A DNA stretch of 64,000 nucleotides, taken from Halobacteriales archaeon QS_9_68_17 (GTDB lineage: Archaea; Halobacteriota; Halobacteria; Halobacteriales; Natronoarchaeaceae). A model generated the notes under the pieces. The model was given only the letters and a program-made list of their open reading frames with translations. It was not told the DNA's origin and searched no databases. Position numbers and translations under genes: made by a program. Where the stretch lies: assembly GCA_003023565.1 (NCBI GenBank), contig PXSA01000039.1:93816-157815 (forward strand), given 5' to 3'. This document shows positions 1 through 64,000 of the stretch, piece by piece; the stretch's first letter is position 1; each line of letters opens with the position of its first letter.

Positions 1-1377
1 GAGACGGTGGCGCACGTCGCCGCCGGGACGGCAGACGACGTCGACGCGGCGTACGAGGCCGCCGTAGCGGCACAGGAGGAGTGGGGCGAGACGCCGCCCG
101 CGGCCCGACAGGAAGTCATCCAGGACATGCTTCGGGCGCTGGACTCGCACAGCGAGGAAGTGATAGAACTCCTCGCCGCGGAGGCGGGCGGCGCGCGCGC
201 CATGGGCGAGACGTTCGTTCACCTCGCTGAGGACCAAGCCGCCGAGGCCGCGACGCTGCCGCGCCGGATGAAGGGCGAGCACATCGCTTCGAACATCCCC
301 GGCAAGGAGAACCTCGTCCAGCGCGAGCCACAGGGCGTCGTAACCGTCATCACCCCGTGGAACTTCCCGCTGAACCTGACGATGCGCGCGGTCGCGCCCG
401 CTATCGCCGCCGGTAACGCTGTCGTCCTCAAGCCGGCGACGAACACGCCGATCGCCGGCGGCCTGCTGTTCGCGCGGCTGTTCGAGGAGACTGACCTCCC
501 CGACGGCGTCCTCAACGTCGTCACCGGCCGCGGGTCCGACATCGGCGACCGCGTCGCCAGCCACTCCGACAGCGACGTGGTCGCGTTCACGGGGTCGACG
601 GAGGTCGGCCGACGCATCGCCGCGGCCGCGGGCGAGAACCTCGCCGTGCCGGCCATGGAACTCGGCGGAAACAACGCCCACATCGTCACCGACGAGGCCG
701 ACCTCGACGCGGCCGTCGACGCCGCCGTCTTCGGGAGCTTCGTCCATCAGGGACAGGTGTGCATCTCCATCAACCGCCACCTCGTTCACGAAGACGCGTA
801 CGACGAGTACGTCGAGAAGCTGACCGAGCGCGCCGAGAGCCTGCCCGCCGGCAGCGCCCACGAGCAGGTCGTCATCGGCCCGATCATCGACGAGTCCCAG
901 CGCGACGAGATGCTGGAGTACGTCGATCGGACCGTCGAGGCCGGTGCGACGCTGGAGACCGGCGGGGAGACCGTCGACCTCGACGGCGTCGACGACTCGC
1001 TGGTCGTCGCGCCGACGGTGCTGTCCGACGTCGACAACGACATGCCCGCCGCCTGCAACGAGCACTTCGGCCCCATCGCGCCGGTCATCCCGTTCTCGGA
1101 CGTCGACGAGGCCGTCGAACTCGCGAACGACACGGAGCTCGGCCTCTCCGGGTCCGTACACGCGGGCGACGTCGGCGCGGGCAAGCGCATCGCCCAGCGC
1201 ATGGAGACGGGGATGGTCCACGTAAACGATCAGCCGGTCAACGACGAGGCGCACGTGCCGTTCGGCGGCACCGGGGCGTCGGGGCTCGGCGGGTACAACA
1301 GCGAGGACTTCCTGGACGAAGTCACCGAGAAGAAGTGGATCTCGCTCCAGCACGACCCCCGCGAGTTCCCGTTCTGA
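1..1377 (+). CDS. Aldehyde dehydrogenase, 5' end outside the window
   Basis: NAD(P)-dependent aldehyde dehydrogenase that oxidises an aldehyde to its acid. The reading frame is open from the first base, so the N-terminus (perhaps 20-40 residues by comparison with the family's 480-500) is missing. Counting from the GTG at 7, I see the ITPWNF nucleotide-binding motif at 115-120, the general-base Glu in ELGGNN near 218 and the catalytic Cys in GQVCISI near 252 (codon 760-762). The aromatic-acid genes that follow suggest an aromatic aldehyde substrate, but the sequence does not prove it. Family assignment is secure; the substrate is not. Confidence 0.93.
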   Translation, partial: ETVAHVAAGTADDVDAAYEAAVAAQEEWGETPPAARQEVIQDMLRALDSHSEEVIELLAAEAGGARAMGETFVHLAEDQAAEAATLPRRMKGEHIASNIPGKENLVQREPQGVVTVITPWNFPLNLTMRAVAPAIAAGNAVVLKPATNTPIAGGLLFARLFEETDLPDGVLNVVTGRGSDIGDRVASHSDSDVVAFTGSTEVGRRIAAAAGENLAVPAMELGGNNAHIVTDEADLDAAVDAAVFGSFVHQGQVCISINRHLVHEDAYDEYVEKLTERAESLPAGSAHEQVVIGPIIDESQRDEMLEYVDRTVEAGATLETGGETVDLDGVDDSLVVAPTVLSDVDNDMPAACNEHFGPIAPVIPFSDVDEAVELANDTELGLSGSVHAGDVGAGKRIAQRMETGMVHVNDQPVNDEAHVPFGGTGASGLGGYNSEDFLDEVTEKKWISLQHDPREFPF

Positions 1378-1450
1378 GGCTGCCGACGAGACGCCTCGGG
1401 GCACCGGAACAGCCGCGTTTCTTCGGCTGCACGCGCCGTCCCAACAGCAT

Positions 1451-1460
1451 GCTTTATAAC
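1451..1460 (+). promoter_or_regulatory. TATA box for the FAH-family gene
   Basis: A TTTATAA element centred about 27 nt before the ATG at 1483. This is the spacing expected for a leaderless haloarchaeal transcript, and there is no Shine-Dalgarno sequence before the ATG. It supports the chosen start. Confidence 0.6.
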
Positions 1461-1482
1461 GCTCTTCCCCGCATATGCTCCC

Positions 1483-2361
1483 ATGCGATTCGTCCGTTTC
1501 GACGACGATCGGCTAGGACTGCTGACCGACGACGGCTCCGGCGTCGTCGACCTCTCAGACCGCCTGGGCATCGACGCTCGGGACCCGCTTCGGGAGTACA
1601 TCCGCGGCGACTACGACGCGAGCGAGTACGAAGACGCGGACCCGGACCACGGCGTCGAGGACGTCCACCTCGGCTCGCCGGTGAAGCGCCCGGGGAAGGT
1701 CATCGCCGCGCCGCTCAACTACGAGAACCACATCGAGGAGGCGCTCTCGGACCGCGACATCACCACTGAAGAGTGGTTCTCGATCAAGGACAAGGGGTAC
1801 TTCATGAAGGCTCCGTCGTCGGTCGTCGGCCCCGACGACGGCATCGAGCTCCCGTTCAACGACCGCCGCACGGACCACGAGGTCGAACTCGCGTTCGTGA
1901 TGGGCGAGGACGTGAAGGACGTCGACGCCGACGACGCCTGGGAGCACATCTTCGGCTACACGATCCTGCTCGACATCTCCCTGCGCGGCGACCAGGACCG
2001 CTCGAACCGGAAGTCGTACGACACGTTCACGGTAATCGGGCCGTGCGTCGCGACGCCGGACGAGGTGGGCGACCCCCAGGACCTGGCGATGGAGCTCCGG
2101 CTCAACGGCGAAACGCGCCAGCACGAGAACACCAGCGACATGGTGTACACCTGCGCCGACGTCGTCCAGTACGCCTCGCTGGGCGCGACGCTGGAGGCGG
2201 GCGACGTGGTCACGACCGGGACGCCGGAGGGCGTGAGCTCGCTCGCTGACGGCGACAGTATCGACGCCGAGGTCGAGGGCGTCGGCTCGATGACGGTCGA
2301 GGTGACCGAACGCGACGTGAGCTTCGCGGAGGCCGACGTGCAGAAGGGCGGTCAGGACTGA
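1483..2361 (+). CDS. Fumarylacetoacetate hydrolase family protein
   Basis: A 292-residue member of the FAH superfamily, metal-dependent enzymes that hydrolyse or decarboxylate 2-oxo dicarboxylic intermediates. The metal ligands are visible: DHEVE around 131-135 (E133, E135) and D164 in LLDISLRGD. The TTGTPEGVS motif lies near 243-251. With a gentisate dioxygenase-like gene about 6 kb away, fumarylpyruvate or maleylpyruvate hydrolase is the attractive role, giving pyruvate plus fumarate or maleate. A 2-oxo-hept-ene-dioate hydratase or isomerase role is also possible. The gene has its own TATA box and is followed after 70 nt by livF. Confidence 0.88.
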   Translation: MRFVRFDDDRLGLLTDDGSGVVDLSDRLGIDARDPLREYIRGDYDASEYEDADPDHGVEDVHLGSPVKRPGKVIAAPLNYENHIEEALSDRDITTEEWFSIKDKGYFMKAPSSVVGPDDGIELPFNDRRTDHEVELAFVMGEDVKDVDADDAWEHIFGYTILLDISLRGDQDRSNRKSYDTFTVIGPCVATPDEVGDPQDLAMELRLNGETRQHENTSDMVYTCADVVQYASLGATLEAGDVVTTGTPEGVSSLADGDSIDAEVEGVGSMTVEVTERDVSFAEADVQKGGQD

Positions 2362-2431
2362 CCGGCCTCCGAGAGGCGATCCCCGACGGGGGTAGGCTTA
2401 AGCCGTCCGGGGTCCACCGTTGTGCCAACCG

Positions 2432-3136
2432 ATGGCACTCCTCGAAGTCGACGACATCGACGTCGCCTACGGAAACGTTCAGGTGATCTGGAACGTCAGC
2501 CTCTCGGTCGACGAGGGCGAAACGGTCGCGCTGCTCGGCGCGAACGGCGCGGGCAAGACGACTGTTCTGAAGACCGTCTGTGGCGACCTCGCGCCGACTG
2601 CCGGCGAGATACGCTACCGCGGCGAGTCGGTCGGCGACTGGACCCAGGAGGAGGTGATCGCGGACGGCGTCGTCCACGTGCCGGAGGGCCGCGAGATCTT
2701 CCCCGCGAGTAGCGTCGAGGAGAACCTCGAACTCGGGTCGTACGTCGACCGGTCGGGGATGGACGAGCGCATGGAGCAGGTGTACGACGTCTTCCCGCGA
2801 CTCGAAGAGCGTCGCGGCCAGGCGGCCGGCACCCTCTCGGGCGGCGAACAGCAGATGCTCGCCATCGGACGCGGCCTGATGAGCGACCCCGACCTCCTCC
2901 TGCTCGACGAGGCGAGCCTGGGGCTCGCGCCCGTGCTCGTCGACGACGTGTTCGAGGCGATAGAGCGGATCAACGAGCAGGGGACGACGGTCCTCCTCGT
3001 CGAGCAGGACATCTACAACGCGCTCCGCGTCGCGGACCGGGGGTACGTCCTCAAGTCGGGTCACATCGAGCTCTCCGGGACCGCGGCGGAGCTGGCGGGC
3101 GACGAGCGCGTCGAGGAGTCGTATCTCGGCGCGTGA
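2432..3136 (+). CDS. livF: LIV-type ABC transporter ATP-binding protein LivF
   Basis: Cytoplasmic ATPase of a branched-chain-amino-acid-type (HAAT) ABC importer, 234 residues. Walker A GANGAGKTT is at 36-44, signature LSGGEQ at 135-140, Walker B LLLLDE at 155-160, followed by the LivF-typical ASLGLAP. The ATG at 2432 is preferred to an upstream TTG at 2420 because it aligns with the family start MALLEVDDI. It is convergent with livM. Its partner ATPase LivG is at 12147. In an aromatic-acid locus such importers often carry aromatic or organic acids, which is inferred here. Confidence 0.92.
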   Translation: MALLEVDDIDVAYGNVQVIWNVSLSVDEGETVALLGANGAGKTTVLKTVCGDLAPTAGEIRYRGESVGDWTQEEVIADGVVHVPEGREIFPASSVEENLELGSYVDRSGMDERMEQVYDVFPRLEERRGQAAGTLSGGEQQMLAIGRGLMSDPDLLLLDEASLGLAPVLVDDVFEAIERINEQGTTVLLVEQDIYNALRVADRGYVLKSGHIELSGTAAELAGDERVEESYLGA

Positions 3137-3198
3137 CGCGGCCGGGCGTCGGTGACACGCCGACCGTCGAGAACAGCGTACCCGGTCGAGGGAACCGA

Positions 3199-4266
3199 TC
3201 AGCCGTCGTCCGTCGCGTCCGACGAGCGCTTCGCGGTGGCGCGCTCGTCGTCCGACCGCGGTTCGGCGTCGCTGACCAGGTAGTCGTCGATCAGGCCGTA
3301 CACCCCGCTGGGGAGGAAGACGATGAAGAGGACGATGAGCGCGCCCTCCACCGCCGTCGAGAGCTCGCCGACGACGCTGCTCAGGAGGTTGTCGAGACCG
3401 AGGAACAGCCCGGCCCCGAGAAGCGGCCCGGCGACCGTCCCCATGCCGCCGAGGATGACGATCACGAGCGTGTCGATGGTCCAGACGATGTCCAGCGTCG
3501 ATCCGGGGTTGATGTACAGCGTGTACTGCGCGTAGAGCGCCCCCGCGATCCCGGCGAAAAAGGAGGAGACGACGAACGCGTACATCTTGTACTTGAGCGG
3601 ATCGACGCCGAGGCCGCTCGCGGCGTCCTCGTCGTCGTGGATCGCTTTCATGCCGAGACCCGTCGGGCTCTCGACGATGCGGTACGTGACGAGCACCGTG
3701 AGAACGGCCACTGCGAGCGTCACGAGGTACACCGTCGCCTCGGCCGTCAGCGGCGGCACCAGCTCCTCGACCGGGTCGGAATCGACGAAGTAGCCCGTCG
3801 CGCCGCCGGTGTACTCCCGCTGGTCCTGCATGACGAGCTGGATGATCGCCGCGAGCGCCAGCGTCCCGATGGCGAAGTAGTGGCCCCGGAGACGGAACAT
3901 GATCGGCCCGACGACGAGGGAGATGAGCGCGGCGACCAGCCCCCCGACCAGTACGGCCAGAAGCACCGGTAGCTGTATCGATTCGGGGAGGTCGGCCCCC
4001 GTCGGGGTCGTCAGCCAGGCGGACACGAACGCGCCCATGCCGAAGAACGCGGCGTGGCCGAGCGAGATCTGCCCGGCGTAGCCCGCGAGGAGGTTCCACG
4101 AGACGCCGAGGATGACGAAGACGAGCCCCGTGAACAGCAGCTCCGTGACGTAGAAGTTCATCACGAAGGGAACGGTGGCGAGCGCCGCGACGAGGAGCGC
4201 ACCGGCCGCTTGCACGCGCCTGTCGTCGAGCAGCGTCCGTCCGCGACGGCGTTCGATCAGGCTCAT
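3199..4266 (-). CDS. livM: LIV-type ABC transporter permease LivM
   Basis: Integral membrane subunit of the HAAT importer, 355 residues with about 8-10 hydrophobic segments. It carries the LivM-typical stretch LLAGYAGQISLGHAAFFGMGA around 60-80 and a C-terminal EAA-like loop (GGMGTVAGPLLGA). The hydrophilic tail is rich in Asp, Arg and Ser. Its start overlaps the livH stop by 4 nt (ATGA), so the two are translationally coupled and form a minus-strand operon with livH and probably both binding proteins. Confidence 0.92.
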   Translation of the reverse strand: MSLIERRRGRTLLDDRRVQAAGALLVAALATVPFVMNFYVTELLFTGLVFVILGVSWNLLAGYAGQISLGHAAFFGMGAFVSAWLTTPTGADLPESIQLPVLLAVLVGGLVAALISLVVGPIMFRLRGHYFAIGTLALAAIIQLVMQDQREYTGGATGYFVDSDPVEELVPPLTAEATVYLVTLAVAVLTVLVTYRIVESPTGLGMKAIHDDEDAASGLGVDPLKYKMYAFVVSSFFAGIAGALYAQYTLYINPGSTLDIVWTIDTLVIVILGGMGTVAGPLLGAGLFLGLDNLLSSVVGELSTAVEGALIVLFIVFLPSGVYGLIDDYLVSDAEPRSDDERATAKRSSDATDDG

Positions 4267-5135
4267 TGGCTCCCTCCGAACAGTCCCTCCGGTTTGATCA
4301 GCAACACCGCGAGGAAGATGCTGAAGCTAACGATGTTCCGGTACCCGCCCCCGAGATACAGCGCCCCGAGGTTCTCGGAAACGCCGATGACGAGGCCGCC
4401 GACGAGCGTTCCGAGGATGCTCCCGACGCCGCCGAGCACGACGACGGCGAACGCCTTCAGCAGGTACGACCACCCGACGAACGGGTCGATCGGGTACAGC
4501 ATCGACAGGAGCGACCCCGCCGCGCCGGCTAGGGCCGTCCCGATGCCGAGGGTGATGACGTAGATGCGCTCGGTGTCGATGCCCATATAGCGCGCCGCGG
4601 TGCGGTTCTGCGCCGTCGCGCGGATGGCCTGTCCGGTCTTCGTGTACTGGAGGTACGCCCAGGTGCCGACGATCAACAGCACGGCGATGACGAACGTCAC
4701 CGTCCGCGGGAACGACAGGTAGACCATCCCGAGGTCGAGACCGCTCCCCGGAACGCCGATGTCGGAGGAGCGCGCGTCCCCGCCGAGGAGCACGCGGCCC
4801 ACGTTCTGCAGGACCAGCGCGAGCCCGAACAGCACGATGATCGGCTGTTCGAGCCCCTCGTCGACGACGTGCTGGAGCAACACCTTCTGGAGGACGACTC
4901 CGAGAACGAACAGGAGCACCATCGCCAGCAGCATCCCGACGAGCGGGGTGATACCGGTCGCGGCGAACAGGATGATCGCCACGTACCCGCCGACCATGAG
5001 CATGTGTCCGTGCGCGAGGTTGACGATGTCCATGATCCCGAACACTAGCGAGAGGCCGAGCGCCGCCACGGCGTAGATGCCGCCGAGGAGCAGGCCGTTC
5101 ACCAGCGTCTGGGCGACGAGTTCGCTACTTGCCAT
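4263..5135 (-). CDS. livH: LIV-type ABC transporter permease LivH
   Basis: Second permease of the importer, 290 residues. It has the family landmarks LLLGGIYAVAALGLSLVFG near the N-terminus, IMDIVNLAHGHMLMVGGY around 34-50 and the VVLGGVGSILGTLVGG loop late in the protein. It lies 27 nt downstream of the binding-protein gene that ends at 5163 and overlaps livM by 4 nt, so operon membership is clear. Confidence 0.93.
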   Translation of the reverse strand: MASSELVAQTLVNGLLLGGIYAVAALGLSLVFGIMDIVNLAHGHMLMVGGYVAIILFAATGITPLVGMLLAMVLLFVLGVVLQKVLLQHVVDEGLEQPIIVLFGLALVLQNVGRVLLGGDARSSDIGVPGSGLDLGMVYLSFPRTVTFVIAVLLIVGTWAYLQYTKTGQAIRATAQNRTAARYMGIDTERIYVITLGIGTALAGAAGSLLSMLYPIDPFVGWSYLLKAFAVVVLGGVGSILGTLVGGLVIGVSENLGALYLGGGYRNIVSFSIFLAVLLIKPEGLFGGSQ

Positions 5136-5162
5136 GCGTCCTCGTCGGGTCGGGGTGCGTTA

Positions 5163-6407
5163 TCACCGCTCGTCCCATGGGGGGCTCGGGTACTGGAAGT
5201 CGACCGAGTACTCGTGGTCGGACTCCGGATAGGCGAGTCGCTGGCCCCCCTCCCACCACTGTCCGGTTGGCGCTGTGAGTTCGCCCTCCGCCGGGAGCCC
5301 GTTGTCCTCGAACCCGAAGTCGCCGATGACCGTGTTGAACTCCTCCTCGCGGAGCGACGACTGGAGGTCGCCGGCGTCCATCGAGTCCGCCGCCTGGAAC
5401 GTCTGGAGCGCGACCTGGGTCAGGTTGTACGCCCCGCCGACGTTCACGGGGATGAGCTGGCCCTCGTCCAGTCCGTACTCCTCCTCGTAGGTCTGCCAGA
5501 GGTTCTCGTTGCCGTTACCGGTGAGGCCGGGCACCCATCCCGGACACATCGTCACGTACGCGCCCGCCTCGCCGAGCGCGGACCACCACGCGGACGGGTC
5601 GGCACCGCGGACGAACTTCAGGATGTCCGGGACCCAGTTCTGGTCCTGCATCTGGTTCACCGCCGTGATGCCGCCCGGCGGCGTCGGGTTCGAGAGCAAC
5701 ACCTCGACCTCCGCGCTCTGGGACTGGGAGATGAGTGTCGAGAAGTCCTGCGACCCCAGTTCGAACTGCTCGCGGAGGACGATGTCGTAGCCCTCCTCGG
5801 TGAGGCGGTCTTCCCAGTACCGGGCCTGCTCGTTGCCCCACCCGGAGTTGGGCTCCCAGATGCCGACGCGCGACGGTCGCTCGTCCTCCGGGATCAGTTC
5901 GAGCAGTCCGACCGTCGACCGGGCCATGTCGCGCGACTTCGGGAAGGGGGAGTAGGTCCACTCGTAGTCGTCGTTGCGGTGGGGCTCCTCGTAGGCGAAC
6001 GCGATGCCCAGGAAGGGGATGTCGCGCTGCTCGGCGTACGCGCTGCCGGCGGTCACGAGCAGGCTGGAGAAGCTACCCCAGATCATGTCGACGTCGTTGT
6101 TGCTCGTGATCTGCTGGAGGTTCTCCCGGAGCTGCTGGGCGTCGCTCTCGTCGTCCTGCAGGACGAGTTCGACGTCCTGGTCGAGCTCCTCGTTCATCCG
6201 CTGCACGCCGAGTTCGTAGCCTCGCTCTAAGTCCTGACCGAGAGAGGAGAAGGAGCCACTTGTCGGGATCGTACCGGCGATGGTGATACCTTCGGAGCTC
6301 CCGCCGTCGTCGCTACAGCCCGCGAGCGCCGTGATGCCGGCCGCGCTCACCGCACCCGTGGTCTTGAGATACTGCCGCCTGCGCCAATCGCCAGTTTTCC
6401 TAGACAT
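5163..6407 (-). CDS. LIV-type substrate-binding lipoprotein (paralogue 1)
   Basis: Extracellular binding protein of the HAAT importer (periplasmic-binding type I fold), 414 residues. The N-terminus has a twin-arginine signal (WRRRQYLKTTG, residues 8-18) and a lipobox LAGC with Cys31 as the predicted lipid anchor. Landmarks are PTSGSFSSLGQDLERG near 50 and the NPTPPGG turn mid-protein. It is clearly paralogous to the next gene upstream (same order of motifs, near-identical C-terminal GQWWEGGQRLAYP). Transcription probably starts from the TATA box inside the inverted repeat at 6417-6450. Confidence 0.92.
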   Translation of the reverse strand: MSRKTGDWRRRQYLKTTGAVSAAGITALAGCSDDGGSSEGITIAGTIPTSGSFSSLGQDLERGYELGVQRMNEELDQDVELVLQDDESDAQQLRENLQQITSNNDVDMIWGSFSSLLVTAGSAYAEQRDIPFLGIAFAYEEPHRNDDYEWTYSPFPKSRDMARSTVGLLELIPEDERPSRVGIWEPNSGWGNEQARYWEDRLTEEGYDIVLREQFELGSQDFSTLISQSQSAEVEVLLSNPTPPGGITAVNQMQDQNWVPDILKFVRGADPSAWWSALGEAGAYVTMCPGWVPGLTGNGNENLWQTYEEEYGLDEGQLIPVNVGGAYNLTQVALQTFQAADSMDAGDLQSSLREEEFNTVIGDFGFEDNGLPAEGELTAPTGQWWEGGQRLAYPESDHEYSVDFQYPSPPWDER

Positions 6408-6416
6408 GCTCTAGCA

Positions 6417-6450
6417 CCCCAATGAGCAACGATAAGTATAAAAATTGGGG
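6417..6450. promoter_or_regulatory. Inverted repeat enclosing the TATA box of binding protein 1
   Basis: Perfect 7-bp arms (CCCCAAT at 6417-6423, ATTGGGG at 6444-6450) flank a 20-bp AT-rich centre that contains the minus-strand TATA box TTTTTATAC. An inverted repeat around a TATA element is a plausible operator. It lies between the two paralogous binding-protein genes, so the second gene can be controlled separately from the first. Function is inferred from position only. Confidence 0.45.
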
Positions 6451-6497
6451 TTTTGGTCGACCGGTGATCCGCAACCGGCGACGGTTACCGCCCGGGA

Positions 6498-7748
6498 TCA
6501 CCTGAACTGGTCCCACGACGGGAGCGGGTACTTGAAATCGATAGACGCGGTCCCGGTCGACCGGGGGTAGGCGAGTCGCTGTTCCCCGTCCCACCACTGT
6601 CCGACCGGAGCCACGAGGTCGCCTGCCGACGGCAGACCGTTGTCCTCGAAGCTGAACTCGCCGACGACAGTCTGGAACGTCGTGTTCCGGAGTGCGGACT
6701 GGACCGCGGACGGGTCCGTCGTCTCGGCCGCCCGAACCGATTGGAGCGCCACTTGCGTTAGGTTGAACGCGCCGCCGACCATCACCGGGATCAGTTCGCC
6801 CAGCTCGAGGCCGTACTCGTCGTTGAAGCTCTCCCAGAGGTACGCGTTCCCGTTGTCGGTGAGGCCGGGCACCCAGCCCGGACAGGTCAGCGCGTACGAC
6901 CCTTGGCGGCCGAGCGCGGACCACCACGCGTCCGGGTCCGCCGCGCGGATGAACTTCAACACGTCCGGCGACCACTCCAGTTCCGCCATCTGGTTGACCA
7001 CCGCTATACCGCCCGGCGGCGTCGGATTCGACAGCAGGACCTCGACGCCCGCGTCCCGAGAGCGCTGGATGAGCGGTCTGAAGTCATCAGTTCCGAGCGC
7101 GTACCGCTCGCGATGAGCGATCTCGTACCCTTTCGCGGTGAGCTTCTCCTCCCAGTGGCCCGCCTGTTCCGCTCCCCACGGCGTCTCCGGTTCCCAGATC
7201 CCCACCCGCTCCGGTCTGTCCTCATCGCGCATCATCTCAAGCACGTTCACCGTCGACCGCGCCATGTCTCGGGACTTCGGGAACGGCGCGTACGTCCACT
7301 CGTAGCTCTCCGAGTGATGGGGCTCCTCGTGCGCGAACGCGACGCCCAAGAAGGGGACGTTCCGGTCCTCAGCGAACGCGCTGCCGGCCGTCACGAGCGG
7401 CGTCGCGAAGCTCCCCCAGACCATGTCAGGGTCGTGTTCGTCGGTGAGACGCTCCAGGTTCGACTGCACCGCTTCCGGGTCGCTCTCGTCGTCGGCGAGG
7501 TGGAGGTCGACCTCGTATTCCAGCCGTTCGGACATCCGCCTCACGCCGAGTTCGTATCCTCGCTCCATGTCCTGCCCGAGCGACGAGAACGAACCGGACT
7601 TCGGGACGGTCCCGACGACGGTCATCGTCGGTTGATCGCTCTCCCCACCGGAGTTACAGCCGGCGAGTGCCGTGATCCCGGTCGCAGCGACGGCACTGGT
7701 ACCTCTCAGGTACGTCCTCCTGCTCCACGAGTCGCCGATTCGTTTCAT
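6498..7748 (-). CDS. LIV-type substrate-binding lipoprotein (paralogue 2)
   Basis: A second HAAT-family binding lipoprotein, 416 residues, first gene of the minus-strand transport operon. It has a Tat motif SRRTYLRGT (9-17) and lipobox LAGC with Cys31. The PKSGSFSSLGQDMERG and NPTPPGG landmarks match the downstream paralogue almost exactly, so the pair arose by tandem duplication. Two binding proteins feeding one permease pair suggests an extended ligand range. A TATA-like TTTTATGATG lies about 35 nt upstream, in an A/T-rich leader. Confidence 0.92.
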   Translation of the reverse strand: MKRIGDSWSRRTYLRGTSAVAATGITALAGCNSGGESDQPTMTVVGTVPKSGSFSSLGQDMERGYELGVRRMSERLEYEVDLHLADDESDPEAVQSNLERLTDEHDPDMVWGSFATPLVTAGSAFAEDRNVPFLGVAFAHEEPHHSESYEWTYAPFPKSRDMARSTVNVLEMMRDEDRPERVGIWEPETPWGAEQAGHWEEKLTAKGYEIAHRERYALGTDDFRPLIQRSRDAGVEVLLSNPTPPGGIAVVNQMAELEWSPDVLKFIRAADPDAWWSALGRQGSYALTCPGWVPGLTDNGNAYLWESFNDEYGLELGELIPVMVGGAFNLTQVALQSVRAAETTDPSAVQSALRNTTFQTVVGEFSFEDNGLPSAGDLVAPVGQWWDGEQRLAYPRSTGTASIDFKYPLPSWDQFR

Positions 7749-8032
7749 AGTGTAGCAAGCTATTCACAAAAGACCATCATAAAAATGACGGAAAGAATAG
7801 TAATAAAAGGTGAAAATTTTACTGTCTTACGGTTGTCATGCAAATGGACGTAAACGAGTGAGAGAAGCTCTTGGCACGTCTATTCGGTTCACAGGCCGTT
7901 TCGGAAGGGGCTTCTCTCCGTTTTGTTACGCTGTCCGGACCGACCGTACTACCGGACGGTAGAGACCAGTGGACTCGACGGTTCGACGACAGGGGCGGAT
8001 CGGAAAGCTCCCGAGACGGTGCACCGAGGGGG

Positions 8033-9139
8033 TTACGACGGCTCCGCCTCGGCGTAGAAGTTGAGCGCCTCGAACACCGGTCGGTCGGTCATGCCGAGGA
8101 GGATCGCCTCGTCGTCGGGTTCGTGGTGATGGGTCGCGTCCGGCGGCACGACGAAGACGTCGCGCTCGTCCCACTCCAGCGCCTCGTCGTCCACGTGGGT
8201 CGCCCCCTCGCCCTCGACGACGAAGTACACCTCCGTCGCGTTGTGGAAGTGCGGGGCCGTCGTCTCCTGTAGCAACTGCGCGCGGAACGACATCGTGGGG
8301 AACAGGGGCGAGTCCCCCGTCGCCGGGTTGACGTACGCGAGGCTGTACCCGTCGTGTGGGTCCGGAGCGTCGTTGTCAGCCCGCTGGCGGAGCGTCTCCA
8401 GCGTCTCGTTCCAGCCGAAGCGGTACGGCGGCGTCGCTTCGTGGATGCCCTCGAACGGGCCGGGGATGCCGTTGCTCGTCTCGCCGGCCGGGCGAGCGCG
8501 ACCGTACTGCGAGTCCCAGTACCCCTGGGTCTTCGTCACGGGCTGGCGTTCGAGCTCGTGGTTCTCGAAGACGTTACGGGTGTTCAGGGAGTCCAGGAAC
8601 AGCGGGAGATCGAGGACGTCCAGCCACGCCGCCGTCTCGTCCGAGTCGTTGACGTGGTCGTGCCACTCGAACTGCGGCGTCGTGATGAGGTCGTTGTCCT
8701 CCATCGGGAACTCCTCGCCAGCGACGACCGTCTTCATCTCCTCGTGACCGTCGATGGTGAACCGCAGGGCGTTCGCCCCGTGGCGGTGCGACGGCGCGGT
8801 CTCGCCCGGCGACACCGTCTGGACGCCGACGTAGATCGTGTTCGAGATCGCGGTGCCGATGGAGCTGTTGATCGGGACGGCGACGCGGCGCTGGAACCCC
8901 GGCGGCAGGTCGGCGATCGGGACGTCGTCCTCGATGCTGTCGATGGCGGTCCGTATCTCGTCCCACTTCCAGATGTCCGCCCCCAGGTCGTCGATGACGT
9001 TGCCGAAGTCGTCTTCTACCTCCCAGAGCGGACGGAGGCCGTTGTCCTCCAGTATCCCCCGCGTGTCGGGGCTAAGCTCCAGGAGTTCCTCCGGGTCCGT
9101 CTCCTGCGGCTCTCGGTCCTCGGGCTCTTGCTGGGCCAT
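8033..9139 (-). CDS. Gentisate 1,2-dioxygenase-like bicupin
   Basis: A 368-residue two-cupin protein of the gentisate 1,2-dioxygenase family, Fe(II) enzymes that open the ring of 2,5-dihydroxybenzoate to maleylpyruvate. The N-terminal cupin carries the iron ligands as HRH (H118, H120) and a third His at the EWHDH motif (H160 or H162). The second cupin holds APHFHNATEVYFVVEG near 295-310 and THHHE near 337-340. The ATG at 9139 is chosen over upstream starts because a TATA-like TTATAA lies about 31 nt ahead. The substrate could also be 1-hydroxy-2-naphthoate or salicylate, which the same family covers. Confidence 0.85.
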   Translation of the reverse strand: MAQQEPEDREPQETDPEELLELSPDTRGILEDNGLRPLWEVEDDFGNVIDDLGADIWKWDEIRTAIDSIEDDVPIADLPPGFQRRVAVPINSSIGTAISNTIYVGVQTVSPGETAPSHRHGANALRFTIDGHEEMKTVVAGEEFPMEDNDLITTPQFEWHDHVNDSDETAAWLDVLDLPLFLDSLNTRNVFENHELERQPVTKTQGYWDSQYGRARPAGETSNGIPGPFEGIHEATPPYRFGWNETLETLRQRADNDAPDPHDGYSLAYVNPATGDSPLFPTMSFRAQLLQETTAPHFHNATEVYFVVEGEGATHVDDEALEWDERDVFVVPPDATHHHEPDDEAILLGMTDRPVFEALNFYAEAEPS

Positions 9140-9266
9140 AGTGTGGTGGGACGTTAGCACAGAGCCGTTATAAGTGTAGGGGACGGCCGCGACCGTTCGA
9201 TGGCGGTCCCGTCGGTACCGACGGTTCGGACGGTCCACGCTACGAGTCGAGCGACGGGACGCTCCG

Positions 9267-9437
9267 TTACGTCCGCGCCTCGAAGACCTCGCCGGACGGG
9301 AACACTGACCGGCAGTCCTCGCAGACCATCTGTCCCTGGATCGCGTACTCCCAGAGCTTCCCCCCGCAGCTCAGGCAGTCGAAGTGCGCTTCCACGAGCG
9401 GGTCCGCATCGGCATAGGGGTTCTCGAACTCGGCCAT
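9267..9437 (-). CDS. Small zinc-ribbon protein, 56 aa
   Basis: A short reading frame with two CxxC knuckles spaced like a rubredoxin-type zinc ribbon: CLSC near residue 20 and CEDC near residue 39. The composition is acidic and the ATG has no competing upstream start. It sits 128 nt upstream (in transcription sense) of the gentisate dioxygenase-like gene and downstream of the thioesterase remnant, all on the minus strand, so it is probably co-transcribed. Related small zinc ribbons accompany acyl-CoA metabolic genes, sometimes as acyl-carrier or thioesterase partners (DUF35-like rubredoxin domains). The role here is unknown. Confidence 0.75.
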   Translation of the reverse strand: MAEFENPYADADPLVEAHFDCLSCGGKLWEYAIQGQMVCEDCRSVFPSGEVFEART

Positions 9438-9550
9438 ACGCGTAAATGGCGATGGAAGCGCCTAAAGCATGTCGCTCGCGTCGTGCGGGCTGTCGGATCC
9501 GGAGCAACCGACACCGAGAAACGGTCGCGCCGGGACACAGCCAACCGGTA

Positions 9551-9967
9551 TCAGTCGTCGGCGTACCCCGCCATCGCCGCGCGGAGGTCGTCCGGGAGCT
9601 CCAGCGACCCGCCGCCGCCCTGTCGGGCGCGGACCCGCTGTCGCCCCCCGAGAACGCCACCTCGCCGTCGCGGCGCGCGACGTACTCGAACCTGACGCTC
9701 CGGGTGCCGAGCGACGGCGTCAGTCCGATGGCGACCTCGTCGCCGGCCTCCACCGGCTCCTCGAACTCGAAAGTCATCTCCGCGAGCGGGAGACCGAACC
9801 CCCTCCTCTCGCGATGTCTCCCGGAACGGGAAGCCGACCTCCTCCATGAACACGTCCGAGGTCTCGTGGAGCATCTCGTGGAGCGCGTCGACGATACGTA
9901 GGTAGCGCGCGATGCCGAAGGGGTCGGTGTCGGAGAACCGCCTCGTCCACGTGCGACTGTCGTTCAT
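9551..9967 (-). pseudogene. Acyl-CoA thioesterase (4HBT hot-dog family), two frameshifts
   Basis: The start overlaps the stop of the ACD beta gene (ATGA). The first frame encodes MNDSRTWTRRFSDTDPFGIA..., typical of 4-hydroxybenzoyl-CoA thioesterase-like proteins, with the active-site Asp in DTDPFGIA. At the C-run 9799-9803 the homology moves to another frame (EMTFEFEEPVEAGDEV, RSVRFEYVARRDGE) and at the 6-C run 9644-9649 it returns (LELPDDLRAAMAGYADD, stop at 9551). Both shifts fall in homopolymers and compensate each other, so sequencing errors are as likely as real decay. In context it would hydrolyse an aryl-CoA or acyl-CoA made by the neighbouring synthetase. Confidence 0.75.
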
Positions 9968-10659
9968 GCTTCCTCCAGCACGACGAGCGCGTCCAGCGAG
10001 ACCGCCCCGTCGCTCGTCACGAGCACCGGGTTCGCGTCGATCTCGGCGATGTCGCGCTCGGCGACCAGATCCCCGACCGCCTTCACTGCGTCCGCGAGCG
10101 CGCCGACGTCGGCGGGGGCGCTCCCGCGGTACCCCTGTAACAGGGGGGCGGACCGTAGCTCCTCGACGGCGGCCCGCGCCTCGGCGGCGTCGATAGGGGC
10201 GATCCGGTGGCTCGTGTCCTCGAATATCTCGGTGAAGACACCGCCGAGCCCGGTCAGAACGACCGGGCCGAACGACGGGTCGCGGAGGCCGCCGACGATC
10301 ACCTCGGTCCCAGCGTCGACGTCGCGGGCCTCCTCGACGAGCACGTCCGCCTCGATCCCCCGCTCGTCGGCGGCGGCCTCGACCCGCTCGACCGCCGCCC
10401 GCACCGCGTCTGCCGACTCCAGTCCCACGGCGACGCCCGCTCCGTCGGCCCACTCGCTCTTGTGGGTTACCGCGGGCGAGGAGACCTTGACGACCACTGG
10501 ATAGCCGACGGCTTCCGCCGCGTCGACGGCCCCGTCGGCGTCGGCTGCCACGCGGAACGCCGGCGTCTCGATACCGGCCTCCGAGAGCAGGGCCTTCCCC
10601 TCCGCCTCCGTCAGCGTCGTCCGGCCCTCCTCGCGTGCGGTCTCGACGGGGTCAGACAT
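9964..10659 (-). CDS. ADP-forming acyl-CoA synthetase, beta subunit
   Basis: A 231-residue ATP-grasp protein, the beta subunit of the ADP-forming acetyl/acyl-CoA synthetase (ACD): acyl-CoA + ADP + Pi to acid + CoA + ATP, or the reverse. N-terminal LTEAEGKALLSEAGIETP and YPVVVKVSSPAVTHKSEWADG are hallmarks of the ATP-grasp half, and FGPVVLTGLGGVFTEI and EIDANPVLV occur late. It overlaps the alpha-subunit gene by 8 nt and the thioesterase start by 4 nt. The alpha and beta halves are separate genes here. Confidence 0.9.
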   Translation of the reverse strand: MSDPVETAREEGRTTLTEAEGKALLSEAGIETPAFRVAADADGAVDAAEAVGYPVVVKVSSPAVTHKSEWADGAGVAVGLESADAVRAAVERVEAAADERGIEADVLVEEARDVDAGTEVIVGGLRDPSFGPVVLTGLGGVFTEIFEDTSHRIAPIDAAEARAAVEELRSAPLLQGYRGSAPADVGALADAVKAVGDLVAERDIAEIDANPVLVTSDGAVSLDALVVLEEA

Positions 10660-12022
10660 CGGCGCTCACCTCCTCGGACCGCTCGTTCGTCTCCGCGTAC
10701 CTGACGAGCGCGGCGACCGCCTCCGCGCCGCGCTCCGGCGACGCGAACACCGGCACGCCCGCCTCGCTCAGGGCCGCGAGGTCGTCGGCCATGTCCGCCT
10801 CGACGCCTTCGGTGGCGAACAGCACCGGCTTGTCCACGCGGTCCGCGAGGCCGTCGAGCTCGTCGACCGGGAAGCCGAGCGCCTCCTCGAACAGTTCGTA
10901 CACGAGGACGATGTCGACCTCGTCGTCCTCGGCGACCGCGGTCACCACCTCGCCGAACTCCGGCATCGGTCGGCCGGTGTCGACGGGATTGCCCTCGTAG
11001 GTGACGCCCGGCAGGATGTCGTCGAGTCGCTCCTGCGTCCCGGCTGCGAGCCCCGGGAGCGCTCCGCCGCCGCGTTGGACGCGGTCGGCGATGATGATCC
11101 CCGGCCCCGCCTGCGCGGTCACGACGCCGACGTTCGGGCCGGCGGGCTCCGGCGAGTCGGCGAGCGCGACACCGGCGTCGACGAGCGCCTCCGTCGAGTC
11201 GACGGTCGGCACGCCGTACTGCCGGAACCCGGCCTCGTACAGTTCGTGGTCGCCGGTCAGCGCGCCGGTGTGCGACTCCGCGAAGTCGCCCACGTCGGAC
11301 TTGCCGACCGTGTACGCGACGACGGGGGTGTTGGCCTCGCGGCAGGTCTCAAGCAGTTCTCGCCCGCGTTCGGTCCCCTCGACGTGGAGGACGACGGCGT
11401 CCGTCCGGTCGTCGCCGTCGAAGTACTCTACCGTCTCCCGGAACCCGACGTTCGCGCGGTTACCGAGGCCGACCATCGCCGACACGCCGCGGTCCTCCCG
11501 CAGCGTCCGGAACGCGAGGACGTGCGCGATGCCGCCGCTCTGGGCGATGACCGCCACGTTGCCCGGTCTGACCTCCTCGACGCCACTGGCGAACGACGCG
11601 TAGAGGTCCGTCTCCGGGACGACGAACCCGCTGGTGTTCGGCCCGAGCAGCGCCACGTCGTGTTCCGCCGCCGCCGAGACGACCTCGGACTGCAGCGCCT
11701 CGCCCTCCTCGCCGGCCTCGGCGAACCCGCTCGCGTACACGACGGCCCCGCCGATGCCGGCCTCCCCGCACTCCATCACTACGTCCGGAACGGCCGGCCC
11801 CGGGACGCAGAGCAGCGCAAGGTCGACCTCGTCGTCGACGTCCGTCACCGACTCGACGAACCGTTCTCCGAAGACGGTGCCCTCGCCCGACGGGTTGACC
11901 GGGTAGACGCGGCCGCCGAACTCGACGGCGTTCGCCATCGCCTCGTACCCGATCTTTCCCTCGGTCCGCGACGCGCCGACCACGGCTATCGCTTCGGGTT
12001 CGAATAAGCGTTCGAGGTTCAC
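10652..12022 (-). CDS. ADP-forming acyl-CoA synthetase, alpha subunit
   Basis: A 456-residue CoA-binding/ligase subunit of ACD. It shows the CoA-binding Rossmann start AIAVVGASRTEGKIGYEAM, a GPNTSGF loop, and the phosphorylated catalytic His in the SHTGAL motif (about residue 251). I choose the GTG at 12022, with GGGAG a few nt upstream, over a TTG at 12049, because it aligns with the family start NLERLF. With the beta subunit it probably interconverts acyl-CoA and acid with substrate-level phosphorylation. An arylacetate-type substrate would suit the locus but is inferred. Confidence 0.9.
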   Translation of the reverse strand: MNLERLFEPEAIAVVGASRTEGKIGYEAMANAVEFGGRVYPVNPSGEGTVFGERFVESVTDVDDEVDLALLCVPGPAVPDVVMECGEAGIGGAVVYASGFAEAGEEGEALQSEVVSAAAEHDVALLGPNTSGFVVPETDLYASFASGVEEVRPGNVAVIAQSGGIAHVLAFRTLREDRGVSAMVGLGNRANVGFRETVEYFDGDDRTDAVVLHVEGTERGRELLETCREANTPVVAYTVGKSDVGDFAESHTGALTGDHELYEAGFRQYGVPTVDSTEALVDAGVALADSPEPAGPNVGVVTAQAGPGIIIADRVQRGGGALPGLAAGTQERLDDILPGVTYEGNPVDTGRPMPEFGEVVTAVAEDDEVDIVLVYELFEEALGFPVDELDGLADRVDKPVLFATEGVEADMADDLAALSEAGVPVFASPERGAEAVAALVRYAETNERSEEVSADV

Positions 12023-12146
12023 GACTCTCCCTTCTCGGAGGCGGGTCAAAGCGTTTTCCCCGCGACAGGTGCGGCGAGCGCGGAACGGCGGAACGGATCC
12101 GGGCCGGGAGTAGGTTTATGCGAGTGGGTGGGAAACAGGCGACCAA

Positions 12147-12896
12147 ATGGCGTTACTCGAAGGCGAGGGTCTGACGAAGCGATTCGGCGGCGTCGTCGCG
12201 GTCGACGACGTCACCTTCTCGATCGAGCGCGGGGAGTCGGTCGGGCTCATCGGCCCGAACGGCGCGGGCAAGACGACGCTGTTCAGCGTCGTCACCGGCG
12301 CGTACGAACCGACCGAGGGGCGCGTCGTCTTCGACGGCGAGGACATCACCGGGGACGCCCCCCACGACATCTGTCACAGCGGCCTGGCGAAGACCCACCA
12401 GATCGTCCGGCCCTTCGAGAGCCTCACGCTGGTCGAGAACGTCACCGTCGGCGCGGAGTTCGGCGGCCGGAACCCGGACGACCCGGAAGGGCGAGCGCTG
12501 GAGCTGCTCGACTTCGTCGGTCTCGGGGACGTCGCGCACGGGAAGCCGGACCACCTGAGCGTCGGCGAACTCAAGCGCCTGGAGATCGCTCGCGTGCTCG
12601 CGACCGACCCGGAGATGCTCCTGTTCGACGAGGTGGCCGGCGGCCTCGACCCGGAGGAGACCGAGGAGATCATCGACCTCGTCGAGGACATCACGGACCG
12701 CGGGAAGACGGTGTTCCTCATCGACCACGTGATGAAGGCGCTGATGACCGTCAGCGAGCGCGTCATGGTGCTCGACAACGGGCAGCTCATCGCCGAGGGG
12801 ACGCCCGACGAGATACAGAACGACGACCGCGTCATCGAGGCGTACCTCGGCGAGAACGCGAACGAGGACCCGGAAAGCATCGTCTCCGGGGACTGA
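12147..12896 (+). CDS. livG: LIV-type ABC transporter ATP-binding protein LivG
   Basis: Second ATPase of the HAAT importer, 249 residues. Walker A GPNGAGKTT is at 36-44, followed by the LivG-typical HSGLAKTHQIVRPFESLT stretch and HVMKALMTVSERVMVLDNG near the end. The signature reads LSVGE rather than LSGGE, a common LivG variation. A TTTATG TATA-like element lies about 32 nt before the ATG. It is 9 kb from livF and in its own transcription unit, divergent from the ACD operon, so transporter genes and catabolic genes are interleaved. Confidence 0.92.
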   Translation: MALLEGEGLTKRFGGVVAVDDVTFSIERGESVGLIGPNGAGKTTLFSVVTGAYEPTEGRVVFDGEDITGDAPHDICHSGLAKTHQIVRPFESLTLVENVTVGAEFGGRNPDDPEGRALELLDFVGLGDVAHGKPDHLSVGELKRLEIARVLATDPEMLLFDEVAGGLDPEETEEIIDLVEDITDRGKTVFLIDHVMKALMTVSERVMVLDNGQLIAEGTPDEIQNDDRVIEAYLGENANEDPESIVSGD

Positions 12897-13427
12897 CCAC
12901 GGCTTCCCGGTGAACCCGACGAGCGACGCTGTCTTCTGCCGCTCGCTCCGCCGAGAAGTACGCGGACGGCAGGACGACGTATCCACCCGGGAGGCCACGC
13001 GGGTCCGCGCCGAACAGCGCGTCCCCGACCACGGCGACGCCCGCGTCCTCGTCGACCGGCGCGTGGTAACGCGGCGTGTGGCCCGGCACGTGGACGGCGG
13101 TGAACCGGTCGACCTCGTCGCCGTCGCCGAACCTGCGGTCCGGCTCCGCGTCGATCCCCGTACCGTCGGGGACCCACGTCTCTATGTCGTACCGCCCGGC
13201 GAGCCCCGCGAGGCCCCCGGCGTGGTCGGGGTCGCCGTGAGTGAGCAGTAGCCGTTCGGGGGTGACGCCGAGTTCGTCGAGGCGGTCCACGACGACGTCG
13301 ACGGTGTCCGTGAACCCCGCGTCGACCAGCGTCGGGGCTTCCCGTCGAAGAGGAACACCCGGTACCGCGCGCCGTTGCGCTCCGCGACGGCGATGTCGTA
13401 CACGTCGGTGGCTATCTCCTCGGTCAT
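12832..13427 (-). pseudogene. MBL-fold hydrolase, frameshifted
   Basis: The ATG at 13427 opens MTEEIATDVYDIAVAERNG, a common start of haloarchaeal metallo-beta-lactamase-fold hydrolases. At the 4-G run 13334-13337 the frame changes; the next frame continues with TLVDAGFTDTV and the zinc motif LTHGDPDHAGG, then HVPGHTPRY and VVGDALFG. One inserted base restores the protein. The C-terminus runs into the livG 3' end in poor-quality sequence, so that end is probably lost too. It is a convergent neighbour of livG. Single-base error is possible for the first defect but does not explain the missing C-terminal helix. Confidence 0.7.
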
Positions 13428-13541
13428 GCGGTCGTACGGTCTCGGCCGGCGGACGAAAGCGTTGCCGCAGGAACCGCGGTGAGCCGCGCCGGCGGAGTCG
13501 GAACAGTCATTGCGGTCGCTTCCGTCCGCCAGCACGTTCGG

Positions 13542-14951
13542 ATGTCTCGTCGCTTCCCCGCCCCGAGGCGCATGGTCCCGGCCGTCGATCGCTTGTGGCT
13601 CGCCGTTCCAGCGGGCACGCTCGCGGCCGCGACGGTGCTCGGGTACGCACCGGGGTCGAGCGACATGGCGACCATGCTCGCCATCACGGTGTTCTGTGTC
13701 TGCCTCTGGATCGGCACGCCAGTCGAACCGTGGTTCACGGCGCTGGTCTGTGTCGGTCTCGTCGGCGTCGCGTTCTCGACGGATCTCGCCCTGACCGGGT
13801 TTCGCTCGCCCGCGACGTGGCTCGTCGTCTTCGGCATCCTGATCGGCGAGGCGGCGCGGGACAGCGGGCTGGCCGGCCTCGTCGAGCGCGTCGTCCTCCG
13901 GTGGATGCCGGGGCGCGTCGGAACCGACGCCGTCGCGGCGTACCGCTACCTGCTCGTCGTGCTCTGTCTCGCGAGCCTCGCGTTCGCCGTCCTCGTCCCC
14001 TCGTCGCTCGTCAGGGTGCTCATCCTCGGCCCCATCCTCGTCTCGATCGGCGATCTGTTCGCGGAGCGCCGGGCGAAGGTCGGGATCTTCCTCGGCCCGC
14101 TGTTCGCCACGTACTACGGGGCCTCCGGGGTCCTCACCGGGTCGCTCGCGAACATCATCATCACCGGCCTCGTCGAGTCGGGGGCCGACGTAGCGATAAG
14201 CTGGACCGAGTGGGCGCTCTGGATGGGGCCGGTGATGGGCGTCGGGCGGTCGCTCGTGGTCGCCGCCGTCGCCTACGCGCTCTACCGCCCGCGCGACCCC
14301 GACGGCATCTCGGTGCCGGAGCCCGACGGTGTCCTCGACGTCTCGGGCCGCGAGAAGCGGATGCTCGCCATCCTCCTGGTCGGCGTCGGCGTGTGGGCGA
14401 CGGACTTCGTCCACGGCCTGCATCCGCTCTACGGCGCGTTGCTCGTCGCCCTGCTCGCGTTCACGCCCCGCGTCGGCGTCGTGGACACGGACGTCGTCGG
14501 CGAAGCGGACTTCTCCATCGTCTTCTTCCTCGGCGCGATCTTCGCCGTCGCGGAGGGGCTCCGGCGGACGGGGTTTACCGATCTCGCCGCGACGGAGCTC
14601 CTGTCGTACCTGCCGGAAGACGCGGGGATCGCGCTCACGCTCGCGTTCGTCGTCTTCGCGGCGGTCTCGCTGGCCTTCCTGATGGAGGGGCTGGCCGTCG
14701 CCAGCGTGCTGACGCCCGTGCTGGTGTCGTTCGCGGCGAGCGCCGGCGTCCCGCTCGCGCCGGTTGCGATGATAGAGGCCGTCGCGCTGAACGCGTACTT
14801 CTTCCCGTACCAGTCGGCGGTGATGGTCGCCATCCTCGGCCTGGACGTGGTCGACACGGTCGAACTCACGCGGATGGCGACGGTCTGTACGGTCGCGACG
14901 CTCGGACTGCTGGTCCCGGTCCAGATCGCGGTCTTCGCGCTGTTTTTCTGA
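13542..14951 (+). CDS. SLC13/DASS-type anion transporter
   Basis: A polytopic membrane protein of 469 residues with about 11-12 hydrophobic segments. It resembles sodium-coupled dicarboxylate/sulfate permeases of the SLC13/ArsB superfamily: SPATWLVVFGILIGEAARDSG near 85-105, a repeated re-entrant pattern, TGSLANIIITGL mid-protein and NAYFFPYQSAVMV near the end. The ATG at 13542 is chosen because the upstream extension (from 13479) is Arg-rich and not membrane-like. It probably imports an organic acid. The substrate is not readable from the sequence. Confidence 0.8.
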   Translation: MSRRFPAPRRMVPAVDRLWLAVPAGTLAAATVLGYAPGSSDMATMLAITVFCVCLWIGTPVEPWFTALVCVGLVGVAFSTDLALTGFRSPATWLVVFGILIGEAARDSGLAGLVERVVLRWMPGRVGTDAVAAYRYLLVVLCLASLAFAVLVPSSLVRVLILGPILVSIGDLFAERRAKVGIFLGPLFATYYGASGVLTGSLANIIITGLVESGADVAISWTEWALWMGPVMGVGRSLVVAAVAYALYRPRDPDGISVPEPDGVLDVSGREKRMLAILLVGVGVWATDFVHGLHPLYGALLVALLAFTPRVGVVDTDVVGEADFSIVFFLGAIFAVAEGLRRTGFTDLAATELLSYLPEDAGIALTLAFVVFAAVSLAFLMEGLAVASVLTPVLVSFAASAGVPLAPVAMIEAVALNAYFFPYQSAVMVAILGLDVVDTVELTRMATVCTVATLGLLVPVQIAVFALFF

Positions 14952-14992
14952 CCGGCGCGTTAGCGGTCATCGGGGTGACGGTGACCGGTGGC

Positions 14993-16546
14993 TCACTCCG
15001 CGAACCGGTCGGCGATCTCGTCTCGCCTGAGCGTCCCCGTGTCCGTCCGTGGCAGCGTCTCGTCGGCGACGACGTAGTTACGGGGGCGCTTGAAGTCCGC
15101 CAGGGAGTCGTCGGCCTTGCAGTGCTCGTCCAACTCCTCGGCGTCGATGCCCTCGGCGACGACGACGGCCGTGACCACCTCTCCCCAGCGGTCGTCCTGG
15201 ACGCCGAACACGCAGGCGTCGTCGACCGCCTCGTGTCCCTCGAGCGACTGTTCCACCTCGGCGGGGTACACCTTCTCCCCGCCGCTGAGGATCATGTTGT
15301 CGACGCGGTCGACGACGTAGAGGAACCCGTCCTCGTCGACCCGCGCTACGTCGCAGGTCCGGATCCAGCCGTCGAAGTACGTCTTCTCCTCGGCCTTCTC
15401 GTTGTCGAGGTAGCCCTCAGACATCCCGGGGCCGCGCGCGATGACCTCGCCCCGCCCGCCGGGCTCGACCGTCGTCTCGGGGTCCGGGTGGTCGTCGAGC
15501 GGGGCCGCCTCCACGACGCGTAGTTCGTAGGTGTGCGCCTCCTTCCCCACGGTGCCGAGGTGGTCCTCCTGCCACTCCGGGTGAGCGAACGTCAGGTTCG
15601 GCCCGCCCTCGGTCATCCCGTAAGTGTTGTACACCTGGTCGGAGAGCAGTTCGGACGTGCGCTCGACGAGGTCCTCCGTGACGATGGAGCCGCCGGTCCG
15701 GATGTAGTCGAGCGTGCTCGTGTCGTAGCCCGCCGTCTCCTGCACGTCGTTGATGGCCACCAGCTGCGTCGGGACCGCGAGCAGCCCCGTGATGTCGTGC
15801 TCCTCGATGGCCTCCAGCACCGCCTCCGGGTCGAACGACGGCTGGAGGACGACCGTCGCGCCGGCAACGAAGTGGGGGTAGAGCCACGCGTCGGTCGTCA
15901 CCATATGGTACCAGGGCGTGCAGACGAGCGCGACGTCGGTGTGGTCGACGCCGTGTTCCATCACGCTCTGTACCGCGCCGTACCACAGCTGTTCCTGGTC
16001 GAACGCGACCGCCTTCGGCCTGCTCGTGGTCCCGCTGGTGTAGAGGACGGCACACTCGTCGCCGCGGGGGAGATCCGGGGACGGTTCGGCGGCGGCCGAC
16101 TCCAGCACCGCCTCGTAGGACTCGATGTCGTCGCGGTGGATGTCTCTCGATCCGGCGTGGACGGCGGCGTCGAACTCGCCCCGGTCGAGCATCGAGAGCG
16201 CGGCGTCGGCGTTGGCGTCGTCGAACAGGAGCCCCGGCGAATCCGCGGCGTCGGCCATCTCCACGAGTTCACCCTCGCTCGCGTGAAAGGACAGCTGCAC
16301 CGTCGCCGCGCCGCGCTTGTCTCCGGCGAGCATCGACTCGACCGCCGCCGTCCCGGTGAGCGCGAGCGTCGCACACCGCTCGCCCGGGATCCGCTCTTCG
16401 AGCGCGTTCGCCAGCCGCGTGCTCCGCCGGTCCAGCTCGCCGTACGTGAACTCCCGCCCGTCCTCCGCGACGAGGGCCGTATCGTCGGGATGGCACCGCG
16501 CTGTTCGCTCGAACGCCTGAAGCAGATTCATGGTATGGTTAGACAT
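14993..16546 (-). CDS. AMP-forming acyl-CoA ligase with altered A10 motif
   Basis: A 517-residue member of the acyl-CoA synthetase/4-coumarate-CoA ligase superfamily, which activates a carboxylic acid through an acyl-AMP to its CoA thioester. The P-loop YTSGTTSRPK is at 169-178; YGMTEGG, a TCDVARVDEDGFLYVVDR hinge region and ILSGGEKVYPAEVE follow. The near-invariant C-terminal lysine (TGK) reads TGT at 503-505 (PRTDTGTLRRDE), so the residue that stabilises adenylation is missing. The start at 16546 is set by a TATA box 25 nt upstream (leaderless). The substrate is perhaps a benzoate-type acid, inferred from the neighbours. Confidence 0.87.
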   Translation of the reverse strand: MSNHTMNLLQAFERTARCHPDDTALVAEDGREFTYGELDRRSTRLANALEERIPGERCATLALTGTAAVESMLAGDKRGAATVQLSFHASEGELVEMADAADSPGLLFDDANADAALSMLDRGEFDAAVHAGSRDIHRDDIESYEAVLESAAAEPSPDLPRGDECAVLYTSGTTSRPKAVAFDQEQLWYGAVQSVMEHGVDHTDVALVCTPWYHMVTTDAWLYPHFVAGATVVLQPSFDPEAVLEAIEEHDITGLLAVPTQLVAINDVQETAGYDTSTLDYIRTGGSIVTEDLVERTSELLSDQVYNTYGMTEGGPNLTFAHPEWQEDHLGTVGKEAHTYELRVVEAAPLDDHPDPETTVEPGGRGEVIARGPGMSEGYLDNEKAEEKTYFDGWIRTCDVARVDEDGFLYVVDRVDNMILSGGEKVYPAEVEQSLEGHEAVDDACVFGVQDDRWGEVVTAVVVAEGIDAEELDEHCKADDSLADFKRPRNYVVADETLPRTDTGTLRRDEIADRFAE

Positions 16547-16931
16547 AGAGAACCAGTCTAACCCAAGTATTAATAGTTGCGGCCAGCGCAGCGACGGACC
16601 GCAAGGGGCGACCGGGTTTTGGCGATCGGGACCGGTATGGAAGCGCTCCCCCGTTCGCCCGGCCGCGCGCCGCTGTCGTACGTCCGACCCGCGTCGGCCA
16701 GCAGTCATAGGCGAGGGGCCTCCTTCCTGCACGAGCGCCGAAGGCGCGAGTAGGGAGGGGTAGTTTATACGGGCGGTCCGTTTCCGGATGGCTGTCGCGT
16801 ACCCGCCCACCGCGGCGCTCGTGCCCCGGTGCTGTCCGGTCGTCGACTGTGTCGCGCTCCGTAGCTTCGCCGGTTGGCGTTCGTCAGTGTCGAACACCTG
16901 ACCCCCTGAGACGGGTACGGAGTGGGGCCAG
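16547..16931. other. Intergenic region with one promoter
   Basis: No coding signal in either strand. The only element I can support is the minus-strand TATA box TATTAATAC at 16567-16575, 25 nt before the acyl-CoA ligase ATG. The rest is GC-rich and looks like spacer or worn coding sequence. Confidence 0.5.
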
Positions 16932-17699
16932 TCACTTGTACGTTAGTGCCAGCTCGATGTCGTCGGTCGCGGCGTGGAGCCGCTCGGCGAGCGCCGTCTC
17001 GCACCGCTCTCGGGTGACGCGGTAGGACGGTCCGGCGATCGTCAACGCCCCCCGGACGGTGCCGTCGTGGATCAGCGGCACGCCGACGGCGTGGATGCCT
17101 TCGAGGTCCTCGCTGAGGTTGAGCGCGTAGTCGCGCTCACGCGTCCGCTCCAGTTCCTCGTAGAGGCCCTCACGAGTGGTGATGGTGTTCTCCGTCCGTC
17201 CGGGGAGCCCGTGACGGTCGACTATCGCCTCGACCTCCGACTCGGGCAGGTGGGCGAGCACCGCCTTCCCGCCGGAGTTCTGGTGCATGTACAGGGCGGA
17301 CCCGACGATCGAGTCGAGGTTGATGTCCGTCTCCCCGCCGCGACCGTACAGATACACTACCTTTCCGTTCTCCTCGGTGACGATACCCGCTATCTCGCCC
17401 GTCTCCGCCGCCAGTTCGTCCACGAGGTCCTGCGCCACGCCGTAGATCTCGTACTGGTTGCGGACGTACTGCCCGTAGTCGAAAAACTGCAGTCCGAGCC
17501 GGTACTGCCCGTCCCGCTTGATGACGAACCCGCGGTCGCGTAACGATGTCAGGTGCCCATGGACGGTGCTTTTCGAAAGGTCGGTGCCAGCCGCGAGTTC
17601 CGTCACTCCCGCACCGTCGTTCTCTCGAAGGAATTCGATGATGGTGAACAGGGTGTCGTTCGATTTTATCCCCTTGCTCCCGGTTCTATCGTCTTCCAT
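16932..17699 (-). CDS. IclR family transcriptional regulator 1
   Basis: A 255-residue regulator: an N-terminal winged helix-turn-helix (TLFTIIEFLRENDGAGVTEL... STVHGHLTSLRDRGFV, about 15-65) and a C-terminal GAF-like effector-binding domain (GNSGGKAVLAHLPESEV region and GVPLIHDGTVRGALTIAG). IclR proteins often sense aromatic or small organic acids. It is divergent from the ThDP enzyme gene, and a perfect 10-bp inverted repeat in the shared upstream region (17925-17950) is its most likely operator. A TATA-like TTAGTAGTA lies about 25 nt before the ATG. Confidence 0.92.
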   Translation of the reverse strand: MEDDRTGSKGIKSNDTLFTIIEFLRENDGAGVTELAAGTDLSKSTVHGHLTSLRDRGFVIKRDGQYRLGLQFFDYGQYVRNQYEIYGVAQDLVDELAAETGEIAGIVTEENGKVVYLYGRGGETDINLDSIVGSALYMHQNSGGKAVLAHLPESEVEAIVDRHGLPGRTENTITTREGLYEELERTRERDYALNLSEDLEGIHAVGVPLIHDGTVRGALTIAGPSYRVTRERCETALAERLHAATDDIELALTYK

Positions 17700-17924
17700 A
17701 TATCATCACGATCGTCGGTACTACTAAGCGTTTTCCCGTATCGCGACTGCCAGCGTCGTCGGACTCGCGGGCCGACATAACCGTTGACACCGCCACCCGG
17801 TATCGTTCCCCATGGACGAACGCTCGCCGGTCGTCCCTACCCGATCATCGGTAGTGGGGTGTAGTACCAGTCGATCCGAAGTCGCGGATCCCCAAGCGTT
17901 CGTTTTCGTCGAACGAGGATCCGG

Positions 17925-17950
17925 ATATTACAGATGTAGTTCTGTAATAT
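17925..17950. promoter_or_regulatory. Perfect 10-bp palindrome, candidate IclR operator
   Basis: Arms ATATTACAGA (17925-17934) and TCTGTAATAT (17941-17950) are exact complements around a 6-bp spacer, in an otherwise GC-rich intergenic region of 430 bp between the divergent IclR and ThDP-enzyme genes. The length and AT-rich dyad symmetry fit binding by a dimeric winged-helix regulator. It lies about 180 nt before the ThDP gene start and 225 nt before the IclR start. A stem-loop role in RNA is the alternative. Confidence 0.6.
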
Positions 17951-18132
17951 TCGGTGTGACGGAGCCTCCATCGGGCGTACTCGGGCGGCGGGGACGGCGC
18001 GACCCGGTCAGTTACACGGCTGACGAGTACGGATGTGGGACGGAACCTGCTAACTCGTTTGCGGTCTTCGAACAGCTCTTCGAACATCGAAGCAGTGACG
18101 TTTAACTACTGCCGGGAGGAACGGGTCACAGT

Positions 18133-19770
18133 ATGGACGTCAGCGACGCGGTCGTCGAGAAGTTGGTCACGCTGGGGGTCGACACGGTGTTCGGCATCCC
18201 GGGGAAGCAGTCACTGCCGCTGAACGAGGGGATCGGCGCGCGCGACGACATCGACTTCATCGTCGCGCGCCACGAGACCGCCGTCTCCCACCAGGCGTGG
18301 GGGTACGCGGAATCGAGCGGCGAGATGGCCGCCACCGTCGTCATCCCGGGGCCGGGCGACATGAACGCGATGAACGGGCTGAAAAACGCCCTGAACGACT
18401 GCACCCCGATGCTGCACGTCGCCATCGAGACGGAACCCGACCTCCGCGGCGGGGACGCGATCCACGAGACACCGCCGGACACGTACGACAACGTCGTGAA
18501 GGAAAACGTCGTCGCGAAAAACCCCGAGTCGACGGTCGCAGTCCTCGAACGCGCCGTCGAGACCGCGCGGACGCCGCCGATGGGACCGGTCCGCGTCGGC
18601 GTTCCCAAGAACTTCCTCCGGATGGACGTACCGATAGCGTCGGCGTCGGTGGACCGGTCCGGGCGGGATGCTCCGGTTCCGGCGAGCGACGTGGCGGCCG
18701 CCGCGGACCTCCTGGCGGACTCCGAAGCGCCGATCATCGTCGCAGGGGGCGGCGTCCGGGCCGCCGGGGCGACGCCGGAACTCGTCGCGGTCGCGGAACG
18801 CCTCGATACGCCGGTCGTGACCACGTACAAGGGGAAAGGGACGATCCCCGACGACCACGAACTCGCGGCGGGAACGCTGAGCGGCAGCGCCCCGCCGGAA
18901 CTCCTCGACGAACTCGCCACCGCGGAGACGCTCCTGGGCGTGGGCACCGACCTCGACGCGGTCGCCACGCGGCACTTCTCCGTCGACCTCCCGGCGTCGT
19001 TCGTCCACGTCACGCTCGACGCGGACGACATCGGGACGGGGTACGACCCGACGGTCGGTATCGTCGCGGACGCCGCCGACGCTCTCGCGGCCATCGATGA
19101 CGCGCTCGAAGACCGCGAGGTCCGCTCCTCGGACGGGGTCGAGCGCGCTCGCGCCGTGCGGGCCGCGACAGCGGACCGGATCGAACCGCTTCTCGACGAC
19201 GACCCGCTCACCTCCGTTCGCGCGCTCCGGGAGGTCCGCGACGCCGTGCCGCGCGACGCCGTGGTGACCGCCGACGCCGGCGGCTTCCGCGTCTGGGGCC
19301 TGAACGCTTTCGACGCCTACGGCCCGCGGCGCTACGTCAACCCCGGGTCGTGGGCGACGATGGGAACCGCGCTCCCCTCGGCGATCGGTGCCAAGGCGGC
19401 GAACCCCGACAGGCCGGTGGTCGCGCTCGCCGGTGACGGCGGACTGATGATGTGCGTCCACGAACTCCACACCGCGGCCGCCGAGGACGTGCCCGTCGTC
19501 GTGGTCGTGTTCAACAACGACGACTACGCTATCATCAGCGAGGAGGCCGGTCGGAGCTACGACCTCGCCCCCGGCGAATACGGGTGGAACGACGCTCCCC
19601 TCGATCTCGCCACTGTCGCCGAGGGGATGAACGTGAACGCGACGCGGGCCGACGCTCCCGCCGAGATCCGGGCGGCGCTCGACGGGGCGCTCGCGTCCGA
19701 CGAACCGGCACTCATCGAGGTCCGGACGGACCCCGCGGAACCGCAGGCGAGCGAGTGGATGACGGACTGA
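18133..19770 (+). CDS. ThDP-dependent acetolactate-synthase-like enzyme
   Basis: A 545-residue thiamine-diphosphate enzyme of the acetolactate synthase / benzoylformate decarboxylase / oxalyl-CoA decarboxylase superfamily. The three expected domains are visible: the PYR domain with catalytic Glu48 in ARHETA; a central domain with PIIVAGGGVRAAG near 213-225; and the PP domain with GDGG at 434-437 and NN about 25 residues later. It is not a normal ALS by context, since no small subunit follows. A CaiB/BaiF CoA-transferase downstream (after 233 bp) makes a 2-oxo-acid or acyl-CoA decarboxylase the better guess. It is divergent from and probably controlled by IclR 1. Confidence 0.85.
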   Translation: MDVSDAVVEKLVTLGVDTVFGIPGKQSLPLNEGIGARDDIDFIVARHETAVSHQAWGYAESSGEMAATVVIPGPGDMNAMNGLKNALNDCTPMLHVAIETEPDLRGGDAIHETPPDTYDNVVKENVVAKNPESTVAVLERAVETARTPPMGPVRVGVPKNFLRMDVPIASASVDRSGRDAPVPASDVAAAADLLADSEAPIIVAGGGVRAAGATPELVAVAERLDTPVVTTYKGKGTIPDDHELAAGTLSGSAPPELLDELATAETLLGVGTDLDAVATRHFSVDLPASFVHVTLDADDIGTGYDPTVGIVADAADALAAIDDALEDREVRSSDGVERARAVRAATADRIEPLLDDDPLTSVRALREVRDAVPRDAVVTADAGGFRVWGLNAFDAYGPRRYVNPGSWATMGTALPSAIGAKAANPDRPVVALAGDGGLMMCVHELHTAAAEDVPVVVVVFNNDDYAIISEEAGRSYDLAPGEYGWNDAPLDLATVAEGMNVNATRADAPAEIRAALDGALASDEPALIEVRTDPAEPQASEWMTD

Positions 19771-20003
19771 AGGGGTCGGGCCTCCGCCCGCTCGAACGCC
19801 CCGACCGGGTCAGTCGGTCGCCCCCTATTAGGCGTGCGCTAACGATAGTCAACCTCGACTAGGACCGCCCGGAAGAGGCGTGTCGACACGGAACGAGGAT
19901 ACCGGGGGCGACGTGCGACGCTCGAACCGTCGCGTAACGGCCACGGTCCGACGGGGACCGAAAACCGGGGGAATCATCTATCGGGGCCTCGCAGTGAGCG
20001 ATC

Positions 20004-21242
20004 ATGACCGGAGAAGCGAGAGATCCGGACGGAGACTCGGGCCCGCTCGACGGCCTGACAGTTCTCGACGCGTCCCGCGTACTGGTCGGCCCGTTCTGTA
20101 CGATGCAGTTGGGCGACCTGGGCGCGGACGTGATCAAGGTCGAACGGCCCGGCGTGGGCGACCAGACGCGGGGGTGGCACCCGCCGACGTACGGCGACAG
20201 CGATGAGGCGGCGTACTACATGAGCGTCAACCGGAACAAGCGCTCTGTCGCGTTGAACCTGGCGAGCGAGGAGGGCCGCGACGTGTTTCGCGACCTCGCC
20301 GCGGACGCCGACATCGTGGTCGAGAACTTCCGCGTCGGGAAGATGGACGAGTGGGGCCTCGGCTACGAGGACCTGCGGGAACGGAACCCGGGGCTGGTCT
20401 ACTGCTCGCTGTCGGGCTACGGCGAGTGGGGTCCCGACCGCCACCGGCCGGCGTACGACATCATGATGCAGGCGGAGGGGGGCCTCATGAGCATCACGGG
20501 CGTCGAGGACAGCATGCCGGTCCGCGTCGGCGTCGCCATCGCCGACATCGGGGCGGGAATGTACGCGACGCAGGCGGTCCTCGCGGCGCTGTTGGAGCGC
20601 GAGGTCGGCGACGCGGGCGGGCAGAAGATCGACGTGAGCCTCCTCGACGGGCAGGTGGCGTGGATGACGTACATGGCGTCGAACTACTTCGCGACCGGTG
20701 ACCCGCCGGGGCGGATGGGCAGTAAGCACCCGACGATAGCGCCCTATCAGGCGTTCGAGACGAGCGACGGGTACGTCGTCGTCGCCGTCGCCTCGGAGAA
20801 CATCTGGCCGCGCTTTTGCGAGGCGTTAGGTCGAGAGGACCTCGTCGACGACGACCGCTTCGAGACCAACGCGGACCGCGTGGACAACAGAGAGGCCCTC
20901 GACGCGCTTCTCGAAGACGAAATCGCGTCGTACACCACCCAAGCGTTCCTCGACGCGATGGACGACCACGGCGTCCCCGCGAGCGACGTCCGCGACCTGG
21001 AGGACGTGTTCGACGACCCGCACGTCCGGGCCCGCGGCATGCGACAGTCGGTCGATCACCCGACCGCCGGCGAGGTGGAGATGCCCGGGTCCCCGATGCA
21101 GTTCTCCCGGACGCCGACGTCGATCCGCCGACACCCGCCGCTGCTCGGCGAACACACCCGAGAGATACTGACCGAGGCGGGCTACGACGACGCGACCGTG
21201 GACCGACTCGTCGAGTCGGACGTCGTCGCGCCGCCGGAGTAG
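20004..21242 (+). CDS. CaiB/BaiF (class III) CoA-transferase
   Basis: A 412-residue family III CoA-transferase that moves CoA between carboxylic acids. The N-terminus has LDGLTVLDASRVLVGPFCTMQL and GADVIKVERPGVGDQTRGW; SVNRNKRSVALNL follows. The catalytic Asp that forms the acyl anhydride is D181 in IADIGAGMY. The C-terminus has HPTAGEVEMPGSPMQFS, the usual end region. Partnered with the ThDP enzyme, it could activate the acid before decarboxylation, as formyl-CoA:oxalate transferase does, or activate another acid. It ends directly against the second IclR gene, tail to tail. Confidence 0.92.
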   Translation: MTGEARDPDGDSGPLDGLTVLDASRVLVGPFCTMQLGDLGADVIKVERPGVGDQTRGWHPPTYGDSDEAAYYMSVNRNKRSVALNLASEEGRDVFRDLAADADIVVENFRVGKMDEWGLGYEDLRERNPGLVYCSLSGYGEWGPDRHRPAYDIMMQAEGGLMSITGVEDSMPVRVGVAIADIGAGMYATQAVLAALLEREVGDAGGQKIDVSLLDGQVAWMTYMASNYFATGDPPGRMGSKHPTIAPYQAFETSDGYVVVAVASENIWPRFCEALGREDLVDDDRFETNADRVDNREALDALLEDEIASYTTQAFLDAMDDHGVPASDVRDLEDVFDDPHVRARGMRQSVDHPTAGEVEMPGSPMQFSRTPTSIRRHPPLLGEHTREILTEAGYDDATVDRLVESDVVAPPE

Positions 21243-21974
21243 CTACGACGACCGAGCGTTCACCCCGACCACGTTGACGCTCCGGCGGAAGTCGTCGAGT
21301 TCTTCCTCCAGTCGCTCGTCGGTCATCCGGTGTTTCGGCCCCGAGACGCTCATCCCGCCGACGACTTCGCCGCCGTCGCGGAGGACCGGACCGGCGATAC
21401 ACCGGACGCCGCGGACGCGCTCCTCGTCGTCCACGGCGTGCCCGCGGTCCCGGACCCGTTCCGGATGCTCGAACAGTTCCTCCCGCGTTTCGACGGCGTT
21501 CTCGGTGTGCGTCGGGAGCCCGTGTTCGTTGACCATGTCGTCGACCCGCGCTTCCGGGACGTGCGCGAGCATCGCCCTGCCCAGCGCGACGGCGTGGAAG
21601 TACTCGTATTCGCCGACGTCGAACGGGAGGTTCACGGCCTCGGACCCGGTTTCACGATGGACGTACACCGCTTTGCCGCCCTCCCGCGTGGCGAACCGCG
21701 CGCGCTCGCCGTGCTCCGCCGCGAGTCCCGCGAGGTCCTCCTCGATGACGTCGATGGCCTCGGTCCGGTTCCGACCCGCCTCTCCCGGACCGAGATACCG
21801 GGGACTGAGGCCGTAGCGACCGTCCTCCGCGACGACGAACCCCTGTTTCTCTAGCGAGGCGAGATAACAGTGCGCGGTCCCTTTCGTCACGTCCACCTCG
21901 TCGGCGAGTTCGGGGACGCCGACCTCGGGGTGGTCCTCCAGTACGTCGAGGACGGTACAGGCCCTCGACCGCAC
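21243..21974 (-). CDS. IclR family transcriptional regulator 2, N-terminus probably frameshifted
   Basis: A 243-residue IclR regulator, with wHTH (ACTVLDVLEDHPEVGVPEL, KGTAHCYLASLEKQGFVV) and effector-binding domain (GRAMLAHVPEARVDDM, GEVVGGMSVSGPKHRM). The open frame begins at a GTG (21974). A better N-terminus, MTDASRTTGAVE, starts at 21999 in another frame and would join if one base were removed around 21958-21966. Because only about eight residues are affected, the protein may still work from the GTG. It is tail-to-tail with the CoA-transferase gene and may control it. Confidence 0.8.
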   Translation of the reverse strand: MRSRACTVLDVLEDHPEVGVPELADEVDVTKGTAHCYLASLEKQGFVVAEDGRYGLSPRYLGPGEAGRNRTEAIDVIEEDLAGLAAEHGERARFATREGGKAVYVHRETGSEAVNLPFDVGEYEYFHAVALGRAMLAHVPEARVDDMVNEHGLPTHTENAVETREELFEHPERVRDRGHAVDDEERVRGVRCIAGPVLRDGGEVVGGMSVSGPKHRMTDERLEEELDDFRRSVNVVGVNARSS

Positions 21975-22042
21975 CGGTCGTCCGCGAGGCGTCTGTCATC
22001 GGATCGAAATCGCCCACGGGACTGTTACCGAGGCGACGTGAG

Positions 22043-22408
22043 ATGCGGGTGACGACCGATATCGCTTTCGACGGCACCGCCGGCGGTACACCGAAACCGT
22101 CCGTATCGAAGGCGAACGCGGCGCGACGGAACTCGTCGCGCGGTCGGACACCGGTGCGAAACGGACCGCCGTCGACACCGAGATAGCCGGCGAGGTCGGT
22201 GTCGGACCGATCACCGGGACGAGGACCTTCCGGTCGAGCAACGGTACGTCGACGCGGCTGCTTGCCGAGGTCACCGTGGTCGTCGCCCGCCGGGAGAACG
22301 GTAGAGGCGAAGATAGCCGACAGGGGTGACGTGTCGCACCGGGTGCGACTCGGCCCCGACGTCCTCGACGACATGACGGTCGGCGTCAGCAGTCGGGCCG
22401 ACGACTGA
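22043..22408 (+). pseudogene. Retropepsin-like aspartic protease family (RimK-associated type), two frameshifts
   Basis: Three frame segments make one protein: MRVTTDIAFDGTA (from ATG 22043), then RRYTETVRIEG...LVARSDTGAKRTAVDTEI and RTFRSSNGTSTRLLAEVTVVVA, then VEAKIADRGDVSHRVRLGPD plus VLDDMTVGVSS to the TGA at 22406. The core DTGAKR is the single catalytic Asp motif of retropepsin-like proteins annotated as ATP-dependent zinc proteases, often found beside RimK-type ligases. The breaks are near 22075-22081 and 22288-22300 and cancel each other. The start is 43 bp from the divergent IclR 2 start. Most likely non-functional as read. Confidence 0.65.
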
Positions 22409-22524
22409 CACGCCGATCGGCGGAGCGTCTGGTCTGCCGTTTCTCGCGTTGACGGGCGTAACAGCGGAGACAGGTCGGGATTTCCACCCGACATTTATCC
22501 GGATTCCCGTTGACGTTTCGATCG

Positions 22525-22737
22525 ATGCCCACCAAAGAGGTCACGATCGATCTCGGCCAGACGACGCTCAGAGACGTACGGATCTCTCGACGGACCGACG
22601 GCCAACTGGTCGATTTCTCGGTCGAGGGGACGGTACACAACGTCGACGACGAGGTCGTGGAAAACGTGATGCTCTCCCAGCAGGTCGATCCCGTCTCGAT
22701 CACGCTGTCGATCGACGACCCGGACGGAGAGACGTAA
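22525..22737 (+). CDS. Small haloarchaeal protein, 70 aa, unrecognised
   Basis: A short acidic protein (MPTKEVTIDLGQTTLRDVRI...) of mostly beta-strand character: alternating Val/Ile and polar residues through ISRRTDGQLVDFSVEGTVHN and ENVMLSQQVDPVSITLSI. No Cys, no signal, no transmembrane segment. The ATG at 22525 is preferred to a TTG at 22510 because a TATA-like ATTTATC lies about 28 nt upstream, which suits leaderless initiation. It is intact although its neighbours on both sides are broken. Function unknown. Confidence 0.6.
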   Translation: MPTKEVTIDLGQTTLRDVRISRRTDGQLVDFSVEGTVHNVDDEVVENVMLSQQVDPVSITLSIDDPDGET

Positions 22738-22902
22738 CTGAGACGAGCGGCCGAGGTCGGGTGGCCGTGGTCGAGGTCCCTCGCGACTGGTGACTCGGCG
22801 CGAAAGAAGGGCGGTCCATCGCGCGGGAACGAGCGCGCCGGGACCGCGGTCACTATCCCCGAGAGCCGCCTCCCGACTCGAACGCCTACAGTTCGCTCAG
22901 CG

Positions 22903-23486
22903 TTACGTCGAAGTAAACCTCCCGAGGAGTTCCGCGATGTCGCGGTTCGAGACCGAGCCGCCGTAGACGGAAATCGTATCGAACCCGGAGCACCCGTGTT
23001 CTCCCGAGTCGTCGCGCTCCCAGTACGGCCAGGCGGTCTCCTCGCCGCCGTCGAACCCCGCCGCTTCGACGGGGAAATCGAGGACGAGCGTGCCGTAGCT
23101 CTCCCTGTCGTGGCCGTCGAAAGTCTCGACGGAACCGCCGTCGACCGGTCGAGCGCCGTCACCGTCGTCCGGAACGCTCCGGGACCCGAACCGCTATCGG
23201 ATCGGTTCGTCCACGGGGTCGAAGGTCCGTCGCTCGCCGTCCGAACCGATGACCGTGCTCTGTCGGACCGCAACCGAGACCGTCCCGTGGTCATCGAGGC
23301 CTACGAACTTCTCTTCGTTTCCGGGTTGCACGTTCAGTCCCGCGGGGGAATGCGCCGCCGCGCCGCCGCTGAATCCGGTGACCGCGACTCCGGACGCAGG
23401 ACGCCGGCGGCTCCCGTGAGGAACCGACGCCGGGTGCTGCTGTCGCGCGAGGCACTACCGTTCGATGACGAACTCGTGTCGTTCAT
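22903..23486 (-). pseudogene. Tat-exported protein, broken by frameshift and in-frame stop
   Basis: From ATG 23486 the first frame gives an N-terminal signal with SSTRRRFLTGAAGV. Near 23390-23410 the frame changes to one reading GFSGGAAAHSPAG and EEKFVGLDDHGTVSVAVRQS. That frame then meets TAG at 23194-23196 but continues afterwards without further breaks: ETFDGHDRESYGTLVLDFPV, ETAWPYWERDDSGEHGC, SVYGGSVSNRDIAELLGRF, stop at 22903. Sense coding after the TAG shows a once complete secreted protein of about 190 residues. The family is not recognised. Two independent lesions argue for real decay. Confidence 0.65.
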
Positions 23487-23599
23487 TTCGACGGCGGAAT
23501 CAACCACGGGCCGGGGGAAGACGGTTCTAGCACGGGCGTCGAAAGTCGGGCGGCGGTCTCGGCCGGTGTCGAGAGCGGGTCGCTCCCGGTGAGGTTTCC

Positions 23600-24010
23600 T
23601 CAGAGGTCGCCGTTTCCGATGTCAGCGATCCGCTGTCGGTCGTAAAGTCGTTTGCCCTCGTCGAACTCACCGGGAAACAACTGCCCGGTCGCTCGCTCGG
23701 TCTTCGAGAGGTCGATGATCAGCCCCTGGTACGTTCCGCCAGCCGGATACATGTCGTCGGACCGCCGAAATTTCACTCTCGGTGTCATGTCTCTGGAGGT
23801 AGCGCAGATACGTCTCCCGGAAGCCGTCCCGCGTCGGTGTGTATCGGTACGGAACAGCAGCACCTCTGGGTCGGTCTACAGTAACGGCTCGTCGTCGATC
23901 GACCTCGGTCGGCGGTAAAACTCCGGACCTCCGTCCCCTCGAACGCGTCGACCACCCCGAGGTCGCGCCAGTGTCTGTACGCGGTCTCGGGTAACCGAAC
24001 CTATCGAGCG
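23600..24010 (-). pseudogene. Unrecognised gene remnant with several frame changes
   Basis: Protein-like segments appear in all three minus-strand frames in succession: LPETAYRHWRDLGVVDAFEG, then EFYRRPRSIDDEPLL followed by a stop and PEVLLFRTDT, then DGFRETYLRYLQRHDTESE, then FRRSDDMYPAGGTYQGLIID with KTERATGQLFPGEFDEGKRL to the stop at 23600. At least three shifts and one stop are needed, so this is a degraded gene. I do not recognise the family. It sits directly downstream of the recombinase gene and looks like cargo decay in a mobile region. Confidence 0.5.
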
Positions 24011-24154
24011 GTTGTTTCGATTCATCGGTGGGGACCAGTTCACTAGCGTGGCGTCTTCGCAACGCCAGCACCGCGTTTCAGTATATTCATATTTGGTTTA
24101 CGGGTCGCCAGAAGTCAGGTCCGGAGTTCCGAAAGCGACGCCTAACACTGGCCG

Positions 24155-25465
24155 TCAATCACGGTCCTCATCCGTCCGCCCGCTAACTCGCCCGTCGGTG
24201 TTGGAGAGCGCCTCCGTCGCCATGTCGGCCTGTTCGGCGGCTTCGATGTGCTGATAGGCGTCTCGGACCTGTTCCTCGGAGTTATCCAGATAGCGCGCAG
24301 CGGCCGCGTACCCGAACCGGCGGACGAACACCTCGCCCATTCCGCGTCGACCCCCGTGGGGCGCGAGATAGCCGTGACGGTCGTCGAGTTCGATCCCGGC
24401 GTCCTCGCACAGGCGTTTCATCACCCGGCGCGCCCCGTTCGGTTTCAGTGCCGGTGGCGGGTCGAGGTCCGCGTCGGCCGCGACGAGGAGGTCGGGGGTC
24501 CCTTCGCGGTGGCGACCGATATCGCTGCCGTCGTGTCCCCGTTCGGTAAGTTCGTCCGCGACGTAGCGCGCCAGTGACGGTCGGTGAAGCGTGGTGAAAA
24601 CGGGCCACTCCGACGGGGGGTCGAGGAGGCGACGATACCGCTGCAAAGGCCCGAGAACCGGGTCTGGAAGGGATGCCTCGTCCCAGGCCTGCTTCTTTCG
24701 GAACACGGTCGCGTTCTTGTCGCCGAAAGAGACGTCCGACCAGCGGAGACCGCTGCGACCCGGGCGGTCGTCGTCGGGGTCGTTTAGGAACTCCGCGGCT
24801 CGTAGCCCGGTGTAAGCGAGGACGTAGGTCAGCGCCCGCTCGCGACACCGTTTCACCGCCTCGAACCGCGCGGACTCCTTCTCTCGTCGGGCCGCGTTCT
24901 CCGGATCGTCGCGCTCGTCGGACGGAACGGTCAGGTCCGCGAAGCGGTCGATAGCTGCCTCGGCCCGCTCGTCGACGTATCGGGTGATCCGGTCGCGGTC
25001 GTCCGGCGTCCACGCCTGCTGGTCGCCGGGGCGGCGGCCGTCGCCGTCCGGCAGGGGGTCTTCCGCGTCCGATTCCCTGGCGTAATGCCGCGTGACGTAC
25101 CCCTGACCGTGAGCCCACCCACACCACGAGGCGACGTAGGCGTAGTAGGTCCTGACGGTCCCGTTCGACAGTCCGGACGCCCGCAGGTAGCGGGCGTAGT
25201 CCCCGAAAACGGTCGCGTCGAGGTCGGCGAACGTCACGTCCCGATGCTGCTCCGTCGGCGGCCGTACGCCCGACCATTCCGTCGGCGGATCGGCGTTCGC
25301 GGGGTCGGACACCGCTCCCCGGCACCAGCGGATGAACCGGTCTAGCTCACGCTCGGCGTCCCGCCGGTAGTTCCCGTCGTTCCCGCTTCCGCCTTTCCCC
25401 TTGTCCGTGAGGAACTTCGGAACGGTGCTCGCTATCGGCGTCGACGACGACCGATCGCTACGCAC
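24155..25465 (-). CDS. Tyrosine recombinase / site-specific integrase
   Basis: A 436-residue phage-integrase-family protein with a GTG start. The N-terminal core-binding (SAM-like) domain spans about 30-150 (RDAERELDRFIRWCRG, SNGTVRTYYAYVASWCGWAH). In the catalytic domain the first Arg is in AYTGLRAAEFL, the HxxR box in LAPHGGRRGMGEVF, and the nucleophile Tyr in RDAYQHIEAAE. Spacing is normal, so the enzyme looks active. It is surrounded by broken genes and preceded by a perfect inverted repeat at 25609-25642, so it may belong to an integrated element. No tRNA gene that could serve as att site is visible nearby. Confidence 0.9.
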   Translation of the reverse strand: MRSDRSSSTPIASTVPKFLTDKGKGGSGNDGNYRRDAERELDRFIRWCRGAVSDPANADPPTEWSGVRPPTEQHRDVTFADLDATVFGDYARYLRASGLSNGTVRTYYAYVASWCGWAHGQGYVTRHYARESDAEDPLPDGDGRRPGDQQAWTPDDRDRITRYVDERAEAAIDRFADLTVPSDERDDPENAARREKESARFEAVKRCRERALTYVLAYTGLRAAEFLNDPDDDRPGRSGLRWSDVSFGDKNATVFRKKQAWDEASLPDPVLGPLQRYRRLLDPPSEWPVFTTLHRPSLARYVADELTERGHDGSDIGRHREGTPDLLVAADADLDPPPALKPNGARRVMKRLCEDAGIELDDRHGYLAPHGGRRGMGEVFVRRFGYAAAARYLDNSEEQVRDAYQHIEAAEQADMATEALSNTDGRVSGRTDEDRD

Positions 25466-25972
25466 GTCGGTTCGCCCCGTTGGTCGGCCGAACGTCGTTC
25501 TCCGCGACTGTTCTCCCCGTTCTCGCCCGCGCTCCAGCGGAGTAGCGGCAGTGGCGCATGGATCCGAACTCGGCTCCGTTCGATGGGACGGCGGGGGGGA
25601 CCGAATACTTTACGCACGCTTACTCAACTAAGCGTGCGTAAATCCGCGATCCGGCCGTAGCCTCATATCGGGCCGGAGAACATCTCTACGGATGGTTCGC
25701 CCTGGAAGAGACGATTATAAATTCTATGGTGCTATACAGAATCTCCAGCGGGTCTTCTTGCCGTCCCTGGGAACGACCCGCAGTAGATCGGCGGTAAAAG
25801 CCTGTCTGGGCGGGTAAACGGCAATACCCCGAAGAAGAATCGGTACTGACAGCCGTACTCCGTGTGAGAGCAACGTCCCGGTTTCGCGTCGTCGGGACGG
25901 CAAACGTGGAACGGCGTCCTCTCACAGCGGTCGCGGTATCACGATACTGACAGAGTAAGGGTGCTCCGCCCG
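25466..25972. other. Non-coding stretch upstream of the integrase
   Basis: About 500 bp without a credible gene on either strand. It contains the long palindrome described separately and an AT-richer patch around 25700-25735. It ends at the truncated 3' side of the GH2 stub, so an element boundary may lie within it. Confidence 0.5.
25609..25642. repeat. Perfect 14-bp inverted repeat with 6-bp spacer near the integrase
   Basis: Arms TTTACGCACGCTTA (25609-25622) and TAAGCGTGCGTAAA (25629-25642) are exact complements; the spacer is CTCAAC. It starts 144 nt upstream of the integrase start codon. Two inverted 11-14-bp arms around a 6-8-bp centre is the layout of core sites recognised by tyrosine recombinases (att or dif/XRS-like), so this may be the element's own crossover site. 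An autoregulatory operator or a hairpin terminator are alternatives. Confidence 0.6.
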
Positions 25973-26409
25973 TCACTCCGCGGCGTACTCGACCGGCGAC
26001 TCGAAGCGAACGGCGACGACGTTCTCCCCCTCGCAGAAGCGGTCCGTGACGTCGACGGCGCGGTCGCGGTTTCAAGCACCGTCGAGCCGTTCACCGTGAC
26101 CTGGGCTACCGTGTCGAGGCTGAGACACTCGAGCAGGACCGCGTCGTGGTCGAGGAGGTCCCCGCCGAGGTCGACCGTCCGTCGGTACTCCCAGTCGGTT
26201 TCGCCGACCCACTGGACGGCGGGTTCGTTGTCCGCCACGAACGGGTCGGAGACCGCGTCGCCGCGAAGCAGGTCCGTGTGCACGTCGCCGGGAACGGTCC
26301 CGCGCTTCCACTCCTCGGCACCAGCCGGACGGAACGCCCACTCCCCGTTGAGGGAGGCGGTTCGCTCGCCCGGTTCCGCCTGACCGGCGAGCGCGTCGGC
26401 GTCACTCAT
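25973..26409 (-). pseudogene. N-terminal stub of a GH2 beta-mannosidase
   Basis: From ATG 26409 the frame reads like the sugar-binding domain of GH2 enzymes: ASLNGEWAFRPAG, GTVPGDVHTDLL, WVGETDWEYRRTVDL, LECLSLDTVAQVTVNG. Around 26045-26080 the frame changes to VDVTDRFCEGENVVAVRFES then PVEYAAE and a stop at 25973. Only about 140 of roughly 800 residues remain, with no catalytic domain. The start overlaps the UxuA stop by 8 nt, so it was the last gene of a uronate/mannoside operon. The missing 3' part faces the integrase region, which suggests the break came with that insertion. Confidence 0.75.
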
Positions 26410-27421
26410 CGGCGACACCGTCGACGGGCTCGTCAGCCGGACCGGCATCGTCGGCACCGCCCGCAGGCCCTCGGTCCAGCAGGCCCCGCATGTATCCGAC
26501 GGCGAACAGCCGACCCAGTGTCTCGTAGCCGGGGTTGTCGTTGTCCTCCGTCGCCATCGTGGGGACGTGGTCCGGTCGCGCGGGACCCTCGAAGCCGACG
26601 TCTTCGTACGCGGCCATCGCCGCGCCCACGTCCGTCGGGCCGGCGTCGTGCCACGTCTCGACGAACGCGTCCGCGTCGCCGTCCACGTCGCGGAAGTGGA
26701 CGAAGTTGATCCGGTCGCCGAACTGACGGATCGTCTCGGGGACGTCGACGCCCATCGCCGCGAAGTTCCCCTGGCAGAACGTGATCCCGTTGTGCTCGCT
26801 GTCGTAGATGTCGAGCACGCGCTCGTACGCCTCGGAGTCGTTGACGATCCGCGGCGCGCCCCGCACCTCGTCGCGGGGCGGGTCGTCCGGATGGAGACCG
26901 AGTCTGACCCCGGCCTCCTCCGCGACGGGGACGACCCGTTCGAGGAAGTACTCCAGGTTCTCCCACAGTTCCGCCTCGGTGAACTCGGGGATCTCGGCGT
27001 CCGGAGCGGGGCCGGCGTTCATCGCCTCGTCGTCGTACGCCGTCGTGAGCGACCCGCCGCGGCTCTCGACCGCGGTGTCGGTCCGCGCCCAGCGCAGGCC
27101 CGCCATCCAGTCGTAACAGACGACGGGGACGCCGAGGTCGCCGAGGTTTCGCAGGAGCGTGCAGAACCGCTCGACCTCCTCGTCGCGGCCCGGCCGCGCC
27201 AGTCGCGTTCGGTCGGTCAGGGGGACGCCGCCCTCGACGACGCGCCAGTCGATCCCGGCGTCGTCGAATGCGTCGGCGATGCGCGCGAGGTCGTCGTACT
27301 CGTACAGCCGGGTCCCGTCGCCGACCTCCAGGGTGTGGACGACCGCGTCCGTGACGCCGACCTGTTTCGCGAGTTCCCACCGCTCGTCGGGGGTGGGCGG
27401 TAGCACTAGTGAGATGTCCAT
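26402..27421 (-). CDS. uxuA: Mannonate dehydratase
   Basis: A 339-residue TIM-barrel enzyme of the UxuA family: D-mannonate to 2-keto-3-deoxy-D-gluconate plus water. Landmarks are WRVVEGGVPL, GLHPDDPP mid-protein, NGITFCQGNFAAMG and INFVHFRDVDGD (metal-site His and Asp), and DHVPTMATEDNDNPGYETLG near the end. The ATG at 27421 fits the family start MDISLVLPP. It is divergent from the uronate-dehydrogenase-like gene, with 171 bp between them. Confidence 0.92.
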   Translation of the reverse strand: MDISLVLPPTPDERWELAKQVGVTDAVVHTLEVGDGTRLYEYDDLARIADAFDDAGIDWRVVEGGVPLTDRTRLARPGRDEEVERFCTLLRNLGDLGVPVVCYDWMAGLRWARTDTAVESRGGSLTTAYDDEAMNAGPAPDAEIPEFTEAELWENLEYFLERVVPVAEEAGVRLGLHPDDPPRDEVRGAPRIVNDSEAYERVLDIYDSEHNGITFCQGNFAAMGVDVPETIRQFGDRINFVHFRDVDGDADAFVETWHDAGPTDVGAAMAAYEDVGFEGPARPDHVPTMATEDNDNPGYETLGRLFAVGYMRGLLDRGPAGGADDAGPADEPVDGVADE

Positions 27422-27561
27422 CGCTGGTGTCGTCTCGTGCGTCAGAGCGCCGCGCAATAACGTTTGCGTCCGGCGCAGGCGGTGGAGTTCGCCGGCCGCG
27501 GTCCGGCTCTCGGCGGTGTCGCCGCGGTCCGCCGCGGGGCGTCGCCGAACGGGCGAGGAAA

Positions 27562-27569
27562 TCTATAAC
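27562..27569 (+). promoter_or_regulatory. TATA box of the SDR gene
   Basis: TCTATAAC centred 27 nt before the ATG at 27593, the distance expected for leaderless transcription. No ribosome-binding site precedes the ATG. Confidence 0.6.
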
Positions 27570-27592
27570 AGGGGCCTCCCCGAACGTGACGT

Positions 27593-28474
27593 ATGGCAGT
27601 AGACAGCGTCGCCGTCACCGGCGGGAACGGTAAGATCGGCGGAGCGATACTGGCGGAACTGGACGGGAGCGGCTACCGGACCGCGAACCTCTCGCGCGGC
27701 AAGCGCGACGAGGACGTCGCGGACGAGTACCGCACGACGAACATGCTCGACGCGGGCGAGGTGTACGGGTCGCTCGCGCGGACGGAGGTCGACGCCGTGG
27801 TCCACATGGGGACCATCCCGGGACCGACGAACCACCCCGGGTTCAGGACCTACGAGAGCAACGTGCAGTCCTCGTACCACGTGCTTGCGGCCGCCCGCGA
27901 ACTCGGCTTGGAGTCGGTCGTCCTCCCGTCGAGCATCAACGTCATCGGCGCGGCGTATCAGGACGCCCCGACCGAGGTCGAGTACCTGCCGGTCGACGAG
28001 GAGCACCCGGTCACGCCGCGGGACCCCTATGCCGTGAGCAAGCACGCCGCCGAGGTGACCGCCGACGGGGTCGGTCGCCTGCCCGGCGCACCCTCGATCG
28101 CCTCGCTGCGCTACCCCTGGGTCGCGACGACCGATGAGCTCCGCGAGGAGTTCGCCGAGAAGGACCGGTCTCCGGCGGCGCTCGACGACCGGTGGCATCA
28201 CACCACGCGCGACGTGGTGTTCTCGTACGTCCACGTTGACGACGCGGCACGCATCGCGCGCCGCGCGGTCGAGGCGACGTTCGACGGACACGAGGCGTTC
28301 TGGGCGGTTGCCGTTGACACGTCGGCCGACGCCCCGTCCGAGCGCGTCGCCGAGAAGTACTTCCCCGACGCCGAGGTCCGCGCGGACCTCGCCGGGACGC
28401 GGTCGCTGATCAGCGTCGACAAGGCCCGCGACCTGCTCGACTGGGAACCCCAGACCAGCTGGCGGGACCTGTAG
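27593..28474 (+). CDS. NAD-dependent sugar epimerase/dehydrogenase, uronate dehydrogenase-like
   Basis: A 293-residue extended SDR. The Rossmann motif GGNGKIGG is at 10-17, active-site Ser in LPSSINV near 113-114, and the catalytic pair YAVSK gives Tyr146 and Lys150. Its length and its place between uxuA and a lactonase gene suggest uronate dehydrogenase (uronate + NAD+ to aldarolactone), but nucleotide-sugar epimerases share all these motifs. A downstream KARDLLDWEPQTSWRDL ending is common to both. Converges with the lactonase gene 11 bp away. Confidence 0.8.
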   Translation: MAVDSVAVTGGNGKIGGAILAELDGSGYRTANLSRGKRDEDVADEYRTTNMLDAGEVYGSLARTEVDAVVHMGTIPGPTNHPGFRTYESNVQSSYHVLAAARELGLESVVLPSSINVIGAAYQDAPTEVEYLPVDEEHPVTPRDPYAVSKHAAEVTADGVGRLPGAPSIASLRYPWVATTDELREEFAEKDRSPAALDDRWHHTTRDVVFSYVHVDDAARIARRAVEATFDGHEAFWAVAVDTSADAPSERVAEKYFPDAEVRADLAGTRSLISVDKARDLLDWEPQTSWRDL

Positions 28475-28485
28475 CCGCGGCGGCG

Positions 28486-29529
28486 CTAGAGGAACTGTAG
28501 ACAGACCGGGCTGTCGACGGCGACCGGTTCTCCGTCCCGCGTCAACTCCCCGTCCGACCCGCTGACCGCGAACGGAACGATCGAATCGGAGCGCTGGTTC
28601 AGCGCGAACAGCCGGTCCCCGTCGGGCGAGAGCGCGAAGTTTCTCGGCCACTCGCCGCCCGTCGGCGTGACCGACGCCCGCGACGGTCGCCGGACGTCAT
28701 CGCGGAGGTCGAAACGCGTGATCGAGTCGTGCCCGCGGTTCGACGCGTAGAGCCAGTCGCCGGACGGATGGACGTGCACGTCCGCCGCGGTGGTTCCTTC
28801 CGGCGCGCCGCCCGGGACCCCCTCGACGGTCGCGGTCCGGGAGAGCCGGCCCTCCTCATCGAGTTCGAACGCCGCGAGCGTCGCGTCGAGTTCGTTTAGC
28901 ACGTACACGACCTCGCCGTCCGGGTGAACCGCCGCGTGCCGCGGCCCAGCCTCGTCGTGGAGGTCGACGCCCGTCGTCGATGCTGGGCGGAGCGTTCCGT
29001 CGGCGGCGTCGAACGCGTAGGCATGCACCCGGTCGGTGCCGAGGTCCGGGACGTAGACGAACTCGTCCCCCGGGCCGAAGGTCGCCGAGTGCGGGTGGGG
29101 GTCGGTCTGTCGCTCCGGGTGGACGCTCGACCCCTCGTGACGAATCACGTCCGTCGGGTCACCGACGCTCCCGTCGCCGGCCAGGGGGTGCACCGTCACC
29201 GACCCGCCGACGTAGTGCGCGGCGACCGCGTATGACCCGGTCGCGTCGACCGCGACGTGACACGGCCCCGCCTCGCCGGTGGCCGCCCGGTCGATACGCG
29301 AGAGTTCGCCGGTCCCGGGATCGACGGCATAGGTCGTCAGCGCGCCGTCGTCGACCTCGTTGACGACGACGAGGAACTCGCCGGACGGGTGAAGCGCCAG
29401 AAAGGAGGGGTCGCGTTCGGTCGCCCCGTCGAGTCGCTCGACGGTCCCGTCCGCGCCGTCGACGCGATAGCTGGAGAGTCCGACACCGCCGTCCGGCGTG
29501 TACGAGCCGATCAGTCCGATGTCGCTCAT
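28486..29529 (-). CDS. Seven-bladed beta-propeller lactonase
   Basis: A 347-residue member of the 6-phosphogluconolactonase (YbhE/Pgl) family of propeller lactonases. Repeating blade motifs are visible: FLALHPSGEFLVVVNE, GPCHVAVDATGSYAVAAHYV, PRHAAVHPDGEVVYVLNEL, AADVHVHPSGDWLYASNRG, PRNFALSPDGDRLFALNQR. No signal peptide with the ATG at 29529, so it is cytosolic. It would hydrolyse the aldonolactone or aldarolactone released by the adjacent dehydrogenase. Confidence 0.88.
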   Translation of the reverse strand: MSDIGLIGSYTPDGGVGLSSYRVDGADGTVERLDGATERDPSFLALHPSGEFLVVVNEVDDGALTTYAVDPGTGELSRIDRAATGEAGPCHVAVDATGSYAVAAHYVGGSVTVHPLAGDGSVGDPTDVIRHEGSSVHPERQTDPHPHSATFGPGDEFVYVPDLGTDRVHAYAFDAADGTLRPASTTGVDLHDEAGPRHAAVHPDGEVVYVLNELDATLAAFELDEEGRLSRTATVEGVPGGAPEGTTAADVHVHPSGDWLYASNRGHDSITRFDLRDDVRRPSRASVTPTGGEWPRNFALSPDGDRLFALNQRSDSIVPFAVSGSDGELTRDGEPVAVDSPVCLQFL

Positions 29530-29620
29530 ACGGACGGGAACGTCGACGGGGGACTTCGGTGTACCGAACGGCGTCGAAAACGAGAACGCGACGGCGCGGA
29601 AATCACGGAGGCAGCGGGGC

Positions 29621-30718
29621 TCAGTCGGCGGTCGATGTGGTGTCCCTATCACCTCCTGACGGGTCGTCAACGAGTTCCGGGCTCGACCAGTACTCGTGGT
29701 CGTCGACCGTCCGGAAGCAGGCGACCTCGTGCCCGTCGCCCACCTCCTCGGTGGCGGGCGCGTCGCGGACGCACGCCTCGCGCGCCTCCGGACACCGCGT
29801 GTGGAACCGGCAGCCGCTGGGCGGGTCCTTCGGGTCCGGGATGTCGATCTTCCGCACCGGGGGCTCGCCCGCGCCCTCGTCGACGCGGAGGTCCGGCGTC
29901 GCCCACTTCAGCACCTTCGTGTAGGGGTGCCGCGGGTTCTCGATGACCTGCTCGGCCGGGCCGACCTCGACGAGCTCGCCCAGGTACATCACCCCTATCC
30001 GACCCCCGCCGTGTGAGGCCAGATAGCGGGCGTTCGAGAGGTCGTGGGAGACGAACACGAACGACGTGTCGTACCGGTCCTGCAGGTCGAGCATCAGGTC
30101 CATCATCTCGACGCGCAGCGACACGTCCAGCGCGCTGATGGCCTCGTCCGCGAGGATGAGGTCGGGGTCCATCAGCAGCGAGCGGACGAGCGCGACGCGC
30201 TGTTTCTCGCCGCCCGACAGTTGATGGGGGTACCGGCCCGCGTAGTCGGACGCGGGCGACATCCCCACCTCTTCGAGCATCGAGAGGATCTCGCCCCGAC
30301 GGTCGCCGGCGCTCATCCCCGACTGCCACTTCTTCAGCGGCGCTTCGAGGGTCTTCATCACGCGGCGGTTCGGGTTGAGCGCGCTCCCGGGATCCTGATG
30401 GATTATCTGCAGGGAGCGACGGACCTCACCGTAGGGGACCTCCACGTCGCCCTTGCCGTCCTTGGCGTCCCAGACGTCCTGCCCCTGGAACTCGACGCTC
30501 CCGCCGGTCGGTCGCTGGAGACCGATCGCCGTCTTGCCGAGCGTGGTCTTCCCGCAACCGGACTCGCCGACGAGGGCGACGACGTCGCGCTCCTCGATGT
30601 CGAGGGAGACGCCGTCGACCGCCCGAACGAGCTCGGGCTCGCCGAAGTCGAGCAGGCCCTGGCTCTCCTCGAAGTGGACCTCGACGTCGGTCAGGGAGAC
30701 GAGGGGGTCGCCGCTCAT
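29621..30718 (-). CDS. Oligopeptide/oligosaccharide ABC transporter ATPase (DppF/OppF type)
   Basis: A 365-residue ATPase. Walker A GESGCGKTT is at 51-59, then IHQDPGSALNPNRRVMKTLE, LSGGEKQRVALVRSLLMDPD and ILADEAISALD. The C-terminal oligopeptide-transporter domain has four Cys (GCRFHTRCPEA...C...ACF), which in this family can bind an iron-sulfur cluster. Last gene of a five-gene minus-strand operon; its start overlaps the preceding ATPase gene by 4 nt. Confidence 0.93.
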   Translation of the reverse strand: MSGDPLVSLTDVEVHFEESQGLLDFGEPELVRAVDGVSLDIEERDVVALVGESGCGKTTLGKTAIGLQRPTGGSVEFQGQDVWDAKDGKGDVEVPYGEVRRSLQIIHQDPGSALNPNRRVMKTLEAPLKKWQSGMSAGDRRGEILSMLEEVGMSPASDYAGRYPHQLSGGEKQRVALVRSLLMDPDLILADEAISALDVSLRVEMMDLMLDLQDRYDTSFVFVSHDLSNARYLASHGGGRIGVMYLGELVEVGPAEQVIENPRHPYTKVLKWATPDLRVDEGAGEPPVRKIDIPDPKDPPSGCRFHTRCPEAREACVRDAPATEEVGDGHEVACFRTVDDHEYWSSPELVDDPSGGDRDTTSTAD

Positions 30719-31785
30719 CGGTCGGCCTCCTGGCCGTCGAGAACGAACGGGACGGCCTCCTCGGCGTCCTGCCAGTGGAAGCAGGCGACGTTGTGCCCAT
30801 CGTCCGCGCGGAGGAACTCGGGGTCGTCCTCGACGCAGGTCTCGTCAGCCATCGGACACCGCGGGTGGTACGAGCACCCCGTCGGCACGTCGACCGGGTC
30901 CGGCGCGGACCCCTCGATCGGCCGCATCTCCTCCAGCCCGCTGTCGATGTTGGGCGTGGCGTTCAACAGGGAGCGCGTGTAGGGGTGCGCGGCGTCCCGC
31001 AGTATCTCCTCGGTCGGCCCGATCTCGACGAGTTCGAAGGCGTACATCACGGCGAGCCGGTCGGCGAGCTCCGCCACCAGCGGCAGGTCGTGGGTGATGA
31101 ACACCAGCGTGAGGTCGTACTTCTGCTTCAGCTTCTCCAGCAACTGGAGGATCGACCGCTGCATGAGGAGGTCGAGCGCGGCCGTCGGCTCGTCCATCAC
31201 CAGCACGTCGGGTTCGAGCACCAGCGACAGCGCGATGAGCGCCCGCTGCTGCATCCCGCCGCTCAGCTCGTGCGGGTACGAGTCGAGGACCCGCTCCGGT
31301 TCGAGATAGAGGTCGCGGAGGATCTCGCGGGTCCGTTCGAGGCCCGCCTCGACGTCGTAGTCGTGGGCTTCGAGCGTCTCCACGAAGTTGCCCCGCACCT
31401 CCATCGTCGGGTTGAACGAGCTCATCGCCCCCTGGAACACCATCGAGATGTCCTCCCAGCGGAGCCGCTTCAGCTCCGCCTTCGAGAGGCCGAGGACGTC
31501 GACGGGGTCGCGGTCCGCGGGGTGGTAGGTGATCCGTCCCGAGAGCCGTCCGGGGTCGACCACGGCGTCGAGCATGGCCGACGCGAGCATCGACTTCCCG
31601 CTCCCGCTCTCGCCGACGATGCCGAGGATCTCGTTGCGCTGAACGTCGAGGTCGACGCCGTCCAGCACGCGGGAGACTCCGCGGTCCATCCCGAACACCA
31701 CCTCGGCGTCTCGCACCTCGATGATGGGGTCCGAGGTCCTGTACAGCGCGCCGTCTTCGGTGTGTCTCGGTTTCTGTGTACTCAT
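30715..31785 (-). CDS. Oligopeptide/oligosaccharide ABC transporter ATPase (DppD/OppD type)
   Basis: A 356-residue ATPase. Walker A GESGSGKS is at 58-65; VFQGAMSSFNPTMEV, LSGGMQQRALIALSLVLEPD and VMDEPTAALDLLMQ follow. The C-terminal Cys pattern GCSYHPRCP...C...ACF is present. The ATG at 31785 is the only start that keeps the nucleotide-binding domain at a normal distance, since the frame is open much further upstream by chance. It overlaps its neighbours by 4 nt on both sides, so translation is coupled. Confidence 0.92.
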   Translation of the reverse strand: MSTQKPRHTEDGALYRTSDPIIEVRDAEVVFGMDRGVSRVLDGVDLDVQRNEILGIVGESGSGKSMLASAMLDAVVDPGRLSGRITYHPADRDPVDVLGLSKAELKRLRWEDISMVFQGAMSSFNPTMEVRGNFVETLEAHDYDVEAGLERTREILRDLYLEPERVLDSYPHELSGGMQQRALIALSLVLEPDVLVMDEPTAALDLLMQRSILQLLEKLKQKYDLTLVFITHDLPLVAELADRLAVMYAFELVEIGPTEEILRDAAHPYTRSLLNATPNIDSGLEEMRPIEGSAPDPVDVPTGCSYHPRCPMADETCVEDDPEFLRADDGHNVACFHWQDAEEAVPFVLDGQEADR

Positions 31786-32855
31786 TGTGTCACCACCGTC
31801 GTGGAGTCGTCGACCTCTTCGCTCACCGTCTCGCCGGCCTGCCGCGTCCTGACCCGCGGGTTGAACAGCCGGTCGGTCCCCTGCGAGAACAGGATCAGGC
31901 CGAGCGACAGCAACACGATGGGGATCATCGGGACGAGCAGCATGTACACGTTGTTCGGGTTGAACAGCGCGCCGCCGATGTCGTAGGCGATGTACATCAT
32001 CACGCCCCAGTTCTCGATCCCCTGGTAGGTGAGCACTCCCAGGAAGTACAGCGCGACGCTGTCGTAGATGACCCGCCGCGCGGCGTACACGAAGTTCACC
32101 GTCACGTACGGCATCAGGTTGGGGAGGATGTCCTTCTGGATGATCGACGCGGTGCCCATCCCCATCGTGCGGGAGGCCTCGACGTAGGAGTTCTCGCGCA
32201 GGGACAGCACCTGCGAGTGGATCGTCCGGGCGAGGCCGGCCCACACGTTGATCGTGATGATGATCCCGATGAACCAGGGGTTCTGCGGTTCGATGAGCAC
32301 CATCAGGACGATGACCAGCGGCAGCCCCGGGATCGTCATCGCGATGTCCGAGAGGGTCATCAGGGTCCGCTCGACCGCGCCGCCCTTGTAACCGGCGACG
32401 GTGCCGACCGCGGTCGCGACGATGCTGGAGAACACTGCGCCGGCCATGATCATCTGGATCATCCGCGGCGTCGCGTGGACGATGCCGGCCAGCAGGTCCC
32501 GCCCCTGCACGTCCGTACCGAGCGGGTAGTCCCAGTTCTCGAACGGGGCGAGCCGCGTCGGTCCCTGGTTCGAGATGGGCTCCTCGACGAGCGTCACGCC
32601 GTCGAGCAGCCACCAGTTCGACGAGGAGACCCATGCCACGAGCCCGACGGCCACGAACAGCGCGATGATCGACAGGCCGACCTTCATCCGCCAGTCCTCC
32701 CAGGCGATCCGCGCGGGGGTGGCGACCGCCTCGCCGAACCACTCCCGGGCGCGCTGTTTCCGCGTCACCTGCGTGGCGTCGGAGCCGGCGAACATCCCGC
32801 CGTCGGTGCGGGGTTCGGGCGCGTCCCCCTCGTCAGTAGGCTTCACTCTCGTCAC
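31782..32855 (-). CDS. ABC transporter permease (DppC/OppC type)
   Basis: A 357-residue membrane subunit with a long acidic N-terminal extension (about 60 residues) before the first helix. Landmarks: PLGTDVQGRDLLAGIVHATP near 115-135 (the DppC LGTDxxGRD motif), the EAA loop around YVEASRTMGMGTASIIQKDI, and a C-terminal NPRVRT tail. Six transmembrane segments are likely. Confidence 0.92.
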   Translation of the reverse strand: MTRVKPTDEGDAPEPRTDGGMFAGSDATQVTRKQRAREWFGEAVATPARIAWEDWRMKVGLSIIALFVAVGLVAWVSSSNWWLLDGVTLVEEPISNQGPTRLAPFENWDYPLGTDVQGRDLLAGIVHATPRMIQMIMAGAVFSSIVATAVGTVAGYKGGAVERTLMTLSDIAMTIPGLPLVIVLMVLIEPQNPWFIGIIITINVWAGLARTIHSQVLSLRENSYVEASRTMGMGTASIIQKDILPNLMPYVTVNFVYAARRVIYDSVALYFLGVLTYQGIENWGVMMYIAYDIGGALFNPNNVYMLLVPMIPIVLLSLGLILFSQGTDRLFNPRVRTRQAGETVSEEVDDSTTVVTQ

Positions 32856-33840
32856 CCGATTTGATGCGCGGATCCAGTTTGCCGTACGTCGCGTCGCCGA
32901 TAAAGATCGCCAGCACCACGCCGACGGTGATCACGAGGAACGTCCCCATCATCAGCGGCATGTCCCGGAACTCGATCGCCCGGAACATGTAGAAGCCGAT
33001 ACCGGGGTAGGCGAACAGCTCCTCCAAGATGATCGACCCGCCGAACATGAACCCGATCGAGATCAGCAGGCTGGTGTACATGGGGAGGATGGCGTTTCGG
33101 CCCACGTATCGCAGGGCGATGCGCCGGTCCGGCAGCCCGCGGAGCCGCGCGACGCGGACGTAGTCCTCGCCGAGCACCTGGATGCTGTTGCCCCGCATTG
33201 CCAGCGCGAGCAGGCCGTAGCCGGTCACGATGAACGACGCCGACGGCAGGACCGCGTGGTGGAACGCCCCGCCGATGAAGTCGACCGTGAACCCTGGGTC
33301 GACGCTGCTCGGATACCGCCCCCGGGGCGGGAACAGCGACGTCCCGTGCCCGAGGAAGACGATGAACACCACGGCCGCGACGTAGTAGGGGATCGAGTTG
33401 AAGAAGATCGCGATCCCGGTCATCCCGAGGTCGAACCCCGACCCCTCGCGATAGGCCATGATCGCCCCCAGCGAGAGGGCGATGGCGAACATCGCGACGG
33501 TGCTTATCGCCATGAGAAACACCGTCCACGGGAGCGCGCCGGCGATGACCGAATTGACCGACTCGCCGGCCCAGTGTGAGTGGCCGAGGTCGCCCTGCGC
33601 GAGCCCGGACATGTACTGGTAGTACGCCACGTGCAGCGGCGCGTTGGGGTCGATCTGGATCTGCTCGCGGACCATCCGGGCGATGACCTCGCGGTCAACG
33701 TTCGGGTTGTTCCGCGTCGCGCGGTTGGTCATTATCTGCGCCGCGCCGCCGGGCATGAGCCGGATGAGCCCGAACGACAGCGTGGCGACCGCCCAGATGG
33801 TGAACAGCGCGTGCCCCGTCCGCCTGATGAACCAGTTCAT
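32833..33840 (-). CDS. ABC transporter permease (DppB/OppB type)
   Basis: A 335-residue permease with the DppB start (MNWFIRRTGHALFTIWAVAT), a family-typical first helix followed by IRLMPGG, and the EAA loop around GEDYVRVARLRGLPDRRIAL. It overlaps the DppC gene by 23 nt and follows the binding-protein gene by 15 bp, so operon membership is firm. Confidence 0.93.
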   Translation of the reverse strand: MNWFIRRTGHALFTIWAVATLSFGLIRLMPGGAAQIMTNRATRNNPNVDREVIARMVREQIQIDPNAPLHVAYYQYMSGLAQGDLGHSHWAGESVNSVIAGALPWTVFLMAISTVAMFAIALSLGAIMAYREGSGFDLGMTGIAIFFNSIPYYVAAVVFIVFLGHGTSLFPPRGRYPSSVDPGFTVDFIGGAFHHAVLPSASFIVTGYGLLALAMRGNSIQVLGEDYVRVARLRGLPDRRIALRYVGRNAILPMYTSLLISIGFMFGGSIILEELFAYPGIGFYMFRAIEFRDMPLMMGTFLVITVGVVLAIFIGDATYGKLDPRIKSGDESEAY

Positions 33841-33855
33841 GCTAACCGTGCGTGC

Positions 33856-35634
33856 TCACTCCGCATTGCTGGTCGCTTTGAGTTCGTCGACCTTCGGGAG
33901 CCACCACATGGGCCAGAAGGTCTGGAAGTGCTCGGACTGGTCCGGGAACTCCCACCCGTGCCGCGACAGGAACGACTGCTCCTGTTTCTCCTGAACCATC
34001 CCCAGGGGCAGGTCCTGGTTGAACACCCACGCGAGCTGTTCGACGAGTTCCTGGATGCGGTCCTCGTCGTTCGTCGTAGCGAACTCCTCGAAGGTGTCCC
34101 GGAAGTCGACGGTGACCTCGCCGTCGCCGTCTCTCGCCGGGACGGTGACCTCCTCGGGGTAGTTGAAGTACGACTCGTCGCCGTGCTTGTCGTTCAGGAA
34201 CTTGTACCGCAGCGAGAAGAACGGGTAGTTGTTCGCGGGGTCCCCGCCTTCCGTGTGCTCTTCGGCGATCACCTTGAAGTCGCCGTTCGCGGCGGCCTCG
34301 CCCCACGCGCCGCCCTCACGCATGTCCTCGCTGGCGTCGAAGCCGGCCTGAGACAGCTGGTCGACGATGGTGCTCGCGGTCAGCGCCCAGTCGCTCCAGC
34401 TCGCGGGCGCGATGACCGGCGCTTCGAGGGTCTGTCCGTCGCGCTCCCAGACGTCGTCGTCGTTGCGCTCGAACCCGGCGTCGGTCAGCAGTTCCTCGAC
34501 CCTGTCCAGGTCCCGGTCGTAGGACTCGTACTCGTCGATGGAGTCGCCGAGCCAGGAGTCGATGCCCGCCGCGGTGAGGCCCACCGGCGCATCGAAGTCG
34601 ATCTTCGTCGACGCCCCGACGTTGTCGATGACCTGCGACTCGTCGATGGCGTACATGAACGCCTTCCGCACGGCGCGCTCGCCGTAGTGCTCGTCGGCGT
34701 GGTTGAACACGATGGCGAAGCCGAACATCCCGGGGATCTGGATCTCCTCCAGGCTGTCCGAGAACTGCTCCATCGTTCCGGGATCGGCGAACAGGCTGTG
34801 GATGCCGTCGAGTTCGCCCGCGGCGAACGACTGGTGCGCGGAGGTGTTGCTGTCGCGGTAGCCCATCCGGTAGCCGTTCCAGTTGTAGTTCCCTGCGAGC
34901 GGGTGGTCGTCGCGGATCTCGTACTCGTGGTAGCTGCTGGACGTGTCCGCCAGGCCGATCGGACCGGACGGCGTCGGCTCCTCTATCTCGAAAAAGAGGT
35001 CGGCGTCCTCGCCGTTCCGGATCGCCTCGTGGGCGTCGCTGAAGTCCGCCGGCGGGTGGTCCAGCGTGTTGTGGAGCACCGAGTGCTGGATGATGTCGAG
35101 GTTGGTCCCCTCGGGGTAGCTGATCTCGACGGTAGTGTCGTCGACGGCCGTCGCGTCCTCCGCGAAGTCCCAGAGCGACTCGCCGAGGTACTCCTGGATC
35201 TCCAGTTGCATCACCACGTCGTCGGCGGTGATGTCGTCGCCGTTGCCCCACGTGAAGTCGTCGCGGAGCTGGAGCGTCATCGTCGTGTCGCCGACCTCCC
35301 AGTCCTCGACGAAGTGGGGGTGGAACTCGTCTTCCCCGATCAGGTACTGGGTGTACTCCGAGAACAGGCCGAACGACGCGTGCGTCGACCCGCCCCAGAC
35401 GTTCTGGTTGTACTGGAACTGCTGTACCTGGTGTTCGACCTGCGCCGTCGCGAACCAGGCGTCGGCCCGGTCGACGACGTCGCCGTCCGTGTCCTCGTCG
35501 CCTTCGCCCCCGGTCTGCGCGTCGTCGGAACACCCTGCGATCGCCGTCGCACCCGCGGCACCGGTCGCCGCGAGAAAGCGCCGCCGGGAGACGACGCTGT
35601 CGTAACCGCTGGTTCGGTCGCCGTCGAACATCAT
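33856..35634 (-). CDS. Extracellular solute-binding lipoprotein, family 5
   Basis: A 592-residue binding protein of the peptide/nickel (SBP family 5) class, first gene of the operon. The Tat motif SRRRFLAA is at 16-23 and the lipobox IAGC puts the anchor at Cys35. An acidic linker follows. Sequence such as FTWGNGDDITADDVVMQLEI is standard for the family. A TATA box (TTTTATAAT, 35657-35665) sits about 26 nt before the tandem ATGATG start. In haloarchaea these systems frequently carry oligosaccharides. Between uronate genes and glycosidases that is the likely cargo, but it is inferred. Confidence 0.93.
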   Translation of the reverse strand: MMFDGDRTSGYDSVVSRRRFLAATGAAGATAIAGCSDDAQTGGEGDEDTDGDVVDRADAWFATAQVEHQVQQFQYNQNVWGGSTHASFGLFSEYTQYLIGEDEFHPHFVEDWEVGDTTMTLQLRDDFTWGNGDDITADDVVMQLEIQEYLGESLWDFAEDATAVDDTTVEISYPEGTNLDIIQHSVLHNTLDHPPADFSDAHEAIRNGEDADLFFEIEEPTPSGPIGLADTSSSYHEYEIRDDHPLAGNYNWNGYRMGYRDSNTSAHQSFAAGELDGIHSLFADPGTMEQFSDSLEEIQIPGMFGFAIVFNHADEHYGERAVRKAFMYAIDESQVIDNVGASTKIDFDAPVGLTAAGIDSWLGDSIDEYESYDRDLDRVEELLTDAGFERNDDDVWERDGQTLEAPVIAPASWSDWALTASTIVDQLSQAGFDASEDMREGGAWGEAAANGDFKVIAEEHTEGGDPANNYPFFSLRYKFLNDKHGDESYFNYPEEVTVPARDGDGEVTVDFRDTFEEFATTNDEDRIQELVEQLAWVFNQDLPLGMVQEKQEQSFLSRHGWEFPDQSEHFQTFWPMWWLPKVDELKATSNAE

Positions 35635-35697
35635 GGTACTTCATCCCAAGGGTATCATTATAAAAGTTCGTATTCGATATCAGACACGAAACGGGCA

Positions 35698-36606
35698 TCA
35701 CCGCTTGTCGCGTAACCACTCGGCGGTGTCCGCTGCGGTCGCCGGAACCTCTTCGTCTCCCGATTCCGCGAGGGCTCCGAGCGCCGGGATCGCGCCCGTG
35801 GCTTCCGCGTACCCCAGCGCGCGCACGGCGCGAGCCCGAACGACCTCGGCGTCGTCACCGAGTAGGTCGATCAGCCGGTCGACCGCCGGTGCCGCGGCGT
35901 CGGGGTCCGCCTCGGCGAGGTGGCGGAACGCTTCGACGACGGCCGCGCGGACGGCCTCGTCGTCGTCCGAGAGGAGGGTCACGAGCGCGGGACGGCGGTC
36001 GTAGAGCGCGTCGGGAGACTCGCGGGCGACCTCCACGAGCAGATTCGCGGCGGCTTCGCGCGTGCGTCGGGAGCGCCTCCGGTCTTTCCCGGCCGCCTCG
36101 CCCCTGCTCCGGTTCGTCCCGAGCGTCGCGCGCTCGAACTCGTCGTCCGGCGCGTCGTGGTCGACCACCGGGCCGTCGTCGAGCACGTCGACGAGCACGT
36201 CAGCGTGGTCGACGAACGCGGCCGGGCGCACCGTCGCGACCGGGGCGAGCGCCCTCGCGGCGCGGAACCGGAGCAGCGGCGGTTCCTCGTCGAGCAGTCC
36301 GATCAGCGTCGGCACCGCCGGTTCGACCGTGGCGGGCCGTTCCTCGGCCACCTGTGCGAGTACCATCGCCGCGGTGCACCGCGCGACGAGATGCGAGTCA
36401 TCGAGGCGGTCGGCGACGAGGTCGATTCGCTCCGCCGCGCGGTCGGGTTCGGCGTGAGCCACCGCCGCGAACACCTTCAGCGCGCTGTTCCGGTCGGTCC
36501 CCGCGTCGGCCTCCAGGAGGACAGCGACGGCGTCCAGATCGACCGTCGACGGGTCCGCTTTCGCGGCTCTGAGTAGATCGGTCGCGCGGTTTCGTCCGTC
36601 TGTCAT
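35698..36606 (-). CDS. HEAT-repeat protein
   Basis: A 302-residue soluble protein built of helical HEAT/PBS-like repeats: SALKVFAAVAHAEPDRAAER, VARCTAAMVLAQVAEERPA, LLRFRAARALAPVATVRPA, TREAAANLLVEVARESPD, EAVRAAVVEAFRHLAEADPD, EVVRARAVRALGYAEATGA. About seven units. No enzyme motif. It likely acts as a scaffold or binding protein. Divergent from the CRTAC1 gene (93 bp apart) and 63 bp upstream of the transporter operon in the same direction. Confidence 0.85.
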   Translation of the reverse strand: MTDGRNRATDLLRAAKADPSTVDLDAVAVLLEADAGTDRNSALKVFAAVAHAEPDRAAERIDLVADRLDDSHLVARCTAAMVLAQVAEERPATVEPAVPTLIGLLDEEPPLLRFRAARALAPVATVRPAAFVDHADVLVDVLDDGPVVDHDAPDDEFERATLGTNRSRGEAAGKDRRRSRRTREAAANLLVEVARESPDALYDRRPALVTLLSDDDEAVRAAVVEAFRHLAEADPDAAAPAVDRLIDLLGDDAEVVRARAVRALGYAEATGAIPALGALAESGDEEVPATAADTAEWLRDKR

Positions 36607-36668
36607 GTCTCCCCGCAGTACCCGCTCCGTGTTAATTCTTGGCGATCGGCGGGGTCGCGTCGCGGAGG

Positions 36669-36675
36669 TTTATCA
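36669..36675 (+). promoter_or_regulatory. TATA box of the CRTAC1 gene
   Basis: TTTATCA about 28 nt upstream of the ATG at 36700. It supports ATG 36700 rather than the GTG at 36694 as the start. Confidence 0.5.
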
Positions 36676-36699
36676 CGGAGCCGGCCGATAGGTGTGCCA

Positions 36700-38245
36700 A
36701 TGCGTACCGAGAGCAAGCTGTTCGCCGCGGCGGTCGTTGCGCTATTCGCCTGTGTCGCAGGCGGCGTCGCGCTGGACTTCGACTACGCTGCAGAGGACGC
36801 GGCGGGCATGGGCAACGGGAACGACGGCGTGTACGTCGCCGACGTGGACAACGACCTCCGGTCGGACGTGCTGGCCGTCGGCGGGCCGGACCCCGTCCTC
36901 TTCGAGAACACGGGCGACGAGTTCGAACGCTCCGGCGCGCTCCCCTCGGTAAACGGCACCGTGCAGGGGGCACTGTTCGTCGACTACGACAACGACGGGT
37001 GGGAGGACCTGCTCCTGCTCCGCCGCGGGGACGCGCCGGTGTTCCTGGAGAACGACGACGGGACGTTCCGCGCCGTCGACGTCGGCCTCGACGAGGAACT
37101 GGCGGTCCCGGTGACCGCCAGCGCGGCCGACTACACCGGGAACGGCTGTCCCGACCTGTTCGTCGCCCAGTACGGCGACTGGGACGAGACGACGCCGACC
37201 GGCTGGCAGCGCAGCTTCGCGTTCGACGGCTCCGAGGACAACGGTAACGCGAACCGGCTCTACCGCGGCGACTGCGACGGCTTCGAGCGCGCGGACGACG
37301 TCGGGACCGGGGGCGAGCACTGGAGCCTCGCGGCGAGCTTCGTCGACCTGAACGGCGACGGCGCGCCGGACGTCCACGTCGCGAACGACTACTACAACGA
37401 CACGGTGTACTGGAACGACGGCGGCGGGACGTTCACGCGGGAGACGCTCGACGCGGCGACGGACCGCAACGGGATGTCCTCCGAGGTGGCAGACGTGACC
37501 GGCGACGGTCGCCTCGACGTCTTCGTCACGAACATCTACTTCCCGGAGGACCTGAGCGAACTGGACGAGGAGCAGCGCCGGGTGTTCAGCGACTTCCTCA
37601 ACAACCGCCTCGGCAAGCGCGCCGCCGGAAACAACCTCCTCGTCGGGACGGCCGACGGGTTCGAGACGCAGGGCGAGGCCCGCGGCCTCGCCGAGGGCGG
37701 GCCTCGACGCCTTCCACGGGACCCAGAACGTGGTCACGTTCAACGGATCCGAGCAGACGTTCCCCACGCCGATGCTGTGGGTAAACGAGGACGGGACGTT
37801 CTACCGACAGGACGCGACGGCGGTCGGGTTCGCGGCCACGAACGACCGGGGCGTCGCGGGCGGGGACTTCGACGGCGACGGGGCGGTCGACCTCGCGACC
37901 GCGACGTACGACGGCGAGTACCGGCTGTACCGGAACGACGCCGAACAGGGGACCAGCCTACAGGTCGCCCTCGGACCGGGCGACTCGAACGCCACGGCGC
38001 TCGGCGCGCGCGTCACCGCGACCGTCGACGGCGAGACGCTGACACGGGTGAACGACGACGAGGCGGACTACCAGTCCCAGGACTCCCGCATCCGCCACTT
38101 CGGCCTCGGCGACGCCGACGCCGTCGACGAGCTCCGCGTGGAGTGGGCCGACGGCAGCGTCACCGTGGTCGAGGACGTGGCGGCCGGCGCGCGGATCCTC
38201 GTGACGCCGGACGGGGTAGAGCGGCGCGAGCCGTACGCGGACTGA
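36700..38245 (+). pseudogene. CRTAC1 (FG-GAP/VCBS repeat + ASPIC/UnbV) secreted protein, frameshifted
   Basis: An N-terminal signal (SKLFAAAVVALFACVAGGVA) is followed by calcium-binding-like FG-GAP/VCBS repeats: YVADVDNDLRSDVLAVG, LFVDYDNDGWEDLLLL, FVDLNGDGAPDVHVANDYY, VADVTGDGRLDVFVTN. After GLAEGG the frame is lost near 37697-37706; the third frame resumes with LDAFHGTQNVVTFNGSE, then GGDFDGDGAVDLATATYDGE and an ASPIC/UnbV-type end (DAVDELRVEWADGSVTVVED). A short deletion together with the shift seems likely, because a repeat is incomplete at the junction. Either a damaged surface protein or two separate products. Confidence 0.8.
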
Positions 38246-39562
38246 TCACTCCGGCCGCGGGGTCGGGAGCGCGCGGTGCGACCGCGGCGGGACGAGAAAC
38301 GTCGCCCGGCGCTCCGCTTCGAGGAAGTCGACGATGCCGCTCCGGTGAGCCTCGATGTCGCCGCCGTCGTCGTTCATCGCCCGCCGGACATCCAGAAACG
38401 GCTCCATCCCGCGCTGGACGCTCGTGAAGTTCATTCCGACGCCCGACCCCGGGTCCGTGGCAACGCTCTCGGAGCGTCGGAGGATCCTCGGGCGGAACTC
38501 CTCGTCACGTGCGCGAGCGGTCTTCTGGCCGTGGCCCAGACAGCCGTGCTCGGCCGCCTTCTCTTCGAGGTCCTCGGTCGACGCCTCCTCGATCCCGCTG
38601 TGACTGCCGAGGGCCTCGCCGGTCGAGCCGACGCGCTCGGCGTCGTGGTCCGTGCTGAACATCTGCTTCGCGCGGCGCTCGTCGTTCAGTTCGTACCAGC
38701 GGTCGAGGTCGATCGTCAGCCGCGACGCGAGCTGGGTCGTGCCACCCGCGAACGGACCCTCCTCGATCGTCACGCGGTCCTCCGCTGGGTTCGTGTCCGC
38801 GTAGCCCGACTTGTACCCCATCGACAGCGGCGCATCGTCGGCGATGGCGTCGCGGTCGAGCTTCTCGGCCGGGAGGCCGCGCCCGACGACCCCGGTGCGG
38901 CGGTCGACGACGTCGAACACGTCCGCGAGCGTCGCCTCGACGTCGACGCCGTTGACGGTCTCCGTTTCCCCCGTCAGCGCGGCCTCCGCCCCGAGGAGCA
39001 CGGAGCCGTAGTCGCCGACGAGCACCAGCAGGGCGTCGGCGTCGTCCGCCGCCGCGTCCTCGTCGAGTTCGTCGACCACCGCGTCCGGCGACGGCAGGTC
39101 GAGACCCGTCGGGAGCGACGCGTCGAACCGGTCGAAGTACCCCGGCGCGTAGCCGAGCGTGAACAGCAACCCCCGGTTGAACGTCGCGCCGGCGTCGCCG
39201 CCGGTGCCGCGCTCGAAGGCCCGCTCGACGGTCCGGAGCGCGCCCTCGACGGTCGATCGCTCGCCGTCGGACGGCGGGACCGAGCCGGTGTACTCCAGCA
39301 AGAGCAACACCTGATGCCGGGGCAACACCGTATCGCCGTTCGGGTCCGTGACGAGGAACTCGTTCCACGCGTGCTGTCGCTCGGGAAGGACGGACGGGTC
39401 CGCAGGCCCCTGCGGGAACTGCCGTTCGTCGGTCGTCGTCTCCTCGGACTCCGTCTCGGTCTCCGACTCGATGCAGGCCGCCAGCGCGGCCGCGCCGCCG
39501 ATGGCGACCGAACTCCTGACGAACTCGCGACGCGGGACGCCGCGAGGCGGGTCTCCGGGCAT
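38246..39562 (-). CDS. DyP-type-peroxidase-like Tat lipoprotein
   Basis: A 438-residue exported protein: PRREFVRSSVAIGG Tat signal (10-23), lipobox with Cys30, then a Glu/Thr-rich linker. The C-terminal half shows the pattern of dye-decolourising peroxidases: GYKSGYADTNP where DyPs have GxxDGTxNP, RLTIDLDRWYELNDERRAKQ, RILRRSESV, and GMNFTSVQRGMEPFLDVRRA. The normal DyP Asp in the first motif is not conserved, so peroxidase activity is uncertain. It converges exactly on the CRTAC1 gene end (38245/38246), a pairing I recall in other haloarchaea. Confidence 0.7.
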   Translation of the reverse strand: MPGDPPRGVPRREFVRSSVAIGGAAALAACIESETETESEETTTDERQFPQGPADPSVLPERQHAWNEFLVTDPNGDTVLPRHQVLLLLEYTGSVPPSDGERSTVEGALRTVERAFERGTGGDAGATFNRGLLFTLGYAPGYFDRFDASLPTGLDLPSPDAVVDELDEDAAADDADALLVLVGDYGSVLLGAEAALTGETETVNGVDVEATLADVFDVVDRRTGVVGRGLPAEKLDRDAIADDAPLSMGYKSGYADTNPAEDRVTIEEGPFAGGTTQLASRLTIDLDRWYELNDERRAKQMFSTDHDAERVGSTGEALGSHSGIEEASTEDLEEKAAEHGCLGHGQKTARARDEEFRPRILRRSESVATDPGSGVGMNFTSVQRGMEPFLDVRRAMNDDGGDIEAHRSGIVDFLEAERRATFLVPPRSHRALPTPRPE

Positions 39563-39632
39563 ATCACTCCGTTGTGGCTACTGCGTCATATGCGTATCCC
39601 TCGCACGTGGCGTCCGCCGCTCGCCACCCGTT

Positions 39633-39863
39633 TCACTCGCCCGTGCGTCGGAGCGCGTATCCGACGGCGGCGAGCGTCCCGCCGAGCACGACCACGTTCA
39701 CCACCGAGATGACGAACGCCCCCATCGGGAGGCCGCCCCGGAGGAGGATGAGCAGGGTCAGCGCCAACAGGGCGAGGTCGAGGAAAAACACCAGCCGTAA
39801 CACCGGCCGGAAGTCGTTGACCGCGTCCCAGAACCGGCCGACGAACCCGGAGTCCGGCGTCAT
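39633..39863 (-). CDS. Small membrane protein, 76 aa
   Basis: Two hydrophobic segments are clear: LRLVFFLDLALLALTLLILL (about 23-42) and GAFVISVVNVVVLGGTLAAV (about 48-67). The ATG at 39863 has a strong Shine-Dalgarno sequence GGAGG about 7 nt upstream, and a possible 11-codon leader ORF (MNAIDGLEGRR) ends in an ATGA overlap with it. It lies just upstream, in the same direction, of the DyP-like gene and could be its membrane partner. Function unknown. Confidence 0.65.
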   Translation of the reverse strand: MTPDSGFVGRFWDAVNDFRPVLRLVFFLDLALLALTLLILLRGGLPMGAFVISVVNVVVLGGTLAAVGYALRRTGE

Positions 39864-39981
39864 CGTCGGCCCTCCAGTCCGTCTATCGCGTTCATACGTC
39901 TCCACTGCGGCGGTATCATCATAAACCCGGCGTCGGTCCGACCGAAAGACCTAACACCGGAAGCTGCGCAATTGCGAACGA

Positions 39982-41079
39982 ATGCCACAGTACGAGGTAG
40001 CGATCGTCGGGACAGGGCCTGATCCGTCCAACCCGACGGTCGAGGGGTTCGCGATGGGGTACCGCCACGCGGAAGCGTACCGGAACGACGAGCGCTGTCG
40101 GATCGTCGCCTGCGCGGACGTCGTCCCGGAGAACGCCGCGGCGTTCGCCGAGACGTTCGACGTCCCCGAGGAGAACGTGTACGAGGACTACGAGGAGATG
40201 CTGCACGGCGTCCATCCGGACCTCGTCAGCGTAACCGTCCCGCCGGCGGTCCACGAGACGGTCGTCGTCGGCTGTGCTAAACACGACGCCGTCAACGCCG
40301 TTCACTGCGAGAAGCCGATGGCGCACACGTGGGCGAGCGCCCAGCGCACGGTCCAGGCCTGCTGGCGCACCGACACGCAGCTCACGTTCAACCGCCAGCG
40401 CCGCTTCGGGAAGCCGTTCGCGGAGGCGAAGCGTCTCCTCGACGACGGCGAGATCGGCGACCTCCGCCGCGTGGAGATCGGTTGGGGCGACTTCTACGAC
40501 ACCGGCGCGCACACCGTCGACCTCGCCGGGATGTTCAACGGCGACCGGCCCGCGGAGTGGGTTATCGCCCAGCTCGACTACCGCGACGAGGACGTCCGCT
40601 TCGGCGCGCACCAGGAGAACCAGATGTGGGCGCAGTGGCGGTACGACAACGGCGTCCACGGCGTCCTGAGCACCGGGGAGGGCGGCGACCTGATCGACGC
40701 CGCGTTCCTGCTGCGCGGCACCGAAGGCGTCGTTCGGATCGGCGTCGAGGACGGGCCGATGCTCGAACTCGACCGCGCGGGCGAGCGGACGGCCGTCGAT
40801 GTCGACGGGGAGACCATGCACCGCGCCGGCAGTGGGGACGACCGGTTCGGCTCCGTCTTCCACGACCGCGTCGTCGACCACGTCGCCGACTCGCTCGAGA
40901 CGGGAACTGAGCCGGTCCTCAGCGGTCGTACGGGACTCAACACGGCAGAGGTCCTCTTCGGCGGCTACGAGTCGGTCCGCAAGCGGGGCCGCGTCGGCCT
41001 CCCGCTGGAGATCGAGGGGAACCCCCTGGAGGAGATGGTCGACTCCGGCGCTCTCGACCCCGCACCGGTCGAAGAGTAG
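39982..41079 (+). CDS. Gfo/Idh/MocA family oxidoreductase
   Basis: A 365-residue NAD(P)-dependent sugar or inositol dehydrogenase-like protein. The Rossmann start is VAIVGTGPDPSNPTVEGFAMGYRHA with a short insertion after GTG, then CRIVACADVV. The catalytic Lys is in AVHCEKPMAHTW and the substrate-domain His in IGWGDFYDTGAHTVDLAGM. It is probably a pair with the TIM-barrel isomerase gene converging 13 bp downstream. Substrate unknown. Confidence 0.9.
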   Translation: MPQYEVAIVGTGPDPSNPTVEGFAMGYRHAEAYRNDERCRIVACADVVPENAAAFAETFDVPEENVYEDYEEMLHGVHPDLVSVTVPPAVHETVVVGCAKHDAVNAVHCEKPMAHTWASAQRTVQACWRTDTQLTFNRQRRFGKPFAEAKRLLDDGEIGDLRRVEIGWGDFYDTGAHTVDLAGMFNGDRPAEWVIAQLDYRDEDVRFGAHQENQMWAQWRYDNGVHGVLSTGEGGDLIDAAFLLRGTEGVVRIGVEDGPMLELDRAGERTAVDVDGETMHRAGSGDDRFGSVFHDRVVDHVADSLETGTEPVLSGRTGLNTAEVLFGGYESVRKRGRVGLPLEIEGNPLEEMVDSGALDPAPVEE

Positions 41080-41092
41080 CCGAGCGGGCTGC

Positions 41093-41827
41093 TTATCGGA
41101 ACGAATCGAGCGTCTCGGCCCCGTGTCTCAGCGACGAGCGGGGGTCACCCGGTTCGTCGTGCTCGTAGACGTACCACTCGACATCGGCGGCGCGCACGGC
41201 GTCGACGCAGGCCTCGAGGTCGAGGTCGCCATCTCCGAGTTCGACGCAGGCCATCGTCTCCGCGTCGGCGTCGGCGAAGTGGGCGTGGGAGATCCGGCCG
41301 GCGTACCGCTCGACCAGTGCGGTCGGGTCGGCCCCGGCGGCGCGCGCCCAGCCGAGGTCGATCTCGAAGCCGAGGTCGTCGACGCTCGCGAGCAGTTCGT
41401 CCATCGCGGTGCCGTCGCCGAGCGGGACGAACTCCTGGTCGTGGTTGTGGTACCGGAGGTCGAACCCGTCGTCCGCGAGGTCGCTCGCGACGGCGGCGAG
41501 CCGACCGGCCGCGTCCGCCACCGCCGCCTCGCTCTCGAAGTGCTCCGGGTCGAGCCACGGGACGACGAGCGCGTCGCAGCCGAGGCGGTCGTACAGGGCG
41601 GTCGTCTCCCCGTAGTGGTCCTCCAGCGCGTCCAGACCGACGTGGGCGGCGGCGGGCGCGAGGTCGTTGCGGTCGAGCGCGTCGAGCACGGCTTCGGTGT
41701 CGGCGTCCCGGACGCGGTGCGCGAACTCGACGCCGTCGAACGACGTCTCGCCGACGAGGTCCAGGACGGCCGGGAGCGGTTCGTCGATCGATCGCAGCGA
41801 GTAGAGCTGGATGGCTGTGCGAACCAT
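41093..41827 (-). CDS. Sugar phosphate isomerase/epimerase (xylose-isomerase-like TIM barrel)
   Basis: A 244-residue AP-endonuclease-2-type TIM barrel. Metal-ligand motifs are visible along the barrel: FDGVEFAHRV, RYHNHDQEF, GFEIDLGWARAAG, ISHAHFADAD. The ATG at 41827 aligns with the family start MVRTAIQLYSLR. Genes of this type usually act with Gfo/Idh/MocA dehydrogenases in rare-sugar or inositol catabolism, which is what lies beside it. Confidence 0.88.
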   Translation of the reverse strand: MVRTAIQLYSLRSIDEPLPAVLDLVGETSFDGVEFAHRVRDADTEAVLDALDRNDLAPAAAHVGLDALEDHYGETTALYDRLGCDALVVPWLDPEHFESEAAVADAAGRLAAVASDLADDGFDLRYHNHDQEFVPLGDGTAMDELLASVDDLGFEIDLGWARAAGADPTALVERYAGRISHAHFADADAETMACVELGDGDLDLEACVDAVRAADVEWYVYEHDEPGDPRSSLRHGAETLDSFR

Positions 41828-41961
41828 ACCACGACGAGTCGGCCCGAGCGAGATAAAAGTGGCGTTGGCGGGCGGTAGCGCGGGCGTCGAGCGCGAGCCG
41901 GGAAAGGTGGGGAGAGGGCCGGTCAGGTGACCGGGACGTAGGGCGGGGTCCTCCGCCAGCC

Positions 41962-43422
41962 CCACGACTCGATGACCTGAAGGCCGCTATCGACGACGCA
42001 AAGGTCGGAATCGTCGCCCCGTTCTGGTGGGGCAGGACCCTGACGGCGGCCCGGACGAGGCAGTCGACGTCGCGAACGAACTCCAGCGCTACGCCCGCGA
42101 AGAGACGCGCCTCGGCGTGCCGCCCCTCCTGAACGTCGACGCCGTCCACGGTCACGCCTACGCGACCGCCGCGACGGCGTTCCCGAACGGGCTCGGGGCG
42201 GCCGCGACGTCGGACACCGGCGCGGTCGAGCGGGCCGCCAGCGTGACGGCGCGCGAGGTCCGCGCGACCGGCGCGCACCGGAACTACGGACCGACGGTCG
42301 ACGTGGCTCGTGACCCCCGCTGGGGTCGCGTCTTCGAGACCTTCGACGAGAGCCCCCACCTCGTCGGCGCGTTCGCGGCCGCGAAGGTCCGCGGCTATCA
42401 GGGCGGCGGCATCGGCGACCCGAGCGGCGTGGTCGTGACGACCAAGCACTTCCCGCGTACGGCGAGCCGGAGCGGGGCGAGGACGCCGCGCCCGTCGACG
42501 TCTCCGAGTACAAGCTCCGGAACACGTTCGTTCCCCCGTTCGAGCGGGCGCTCGACGCCGGCGCGGCCTCGGTGATGCCGTCGTACAACTCCGTCAACGG
42601 CGAACCATCGCACGGCTCCGCGGTGGCGCTTTCCGGGACGATCCCGGCTTCGACGGCCACGTCGTCTCGGACCGGAACGGTATCCGCCACCTCCACGAGG
42701 CCCGCGGGACGGCGGTCGACCACGCCGACGCGGTCCGACAAGCCCGCGAGGCGGCCCAGTGGGACCTCGTTCGACGGGTCCACGAGACGGGACGCCCGTG
42801 GTCGGCGTGCTCGTGACGGGGCGACCGCTGACGGTCGACTGGACGGCCGGCGACGTCCCCGCTCTCCTGCTGGCTTACTTCCCCGGTACGGAACGGAGCC
42901 GCGGTCGCCGAAACGCTGTTCGGCGACAACGACACCAGCGGTCGGCTCCCGGTGACGGTCCCGAAGTCGGCCGACGACCTGCCACAGACGTTCGACCACA
43001 TCGTCCACCCGCACCCGATCGGCGACGACGGACACCCCGACTCGTACGACCTGCTTTACCCGTTCGGGCACGGCCCGAGTTACACCGACTTCGAGACGGA
43101 CGGGTTCTCGGCGACGTACGACGGCGATGCGGACGCAGTGACCGTGTCAGTCGATGTCTCGAACGTCGGGGAGCGCGAAGGCATGGAGACCGTGCAGGTG
43201 TACGCGCGGCAACAGACCGCGTCGCGGGTACGTTCCGTCCGGTCGCCCGTTGGGTTCAACCGGGTCACCCTCGCGCCCGGCGAGATGGCCGCAGTGACGG
43301 TCCGGGTGCCGGCGAGCACGTTCGGGTGCTACAAACCGCGTGAGGGCCACGTGGTCGAAAGTGGCACCTACCGCATCGACGTCGACGGGGCGTCGACGAC
43401 CGTCGACCTCCCCGAACGGTAG
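41962..43422 (+). pseudogene. GH3 beta-glucosidase, multiply frameshifted
   Basis: GH3 segments run through several frames: DDLKAAIDDAKVGIVAPFWWG near 41975; ETRLGVPPLLNVDAVHGH, RNYGPTVDVARDPRWGRVFE and VVVTTKHFP in the longest frame (42027 on); VDVSEYKLRNTFVPPFERAL and ASVMPSYNSVNGEPSHGS; PGFDGHVVSD, which contains the nucleophile Asp region; TGRPLTVDWTAGDVPALLLA; LFGDNDTSGRLPVTVPKSAD; and a fibronectin-type end to 43422. At least four shifts and short deletions relative to a normal GH3 protein. A dead gene that once completed a glycoside-use locus. Confidence 0.85.
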
Positions 43423-43476
43423 TCGCACGCCCGCCCCGGGGGAATCGTTATCCGATCGTACCTCTCACACTGCCCT

Positions 43477-44556
43477 ATGGATCGGGACACGCTCCGGGAA
43501 GCGCTGGAGGAAGGCGGGTTGACCGCCTACCAAACCGACGCGTATCTCACGCTTCTGCATCGAGGCATGGCGTCCGCGACGGAGGTCGCGAGCTACTCGT
43601 CGGTCCCGACCTCGAAGATCTACGACGTCCTCCGGACCCTGGAGGACAAGGGCTACATCGAGACGTTCGAGCAGGACACCCTGCACGCGCGCCCCGTGGA
43701 CCCACAGGACGTACTGGAGGACTTCCGCGAGCGGGGGAACCTCCTCGTCGAGGCGGCGGACGAGATAGAGAAACGCTGGCAGCGGCCGGCGATGAGCGAC
43801 CACCACATGACCGTGTTCAAGAGCGACGACACTGTGCTCGGTCGCGCCGAGGAGCAGATCCGCGAGGCCGAGACCGGCGTCGAAGTCGCCTGCCAGATCG
43901 ACCAGTTCGAGCGCCTGAAGCCCGTTCTGAAGGAGGCGCGCGAACGCGGCGTCGTGGTGAAGGTGTCCGTCGACTGCCCGCGCGACCCCGCCGACCTGTT
44001 CGACGAGGACCTCGGTCAGTACGCCTCGGGGGTCCGCGCGTGCTACATCCCCGGCCCGTTCCTCGCCGTCATCGACCACACCAAGACGTGTTACACTCCG
44101 AACAGCCGCGCGAGCGAGCCGTTCGGCCTCGTTTTCGACGACGCGATCCTCTCCTTTATCTTCCACTGGTTCTTCCAGACGTGCCTCTGGGCCATCTGGG
44201 AGCCGATCCAGCCCAGCCACGATCCGCCGGTCGACTACGTGAACATCCAGGGGTTCATCCGCGACGCCGCCCCGCTGTTCCTCGACGGCGCGGCCGTCGC
44301 GGTAACCGTCGAGGGGTGGGACCCCGCGTCGAACGCGGAGCGCTCCGTCTCCGGCACCGTCTCCGAACTCATCTACCCCGGCCGGTACCGCAACGAGGTG
44401 CCGTCGTACGAGGAACTGGGCGGGGAAGCGGCGATGGCCGTCACCACCCCGGACGGGACGTTCACGGTCGGCGGTTGGGGCGCAGTGTTTGAAGACGTCG
44501 CCGCCGAACGGATCACGGTTGAGAACATCCGATTCGCGAATCCGACGGATACCTGA
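43477..44556 (+). CDS. TrmB family sugar-responsive regulator
   Basis: A 359-residue archaeal TrmB protein. The N-terminal wHTH covers about 10-65 (AYQTDAYLTLLHRGMASATE, TSKIYDVLRTLEDKGYIETF) and is followed by the coiled linker and the TrmB sugar-binding domain with VFKSDDTVLGRAEEQIREAE and late AAVAVTVEGWDPASN. TrmB proteins control sugar ABC transporters and glycolytic genes. A TATA-like CGTTATCCG lies about 28 nt before the ATG. Likely targets are the nearby transporter and glycosidase genes. Confidence 0.92.
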   Translation: MDRDTLREALEEGGLTAYQTDAYLTLLHRGMASATEVASYSSVPTSKIYDVLRTLEDKGYIETFEQDTLHARPVDPQDVLEDFRERGNLLVEAADEIEKRWQRPAMSDHHMTVFKSDDTVLGRAEEQIREAETGVEVACQIDQFERLKPVLKEARERGVVVKVSVDCPRDPADLFDEDLGQYASGVRACYIPGPFLAVIDHTKTCYTPNSRASEPFGLVFDDAILSFIFHWFFQTCLWAIWEPIQPSHDPPVDYVNIQGFIRDAAPLFLDGAAVAVTVEGWDPASNAERSVSGTVSELIYPGRYRNEVPSYEELGGEAAMAVTTPDGTFTVGGWGAVFEDVAAERITVENIRFANPTDT

Positions 44557-44853
44557 GTCGTCGTTTCGAGAGTGTATCGGACCCGGGGCAGCGATATCCT
44601 CGCGGTTCCACAGCATCCTCGATTATATATAGATATTTACTTTTCATACTTTCATACCTTATCATGTGAAACAACAGTACCGAAGCGCGGTGAAAACATA
44701 TTAAAAACATCATATACGTGAGGAATAGTAAGAGTGTACAGACATATTTGAGACAGCATTTGTTTGTGATAATGCCCGTGCAGGCTCTATTGACGTCCTA
44801 TGACAGAATCCAGAGTAAGGTGTAATACGATCTCAAAATTACATAAAATATTC
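44557..44853. other. AT-rich intergenic island
   Basis: This stretch and its continuation to about 44900 is markedly AT-rich (for example TATATATAGATATTTAC near 44623 and repeated AAACAT/ATATT words around 44690-44760) in a region otherwise near 65-70 percent GC. I see no gene, tRNA or inverted repeat in it. Such patches in haloarchaea often mark insertion hot spots or foreign DNA. Confidence 0.6.
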
Positions 44854-45114
44854 TTAATACCACGGATCGTTACCGGCTCGGCCACGAAATATTACAACAC
44901 TACAACTGTAACGAGGGTGGCGTCGGTAAGAAGATGTCGCCCGCCACGTACAGTTTACACTTCTACAGTCGTAATATCGGAGGGTCCAGGCCGGGATCGG
45001 GGTGCCACATTGCCTGCACTTCCACGTCGGGTACGGCACGTCCTGTTCCTTCGACAGGACATGCTTGAACCACAGGGTCGCGCCGCACGTGCAGTCGAAC
45101 GTCGTGGAGGCCAT
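44854..45114 (-). CDS. Small Cys-rich zinc-ribbon-like protein
   Basis: 86 codons from ATG 45114. The N-terminal part looks genuine: FDCTCGATLWFKHVLSKEQD and WKCRQCGTPIP give a CxC...CxxC pattern typical of small haloarchaeal zinc ribbons. The last 35 residues are less convincing, so the C-terminus may be altered. Upstream is a TATA element (TATAAAATAA near 45156) and a perfect 7-bp inverted repeat at 45134-45152 between TATA and ATG, which favours a real, regulated gene. Function unknown. Confidence 0.45.
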   Translation of the reverse strand: MASTTFDCTCGATLWFKHVLSKEQDVPYPTWKCRQCGTPIPAWTLRYYDCRSVNCTWRATSSYRRHPRYSCSVVIFRGRAGNDPWY

Positions 45115-45133
45115 ACGCGGGGTTGACGCTGTA

Positions 45134-45152
45134 CCGAACTATGGAAGTTCGG
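45134..45152. promoter_or_regulatory. Inverted repeat between TATA box and start of the zinc-ribbon ORF
   Basis: CCGAACT (45134-45140) and AGTTCGG (45146-45152) are perfect complements with a 5-bp spacer, about 20 nt upstream of the ATG at 45114 and just downstream of a TATA element at about 45156-45162. The position over the expected transcription start suggests a repressor site. Confidence 0.4.
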
Positions 45153-45355
45153 AAGTATAAAATAATTACTTCAGGGGGAGGGGAACGCCGACTGGCAGGT
45201 GTCGTCCGGCAGGCCGGCTCCATCAAGAGGTTCCTCGGAGACACACCACTATCGATTTGTTCCGACGATCCCTCGATATGGCGTTTGTACGCGTCTCAGG
45301 GGCCGATATGGCCGTTTATCTGCCGGCAATACCTGCTGCCGCCGGCCCGGTCGAA

Positions 45356-46360
45356 CTAATCGATAACGGTGTGTGGCGTGCCCGCTAATAGCCTCCGAGT
45401 GACCGGAACCCGTTCGCGGAGTTCTCTCGCCGCCGTGTTCAACCGACGAGTTCGATCGGGAGAAACTAGCGTCCCGACGGCGGCGACCGTCGTCACGAAC
45501 ACGTTCAGCGACGCGCGCTCCTCGTCGCCGCCGAGTTCGCGCGCGAAGACGCACGTCGGTACTGCGGTCGGCGTCCCCAGCATCACTACGCTGACGGTAA
45601 ACGTCGCCGGATCGACCGCGAGCAGGGAGAAGACGAGCCGCGCGAGCAGCGGCATGCACCCCAACTTGAGCGCGACGATGGCGGCCGTCGGCCCGTGATC
45701 GACCGAGGGGAGATCGAGGTCGAGCGACTCGGTACCGAACCGCTCCACGTCGTCGCCCCCGAACACCCCGTAATGCATGGGCGAGAGCGCGTCGGGCGAG
45801 AGCCCGGATCGGTTCGACCGCGTTCTCGTACTCGGGTACAGGTAGTACGGCGGTGGCTGGACGTAGTCACCGCCGACCGTGAACACCCCGCGGCCGAAGA
45901 ACGCGTCGCTGCCGGTCACCACGTCGTACGCTGGGTCGTAAGGCGCGATGTGCCCCCGAGTGTGACTGAGCGTGTGCAGGACGGGGAGGTCGCGGTCGCC
46001 GAGTGCCACCCGCTCGCCGCTGCGGAGGCGGAGGTCCACGGGTTCGACCGGATTCGTCATCCCGGTCAGCCACTCCCTGACCTCCTCGTCGTAGAGTATC
46101 CCGTGGTCGTTCCCGAACATCCCGTATCGCTCGCGCATGATCCGGTCGACGCTCTCGAGCAGCGCGGCGTCCGCCTCGTGAGCGGCGAGCGTGACCGACG
46201 GCGCGCGCTCGCGCCGTTCGCCGTTGTCGCCGTAGTGGTCGGCGTGGGTGATCACTGCCAACGACACGTCGGAGAGCCGCCAGCCGTTCTCTCGGAGGAA
46301 CTGCCGGTACGCCGTCGGAGCGTCGGCGACGCCCGGATCGATGGCGACGGTCGGTCGGCC
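45356..46360 (-). pseudogene. Chimera: N-truncated MBL-fold hydrolase joined in frame to an AEC transporter C-terminus
   Basis: The frame is open from about 46375 without a credible start. It first encodes an MBL-fold protein: VAIDPGVADAPTAYRQFLRE, AVITHADHYGDNGE with zinc-binding His/Asp, LHTLSHTRGHIAPYDP, VVTGSDAFFGRGVFTVGG and ALSPMHYGVFGGDDVERF. After about FGTESLDLDLPSVD it becomes the C-terminal part of an auxin-efflux-carrier (AEC) permease: GPTAAIVALKLGCMPLLARL, VSVVMLGTPTAVPTCVFARE, ERASLNVFVTTVAAVGTLV. Neither half is complete, so a deletion has most likely fused two genes. A starting GTG at 46267 exists within the MBL part. Confidence 0.65.
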
Positions 46361-46452
46361 TTAGTGTGGTCTCACATTCGGCTCCTTGCTTGCGGGTTTC
46401 TGGTTACACTGAGCAGTTACACTGCACGGTAGCACTGTACGGACAAAAGTAC

Positions 46453-46602
46453 TCAGGGCGGTCCCGTGGCGAACACCTCGGGCATCGCCTCGAACTCGGC
46501 ACGGTGTTCGTCGGAGCAGAACTCGTACCGAACCGCGCGGTGTTCGGTCGCGATCCGCTCGGCGGACTGAACGCGGCCGCCGCAGACCGCACAGCGATTC
46601 AT
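46453..46602 (-). CDS. YHS/TRASH-like metal-binding mini-protein, 49 aa
   Basis: A 49-residue protein with CAVCGGRV at 4-11 and a second Cys in YEFCSDEHRAEFEAMPE, the layout of YHS/TRASH treble-clef domains that bind metals. Its ATG overlaps the stop of the TIM-barrel gene (ATGA), so it is translationally coupled to it. It may be a metal carrier or sensor for the partner enzyme. The family call is by motif only. Confidence 0.7.
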   Translation of the reverse strand: MNRCAVCGGRVQSAERIATEHRAVRYEFCSDEHRAEFEAMPEVFATGPP

Positions 46603-47456
46603 ACGTACTCCGCGAGCGCTTCGTGCGAGCGTCTCGCGGCGGCGTCCGGTTCGTCCGGATAGGTGTACAGTTCGACGGTGGCGAAGCCGTCGTACCCGAC
46701 CTCGGCGAGCGCGTCGAAGACGGCGGAGAAATCGAGGTCGCCGTCGCCCGGAACGAGGTGGTAGTGCTTGCCGCCGCGGCCGCCGGGAACGTCCTCGACG
46801 TGGAGGCCGGTGATGTGCCGAGCGGAGCGGCGGATGGTCTCGGCGAGGTCCTCGCCGTCGACCGCGACGTGGCCGAGGTCCAGGTTGATCCCGAGCGAGG
46901 AACGGCCGAGGTCGTCGATCAGGTCGAGCGCCTCGTCGGTGCACCCGACGAGCAGTCCCGGTTCGAACTCGATACCGATATCGACGCCCCGCGGTTCGGC
47001 GTAGTCGAGGATCTCGTGGAGCGACTCGCGGAGGTACTCGTGGGCCTCCGCGGGCGGCGTTCCCGGCAGCGGGCGACCGGTCGCGACGCTGACGGCCGGC
47101 GAGTCGACGGTGTCGGCGAGGTCGATCGCTCGCTTCGTGTACTCGACGCGCCACCGTCGCTCCTCCTCGTCGGCCGTGACGATGCTGGGGTCGAAGAAGG
47201 CGGAGGGCGGAGCGTCGTCGTAGTACCCCGTTGCGGTGTTCGCGTTCACGTTGGAGACGGCGATCCCCGTCTCGTCGAGCGCATCGAGCAGCGCCCGACG
47301 GTCGTCCGCGTCGAACGACGGGAAGTAGCCGTGCGGGTCGTCACAGAGCAGTTCGACGCCGTCGTAGCCGTGGGCGGTGATCCGCCTGACGGCCTCGTCG
47401 AGGCCGTACTTCGTGTACGCATTGGTCGAAAACGCGAGATCTACGCATGCGGACAT
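46599..47456 (-). CDS. TIM-barrel sugar isomerase-like protein (EboE-like paralogue 1)
   Basis: A 285-residue xylose-isomerase-like TIM barrel. Barrel motifs: STNAYTKYGLDEAVRRI, GYDGVELLCDDPHGY, RVEYTKRAIDLADTV, IGIEFEPGLLVG, GINLDLGHVAV (metal-site Asp/His), GLHVEDVPGGRGGKHYHLVP and YDGFATVELYTYPDEP. It is a clear paralogue of the protein at 51068 (same SNAxx, YTKxAxD, VEDxPG and VELY landmarks). It starts about 3.6 kb from the ebo-like block. Confidence 0.85.
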   Translation of the reverse strand: MSACVDLAFSTNAYTKYGLDEAVRRITAHGYDGVELLCDDPHGYFPSFDADDRRALLDALDETGIAVSNVNANTATGYYDDAPPSAFFDPSIVTADEEERRWRVEYTKRAIDLADTVDSPAVSVATGRPLPGTPPAEAHEYLRESLHEILDYAEPRGVDIGIEFEPGLLVGCTDEALDLIDDLGRSSLGINLDLGHVAVDGEDLAETIRRSARHITGLHVEDVPGGRGGKHYHLVPGDGDLDFSAVFDALAEVGYDGFATVELYTYPDEPDAAARRSHEALAEYV

Positions 47457-47805
47457 GATCGACGCTATCTGGGAGGCGGAGATGGTAAACTATACGCCGC
47501 CTACGACGCGACCGCGTGTCGCGACTCGGGGGCGGTCCGCTCGACCGCGGGCGGCCCCACACGGAGCGGCCCGTGGCCGATTAGGAGGCGCATACGACGG
47601 CGACGCAGGGAGCGAGCGCTCTGCCGAACGCCGCGAATTGCCGGTGAACGGGACCGGGAGAGCGGATCGACCTGTCTCGGCAGGACTGGGCCGTGAGACC
47701 CGTTTTTCGGACCGGTCTCGGAACGTATCCTGGCGGTCCCCGGTCGGCACTCACGGGACGACAGTTCGCGAGTCGTGATACACGAAATAACGGATAGGAA
47801 ACCTA
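47457..47805. other. Intergenic region
   Basis: About 350 bp with no convincing gene. A minus-strand TATA-like TATAGTTTACC near 47490-47500 could serve the TIM-barrel gene starting at 47456. Confidence 0.4.
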
Positions 47806-48351
47806 TTAGACGGATCCTGACCGAGGGACGTAAACGTCGTGTCGGCCCCACAGTCCATCCGTCCGCAGTGAACACGATGTCGACGCCGGGACGAGTCGCA
47901 ACCCAGTCGTGATCGATTCATCCCGCTGGATCACTGCCCCGTCGGCGGTCCGGAGCGCGCCCTCCTCGTCGCCAACAGTCGGGACCGCTCCCGACGTAGA
48001 GAGCGTCACAGTCGCCGTCAGCGGTGATGTATCCGGATCGGTCGCCGTCCAGAACGCCCGCTCACGGCGGCCGTCAGCACGACGGCTCTCCGTCAGAAGC
48101 GGTTCGGCATCGCCATCGACCGCGAGCGAGCAGTCGACGCGGTCGCGAGTCTCGTCGAGGAGCGTCGACGGTGAGATGCCTCGCTTCGAAGCGACGGCGG
48201 CGGGCGGGTCGTTCGCGGTGCCGACCCCGACAGCGCCCCAGTAGAACCGGGTCGTTTCCGGCGGAACTGCCAGTCGATGGGTGCCACCGTCGAACGGAAC
48301 CCGAATCTCGACCGAAGGATGGTCCGCAGACAGCAGCCGGTCTTCACGCAT
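47806..48351 (-). CDS. Hypothetical protein, 181 aa
   Basis: An open frame with G/C-biased third positions like its neighbours and an in-frame stop just before the ATG. The sequence (SVEIRVPFDGGTHRLAVPPE, RFYWGAVGVGTANDPPAAVA, ATVTLSTSGAVPTVGDEEGA) suggests a beta-rich soluble protein with no signal peptide or membrane segment. I do not recognise the family. It is divergent from the lipoprotein gene at 48546. Confidence 0.45.
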   Translation of the reverse strand: MREDRLLSADHPSVEIRVPFDGGTHRLAVPPETTRFYWGAVGVGTANDPPAAVASKRGISPSTLLDETRDRVDCSLAVDGDAEPLLTESRRADGRRERAFWTATDPDTSPLTATVTLSTSGAVPTVGDEEGALRTADGAVIQRDESITTGLRLVPASTSCSLRTDGLWGRHDVYVPRSGSV

Positions 48352-48545
48352 AAAGGATGCTCAGAGGGACGACCGACGTTCGGGGTTCGGTTTCGCGAAC
48401 GGAACGCTCGCGTCAGGGAACCATCGGGAAGAATCGAGACACCATGTGTCGGATCGTTCAGGCCGAGCGAGACCGCTCCGAGGATGGCTGAAACAGTCGT
48501 TTGAGCCTTCGGAAAGGATTTACTACGACCGAGAGACGGGTACAC

Positions 48546-50033
48546 ATGCGCCGACGTGCTCTCCTCAGGTCACTGACTGTCGGGGCGGCCGGCTTAGCGG
48601 GATGTGCATCGTCCCACAGCGGTGGTGACCGGACGAGCGGAGAAACCAACCACACGACCACACAGACGACCCCTGAGACGACTACGAAACCCCCGGACGA
48701 CGACCCGCAGGGACGGGTGAGTATCGTCGAACTCGAAACCGGGCCGCGGACGTACGCGTTCCGACCGACGACGTGGCGAACCGACGACGGCGGCCGCGTC
48801 GCTCTCCAGTTCGACCGAACCGCGACGGCCGACCACCCCGCGAGGTTGCGCGGCTGGTTCGAGAACGGTAACGACTTCGAGAACACGTTTCGGGCGGAGT
48901 GGATCCCCGCCGTGGGCCGAGTGCACAGTCGAACGCCCGCGGACCACACCCACGAAGCGCGCCTCCACTTCGCACCGACCGAGCACAACGACCTCGCGGA
49001 GACGGTTCCGGAGGTCGTTCGTGACGACGGCGGTTACTGGCGCGTCTCGGAGGTCGGACCGTGGACGGCCGAAACGGTGCGTCTGGACCCGGGCGAACGC
49101 ATCGATCTGGAGTGCGTTCTCGTCGGAGAGCCGGGGCTGCCGGGGCGGCCGACGGGGACGTACGAGTTCCGCGGGGACGACCGGACTGTCAACGTCGCCG
49201 TCTGGGACACGAACAGCCCCGGTCCGGAGGAGGGATCGCGGTTCGGAGGTCGTTCGCTCCCCGAGTTCGACGGTGAGAAGACGGTCCAGTGGTATCACGA
49301 CGCCGACCGGACGACAACCGCGTTCGTCCGTCCCTCCGCGGAACGACTCGAACTCGACGGGTCGGTATCGTTCGAGACGGTGAACCACAGCCGCGAGACG
49401 CTGCGGTGCGGTCACTGGAACCTCTACAAGCTCGTCGACGGCCAGTGGTTCCACGTCGCACCTCGCGTCCACACGGCCGATTGTCGCGGACTCTTCGCCG
49501 GCGCGACGAAGAGGTGGTCGCTCAGAGCGTTCAACGGCGAAGCCGTCCCCTGTGGTGACAGTCGCCGGAGCGGCGGCCTCACGCGGGGGTATCTGGGCGA
49601 CGGCGAGTACGCGGTGGTCGCCGGCTACGGGCATCCCGCCGACGAGAGCGCCGCGCTGATCGAACTCGTCGGAGAGCCGGTGTCGCTGGCGGTGAGCGAT
49701 AGTGCCACCATCGAGCGGGAGGGGGATATCGTTACAGTCACGACCGAGAGCTACGGCGACGGCGAACGTCCATCCGATGCGACGTTCACCCTGACGCGGA
49801 CCGAGACGGCGGACGGGCGGATCATAGCCGAGCAAGTGATGGGTGCCCGTCGGTTCGGCGGGGGCGACGATGGGGTTCGGAACGCGCTCGCGGCCATGGA
49901 GTCGGACGTCGACCGAGTCGTCGTCCGTAGCGACGAGCGCGGTTTCAACAGCCTCAGAGAGGAGGGCGATAGCCGACGGTTCCGATTCCGCGGACAGGCC
50001 TACGAAATCACGCGAGTCGACGGACCCGAGTGA
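48546..50033 (+). CDS. Exported lipoprotein of unknown function, 495 aa
   Basis: The N-terminus has MRRRALLRSLTVGAAGLAGC, an Arg-rich signal with lipobox LAGC (Cys20), then a Thr-rich linker (about 21-50) typical of haloarchaeal surface lipoproteins. The body is beta-rich and holds scattered Cys (RCGHWNLYKLVDGQWFHVAP, TADCRGLF, AVPCGDS). No catalytic motif recognised. The ATG at 48546 is chosen over a TTG at 48501 because it places the signal at the terminus. Confidence 0.75.
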   Translation: MRRRALLRSLTVGAAGLAGCASSHSGGDRTSGETNHTTTQTTPETTTKPPDDDPQGRVSIVELETGPRTYAFRPTTWRTDDGGRVALQFDRTATADHPARLRGWFENGNDFENTFRAEWIPAVGRVHSRTPADHTHEARLHFAPTEHNDLAETVPEVVRDDGGYWRVSEVGPWTAETVRLDPGERIDLECVLVGEPGLPGRPTGTYEFRGDDRTVNVAVWDTNSPGPEEGSRFGGRSLPEFDGEKTVQWYHDADRTTTAFVRPSAERLELDGSVSFETVNHSRETLRCGHWNLYKLVDGQWFHVAPRVHTADCRGLFAGATKRWSLRAFNGEAVPCGDSRRSGGLTRGYLGDGEYAVVAGYGHPADESAALIELVGEPVSLAVSDSATIEREGDIVTVTTESYGDGERPSDATFTLTRTETADGRIIAEQVMGARRFGGGDDGVRNALAAMESDVDRVVVRSDERGFNSLREEGDSRRFRFRGQAYEITRVDGPE

Positions 50034-50149
50034 CGGCCGACCTGTTCCGGACTTCTCTCGGTACCACCGTCGGCCTCGGTACCGCCGGCCCCGGTCGGTA
50101 GCGGCCCGTCAAACGCACGAGTGTCGGGCGACCGGTCCGAACCCGGCGG

Positions 50150-51067
50150 TCACGTCACCTCGAACGTCCGCGAGAGGGCGAACGCCGGAACGACGAACCC
50201 GACGGCCGCGCCGGCCCACACGAGTCCCGTCGCAGCGGCGTAGGCGGCGTCTATCGCGACGAGTCCGAGGACGCACGTGCCCACGGCCGGGCCGACCGTC
50301 GCCGGTTCCGGGTCCGCGTAGGCCGCGCGGAGCGCGGACCCGGTCCAGAGCAGAAACCCGCCGGCGAGGACGAGTCCGGCGGCCGCCGCGGCCGGGCCGG
50401 CGCGCGCGAGACCGAGGTGGACAGCGGCCCCGAGCGCGATAGCGACCGCGCTCCCGGCCGCGACGGCGACCGAGTAGCGGTCCCCGTCTCCGGTCTCGCC
50501 CGCCGCCATGAACGTCACCGCGGCGACGTACGCGGCGACCGCGGCCGCGGGGAAGAGCCATCTCGGGGAGACCCCCCCACCACCGGCGGTGGCCCCAAGC
50601 GCGACGTTCAGCCCGCGGACGGCACCCATCGCGAGGAACCCGAGCGTGCCGCCTTTCAGTGCGCCGTCGTACAGAAGTATCCCGACGGCGGTGGCCGCCG
50701 CGACCGCGCCCGCGGCGATGCCGGCAGTCGCGCCGGCCGCCGCGACGCCGATGACCAGAAACAGCGCACCGAGGCCGAAGCCAGTCCGGCGCGAAACTTC
50801 GCCGGACGGGATCGGGCGCTCGGGTCGCGCTGTCGCGTCCGCCGGCGCGTCGAACGCGTCGTTGAGCGCCGTCCCCCCCGCGTAGAGGGAGACGGACGCG
50901 AGACACAGGCCCGCGACCGACCGCGGCGACACCGTCGACCCCGCGCCCGCGGCGAGCGCCGCGCCGAGGACCACGTCCGGCGGCGCGGTGAAGAGGTTCG
51001 GCACGCGGACGAGCGCGGCGACCGCCGACAGCGACGGCCGCCGCCTCGCGGTCGCCGCCCCGCCCAT
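50150..51067 (-). CDS. UbiA family prenyltransferase (EboC-like)
   Basis: A 305-residue intramembrane prenyltransferase with about 8-9 hydrophobic segments. The first Asp-rich motif NDAFDAPAD (about 69-77, NDxxDxxxD) and RPERPIPSGEVSRR follow the family pattern, and the second motif YDGALKG is mid-protein. It attaches or transfers an isoprenoid-type chain to an acceptor in the membrane. Its 5' end is adjacent to the stop of the TIM-barrel gene (51067/51068), in one minus-strand operon TatD - TIM barrel - UbiA. The same combination defines the ebo genes of bacteria, where the UbiA member is EboC. Confidence 0.85.
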   Translation of the reverse strand: MGGAATARRRPSLSAVAALVRVPNLFTAPPDVVLGAALAAGAGSTVSPRSVAGLCLASVSLYAGGTALNDAFDAPADATARPERPIPSGEVSRRTGFGLGALFLVIGVAAAGATAGIAAGAVAAATAVGILLYDGALKGGTLGFLAMGAVRGLNVALGATAGGGGVSPRWLFPAAAVAAYVAAVTFMAAGETGDGDRYSVAVAAGSAVAIALGAAVHLGLARAGPAAAAAGLVLAGGFLLWTGSALRAAYADPEPATVGPAVGTCVLGLVAIDAAYAAATGLVWAGAAVGFVVPAFALSRTFEVT

Positions 51068-51898
51068 CTACGCCCACCCGTGCGCTTCGAGGTACCGCAT
51101 CGCCTCTCGCGCCGTCTCGGCGGCGGTCTCCTGATACGGGTACAGTTCGACGGTGACGAACCCGTCGTAGCCGCTGTCTTCCAGCGCGGTCAGAAAGCCG
51201 TCCACGTCCATCGCGCCCTCGCCGAGCTGCGTGTGCTCGTGGGTCCGGTCGCCGGGGATGTCCTCGATGTGATAGTGTTCGGAGTACTCGCCGAGCATCT
51301 CGACGAGTTCCGGGGGGTCCTCGCCGACGCAGAAGAAGTGCCCGGCGTCGAAGTTGCACTTGACCCGCGGCGAGTCCGCGCGCTCGACGAGGTCGAGGAA
51401 CTGCTCGGGGGTCTCTATCAGGAGGTCGGGTTCGGGTTCGACGAGCACGTCGACGCCGACCGACTCTGCCTTCGCGGCGACCTCGCGGAGGCCGTCGAGG
51501 AACGTCTCCGTCGCCCACGCCCGCGACTTGCCGTCCGGGACCGGTCCGCCGGGCTCGACGGAGATGTGCGGCACGTCCAGCGCCGCGGCGACGTCGAGGG
51601 CGTCCTTGGTGTACTCGATCCGGCGGCGGCGATAGGACGCGCCGGGTTCGACGAACGACGGGTGATGGATGCTCTCGATGGCCGTCAACATGAACGCGTT
51701 GCAGTTGCTGACGGCGAGGTCGTGCTCGTCGAGGGCGTCCCTGACTTCCCGTATCTCGTCCTCGTCGGCCTCCGAGGGGTAGAGGTGCGGTTCGTCGAGC
51801 AGGAGTTCGACGCCGTCGTAGCCCGCGTCGGCGAGGACCTCGATCGCCTCGCCGAGGTCGTACTCGCGGAACGCGTTGCTGGAGAAGCCGAACTTCAT
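51068..51898 (-). CDS. TIM-barrel sugar isomerase-like protein (EboE-like paralogue 2)
   Basis: A 276-residue xylose-isomerase-like barrel: FSSNAFREYDLGEAIEVL, GYDGVELLLDEPHLY, IEYTKDALDVAAALDV, GVDVLVEPEPDLL, VKCNFDAGHFFCVGEDPP (metal Asp/His), HYHIEDIPGDRTHEHTQLGE and YDGFVTVELYPYQ. The start at 51898 overlaps the TatD stop (ATGA). It matches the EboE type of protein found beside UbiA and TatD genes in bacterial ebo clusters. Confidence 0.88.
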   Translation of the reverse strand: MKFGFSSNAFREYDLGEAIEVLADAGYDGVELLLDEPHLYPSEADEDEIREVRDALDEHDLAVSNCNAFMLTAIESIHHPSFVEPGASYRRRRIEYTKDALDVAAALDVPHISVEPGGPVPDGKSRAWATETFLDGLREVAAKAESVGVDVLVEPEPDLLIETPEQFLDLVERADSPRVKCNFDAGHFFCVGEDPPELVEMLGEYSEHYHIEDIPGDRTHEHTQLGEGAMDVDGFLTALEDSGYDGFVTVELYPYQETAAETAREAMRYLEAHGWA

Positions 51899-52695
51899 GG
51901 CTCGTAGTCGAAGTTCGGCGAGCGGTCGAAGAACCGGTACGGGTTCTCGAAGACGACCTTGCGGACCTCCTCGCGGTCCCATCCCCTCTCGAGCATCTCG
52001 TCGCGCGCTTTGGGCACCGCGAGCGGGTCCGAGGGGTCCCAGTCCGCGGCGCTGTTGAAGATCATCTCGTCCGTGCCGTACTCCTCCAGCAGGTCGATGG
52101 CTTCCTCCGCCGGGATCTTGCCGGGGTACAGCGTGAAGCCGGTCCAGCAGTCGGTCCGGAGGGAGATGTCGACCGTCTCGGCCGTGTTGTGGTCGATGAC
52201 GATCCGCTCCTCCGTGACGTCTTCCTCCTGGATCATCTCGACGAGGCGCTCGGTGCCCTCGGGCTTGTTGGTGTGGGGCGTGTGGACGATGACGGGCAGT
52301 TCGCGCTCCTCGGCCATCCGCAACTGCTCGCGGAACGCCCACTCCTCGGCCTCCGTCCCCTGGTCCAGACCGATCTCGCCGACGCCGACGACGTTCTCGC
52401 GGTCGAGGTACTCCGGGAGTCGTTCGAGGACGCGCTCGGCCATCTCGCGGTAGTTCGCCTCCTTCGGCTCCAGCCCGACCGTGGCGTAGTGGTCGACGCC
52501 GGCCGTCCGCTCGGCGCGGTCGGTCTCGAAGTCGATAATGTGCTCGAAGTAGTCGAAAAACGACTCCGCGTGCCGTTTGTCCGTCCCGCTCCAGAACGCC
52601 GGTTCGATGCAGCACTCGATGCCGGCCCGCCGCGCGCGCTCGTAGTCGTCCGCGGAGCGCGACACCATGTGCATGTGTGGGTCGATTATCCGCAT
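51895..52695 (-). CDS. TatD family metal-dependent hydrolase (EboB-like)
   Basis: A 266-residue amidohydrolase-fold protein. Metal ligands: DPHMHM (H7, H9), the Glu in VVGVGEIGLDQG, VIVHTPHTNKP, and IVIDHNTAETV, ending with a late Asp in FNSAADWDPSD. TatD proteins are commonly annotated as DNases, but this subfamily is the EboB type found with UbiA and EboE genes. First gene of the minus-strand operon, divergent from the phosphodiesterase-like gene with an 82-bp promoter region between. Confidence 0.87.
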   Translation of the reverse strand: MRIIDPHMHMVSRSADDYERARRAGIECCIEPAFWSGTDKRHAESFFDYFEHIIDFETDRAERTAGVDHYATVGLEPKEANYREMAERVLERLPEYLDRENVVGVGEIGLDQGTEAEEWAFREQLRMAEERELPVIVHTPHTNKPEGTERLVEMIQEEDVTEERIVIDHNTAETVDISLRTDCWTGFTLYPGKIPAEEAIDLLEEYGTDEMIFNSAADWDPSDPLAVPKARDEMLERGWDREEVRKVVFENPYRFFDRSPNFDYEP

Positions 52696-52777
52696 GGGTC
52701 GATCTGTGGCGAAAGCCGCCTTTGTTATACCCAGTGTAATGAAATATCAACGCTGATGTCTAGATGAGAAGTCCGGT

Positions 52778-54180
52778 ATGCGGCCCCTGAAAGACAGTAT
52801 ACGGCGGATAACAAACGCGGCGACGTGTGTCCACCCGGACACCGTGACTTCACGACCGGACAGCGGACCGACCGACGGATCGGGCGAGGCGGACCGCGTC
52901 GTCGTCCTCGACGTGGTGGGCCTCGAAACGACGCACCTCGATGCGATGCCGACCCTTCGCGACCTCCTCGGCGGGACCGCGACGGACCTCCGCCCCCAGT
53001 TCCCCGCGCTGACGGTCCCGGCGCAGACGACGCTCGCGGCGGGACAGTCGCCGCGGAGCCACGGCGACGTGGCCAGCGGCGAGTACGACCGCGAGAGCGA
53101 CGAGGCCGCCTTCTGGGAACGCGACCGTAGCGACCGGACGCGCATCTGGGAGGCGGCGGCGGAGACGGACCTGACTGCGGGCGCGCTCTTCTTCCAGCAC
53201 CTGATCGGATCGTCGGCGGACGTGGCAGTGACGCCGTCGCCGATAGAGGACGAGGGGAACGAACTGATCGAGATGGACTGCTGGTCGAACCCGGACGGGT
53301 TCTACGACGACCTCCGCGAGGAGTGCGGCCACTTCCCGCTACATCGCTACTGGGGTCCCGGCGCGGACGAGGAGAGCACCGACTGGATCCTCGACGCCGC
53401 CCGCGAGAGCGTCGAGCGGTACGACCCCGACCTCCTCTGGGTGTACCTCCCGCATCTGGACTACGCCGGCCTGCGCGACGGTCCCGGGTCCGACGCCTTC
53501 GAATCGGCCCTCGAAACCGTCGACGACCTGCTGAGGGAGTTCCTCGATGCGCTCCGGGCGGACGACCGCTGGGACGAGACGGCGGTCGCGGTGTGCAGCG
53601 AGTACGCCTTCCACGGAGTCGATACGCCCGTCTTCCCGAACCGCGCGCTCCGCGACGCCGGCCTGCTCGCGACCGACGACGGCGGCGATGTCGACCTCGA
53701 TCTGTCGGCGGCGTTCGCGATGGTCGACCACCAGGTCGCACACGTCTACGCCGACGACGACGCGCTGACGGACGCCCGCGACGCGCTCGAACCGCTGGAC
53801 GGCGTCGACGAGATGCTCGACGCGGCCGGCAAGCGGACGCAGGGGGTCGACCACCCGAACGCGGGCGACCTCGTCCTCGTCGCCGACCGCGACGCCTGGT
53901 TCCAGTACTACTGGTGGACGGACGACACGAACGCCCCGCCGTACGCGACGGACATGGACATCCACGCCAAGCCCGGCTTCGACCCCTGTGAACTGTTCGT
54001 CGGCGAGTCGGGACTAGTCTCGCTCGACCCCTCGAAGGTCGGCGGGTCGCACGGCCGGCGGTCGACGCGCGCTCCGTCGCCCCGACCGTCGCGGACCTCC
54101 TCGGGATCGAAGGCGACGTGGACCTGCGGTTCGAGCGGGAGTCGGTGTTACCGGTGGCCCCGCGTCACTCCCAGTCGTAG
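52778..54180 (+). pseudogene. Alkaline-phosphatase-superfamily phosphodiesterase (EboF-like), 3' frameshift
   Basis: About 465 residues of nucleotide-pyrophosphatase/phosphodiesterase type: VVVLDVVGLETTHLDAMPTL, FPALTVPAQTTLAAGQSPRS containing the nucleophile Thr, LLWVYLPHLDYAGLRDGPGS, VAVCSEYAFHG and MDIHAKPGFDPCELFVG. After GGSHGR the frame is lost near 54050-54060, and the last segment AVDARSVAPTVADLLGIEGD lies in another frame to the stop at 54180. One base change in a CCGGCGG run repairs it, and only the last 45 residues are affected, so a sequencing error is plausible. The first 25 residues may be non-coding. Divergent partner of the ebo-like operon. Confidence 0.8.
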
Positions 54181-54649
54181 CCGAACGCCTCGCTGCTGCG
54201 GCCGACGCAGTCGTTCTCCAGCACCTCGCTCACGGTGCGGCCGAGGTCGTCCAGTTCCACCTCGGTCCCGCGGACGTCGTCCCGGTCGGGGGAGGCCGAT
54301 AGGTCCGTTGGAACCGCCGGCGCGCGGTGGCCCACGCCCTCGGCCGAGGGGGTCCAGTAGAAGCCGAACCCGTCGACGAGGTCCGCGTCGAGGACGGCCC
54401 GGAACTCGGCCTCCGTCAGGGAGGTGCAGTCGGCCCAGTCGTGGGCAGCCCACACCGCCTCATCGAGAAACTCCGCGAGCGCCTCGCGGCGGTAGTCGTC
54501 GCCGGCGTCCTCCGGTTCGTCGATAGCGTCGCAGTCGCCCGGGTTCCGCGCTCCGCAAGCGTCGGCGGGTCTGGCGTCTCGACATCGAGCGTCGTGTCTC
54601 GACCTGCGCGGCCAGCGGTAGGGGTTTTGCCCGACGCGATGCTTCGCAT
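54165..54649 (-). pseudogene. Small haloarchaeal conserved protein, frameshifted
   Basis: The main frame gives NPGDCDAIDEPEDAGDDYRR, EALAEFLDEAVWAAHDWADC, DGFGFYWTPSAEGVGHRAPA and VLENDCVGRSSEAFGYDWE to the stop at 54165. The start (ATG 54649, then TTLDVETPDPP) lies in a second frame, and the join is near a CGACGCTTGCGG stretch at about 54550. It overlaps the 3' end of the phosphodiesterase gene tail to tail by 16 bp. Function unknown. Probably one base away from intact. Confidence 0.55.
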
Positions 54650-54658
54650 CTCGCCGCG

Positions 54659-55243
54659 TCAGTCCGTGCGGAGCGTGTGACAGTCCCGACAGCGCGCCTC
54701 GTAGGACTCCTCGGCCCCGACCATGATCGTCGGGTCCTCCACGTGGGCGGGTTCGCCGCCGATGAGCCGCTGATTGCGGGTCGCGGGTTCGCCGCACTGG
54801 GCGCAAATGGCCTGGTACTTGTCGACGTACTCGGCGAGGGCGATGAGCCGCGGGAGCGGTTCGAACGGTTCCGCTCGGAACGTCTGGTCGGTCCCCGAGA
54901 CGATGACTCGACGGTCGTCGGCCGCCAGAAACTCGCAGAGGTCGACGAGTTCATCGGTGAAGAAGTTGGCCTCGTCGAACGCGACGACCTCCTCGCCGTT
55001 TAGCTGGTCGGGGACCTCCCACAGTTCCGTTTCGGGGTCCACCACGGTGGCCTCCCACTCGCGGCCGTTGTGCGTGCCGACGGTCGCCTCGCCGTAGCGG
55101 TCGTCGACCGCGGGCTTGAACGTCGCGACCTCCTGATTAGCGATTTCGGCCCTGCGGAGTCGACGGAGGAGTTCCTCGGTCTTCCCGGAGAACATGCAAC
55201 CGGTAATGACCTCCACCCAGCCGCTGTTCGTGATCTCGTGCAT
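54659..55243 (-). CDS. tdk: Thymidine kinase, type II
   Basis: A 194-residue type II thymidine kinase (thymidine + ATP to dTMP + ADP; salvage). P-loop GCMFSGKT is at 15-22, catalytic Glu in AFDEANFF near 88-95, and the lasso region holds a zinc site made of CAQCG (mid) and CRDC near the C-terminus. Standard length and apparently intact. A housekeeping-type gene within an otherwise accessory window. Confidence 0.95.
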   Translation of the reverse strand: MHEITNSGWVEVITGCMFSGKTEELLRRLRRAEIANQEVATFKPAVDDRYGEATVGTHNGREWEATVVDPETELWEVPDQLNGEEVVAFDEANFFTDELVDLCEFLAADDRRVIVSGTDQTFRAEPFEPLPRLIALAEYVDKYQAICAQCGEPATRNQRLIGGEPAHVEDPTIMVGAEESYEARCRDCHTLRTD

Positions 55244-55435
55244 ACCCGTACTGCGGGCGAGACAGCCTCAAAACGGTTGCTAGTTGGGTCGCCGAGCGCC
55301 CGGGTCGGTGGAAACGGAGCAGCACACGGCATCCGGCGGACGGATCGGTCACTCACCGGCAACACGTCCGCGGAGGCACCCAGCAGCGAGAGGAAGTCGC
55401 GGACGAAGAGGATACCCTACGCCGCCGAAGAGGAC
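55244..55435. other. Intergenic region without a gene
   Basis: No credible reading frame or RNA gene seen between the thymidine kinase start and the transporter debris. Confidence 0.4.
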
Positions 55436-55588
55436 TGAGGCGAGGGCCTCGGAAAGGCGAAGCTGATGGCGGCCAGCGCGTCCGTGCCGTACTGGCCCGG
55501 CCAGAACGTGTCCGCGAGGTTGTACGCCGTCCGGAAGAGGTTCGTCACTACGATCGACAGGAAAAACAGCGGTTTATCGATGCCGCCG
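55436..55588 (-). pseudogene. MATE-family efflux pump N-terminal fragment
   Basis: Minus-strand translation gives IDKPLFFLSIVVTNLFRTAY followed by NLADTFWPGQYGTDALAAIS and FAFP, the first-helix region of MATE (multidrug and toxin extrusion) pumps (TAYNxxDTFWxG...DAxAAIS). It stops shortly afterwards and the remaining 400 or more residues are absent. It abuts an ATPase fragment in the same orientation, so a deletion has juxtaposed pieces of two transporter genes. Confidence 0.6.
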
Positions 55589-55601
55589 GACTCAGGTCGA
55601 A

Positions 55602-55780
55602 CTCGCCGGGTCCTGAAGCGGCACGCCCATCGCTCTCTGACCGCTCGGGTCGTCGTCTCGCCGAAGCACTCTACCGTCCCCGCGGTCGGCTCGACGAGCC
55701 CGCCGAGCGCGAGTTGGAGGGTGCTCTTGCCCGATCCGTTCGCCGCGAGCGGGCGTAGCGCGTAACTCGCCCGAGAGAGA
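55602..55780 (-). pseudogene. ECF/cobalt-type ABC ATPase fragment
   Basis: Minus-strand translation yields LRPLAANGSGKSTLQLALGG and LVEPTAGTVECFGE, a Walker A region as in CbiO/EcfA ATPases (GxNGSGKST), then RAVRER; a frame change gives MGVPLQDPA, the expected Q-loop. Only about 55 residues survive. Directly followed by the MATE fragment. Confidence 0.6.
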
Positions 55781-55807
55781 CGCGAGAAGCAGTCGTGCCG
55801 CCCTCGG

Positions 55808-57264
55808 TCAGTACTTCGTCTCGGCTCCCGAGACGCCCAGTCGGTCGTTCAGTTGGGCGTCCAGCGCGTCGCGCTCGTCGCGCCAGCGGAAGAACTCGTC
55901 GCGGTCGTCGGGGTAGTTCGCGTACTGGTGCTCGAGCTGGTCGGCGTAACGCCGCGTCGCGATGAAGTCCGCGAGCGTCTCCAGCACCTCCCGCTTCGAG
56001 GTGTCGAGTTCGTCGAACCTGTCGTCCCTGAACAGGCTCCAGGCGTTTTTCACGACGCCGCTCGCGAGGTTCGCGACGTTTCGAACGCCGAACGAGTCCT
56101 CCTCGGAGGAGACGACGTCGGTGATCTCAGCCTCGGGCAACAGGGCGACGGCGGCCCTGACGTTCGCCATCCCGGCCTCCGACGCGGCGATGTTGTACGG
56201 GTCCTTGGAAGCGATCCGCGTCCCGAGGCCGTGCTCCGCGTAGACGAAGTAGTTGTGGTCCCAGAGGTCCGCCTCGGAGATGAAGCCGTCCTCGTCCCCG
56301 TGGACCGCCTTCGCGCCGTACTTCCCGGCCGAGTACCCGGTCACGGCCGCCCCTCTGATCCCCTTCCCGGAGACCGGATGCGTGGTCCCCGCGTTGCACC
56401 CGACCGTGACGTAGCCCGGCGCGACCATCGAGTCGAGCGGTCGGCGCAGCCCGAGCGCCGCGCCGAGTTTGTCCGCCTCGCCGTTGATCTCGGCGAGTTC
56501 CGCGCCGTCGAACTCGGGGCGTCCGCTCACGTCCTCCCGGAGCCTGTCGACGAGCGGGACCGGTTCCTTGTTCATCTGGAACCCGAGTCCGACGTTGATC
56601 TCCGTCGAGGTCCGCGGGAAGTACCAGACGTAGCCCATCTCCTCCAGCGGTTTCCCGACCAGCGCGTTGTCGTAGGGAACGTCGTCGGGGGTCAGTAACA
56701 CCTCCCGGTACGCGGAGCCGAACTGCTGGTAGTGCGGTTCCTCGAAACTGGTCTCGGGGTCGGCGGCGAGGTCGTCGAAGTCTCGCCGTCCCTGACGGCC
56801 CGAACGCCCTCGACCTGATCGTCTTGAAGCACGTCGTTGACCACGGTGGCGAACCGCTGTTCGACGCCGAGGTCCGCGGTCTGTCGGAGGAGGGCCTGTC
56901 CGAACTCGTATCTGTCGATGACGTTGCTGCCGCTGTCGTACGGCAGGACCTTCCGGACCCCGATCTCCTCGTCCCACCACTCGATCTGGTCGATGTTCTC
57001 GTCCACGAGGATATCGTCGTTCCCCGCGATAGCGACCATGTCGATCGGCCCGGGGTAGCGCTTCGAGTCGGTCGGGCTCTTCATCGCGTCGCCACAGGCG
57101 ATGTGCCCGGCGTTCTCCGCCGATTTCCGCTCTATCTGGAGAACCTCAGCGCCCGCGTCGGCCGCGGTCGCGGCCGCGAAACACCCCGCGACGCCGCCGC
57201 CGACGACGATGATCTCGTAGTCCGTCGAAGGCTTCGTACCCGTTCTCCCCGTGGCGCTATCCAT
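55808..57264 (-). pseudogene. Geranylgeranyl reductase-like flavoprotein with internal deletion/frameshift
   Basis: From ATG 57264: DYEIIVVGGGVAGCFAAATA (FAD-binding), NAGHIACGDAMKSP and VIDRYEFGQALLRQ, all typical of the digeranylgeranylglycerophospholipid / menaquinone-type reductase family. After VEGVRAVRDGE (near 56780) the frame changes and roughly 15-20 residues of the DAxG region are missing. The other frame carries on with YQQFGSAYREVLL, MGYVWYFPRTSTEINVGLG, GYVTVGCNAGTTHPVSGKGI and a normal C-terminus to 55808. The deletion removes part of the FAD/NAD core, so true inactivation is likely. It would reduce isoprenoid double bonds. Confidence 0.8.
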
Positions 57265-57385
57265 TCGTTACCGTTCATTGCGGCCTCATCGACTTAAATA
57301 GACGAGATCGAGGCGGGAGCGGAGACGCTACCGCCGGGTCAGCGGACCGACCGCCAGCCCGGAACCTGCGCCGACGCGACCGGAC

Positions 57386-57754
57386 TCATCGTAGCCGGAG
57401 GACCAGGTCGGCGACGACGAGCGCGACGACCGCGTTCCTGAGCGCCGACTGGGAGACCCCGAGCGCGCTCGTCGCGTCCGACGAGAGGCTGACGAGAAAG
57501 AGGGCCGCGGCGAGGCCGACCAACCCCCATCTGCGGAGGACGCTCTCCCCGTCGGGGTTCGCCGCTTCGGGAAACCCCGCGTAGTCCGCTCGCGAGACCC
57601 TGAACACTCGGCCGTCGTGAACCCGGTTTCCGGACGCGTCCGCGACGCGGAGAAGCGTGACGCCGTCGGTGACCCCGACGACCCGGTAGGTGCCGTCCGG
57701 GATCGCCGCGTCGGTCGCGCGAACGTGGTCGTACGGTGCGGGGTCGTCGGCCAT
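57386..57754 (-). CDS. Small protein with C-terminal membrane segments, 122 aa
   Basis: An N-terminal soluble part (DGTYRVVGVTDGVTLLRVAD, NRVHDGRVFRVSRADYAGFP) and two hydrophobic stretches near 78-95 (GLVGLAAALFLVSLSS) and 106-120 (RNAVVALVVADLVLRL). Such proteins are common and uncharacterised in haloarchaea. The ATG at 57754 is chosen since the upstream extension is Arg/Ser-rich. Divergent from the PadR gene. Confidence 0.65.
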   Translation of the reverse strand: MADDPAPYDHVRATDAAIPDGTYRVVGVTDGVTLLRVADASGNRVHDGRVFRVSRADYAGFPEAANPDGESVLRRWGLVGLAAALFLVSLSSDATSALGVSQSALRNAVVALVVADLVLRLR

Positions 57755-57869
57755 CCTTGTCGACGCGACGTCGCAGCGACGGAAATACCCTTCTCCCCGT
57801 GCCCCGCGTACATCTCCCCCGACTATTAAGTAACAAGGTGTCGCTACCTCGTGATGAGGATAATTCAAA

Positions 57870-58172
57870 ATGTTCGACCTGACTGGTTTCCAACGCGACC
57901 TGTTGTACGTCATCGCCGGGCAAGAGGACCCCCACGGGCTGGCGGTCAAAGAGGAAATGGAGAGCTACTACGAGAAGAAAGTACACCACGGACGACTGTA
58001 TCCGAATCTCGATACGCTCGTCGATAAGGGTCTCGTCGACAAGAGCGAGAAGGATCAGCGGACGAACGCGTACCGGCTCACGGGCCGGGGGGAACGCGAG
58101 ATAGAGGACCGACAGCAGTGGGAGAACCGATACGTGGACGACGAAAGCGAGGTCGCGAGCCCCGCGCAGTAA
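57870..58172 (+). CDS. PadR family transcriptional regulator
   Basis: A 100-residue single-domain PadR regulator: FDLTGFQRDLLYVIAGQEDP, a recognition helix around VKEEMESYYEKKVHHGRLYP, and the wing with GLVDKSEKDQRTNAYRLTGR. PadR proteins repress their own and neighbouring genes, often of efflux pumps or phenolic-acid decarboxylation. Nearby MATE debris fits the former. An AT-rich GAGGATAATTCAAA sequence precedes the ATG. Confidence 0.9.
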   Translation: MFDLTGFQRDLLYVIAGQEDPHGLAVKEEMESYYEKKVHHGRLYPNLDTLVDKGLVDKSEKDQRTNAYRLTGRGEREIEDRQQWENRYVDDESEVASPAQ

Positions 58173-58277
58173 CCTCTCGGTCCGACCCGAACCCGTGCGA
58201 GCGCGGCCGAGAGGACCAAGCGGGCGTTGACCGACTCGCTCCCGATCACCGCGAACCCAGCGAAGACGCCGACGTAG

Positions 58278-58550
58278 GCCATCGACGCGCTCGCCGGGGA
58301 CGACGAACCGCGCGACGGGCTCGCGGCGCTGCTCGGCACCGACCGGGTGGCGGTCCGGGTCAAGGAGGAGGGCAGCCCCCTCGCGGTGACCATCGCGGAC
58401 GACGTGGTCTACATGCTGTTGCGCGACGAAAACGGCGTCCTGCAGGCGTCCGTCGACACCGACGACGCGGTTCGCTCGCGGGCGACGGACACGTACGACC
58501 ACTACCGACGGACCGCCGCGACTCTCGAACGCGACGTACTGACGGAGTGA
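58278..58550 (+). pseudogene. C-terminal fragment of an unrecognised protein
   Basis: The open frame begins immediately after an in-frame TAG (58275) with no start codon until GTG 58347. It reads AIDALAGDDEPRDGLAALLG, VRVKEEGSPLAVTIADDVVY, QASVDTDDAVRSRATDTYDH and ends normally. The pattern resembles the C-terminal domain of haloarchaeal winged-helix regulators, but I cannot name the family. The N-terminal part, presumably a wHTH, is not found upstream. Confidence 0.4.
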
Positions 58551-58649
58551 GCCGCCGGCGACGAACCGTGGCGAACCGAATCGGCCCGCGAGACGCGCCC
58601 GTCGCCGGACCGCGCCGAGCGCGCCGGAACATCGTAGCAACTATATTGT

Positions 58650-58665
58650 TTTAGGTTGGCCTAAA
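58650..58665. promoter_or_regulatory. DtxR/SirR-type metal-regulator box
   Basis: TTTAGG (58650-58655) and CCTAAA (58660-58665) form a perfect inverted repeat around TTGG. The TTAGG...CCTAA core is the recognition pattern of DtxR-family iron/manganese repressors, which haloarchaea possess (SirR/Idr). It lies between the TATA element (CTATATT, 58641-58647) and the ATG at 58671, where bound repressor would block transcription. Confidence 0.65.
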
Positions 58666-58670
58666 TCATA

Positions 58671-58763
58671 ATGGCGAAGCTGACCACCCGGTTCCGTCGC
58701 AGTGCGACCCACCACGGACCGATCCCCGATCCCGCAGCGACGGAGGTGACCGGCGATGTCTGA
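58671..58763 (+). CDS. 30-residue mini-protein ahead of the flavoprotein gene
   Basis: ATG 27 nt after a TATA box (leaderless position) opens a 30-codon ORF: basic N-terminal half (MAKLTTRFRRSATHHGP) and acidic end. Its stop overlaps the flavoprotein start by 8 nt, so the two are probably translationally coupled. The paired His and the DtxR-type box upstream hint at a metal link. Either a genuine small protein or a leader that sets translation of the downstream gene. Confidence 0.5.
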   Translation: MAKLTTRFRRSATHHGPIPDPAATEVTGDV

Positions 58764-59661
58764 GGCGCGACGGACGGCTCCGGTCCGCACCGACAAGACG
58801 GACGCACCGGCTAGCGACGACTACGACGTCGTGGTCGTCGGCGGTGGCGCGTCCGGCCTCGCCGCGGCGGTGTTCACGGCGAGATACGGCCTCGATACGG
58901 TGGTTCTCGACCGGGGCGTGTCGGCGATCCGCCGGTGTTACGCCGTCGAGAACTACCCCGGGTTTCTGGGGATCGATCCGGAGTCGTTCCTCTCGCTCGC
59001 TCGGGGGCACGTCCGCTACGAGGGCGGGGAAGTCGTCGACCGCCACGTGCGCCGCGTCGAACGGGAGGACGGTGCGTTCCGCGTTCGGACCGACGGGGAC
59101 GACGGGGACGAGGGCGCGGCCCTCCGCGCGGACTACGTCGTCGCCGCGACGGCGTACGACGCGGACTATCTGGCGGGCCTCCGAGACGGCGAGTTCCACG
59201 GCGAGGGCGACCACCCCGTCGACGCGGACGAGGCGACCGGCCGGACCGACGTGGACGGCCTCTACGTCGCCGGATGGCTCTCGGGCGACCCGCATCAGGT
59301 CGTCATCAGCGCGGGGCACGGCGCACGGGTCGCCAAGTCGCTCGTCCGGGACCACCGCGTGAACGAGGAGGGGTTCTGGGAGGAGGTCGCACAGTTCTGG
59401 GACTGGTGCGTCGAGGAGGGCACCTACGGCGGCGAGGACTGGGAGGCCCACGTCGGCGAGTGGGTCGACGAGCGGATCCCCGAGGACCGCGACCTCGACG
59501 AGGACCGGATCGCGGCGGTCCGACGGGCGATCAAGGAGGAGCGCCGCGACATCCAGACGACAGCGGCGGAGCGAGCGGAGCGCCTTCGCGACGCCCGTGC
59601 ACTGCTCGACGAGGTGGTAAGCGAGGGGATACCCGAACCGGCGTCCCCCGACGCGGAATAG
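58756..59661 (+). CDS. Thioredoxin-reductase-like FAD/NAD(P) oxidoreductase
   Basis: A 301-residue flavoprotein: FAD motif VVVVGGGASGLAAAVFTARY (about 25-44), RRCYAVENYPGFLGID, and a second FAD site GRTDVDGLYVAGWLSGDPHQ. The redox-active CxxC of classical thioredoxin reductases is absent, and the C-terminal 100 residues are an extra helical, Glu/Arg-rich extension (VGEWVDERIPEDRDLDEDRI). Because a DtxR-type box lies upstream, a role in iron uptake or siderophore reduction is suggested but unproven. Confidence 0.85.
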   Translation: MSEARRTAPVRTDKTDAPASDDYDVVVVGGGASGLAAAVFTARYGLDTVVLDRGVSAIRRCYAVENYPGFLGIDPESFLSLARGHVRYEGGEVVDRHVRRVEREDGAFRVRTDGDDGDEGAALRADYVVAATAYDADYLAGLRDGEFHGEGDHPVDADEATGRTDVDGLYVAGWLSGDPHQVVISAGHGARVAKSLVRDHRVNEEGFWEEVAQFWDWCVEEGTYGGEDWEAHVGEWVDERIPEDRDLDEDRIAAVRRAIKEERRDIQTTAAERAERLRDARALLDEVVSEGIPEPASPDAE

Positions 59662-59845
59662 GACACGACGGGATCGGGAACCTCTTTGAGGGGGACCGAT
59701 TCGTAGGAGGCATGGAACCGCGCGGGCCGCGGGACGGCCGGATACCGCTCGCCGACGACCGCCAGTCGCGTCGCCGGACGCTCGCCGTCGTCCGTCAGCC
59801 GCGTCGCCGGGGACGGGCGGCGGCCGTCGATCGGTCCGACGACGC

Positions 59846-60838
59846 ATGATACCCGGCGCTCGTCGGTCCGTCCCGGGACTGCTCCTGCTCGCGGCCGTCG
59901 CCGGCGCGGCGTACTTTCTGGGGGACGCGATCCCGTTCGTTACCCCGCTCGTGCTCGCTATCGCCGTCGGCGCGCTCATCGCCAACGCCGTCCGACTCCC
60001 CGCGTGGGCGGAACGGGGAGTCGCGAAGCACTCGGCGCTGCTGGAGGCCGGGATCGTCCTCCTCGGCGCGAGCCTCTCGGTCGAAGCGATAGTCGCCGCG
60101 GGTCCGATGCTCGTCGGTCTCATCGGCGCGGTGGTAGCGTTCGGCCTGGCGCTCGTGCAGGCGCTCTCGCGCCTCGCCGACCTTGAGGAGCGGATGGGGT
60201 CGCTGCTGGCGGCGGGGTCGAGCGTCTGCGGCGTCTCGGCCATCGCCGCCGTGGCCCCGGTCTGCGACGCCGACGAGTCGCAGATCGCCCACGCCGCGGC
60301 GACGATCCTCCTGTTCGACGCGGTCACGCTCGTCGCGTTCCCGGCGGTCGGCCGCCTGCTCGACGTCGCGCCGCGCCCGTTCGGCGTCTGGATCGGCCTC
60401 TCGATGTTCTCGACCGGCCCCGTCGCGGCCGCCGGGTTCGCACACTCCTCGGTCGCCGGGCGGTGGGCGACGATGACGAAACTCGCCCGCAACGCCCTGA
60501 TCGGCGTCGTCGCCGTCTGGTACTCGATCAGGTACACCGGCCGGACAGCGGAGGCGGTCGACCGCCCGGTGTGGCAGGTCTGGATCGACTTCCCCAAGTT
60601 CCTGATCGGGTTCGTCCTCGTCGCCCTGCTGACGAACGTCGGCGCGATCCCCGCGGGCGCGGTCGACCCGATCCTGACGGCGTCGGACGCGTTGTTCCTG
60701 CTCGCGTTCGCCGGCCTCGGCTTCGAGATCCGCCTCGACGAACTGCGAAACGCCGGCGTCGTCCCCGCGGTCATCGTCGGCGCGTATCTCCTCGCCGTGA
60801 GCGCGGTGACGTACGTCCTCGTGGGCCTACTGTTCTGA
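59846..60838 (+). CDS. YeiH/UPF0324 family permease (putative sulfate exporter family)
   Basis: A 330-residue polytopic protein with about 10 hydrophobic segments. It has the family core: HSALLEAGIVLLGASLSVEA near 60-80 and the signature AAGSSVCGVSAIAAVAPVCD near 125-145, then AAATILLFDAVTLVAFPAVG and MTKLARNALIGVVAVWYSIR. Members are often annotated as sulfate exporters; the true substrate is not established. It is in the same direction as the flavoprotein gene, 184 bp downstream. Confidence 0.9.
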   Translation: MIPGARRSVPGLLLLAAVAGAAYFLGDAIPFVTPLVLAIAVGALIANAVRLPAWAERGVAKHSALLEAGIVLLGASLSVEAIVAAGPMLVGLIGAVVAFGLALVQALSRLADLEERMGSLLAAGSSVCGVSAIAAVAPVCDADESQIAHAAATILLFDAVTLVAFPAVGRLLDVAPRPFGVWIGLSMFSTGPVAAAGFAHSSVAGRWATMTKLARNALIGVVAVWYSIRYTGRTAEAVDRPVWQVWIDFPKFLIGFVLVALLTNVGAIPAGAVDPILTASDALFLLAFAGLGFEIRLDELRNAGVVPAVIVGAYLLAVSAVTYVLVGLLF

Positions 60839-61199
60839 GACCGCCCGTAGGACGATGTCGGTCCCGCGCATCAGGCGGTGCTCCGGACGGCTCGCCACGC
60901 TCTTGCCGCCACCAGTGTGGCGTGACTCCGTGACGCCGAGCAACGACTGCTCTCTGCGGTGCCGATAGACGCGACCCTGACTCAGTGGGTCACTCCCGTC
61001 GTTGTCAGCGACGTCGCTGTACAGCATCAGCGAGGTCCCTGAAGGGGGCGGTCCCGGCGTCGCTTTCCTGTCTCTGACGCGGACCGGAACTGATAGTTTC
61101 CCGAGACAGGGTGAGAACGGGAAAAACGAGAACAGCGCCGATCCCTCGTTGCATACTACGTTCCGATCCGCATTGCTGTCTCTGTTTTGGGCACACTAT
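60839..61199. other. Region with a possible gene remnant
   Basis: A minus-strand open frame of 66 codons (61027 to 60827) reads QGRVYRHRREQSLLGVTESR and ends LMRGTDIVLRAVSEQ, overlapping the YeiH 3' end. It could be the C-terminal tail of a lost gene, but I do not recognise it. No other signal seen. Confidence 0.3.
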
Positions 61200-61590
61200 T
61201 TGTATTCAGGCCTGACAAATTCGACTGCTGCGCGTTCGTATGGTGACCACGACACACACATCGGCTGGCAGGTCGCCCACCGCAATGCGGGCCACCTCGC
61301 CAGCCTCGCTGCTGACAGAGGCCACGACTGGATGAATTTGCACGAAAAGCTCCGCGAAGACGGCGTGAGACCGCTGATCAACCGTCTCGAGTTCCGGCCC
61401 ATCGACCACGCGCACGACGCGCGGATCGGTGGGCCTCGATACCGCCAACGAGCAACGCATGAGACCGTTTTTTTCGACGATCAAGCGCACGCTCGGCGAC
61501 GCCATGCGTGCGCGAACTCGACACGGTGCGTTTCGTGAACTCGTTTCGATGTGTGCGTATCACGACATTAAGCGAGCAGTGAACCCGTGA
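61200..61590 (+). mobile_element. IS5-family transposase C-terminal remnant
   Basis: Translation gives DHDTHIGWQVAHRNAGHLAS, LAADRGHDWMNLHEKLREDG, VRPLINRLEFRPIDHAHDAR, the second half of IS5-type (DDE) transposases; the Asp in ADRGHD is the second catalytic residue. At a 7-T run (61468-61474) the frame shifts, after which FSTIKRTLGDAMRARTRHGA and FRELVSMCAYHDIKRAVNP complete the C-terminus, including the region of the catalytic Glu (ETVFF). The N-terminal half and both terminal inverted repeats are not visible. An inactive remnant about 75 bp from the GH42 gene end. Confidence 0.75.
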
Positions 61591-61663
61591 AATCATGCCA
61601 CTTCCGACGATTCAGCACGGTCGTCTCTTTCGACTTGGAGCTCGTAAAAGGGTGTCCCGTCCC

Positions 61664-63676
61664 TTATTCGTCGTCCGCCGGGGCGATATCGACGGCGTCG
61701 ACCGGGCTCCCGACGACGGCGACGTCGTACGCGCCGACGCGGTCGTCGCCGACGATGAAGTCGCCGGGGGCGTCGACGGCGACGGGGTCGCTCCCGAAGT
61801 TCGTGACCCACGTGTAGCCGTCGCGCTCGGCGGCCCGAACGGCCCCCGGGAGGCGGTCGGTGCGGCGGACGTCGACGGCGTCGAGTTCGTCGCGGACGAG
61901 CGCGTCCGCGAACTCGGGCGCGGGCCAGACGCCACAGTAGGTCGCGCGGCCATCGCCGTGTTCGTTCGTCGTCACTGCCGGACGGCCCGCCGCGGTGCCC
62001 GAGTCGTAGGTCGCGCGGACCGACGCCTCGTCGGGGTCGAGCCACTCGGCCCACGTCCGGTAGTCGTGGACGTCGCCGTCGTACTCGAGCGTCGTCGGCA
62101 CCCCCTCGGGGAGGCTCTCGTGCTGGTCGACGGTCGCGCCGACGACGTCGGCGAGCGGCCCCGGTGCCGGCGTCTCGTGGAGCTTGTTCGCTCGGTCTTT
62201 GAACCCGGTTCGAGCGCCGAAGAGGACGTGGCCGCCGTCGGCGACGTACTCGCGGAGCGCCGCGGCGAGGTCGTCGTCGAGAAGGTGGAGCGCCGGCGCG
62301 ACGACCAGCGCGTACTCGTCGAGCGCGGGAGCCGATGGCCTGCCGGGTGGCGGGACGAGGTCGGCCTGGACGCCGTGGCGTCGGACGGCGCCGTAGTGCG
62401 CGCGGTGGTGGCCCCAGTAGTCCCAGTCGGGCGTGTGTGGCTGGATGTGGGTCGCCCAGCAGTCCTCGGTGTTCTGGAGGACCGCGACCGGCGCGTCGAC
62501 CGCGTCGAGGTCGAACAGCTCGTCGGCCGCCGTTTCGGCGCCGCGATAGCCGCGGTCGGGCGAGCCATCCGCTTTCCGGAGCCCGGCGTGGTACTGCTCC
62601 TGGCCGCCGCGGCAGCGCCGCCATCGGAAGTACAGCACGGCGTCGGCGCCGTGGGCGACCGCGTGGTGCGCCCACAGAGCCATTGCGCCCGCCCCGGGTT
62701 GGGGACAGGTCGGCGGCCAGTTCACGTCCCCGGGCTGTTGCTCCATCACCCAGAACGGCTCCCGGAGCGCGCCGCGGTAGCGGTCGTGGTTCATGCCGAC
62801 CTGGTCGGGGTCGCCGGCGCGGAGTTCGTCGACCGACGCCCGCCCCTGGCGGCGGTCCTGGGCGAACCCGGTCGGGTACGAGTCCCACGAGAGGAAGTCG
62901 AGGTCGGGTGCGAGCGCGGCCGCGTCGAGCCGGCCGAAGTCGCCCATGAAGTTGTGGGTGACGAACCAGTCGTCGTTCCTCTCGCGCAGGATCTCGACCT
63001 GCTCGCGGTTGTAGTCGACGACGCTGTCGTTCGCGAACCGATAGTAGTCGAGCAGTCGGGAGGGGTGGCTCTCGGCGGGCGTCGGCCGCGGCGGGTCGAT
63101 GCCGGCGAAGGAGTCGTACTGTTGACTCCAGAAGGCGTTCCCCCACGCGTCGTTCAACGCGTCGACGTCGCCGTAGCGCTCGCGGCACCAGTCGCGGAAC
63201 GCGTTGGCGCAGTCGTCGCAGTAGCAGCGGACGGTCTCGTGGCAGCCGTACTCGTTGTCGGTCTGCCAGCCAGCGACCGCCGGATCGTCCGCGTACCGCT
63301 CGGCGAACCGCTCGACGACCCGTTCGGTCTCCTCGCGGTACGCCGGCGAGTTGAAGCACGTGAACCGCCGGCTCCCCCAGTTGCGGACGGTGCCGTCGCG
63401 GTCGCGCTGGCGCACGTTCGGGCGCTCGTCGACCAGCCACTTCGGTGGCGTCGCCGTCGGCGTGCAGAGGACTGCCGCCATGCCGTGTTCGGCGACGAGG
63501 TCGATGGCTTCGTCCAGCCACTCGAAGTCGAACGTCCCGCGTTCCGGCTCTACTCGCCCCCAGGAGAACTCCGCCATGCGGACGTACTCCAGGCCGGCGT
63601 CGGCCATCGCGGCGACGTCCTCGCGCCAGCGGTCGCTCGGCCAGTGTTCGGGGAAGTAACAGACGCCGATGCTCAT
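61664..63676 (-). CDS. Beta-galactosidase, glycoside hydrolase family 42
   Basis: A 670-residue GH42 enzyme that hydrolyses terminal beta-D-galactosides. In the TIM barrel, acid/base Glu142 lies in WQTDNEYG and nucleophile Glu312 in FWVMEQQPGDVNW. The GH42 metal-binding Cys cluster is intact (Cys107 and the CxCxxC at 151-156). The trimerisation (glutamine-amidotransferase-like) domain (about 400-600) and a small beta domain follow. No signal peptide, so it is cytoplasmic and would act on imported oligosaccharides. Apparently intact. Confidence 0.95.
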   Translation of the reverse strand: MSIGVCYFPEHWPSDRWREDVAAMADAGLEYVRMAEFSWGRVEPERGTFDFEWLDEAIDLVAEHGMAAVLCTPTATPPKWLVDERPNVRQRDRDGTVRNWGSRRFTCFNSPAYREETERVVERFAERYADDPAVAGWQTDNEYGCHETVRCYCDDCANAFRDWCRERYGDVDALNDAWGNAFWSQQYDSFAGIDPPRPTPAESHPSRLLDYYRFANDSVVDYNREQVEILRERNDDWFVTHNFMGDFGRLDAAALAPDLDFLSWDSYPTGFAQDRRQGRASVDELRAGDPDQVGMNHDRYRGALREPFWVMEQQPGDVNWPPTCPQPGAGAMALWAHHAVAHGADAVLYFRWRRCRGGQEQYHAGLRKADGSPDRGYRGAETAADELFDLDAVDAPVAVLQNTEDCWATHIQPHTPDWDYWGHHRAHYGAVRRHGVQADLVPPPGRPSAPALDEYALVVAPALHLLDDDLAAALREYVADGGHVLFGARTGFKDRANKLHETPAPGPLADVVGATVDQHESLPEGVPTTLEYDGDVHDYRTWAEWLDPDEASVRATYDSGTAAGRPAVTTNEHGDGRATYCGVWPAPEFADALVRDELDAVDVRRTDRLPGAVRAAERDGYTWVTNFGSDPVAVDAPGDFIVGDDRVGAYDVAVVGSPVDAVDIAPADDE

Positions 63677-63701
63677 GTCGAATCCTCGGTATTAGGTGTG
63701 G

Positions 63702-64000
63702 TCATGGTCGGTCGAACGTCAGTCGGTTCTCGCCGGGCGAGAGAACGACCGTCCGGACGGAAACCGCCCCGTCCGTGGTCGTCTCCGCGCGTTCGCCCGG
63801 TCCGGTCGCGGCGACCGGCGATTCGCCCGCGACGTCCGCACTGCTCGTCGCGGGGGTCGGCCGCCGGTGGCTCCGGTCGGCTCCGCTCGCGGTACTGGAG
63901 GCGACCGGGTCGTACGTCCAGTCGCCGGGGACGGCGACGGCGACCGCCCGCGGCCCTTCACAGGAGAGGGTCACGTGGAGGCGGCCGTCGCGCCAGTCGC
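63702..64000 (-). CDS. C-terminal part of an unidentified protein, running off the window
   Basis: The frame is open to the window edge and ends at 63702. It reads RDGRLHVTLSCEGPRAVAVA then VPGDWTYDPVASSTASGADR and ends VSVRTVVLSPGENRLTFDRP, a beta-rich module like the C-terminal domains of glycoside hydrolases. It lies 25 bp upstream of the GH42 gene in the same direction, so a co-transcribed carbohydrate enzyme is likely. The family cannot be settled from this fragment. Confidence 0.55.
   Translation of the reverse strand, partial: DWRDGRLHVTLSCEGPRAVAVAVPGDWTYDPVASSTASGADRSHRRPTPATSSADVAGESPVAATGPGERAETTTDGAVSVRTVVLSPGENRLTFDRP

Follow-up and report, generated by a model that had tools for sequence, protein, structure and literature searches.

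The ebo operon (eboA-F) of bacteria has been described by Yurchenko et al. (2016, PMC5133447) and Klicki et al. (2018, PMC6282210). The accessible passages of the latter give a proposed traffic role for the cyanobacterial operon in scytonemin export, and Nostoc ebo mutants that point to metabolite traffic. In those of the former a variant is named in which EboG replaces EboA and, as far as these passages go, what has been offered on ebo chemistry since 2016 amounts to a posited substrate for EboD and, for EboB and EboE, general predictions only (PMC5133447). The sole EboC-type activity in vitro met in the passages available is from a further source (PMC9235831), in which 8-hydroxyquinoline-2-carboxylic acid and aromatics like it are farnesylated.

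A literature search over titles and the starts of abstracts, with most subscription papers outside its scope, returned no ebo genes in Archaea and no inositol-phosphate-synthase-type (Ino1-type) gene in ebo sets. In the text available of each source, the words "Halo" and "inositol" do not occur in PMC5133447, nor "inositol" in PMC6282210. The ebo gene set is known; new here is a haloarchaeal version, often with an inositol-type cyclase, hinting at a product that combines a sugar ring with a lipid tail.

Results

The window, by which we mean the whole stretch of 64,000 nucleotides analyzed, comes from Halobacteriales archaeon QS_9_68_17 (GCA_003023565.1, contig PXSA01000039.1, positions 93,816–157,815 of the forward strand). 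The initial annotation described three packed minus-strand genes facing a phosphodiesterase gene, and this layout was borne out by the coordinates and by the junctions (zero gap between UbiA and TIM1, a 4-nt ATGA overlap between TIM1 and TatD). The matches to PF01040, PF01261, PF01026 and PF01663 agree with it, all exceeding the Pfam gathering score. A second TIM-barrel gene (TIM2), which that annotation had missed, is part of the same gene set (Table 1).

Table 1. Features of the ebo-like gene set in the window.
Feature	Position	Strand	Domain or basis
TIM2, second TIM-barrel protein, 285 aa	46599..47456	-	PF01261, 159 bits; paralogue of the gene at 51068
UbiA-superfamily prenyltransferase, EboC-like, 305 aa	50150..51067	-	PF01040
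TIM1, TIM-barrel isomerase/epimerase-like protein, 276 aa	51068..51898	-	PF01261, 164 bits
TatD-family hydrolase, EboB branch, 266 aa	51895..52695	-	PF01026
Divergent intergenic region between TatD and phosphodiesterase, 82 bp	52696..52777	.	
Phosphodiesterase/nucleotide-pyrophosphatase, EboF branch, intact domain part	52778..54055	+	PF01663, residues 41-402 of 426
Phosphodiesterase C-terminal end, different frame	54061..54180	+	tblastn with sister protein

With the sister protein as query, tblastn revealed a break, also missed by the initial annotation, that splits the phosphodiesterase over two frames (52784–54058 in frame 2 and 54061–54177 in frame 1), residues 436–459 of the sister protein having no match between the pieces. 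The PF01663 match stops upstream of the frame break, and the gene occupies a single frame in the sister genome. Around 56700 a reductase-like gene, judged by eye, seems to be split over two frames as well, and an assembly error is therefore likely. The other four genes are open frames, their products being 95% (TatD), 88% (TIM1), 78% (UbiA) and 90% (TIM2) identical to those of the sister genome.

To place the block among haloarchaea, 21 loci of up to 20 kb each were compared, all of them picked for holding this TatD; L040, L041 and L131, which were ended by contig ends, stood outside this count. All 21 loci had UbiA and one TIM barrel; 20 had the second TIM barrel close by, and 18 had the phosphodiesterase. 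Other haloarchaea thus hold these genes together, and the grouping exceeds chance.

Trees were built from 15 haloarchaeal, 9 actinobacterial and 12 classic loci, picked for spread. Among 41 TatD proteins, the 37 set members (15 of them haloarchaeal) were separated from four generic haloarchaeal TatD proteins, the outgroups being haloarchaeal proteins only, with 100/100 support. The motif EPAFW was found in 37/37 set proteins, a count that is partly by construction for the loci obtained by pattern search, as the search itself used EPAFW; a DPH motif was found in 14/15 haloarchaeal rows. In a tree of 46 phosphodiesterases, from which two outgroup rows (L231 and L237) were dropped, 36 members of the set, 14 of them haloarchaeal, and the EboF-like protein L224 were set apart from nine other haloarchaeal PF01663 proteins, again with 100/100 support. 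The earlier assignments of TatD to EboB and of the phosphodiesterase to EboF are upheld by this grouping, which places both apart from the ordinary haloarchaeal paralogues. A phosphodiesterase motif pattern was found in 5/14 haloarchaeal rows; this pattern was poorly chosen and the count has no value as evidence.

EboA and EboD were searched for in 16 haloarchaeal genomes, 15 of which carry this TatD. The cut-off of the EboA model (NF035938) was exceeded in none of the 16, three of which gave sub-threshold matches of 12–14 bits, and its positive controls matched in 4/4 ebo plasmids. Likewise the EboD domain (PF01761) was found in 0/16 haloarchaeal genomes and 0/2 Streptomyces plasmids, with both classic ebo plasmids positive. 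Neither was visible to the initial annotation, and at these thresholds neither was found in the 16 genomes. Its description of a reduced ebo set holds only in part: the cyclase is absent from the locus in the window's genus, but the haloarchaeal loci have a second TIM barrel and 14/21 of them hold an Ino1-type gene, so the notion of a cyclase that is simply missing was rejected.

In these 14 loci Ino1 always adjoins the phosphodiesterase. It stands between TatD and phosphodiesterase in 13 of the 21, as an Ino1–phosphodiesterase pair divergent from TatD, and downstream on the same strand in one (L113). Three genomes (G036, G077 and G092) have Ino1 elsewhere, in the latter two again adjoining the phosphodiesterase. 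Across 117 haloarchaeal genomes, 14 had both TatD and Ino1, one TatD only, one Ino1 only and 101 neither, and each gene was present in the same 6/48 genera (raw counts, with kinship between genomes left in). TatD orthologues were counted at 77% identity or more; TatD matches of 32–34% identity in six genomes, a 55-residue phosphodiesterase fragment (G055) and a 37%-identical phosphodiesterase (G036) were excluded. A PF01658 gene was present in 17/117 genomes, and 14 of these 17 carry this TatD. One Ino1 of the set (P0006) scored 283 bits against the Archaeoglobus fulgidus synthase (1u1i) and retains K278, K367 and N255 (numbering taken from the alignment), the positions at which the listed sequences of three mutant structures of a known synthase (3qvw, 3qvx and 3qw2) carry substitutions.

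The block of the window has no linked Ino1: only the 82-bp gap lies between TatD and phosphodiesterase. An unlinked Ino1, in two frames, is present on another contig (C37) of the same genome. The larger piece clusters at 90/87 with Ino1 from G101, a genome without TatD, so this copy may not belong to the set, and a firm assignment to it was rejected. The sister locus (L033) also has no linked Ino1, and its genome no PF01658 gene. The block was present without any PF01658 gene in two genomes, G078 (99% complete) and that of Haloarcula pellucida (completeness not given), and no PF01658 gene was found near the block on a Haladaptatus plasmid (L114).

UbiA is a candidate EboC. EboC was its best NCBIfam model, at 177 bits below a cut-off of 250, ahead of the SCO3242 family model (151 bits, cut-off 260). 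The UbiA trees placed it without resolution, and AU tests rejected neither grouping (p = 0.446 and 0.2; rows L144, L005 and L006 dropped); phylogeny as proof of EboC membership was given up on account of long outgroup branches. Of the haloarchaeal rows, 13/15 carry the UbiA aspartate motif in the form searched. The predicted model (pLDDT 87.8) best resembles an archaeal lipid prenyltransferase, digeranylgeranylglyceryl phosphate synthase (7bpu, TM 0.62).

The assignment of the TIM barrel to EboE did not survive: TIM1 scored 24.6 bits and TIM2 17 bits against the curated EboE model (NF035939, cut-off 250), so that TIM1 is not EboE by this model, though profile–profile comparison ties TIM1 to EboE as a distant match (96.7%). 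The predicted TIM1 model (pLDDT 92.6) matched UlaE, D-tagatose 3-epimerases and IolI in the PDB at 17–26% identity, and E154, D184, H210 and E251 were invariant in an alignment of 11 sequences. The haloarchaeal TIM2 proteins group with one TIM barrel of a Paenibacillus set (100/98).

For comparison with bacteria, 80 loci were kept of at least 584 relatives of the TatD alignment. Among the matches listed, 50 of these loci had an EboD-like cyclase, 12 had Ino1, none had both and 18 had neither. The 50 include L133, with a cyclase of scyllo-inosose type, and a weak match in L204 (67 bits); the 18 include short contigs, the two actinobacterial ones (L195 and L201) among them; L145 and L146 come from a single strain. 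The cyclase is substituted between lineages: in actinobacterial ebo loci, among the matches listed, Ino1 was present in 9/11 and EboD in 0/11, and Gemmatirosa likewise has Ino1 within its ebo genes. On the Streptomyces plasmids NBC_00663 and NBC_00376 the annotated order is Ino1, SCO3242 prenyltransferase, TIM barrel, EboA, TatD, EboE and a phosphodiesterase/alkaline phosphatase family protein. Paenibacillus phytorum (L133) has the order TIM–TatD–TIM–EboC–phosphodiesterase and, in addition, a cyclase and an IolE-like protein (227 bits against a cut-off of 290). The best PDB match of this cyclase was 2-deoxy-scyllo-inosose synthase (301 bits, next 146). Among NCBIfam models AroB, and no inosose synthase, came first (225 bits against a cut-off of 305).

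Discussion

Our preferred reading, held with moderate confidence, is that this is a haloarchaeal form of the ebo set, whose most probable role is to make, or to load, a C6 cyclitol carrying a prenyl chain. We infer each reaction, the order of reactions and the product. An Ino1-type synthase would convert glucose 6-phosphate to inositol 1-phosphate, the two TIM-barrel enzymes may isomerize or epimerize an oxidized cyclitol, and the UbiA protein would attach a prenyl chain, geranylgeranyl being the natural prenyl donor in haloarchaea. Dephosphorylation would fall to the EboF-type phosphodiesterase, and a metal-dependent hydrolysis to the TatD enzyme of EboB type. As Ino1 lies outside the locus in the window's genus, the cyclitol there would come from the unlinked copy, another enzyme or outside.

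Cyclitol formation seems to be a constant step of ebo, with the cyclase interchangeable between lineages. That the cyclase has been exchanged in nature for a type of enzyme with a known reaction points to the step that stays constant, and offers a starting point for assays. A wider and distinctly more tentative extension is that ebo is a general pathway to prenylated carbocyclic sugars, in which EboD, Ino1 and the 2-deoxy-scyllo-inosose-synthase-like cyclase can fill the same step. As glucose 6-phosphate is the substrate of both Ino1 and 2-deoxy-scyllo-inosose synthase, EboD too may then make a C6 cyclitol and not the C7 one proposed in 2016. The haloarchaeal product might then be a prenylated inositol, and this the main reason for keeping an inositol-phosphate synthase.

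The set could instead serve metabolite traffic and not synthesis, a lipid carrier or complex moving small molecules across the membrane with the cyclitol lipid as carrier. The NCBI name for EboE, "metabolite traffic protein", points this way, and 6/21 haloarchaeal loci have, near the block, proteins of GSDH type that probably carry an export signal. However, in the neighbor listing (many antisense shadow frames disregarded) nothing was seen to recur outside one genus (g8) beyond the six genes and the GSDH-type gene, although the gene clusters confined to g8 might include a transporter, and to our knowledge haloarchaea generally have no outer membrane; we regard this role as unlikely.

Similarly improbable, in our view, is that Ino1 and the TatD–TIM–UbiA–TIM genes are separate pathways traveling together, where Ino1 would provide the inositol of a solute or glycolipid, while the UbiA set would prenylate another, perhaps aromatic, compound. 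The Ino1 of TatD-less G101, the block in two genomes without any PF01658 gene and the aromatic acceptor of EboC in vitro would all fit, as would two Halomarina plasmids with Ino1 and no ebo genes in the fetched stretches, in one case beside glycosyltransferases. Yet Ino1 stands among ebo genes in Actinobacteria and Gemmatirosa too, and other lineages hold a different cyclase-type enzyme in the set.

The set might also be decaying in the window's genus, where Ino1 is gone from the locus, the C-terminus of the phosphodiesterase lies out of frame and the other genes would be relics, but this too is doubtful. Decay would account for the missing linked Ino1 in window and sister locus, for the sister genome without PF01658 and for the frame breaks in the phosphodiesterase and the unlinked Ino1; against it stand four open genes highly similar to those of the sister, whose phosphodiesterase is in one frame, and the likely assembly error. 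A last reading, in which the likeness to ebo is superficial and these are unrelated enzymes of sugar or inositol catabolism, is very improbable and already largely refuted. TIM1 and TIM2 do resemble keto-sugar epimerases, but the TatD and phosphodiesterase trees speak against it, as does the presence of a membrane prenyltransferase of UbiA type.

On the preferred reading, a prenylated cyclitol made by a haloarchaeal ebo set, the range of ebo would extend to Archaea, and the presence of TatD in 14/17 haloarchaeal genomes with PF01658 would give inositol synthesis there a likely purpose.

With the ebo operon (Yurchenko et al., 2016; Klicki et al., 2018) the haloarchaeal set shares a clustered EboB-branch TatD, EboF-branch phosphodiesterase, EboC-like UbiA and a TIM barrel. 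It differs in that no EboA or EboD domain was found in it, in that TIM1 (276 aa) is not EboE by the curated model, and in its second TIM barrel, archaeal hosts and Ino1 instead of EboD in 14/21 loci. The actinobacterial operon of the Streptomyces plasmids, annotated with an inositol-3-phosphate synthase and a prenyltransferase of the SCO3242 family, has in common an Ino1-type cyclase without EboD, UbiA, an extra TIM barrel, TatD and phosphodiesterase; it differs in keeping EboA and EboE and in having its genes in one direction, and its TatD is 43–45% identical. The Paenibacillus phytorum set shares TIM–TatD–TIM–UbiA–phosphodiesterase, with no EboA or EboE found, at 42–46% identity in four proteins and 39% over 150 residues in UbiA. 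It is bacterial, and in place of Ino1 it has an IolE-like protein and a cyclase resembling 2-deoxy-scyllo-inosose synthase; its UbiA passes the EboC cut-off, unlike that of the window. Finally, the set's Ino1 has the PF07994/PF01658 pair and the checked residues in common with the myo-inositol-1-phosphate synthase of A. fulgidus, and this predicted enzyme differs in its genomic setting, among ebo-type genes.

Organization of the block and placement of its proteins

We determined the coordinates of the block genes in the window, and the junctions between them matched those described in the initial annotation.

Positions and strands of the block genes in the window
Gene	Position	Strand
UbiA	50150-51067	minus
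TIM barrel (TIM1)	51068-51898	minus
TatD	51895-52695	minus
Phosphodiesterase	starts 52778	plus

Comparison with the protein of the sister genome placed a frame shift of the phosphodiesterase near 54058, beyond its domain, and residues 436-459 of the sister protein had no counterpart at this frame change. The source genome is a draft (42 contigs, 89% complete), and its named relatives mark it as haloarchaeal. Assembly error is a likely cause, because a reductase-like gene at 55808-57264 (a geranylgeranyl reductase by eye) also seems to be split over two frames, with a break near 56700, suggesting indel errors in the window's assembly.

The four genes had been read as counterparts of EboB, EboC, EboE and EboF. 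Trees placed TatD (EboB) and the phosphodiesterase (EboF) inside the Ebo groups (supports 100/100). For UbiA the best model was EboC-like, although trees gave no firm position. TIM1 and its paralog TIM2, both small barrels resembling keto-sugar epimerases, are distant relatives of EboE; an E-D-H-E set is invariant in 11 aligned sequences.

Distribution among haloarchaea

A TatD match was found in 21/117 genomes of the order. Fifteen of the 117, including the window's own, had TatD at ≥77% identity, representing 6/48 genera; six genomes with partial matches (32–34% identity) were excluded as carriers. Plasmids of Halobaculum salinum, Natronococcus sp. CG52, Haladaptatus pallidirubidus and Halocatena salina carry it, as do Halobellus inordinatus, Halorussus aquaticus, Haloarcula pellucida and a Halobacteriales metagenome genome, on whose short contig (L131) only TatD, Ino1 (an inositol-phosphate-synthase-type gene) and the phosphodiesterase are visible; these named carriers may overlap with the genomes counted.

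The block genes are kept together in other haloarchaea. All 21 haloarchaeal loci, which had been picked for their TatD, have UbiA and TIM1; 20 of them also have a second TIM barrel, 18 have the phosphodiesterase and 14 have Ino1. Among the remaining neighboring gene clusters, those found in eight loci came from one genus. A GSDH-type protein lies near the block in 6/21 loci (L035:13596-15563, L037, L039, L042, L047 and L130), with glucose/sorbosone dehydrogenase and plastocyanin-like domains (checked in L035 only) and, by eye, a Tat-type signal. Genome G036 has no phosphodiesterase near its block; a 37%-identical EboF-like phosphodiesterase lies away from it (G036:C2:36312-37466; L106, L224), and the tree places this protein on EboF's side.

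An Ino1-type cyclase in the haloarchaeal loci

Ino1 lies between TatD and the phosphodiesterase in 13/21 haloarchaeal loci, where these two genes are wider apart (about 1.4–1.9 kb in the loci measured). It has domains PF07994 and PF01658, scored far below the mycothiol Ino1 model (37 bits vs 638), matched the A. fulgidus synthase best and retains the residues that are replaced in three listed synthase structures. Across the 117 genomes, Ino1 and TatD had 15 carriers each, 14 of them shared (Fisher p 5e-16; by genus 8e-8, with no relatedness correction beyond genus). In G036, G077 and G092 Ino1 is elsewhere in the genome, adjoining the phosphodiesterase in the latter two. Halomarina plasmids also carry haloarchaeal-type Ino1 (L118:7992-9236, L250:8001-9242), with no ebo genes in the fetched stretch and, in L118, adjoining glycosyltransferases.

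In the window itself, no cyclase is linked to the set. The genome's single PF01658 gene is on a different contig among ORFs seemingly unrelated by eye and is spread over two frames; its larger piece groups with Ino1 of G101 (90/87), a genome without the block's TatD. Genome searches found no PF01658 gene in the sister genome or Haloarcula pellucida, both of which have the block.

Comparison with bacterial sets and a proposed pathway

Profile searches, with ebo plasmids as positives, found neither EboA nor the EboD domain over cut-off in 16 haloarchaeal genomes. EboA was present in 4/4 plasmid records with ebo genes; the EboD domain was present in the two classic records and absent from the two Streptomyces records. 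The Streptomyces operons run Ino1, SCO3242 prenyltransferase, TIM, EboA, TatD, EboE, phosphodiesterase, and Gemmatirosa, of another phylum, likewise has Ino1 among its ebo genes. In 80 loci kept from at least 584 relatives of the block's TatD, 50 had an EboD-like gene, 12 Ino1, none both and 18 neither; Ino1 was seen in 9/11 Actinomycetota loci (the other two truncated by contig ends) and 3/4 haloarchaeal loci.

Separately, a ScyD/ScyE-family gene lies directly upstream of the Ino1-type ebo operon of a Streptomyces plasmid (L110:7563-8762), reminiscent of the scytonemin setting in cyanobacteria. Plasmids of Hymenobacter and Roseomonas (L119:7965-14591, L248:5986-13161) share another recurring set, which combines Ino1-type, Gfo/Idh oxidoreductase, YcaO-like and TIM barrel genes; in an unannotated Methylobacterium locus (L247), Ino1 and a TIM barrel lie at similar spacing.

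In Paenibacillus phytorum the set is arranged as in haloarchaea, with two TIM barrels and neither EboA nor EboE. The closest solved structure to its cyclase is 2-deoxy-scyllo-inosose synthase, although the top NCBIfam model is AroB, below cut-off. Its TatD (99/83) and one TIM (100/98) group with their haloarchaeal counterparts; its phosphodiesterase took no firm position in the careful tree.

TatD, UbiA, TIM barrel and phosphodiesterase are the common core, and the ring-forming enzyme varies. This constant core with a variable ring-forming enzyme leads us to propose a pathway whose product may be a prenylated C6 cyclitol and in which haloarchaea would use inositol-type chemistry for the ring step; every reaction is one that we infer. 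Among solved structures, the UbiA model comes closest to digeranylgeranylglyceryl phosphate synthase (7bpu), which prenylates a glycerol-phosphate lipid precursor. A polyol acceptor would be in keeping with this match, but a similar fold is compatible with other acceptors as well. An isoprenoid-cyclitol compound is put forward for ebo by Yurchenko et al. (PMC5133447); our haloarchaeal proposal has this in common with theirs and differs in its inositol-type chemistry.
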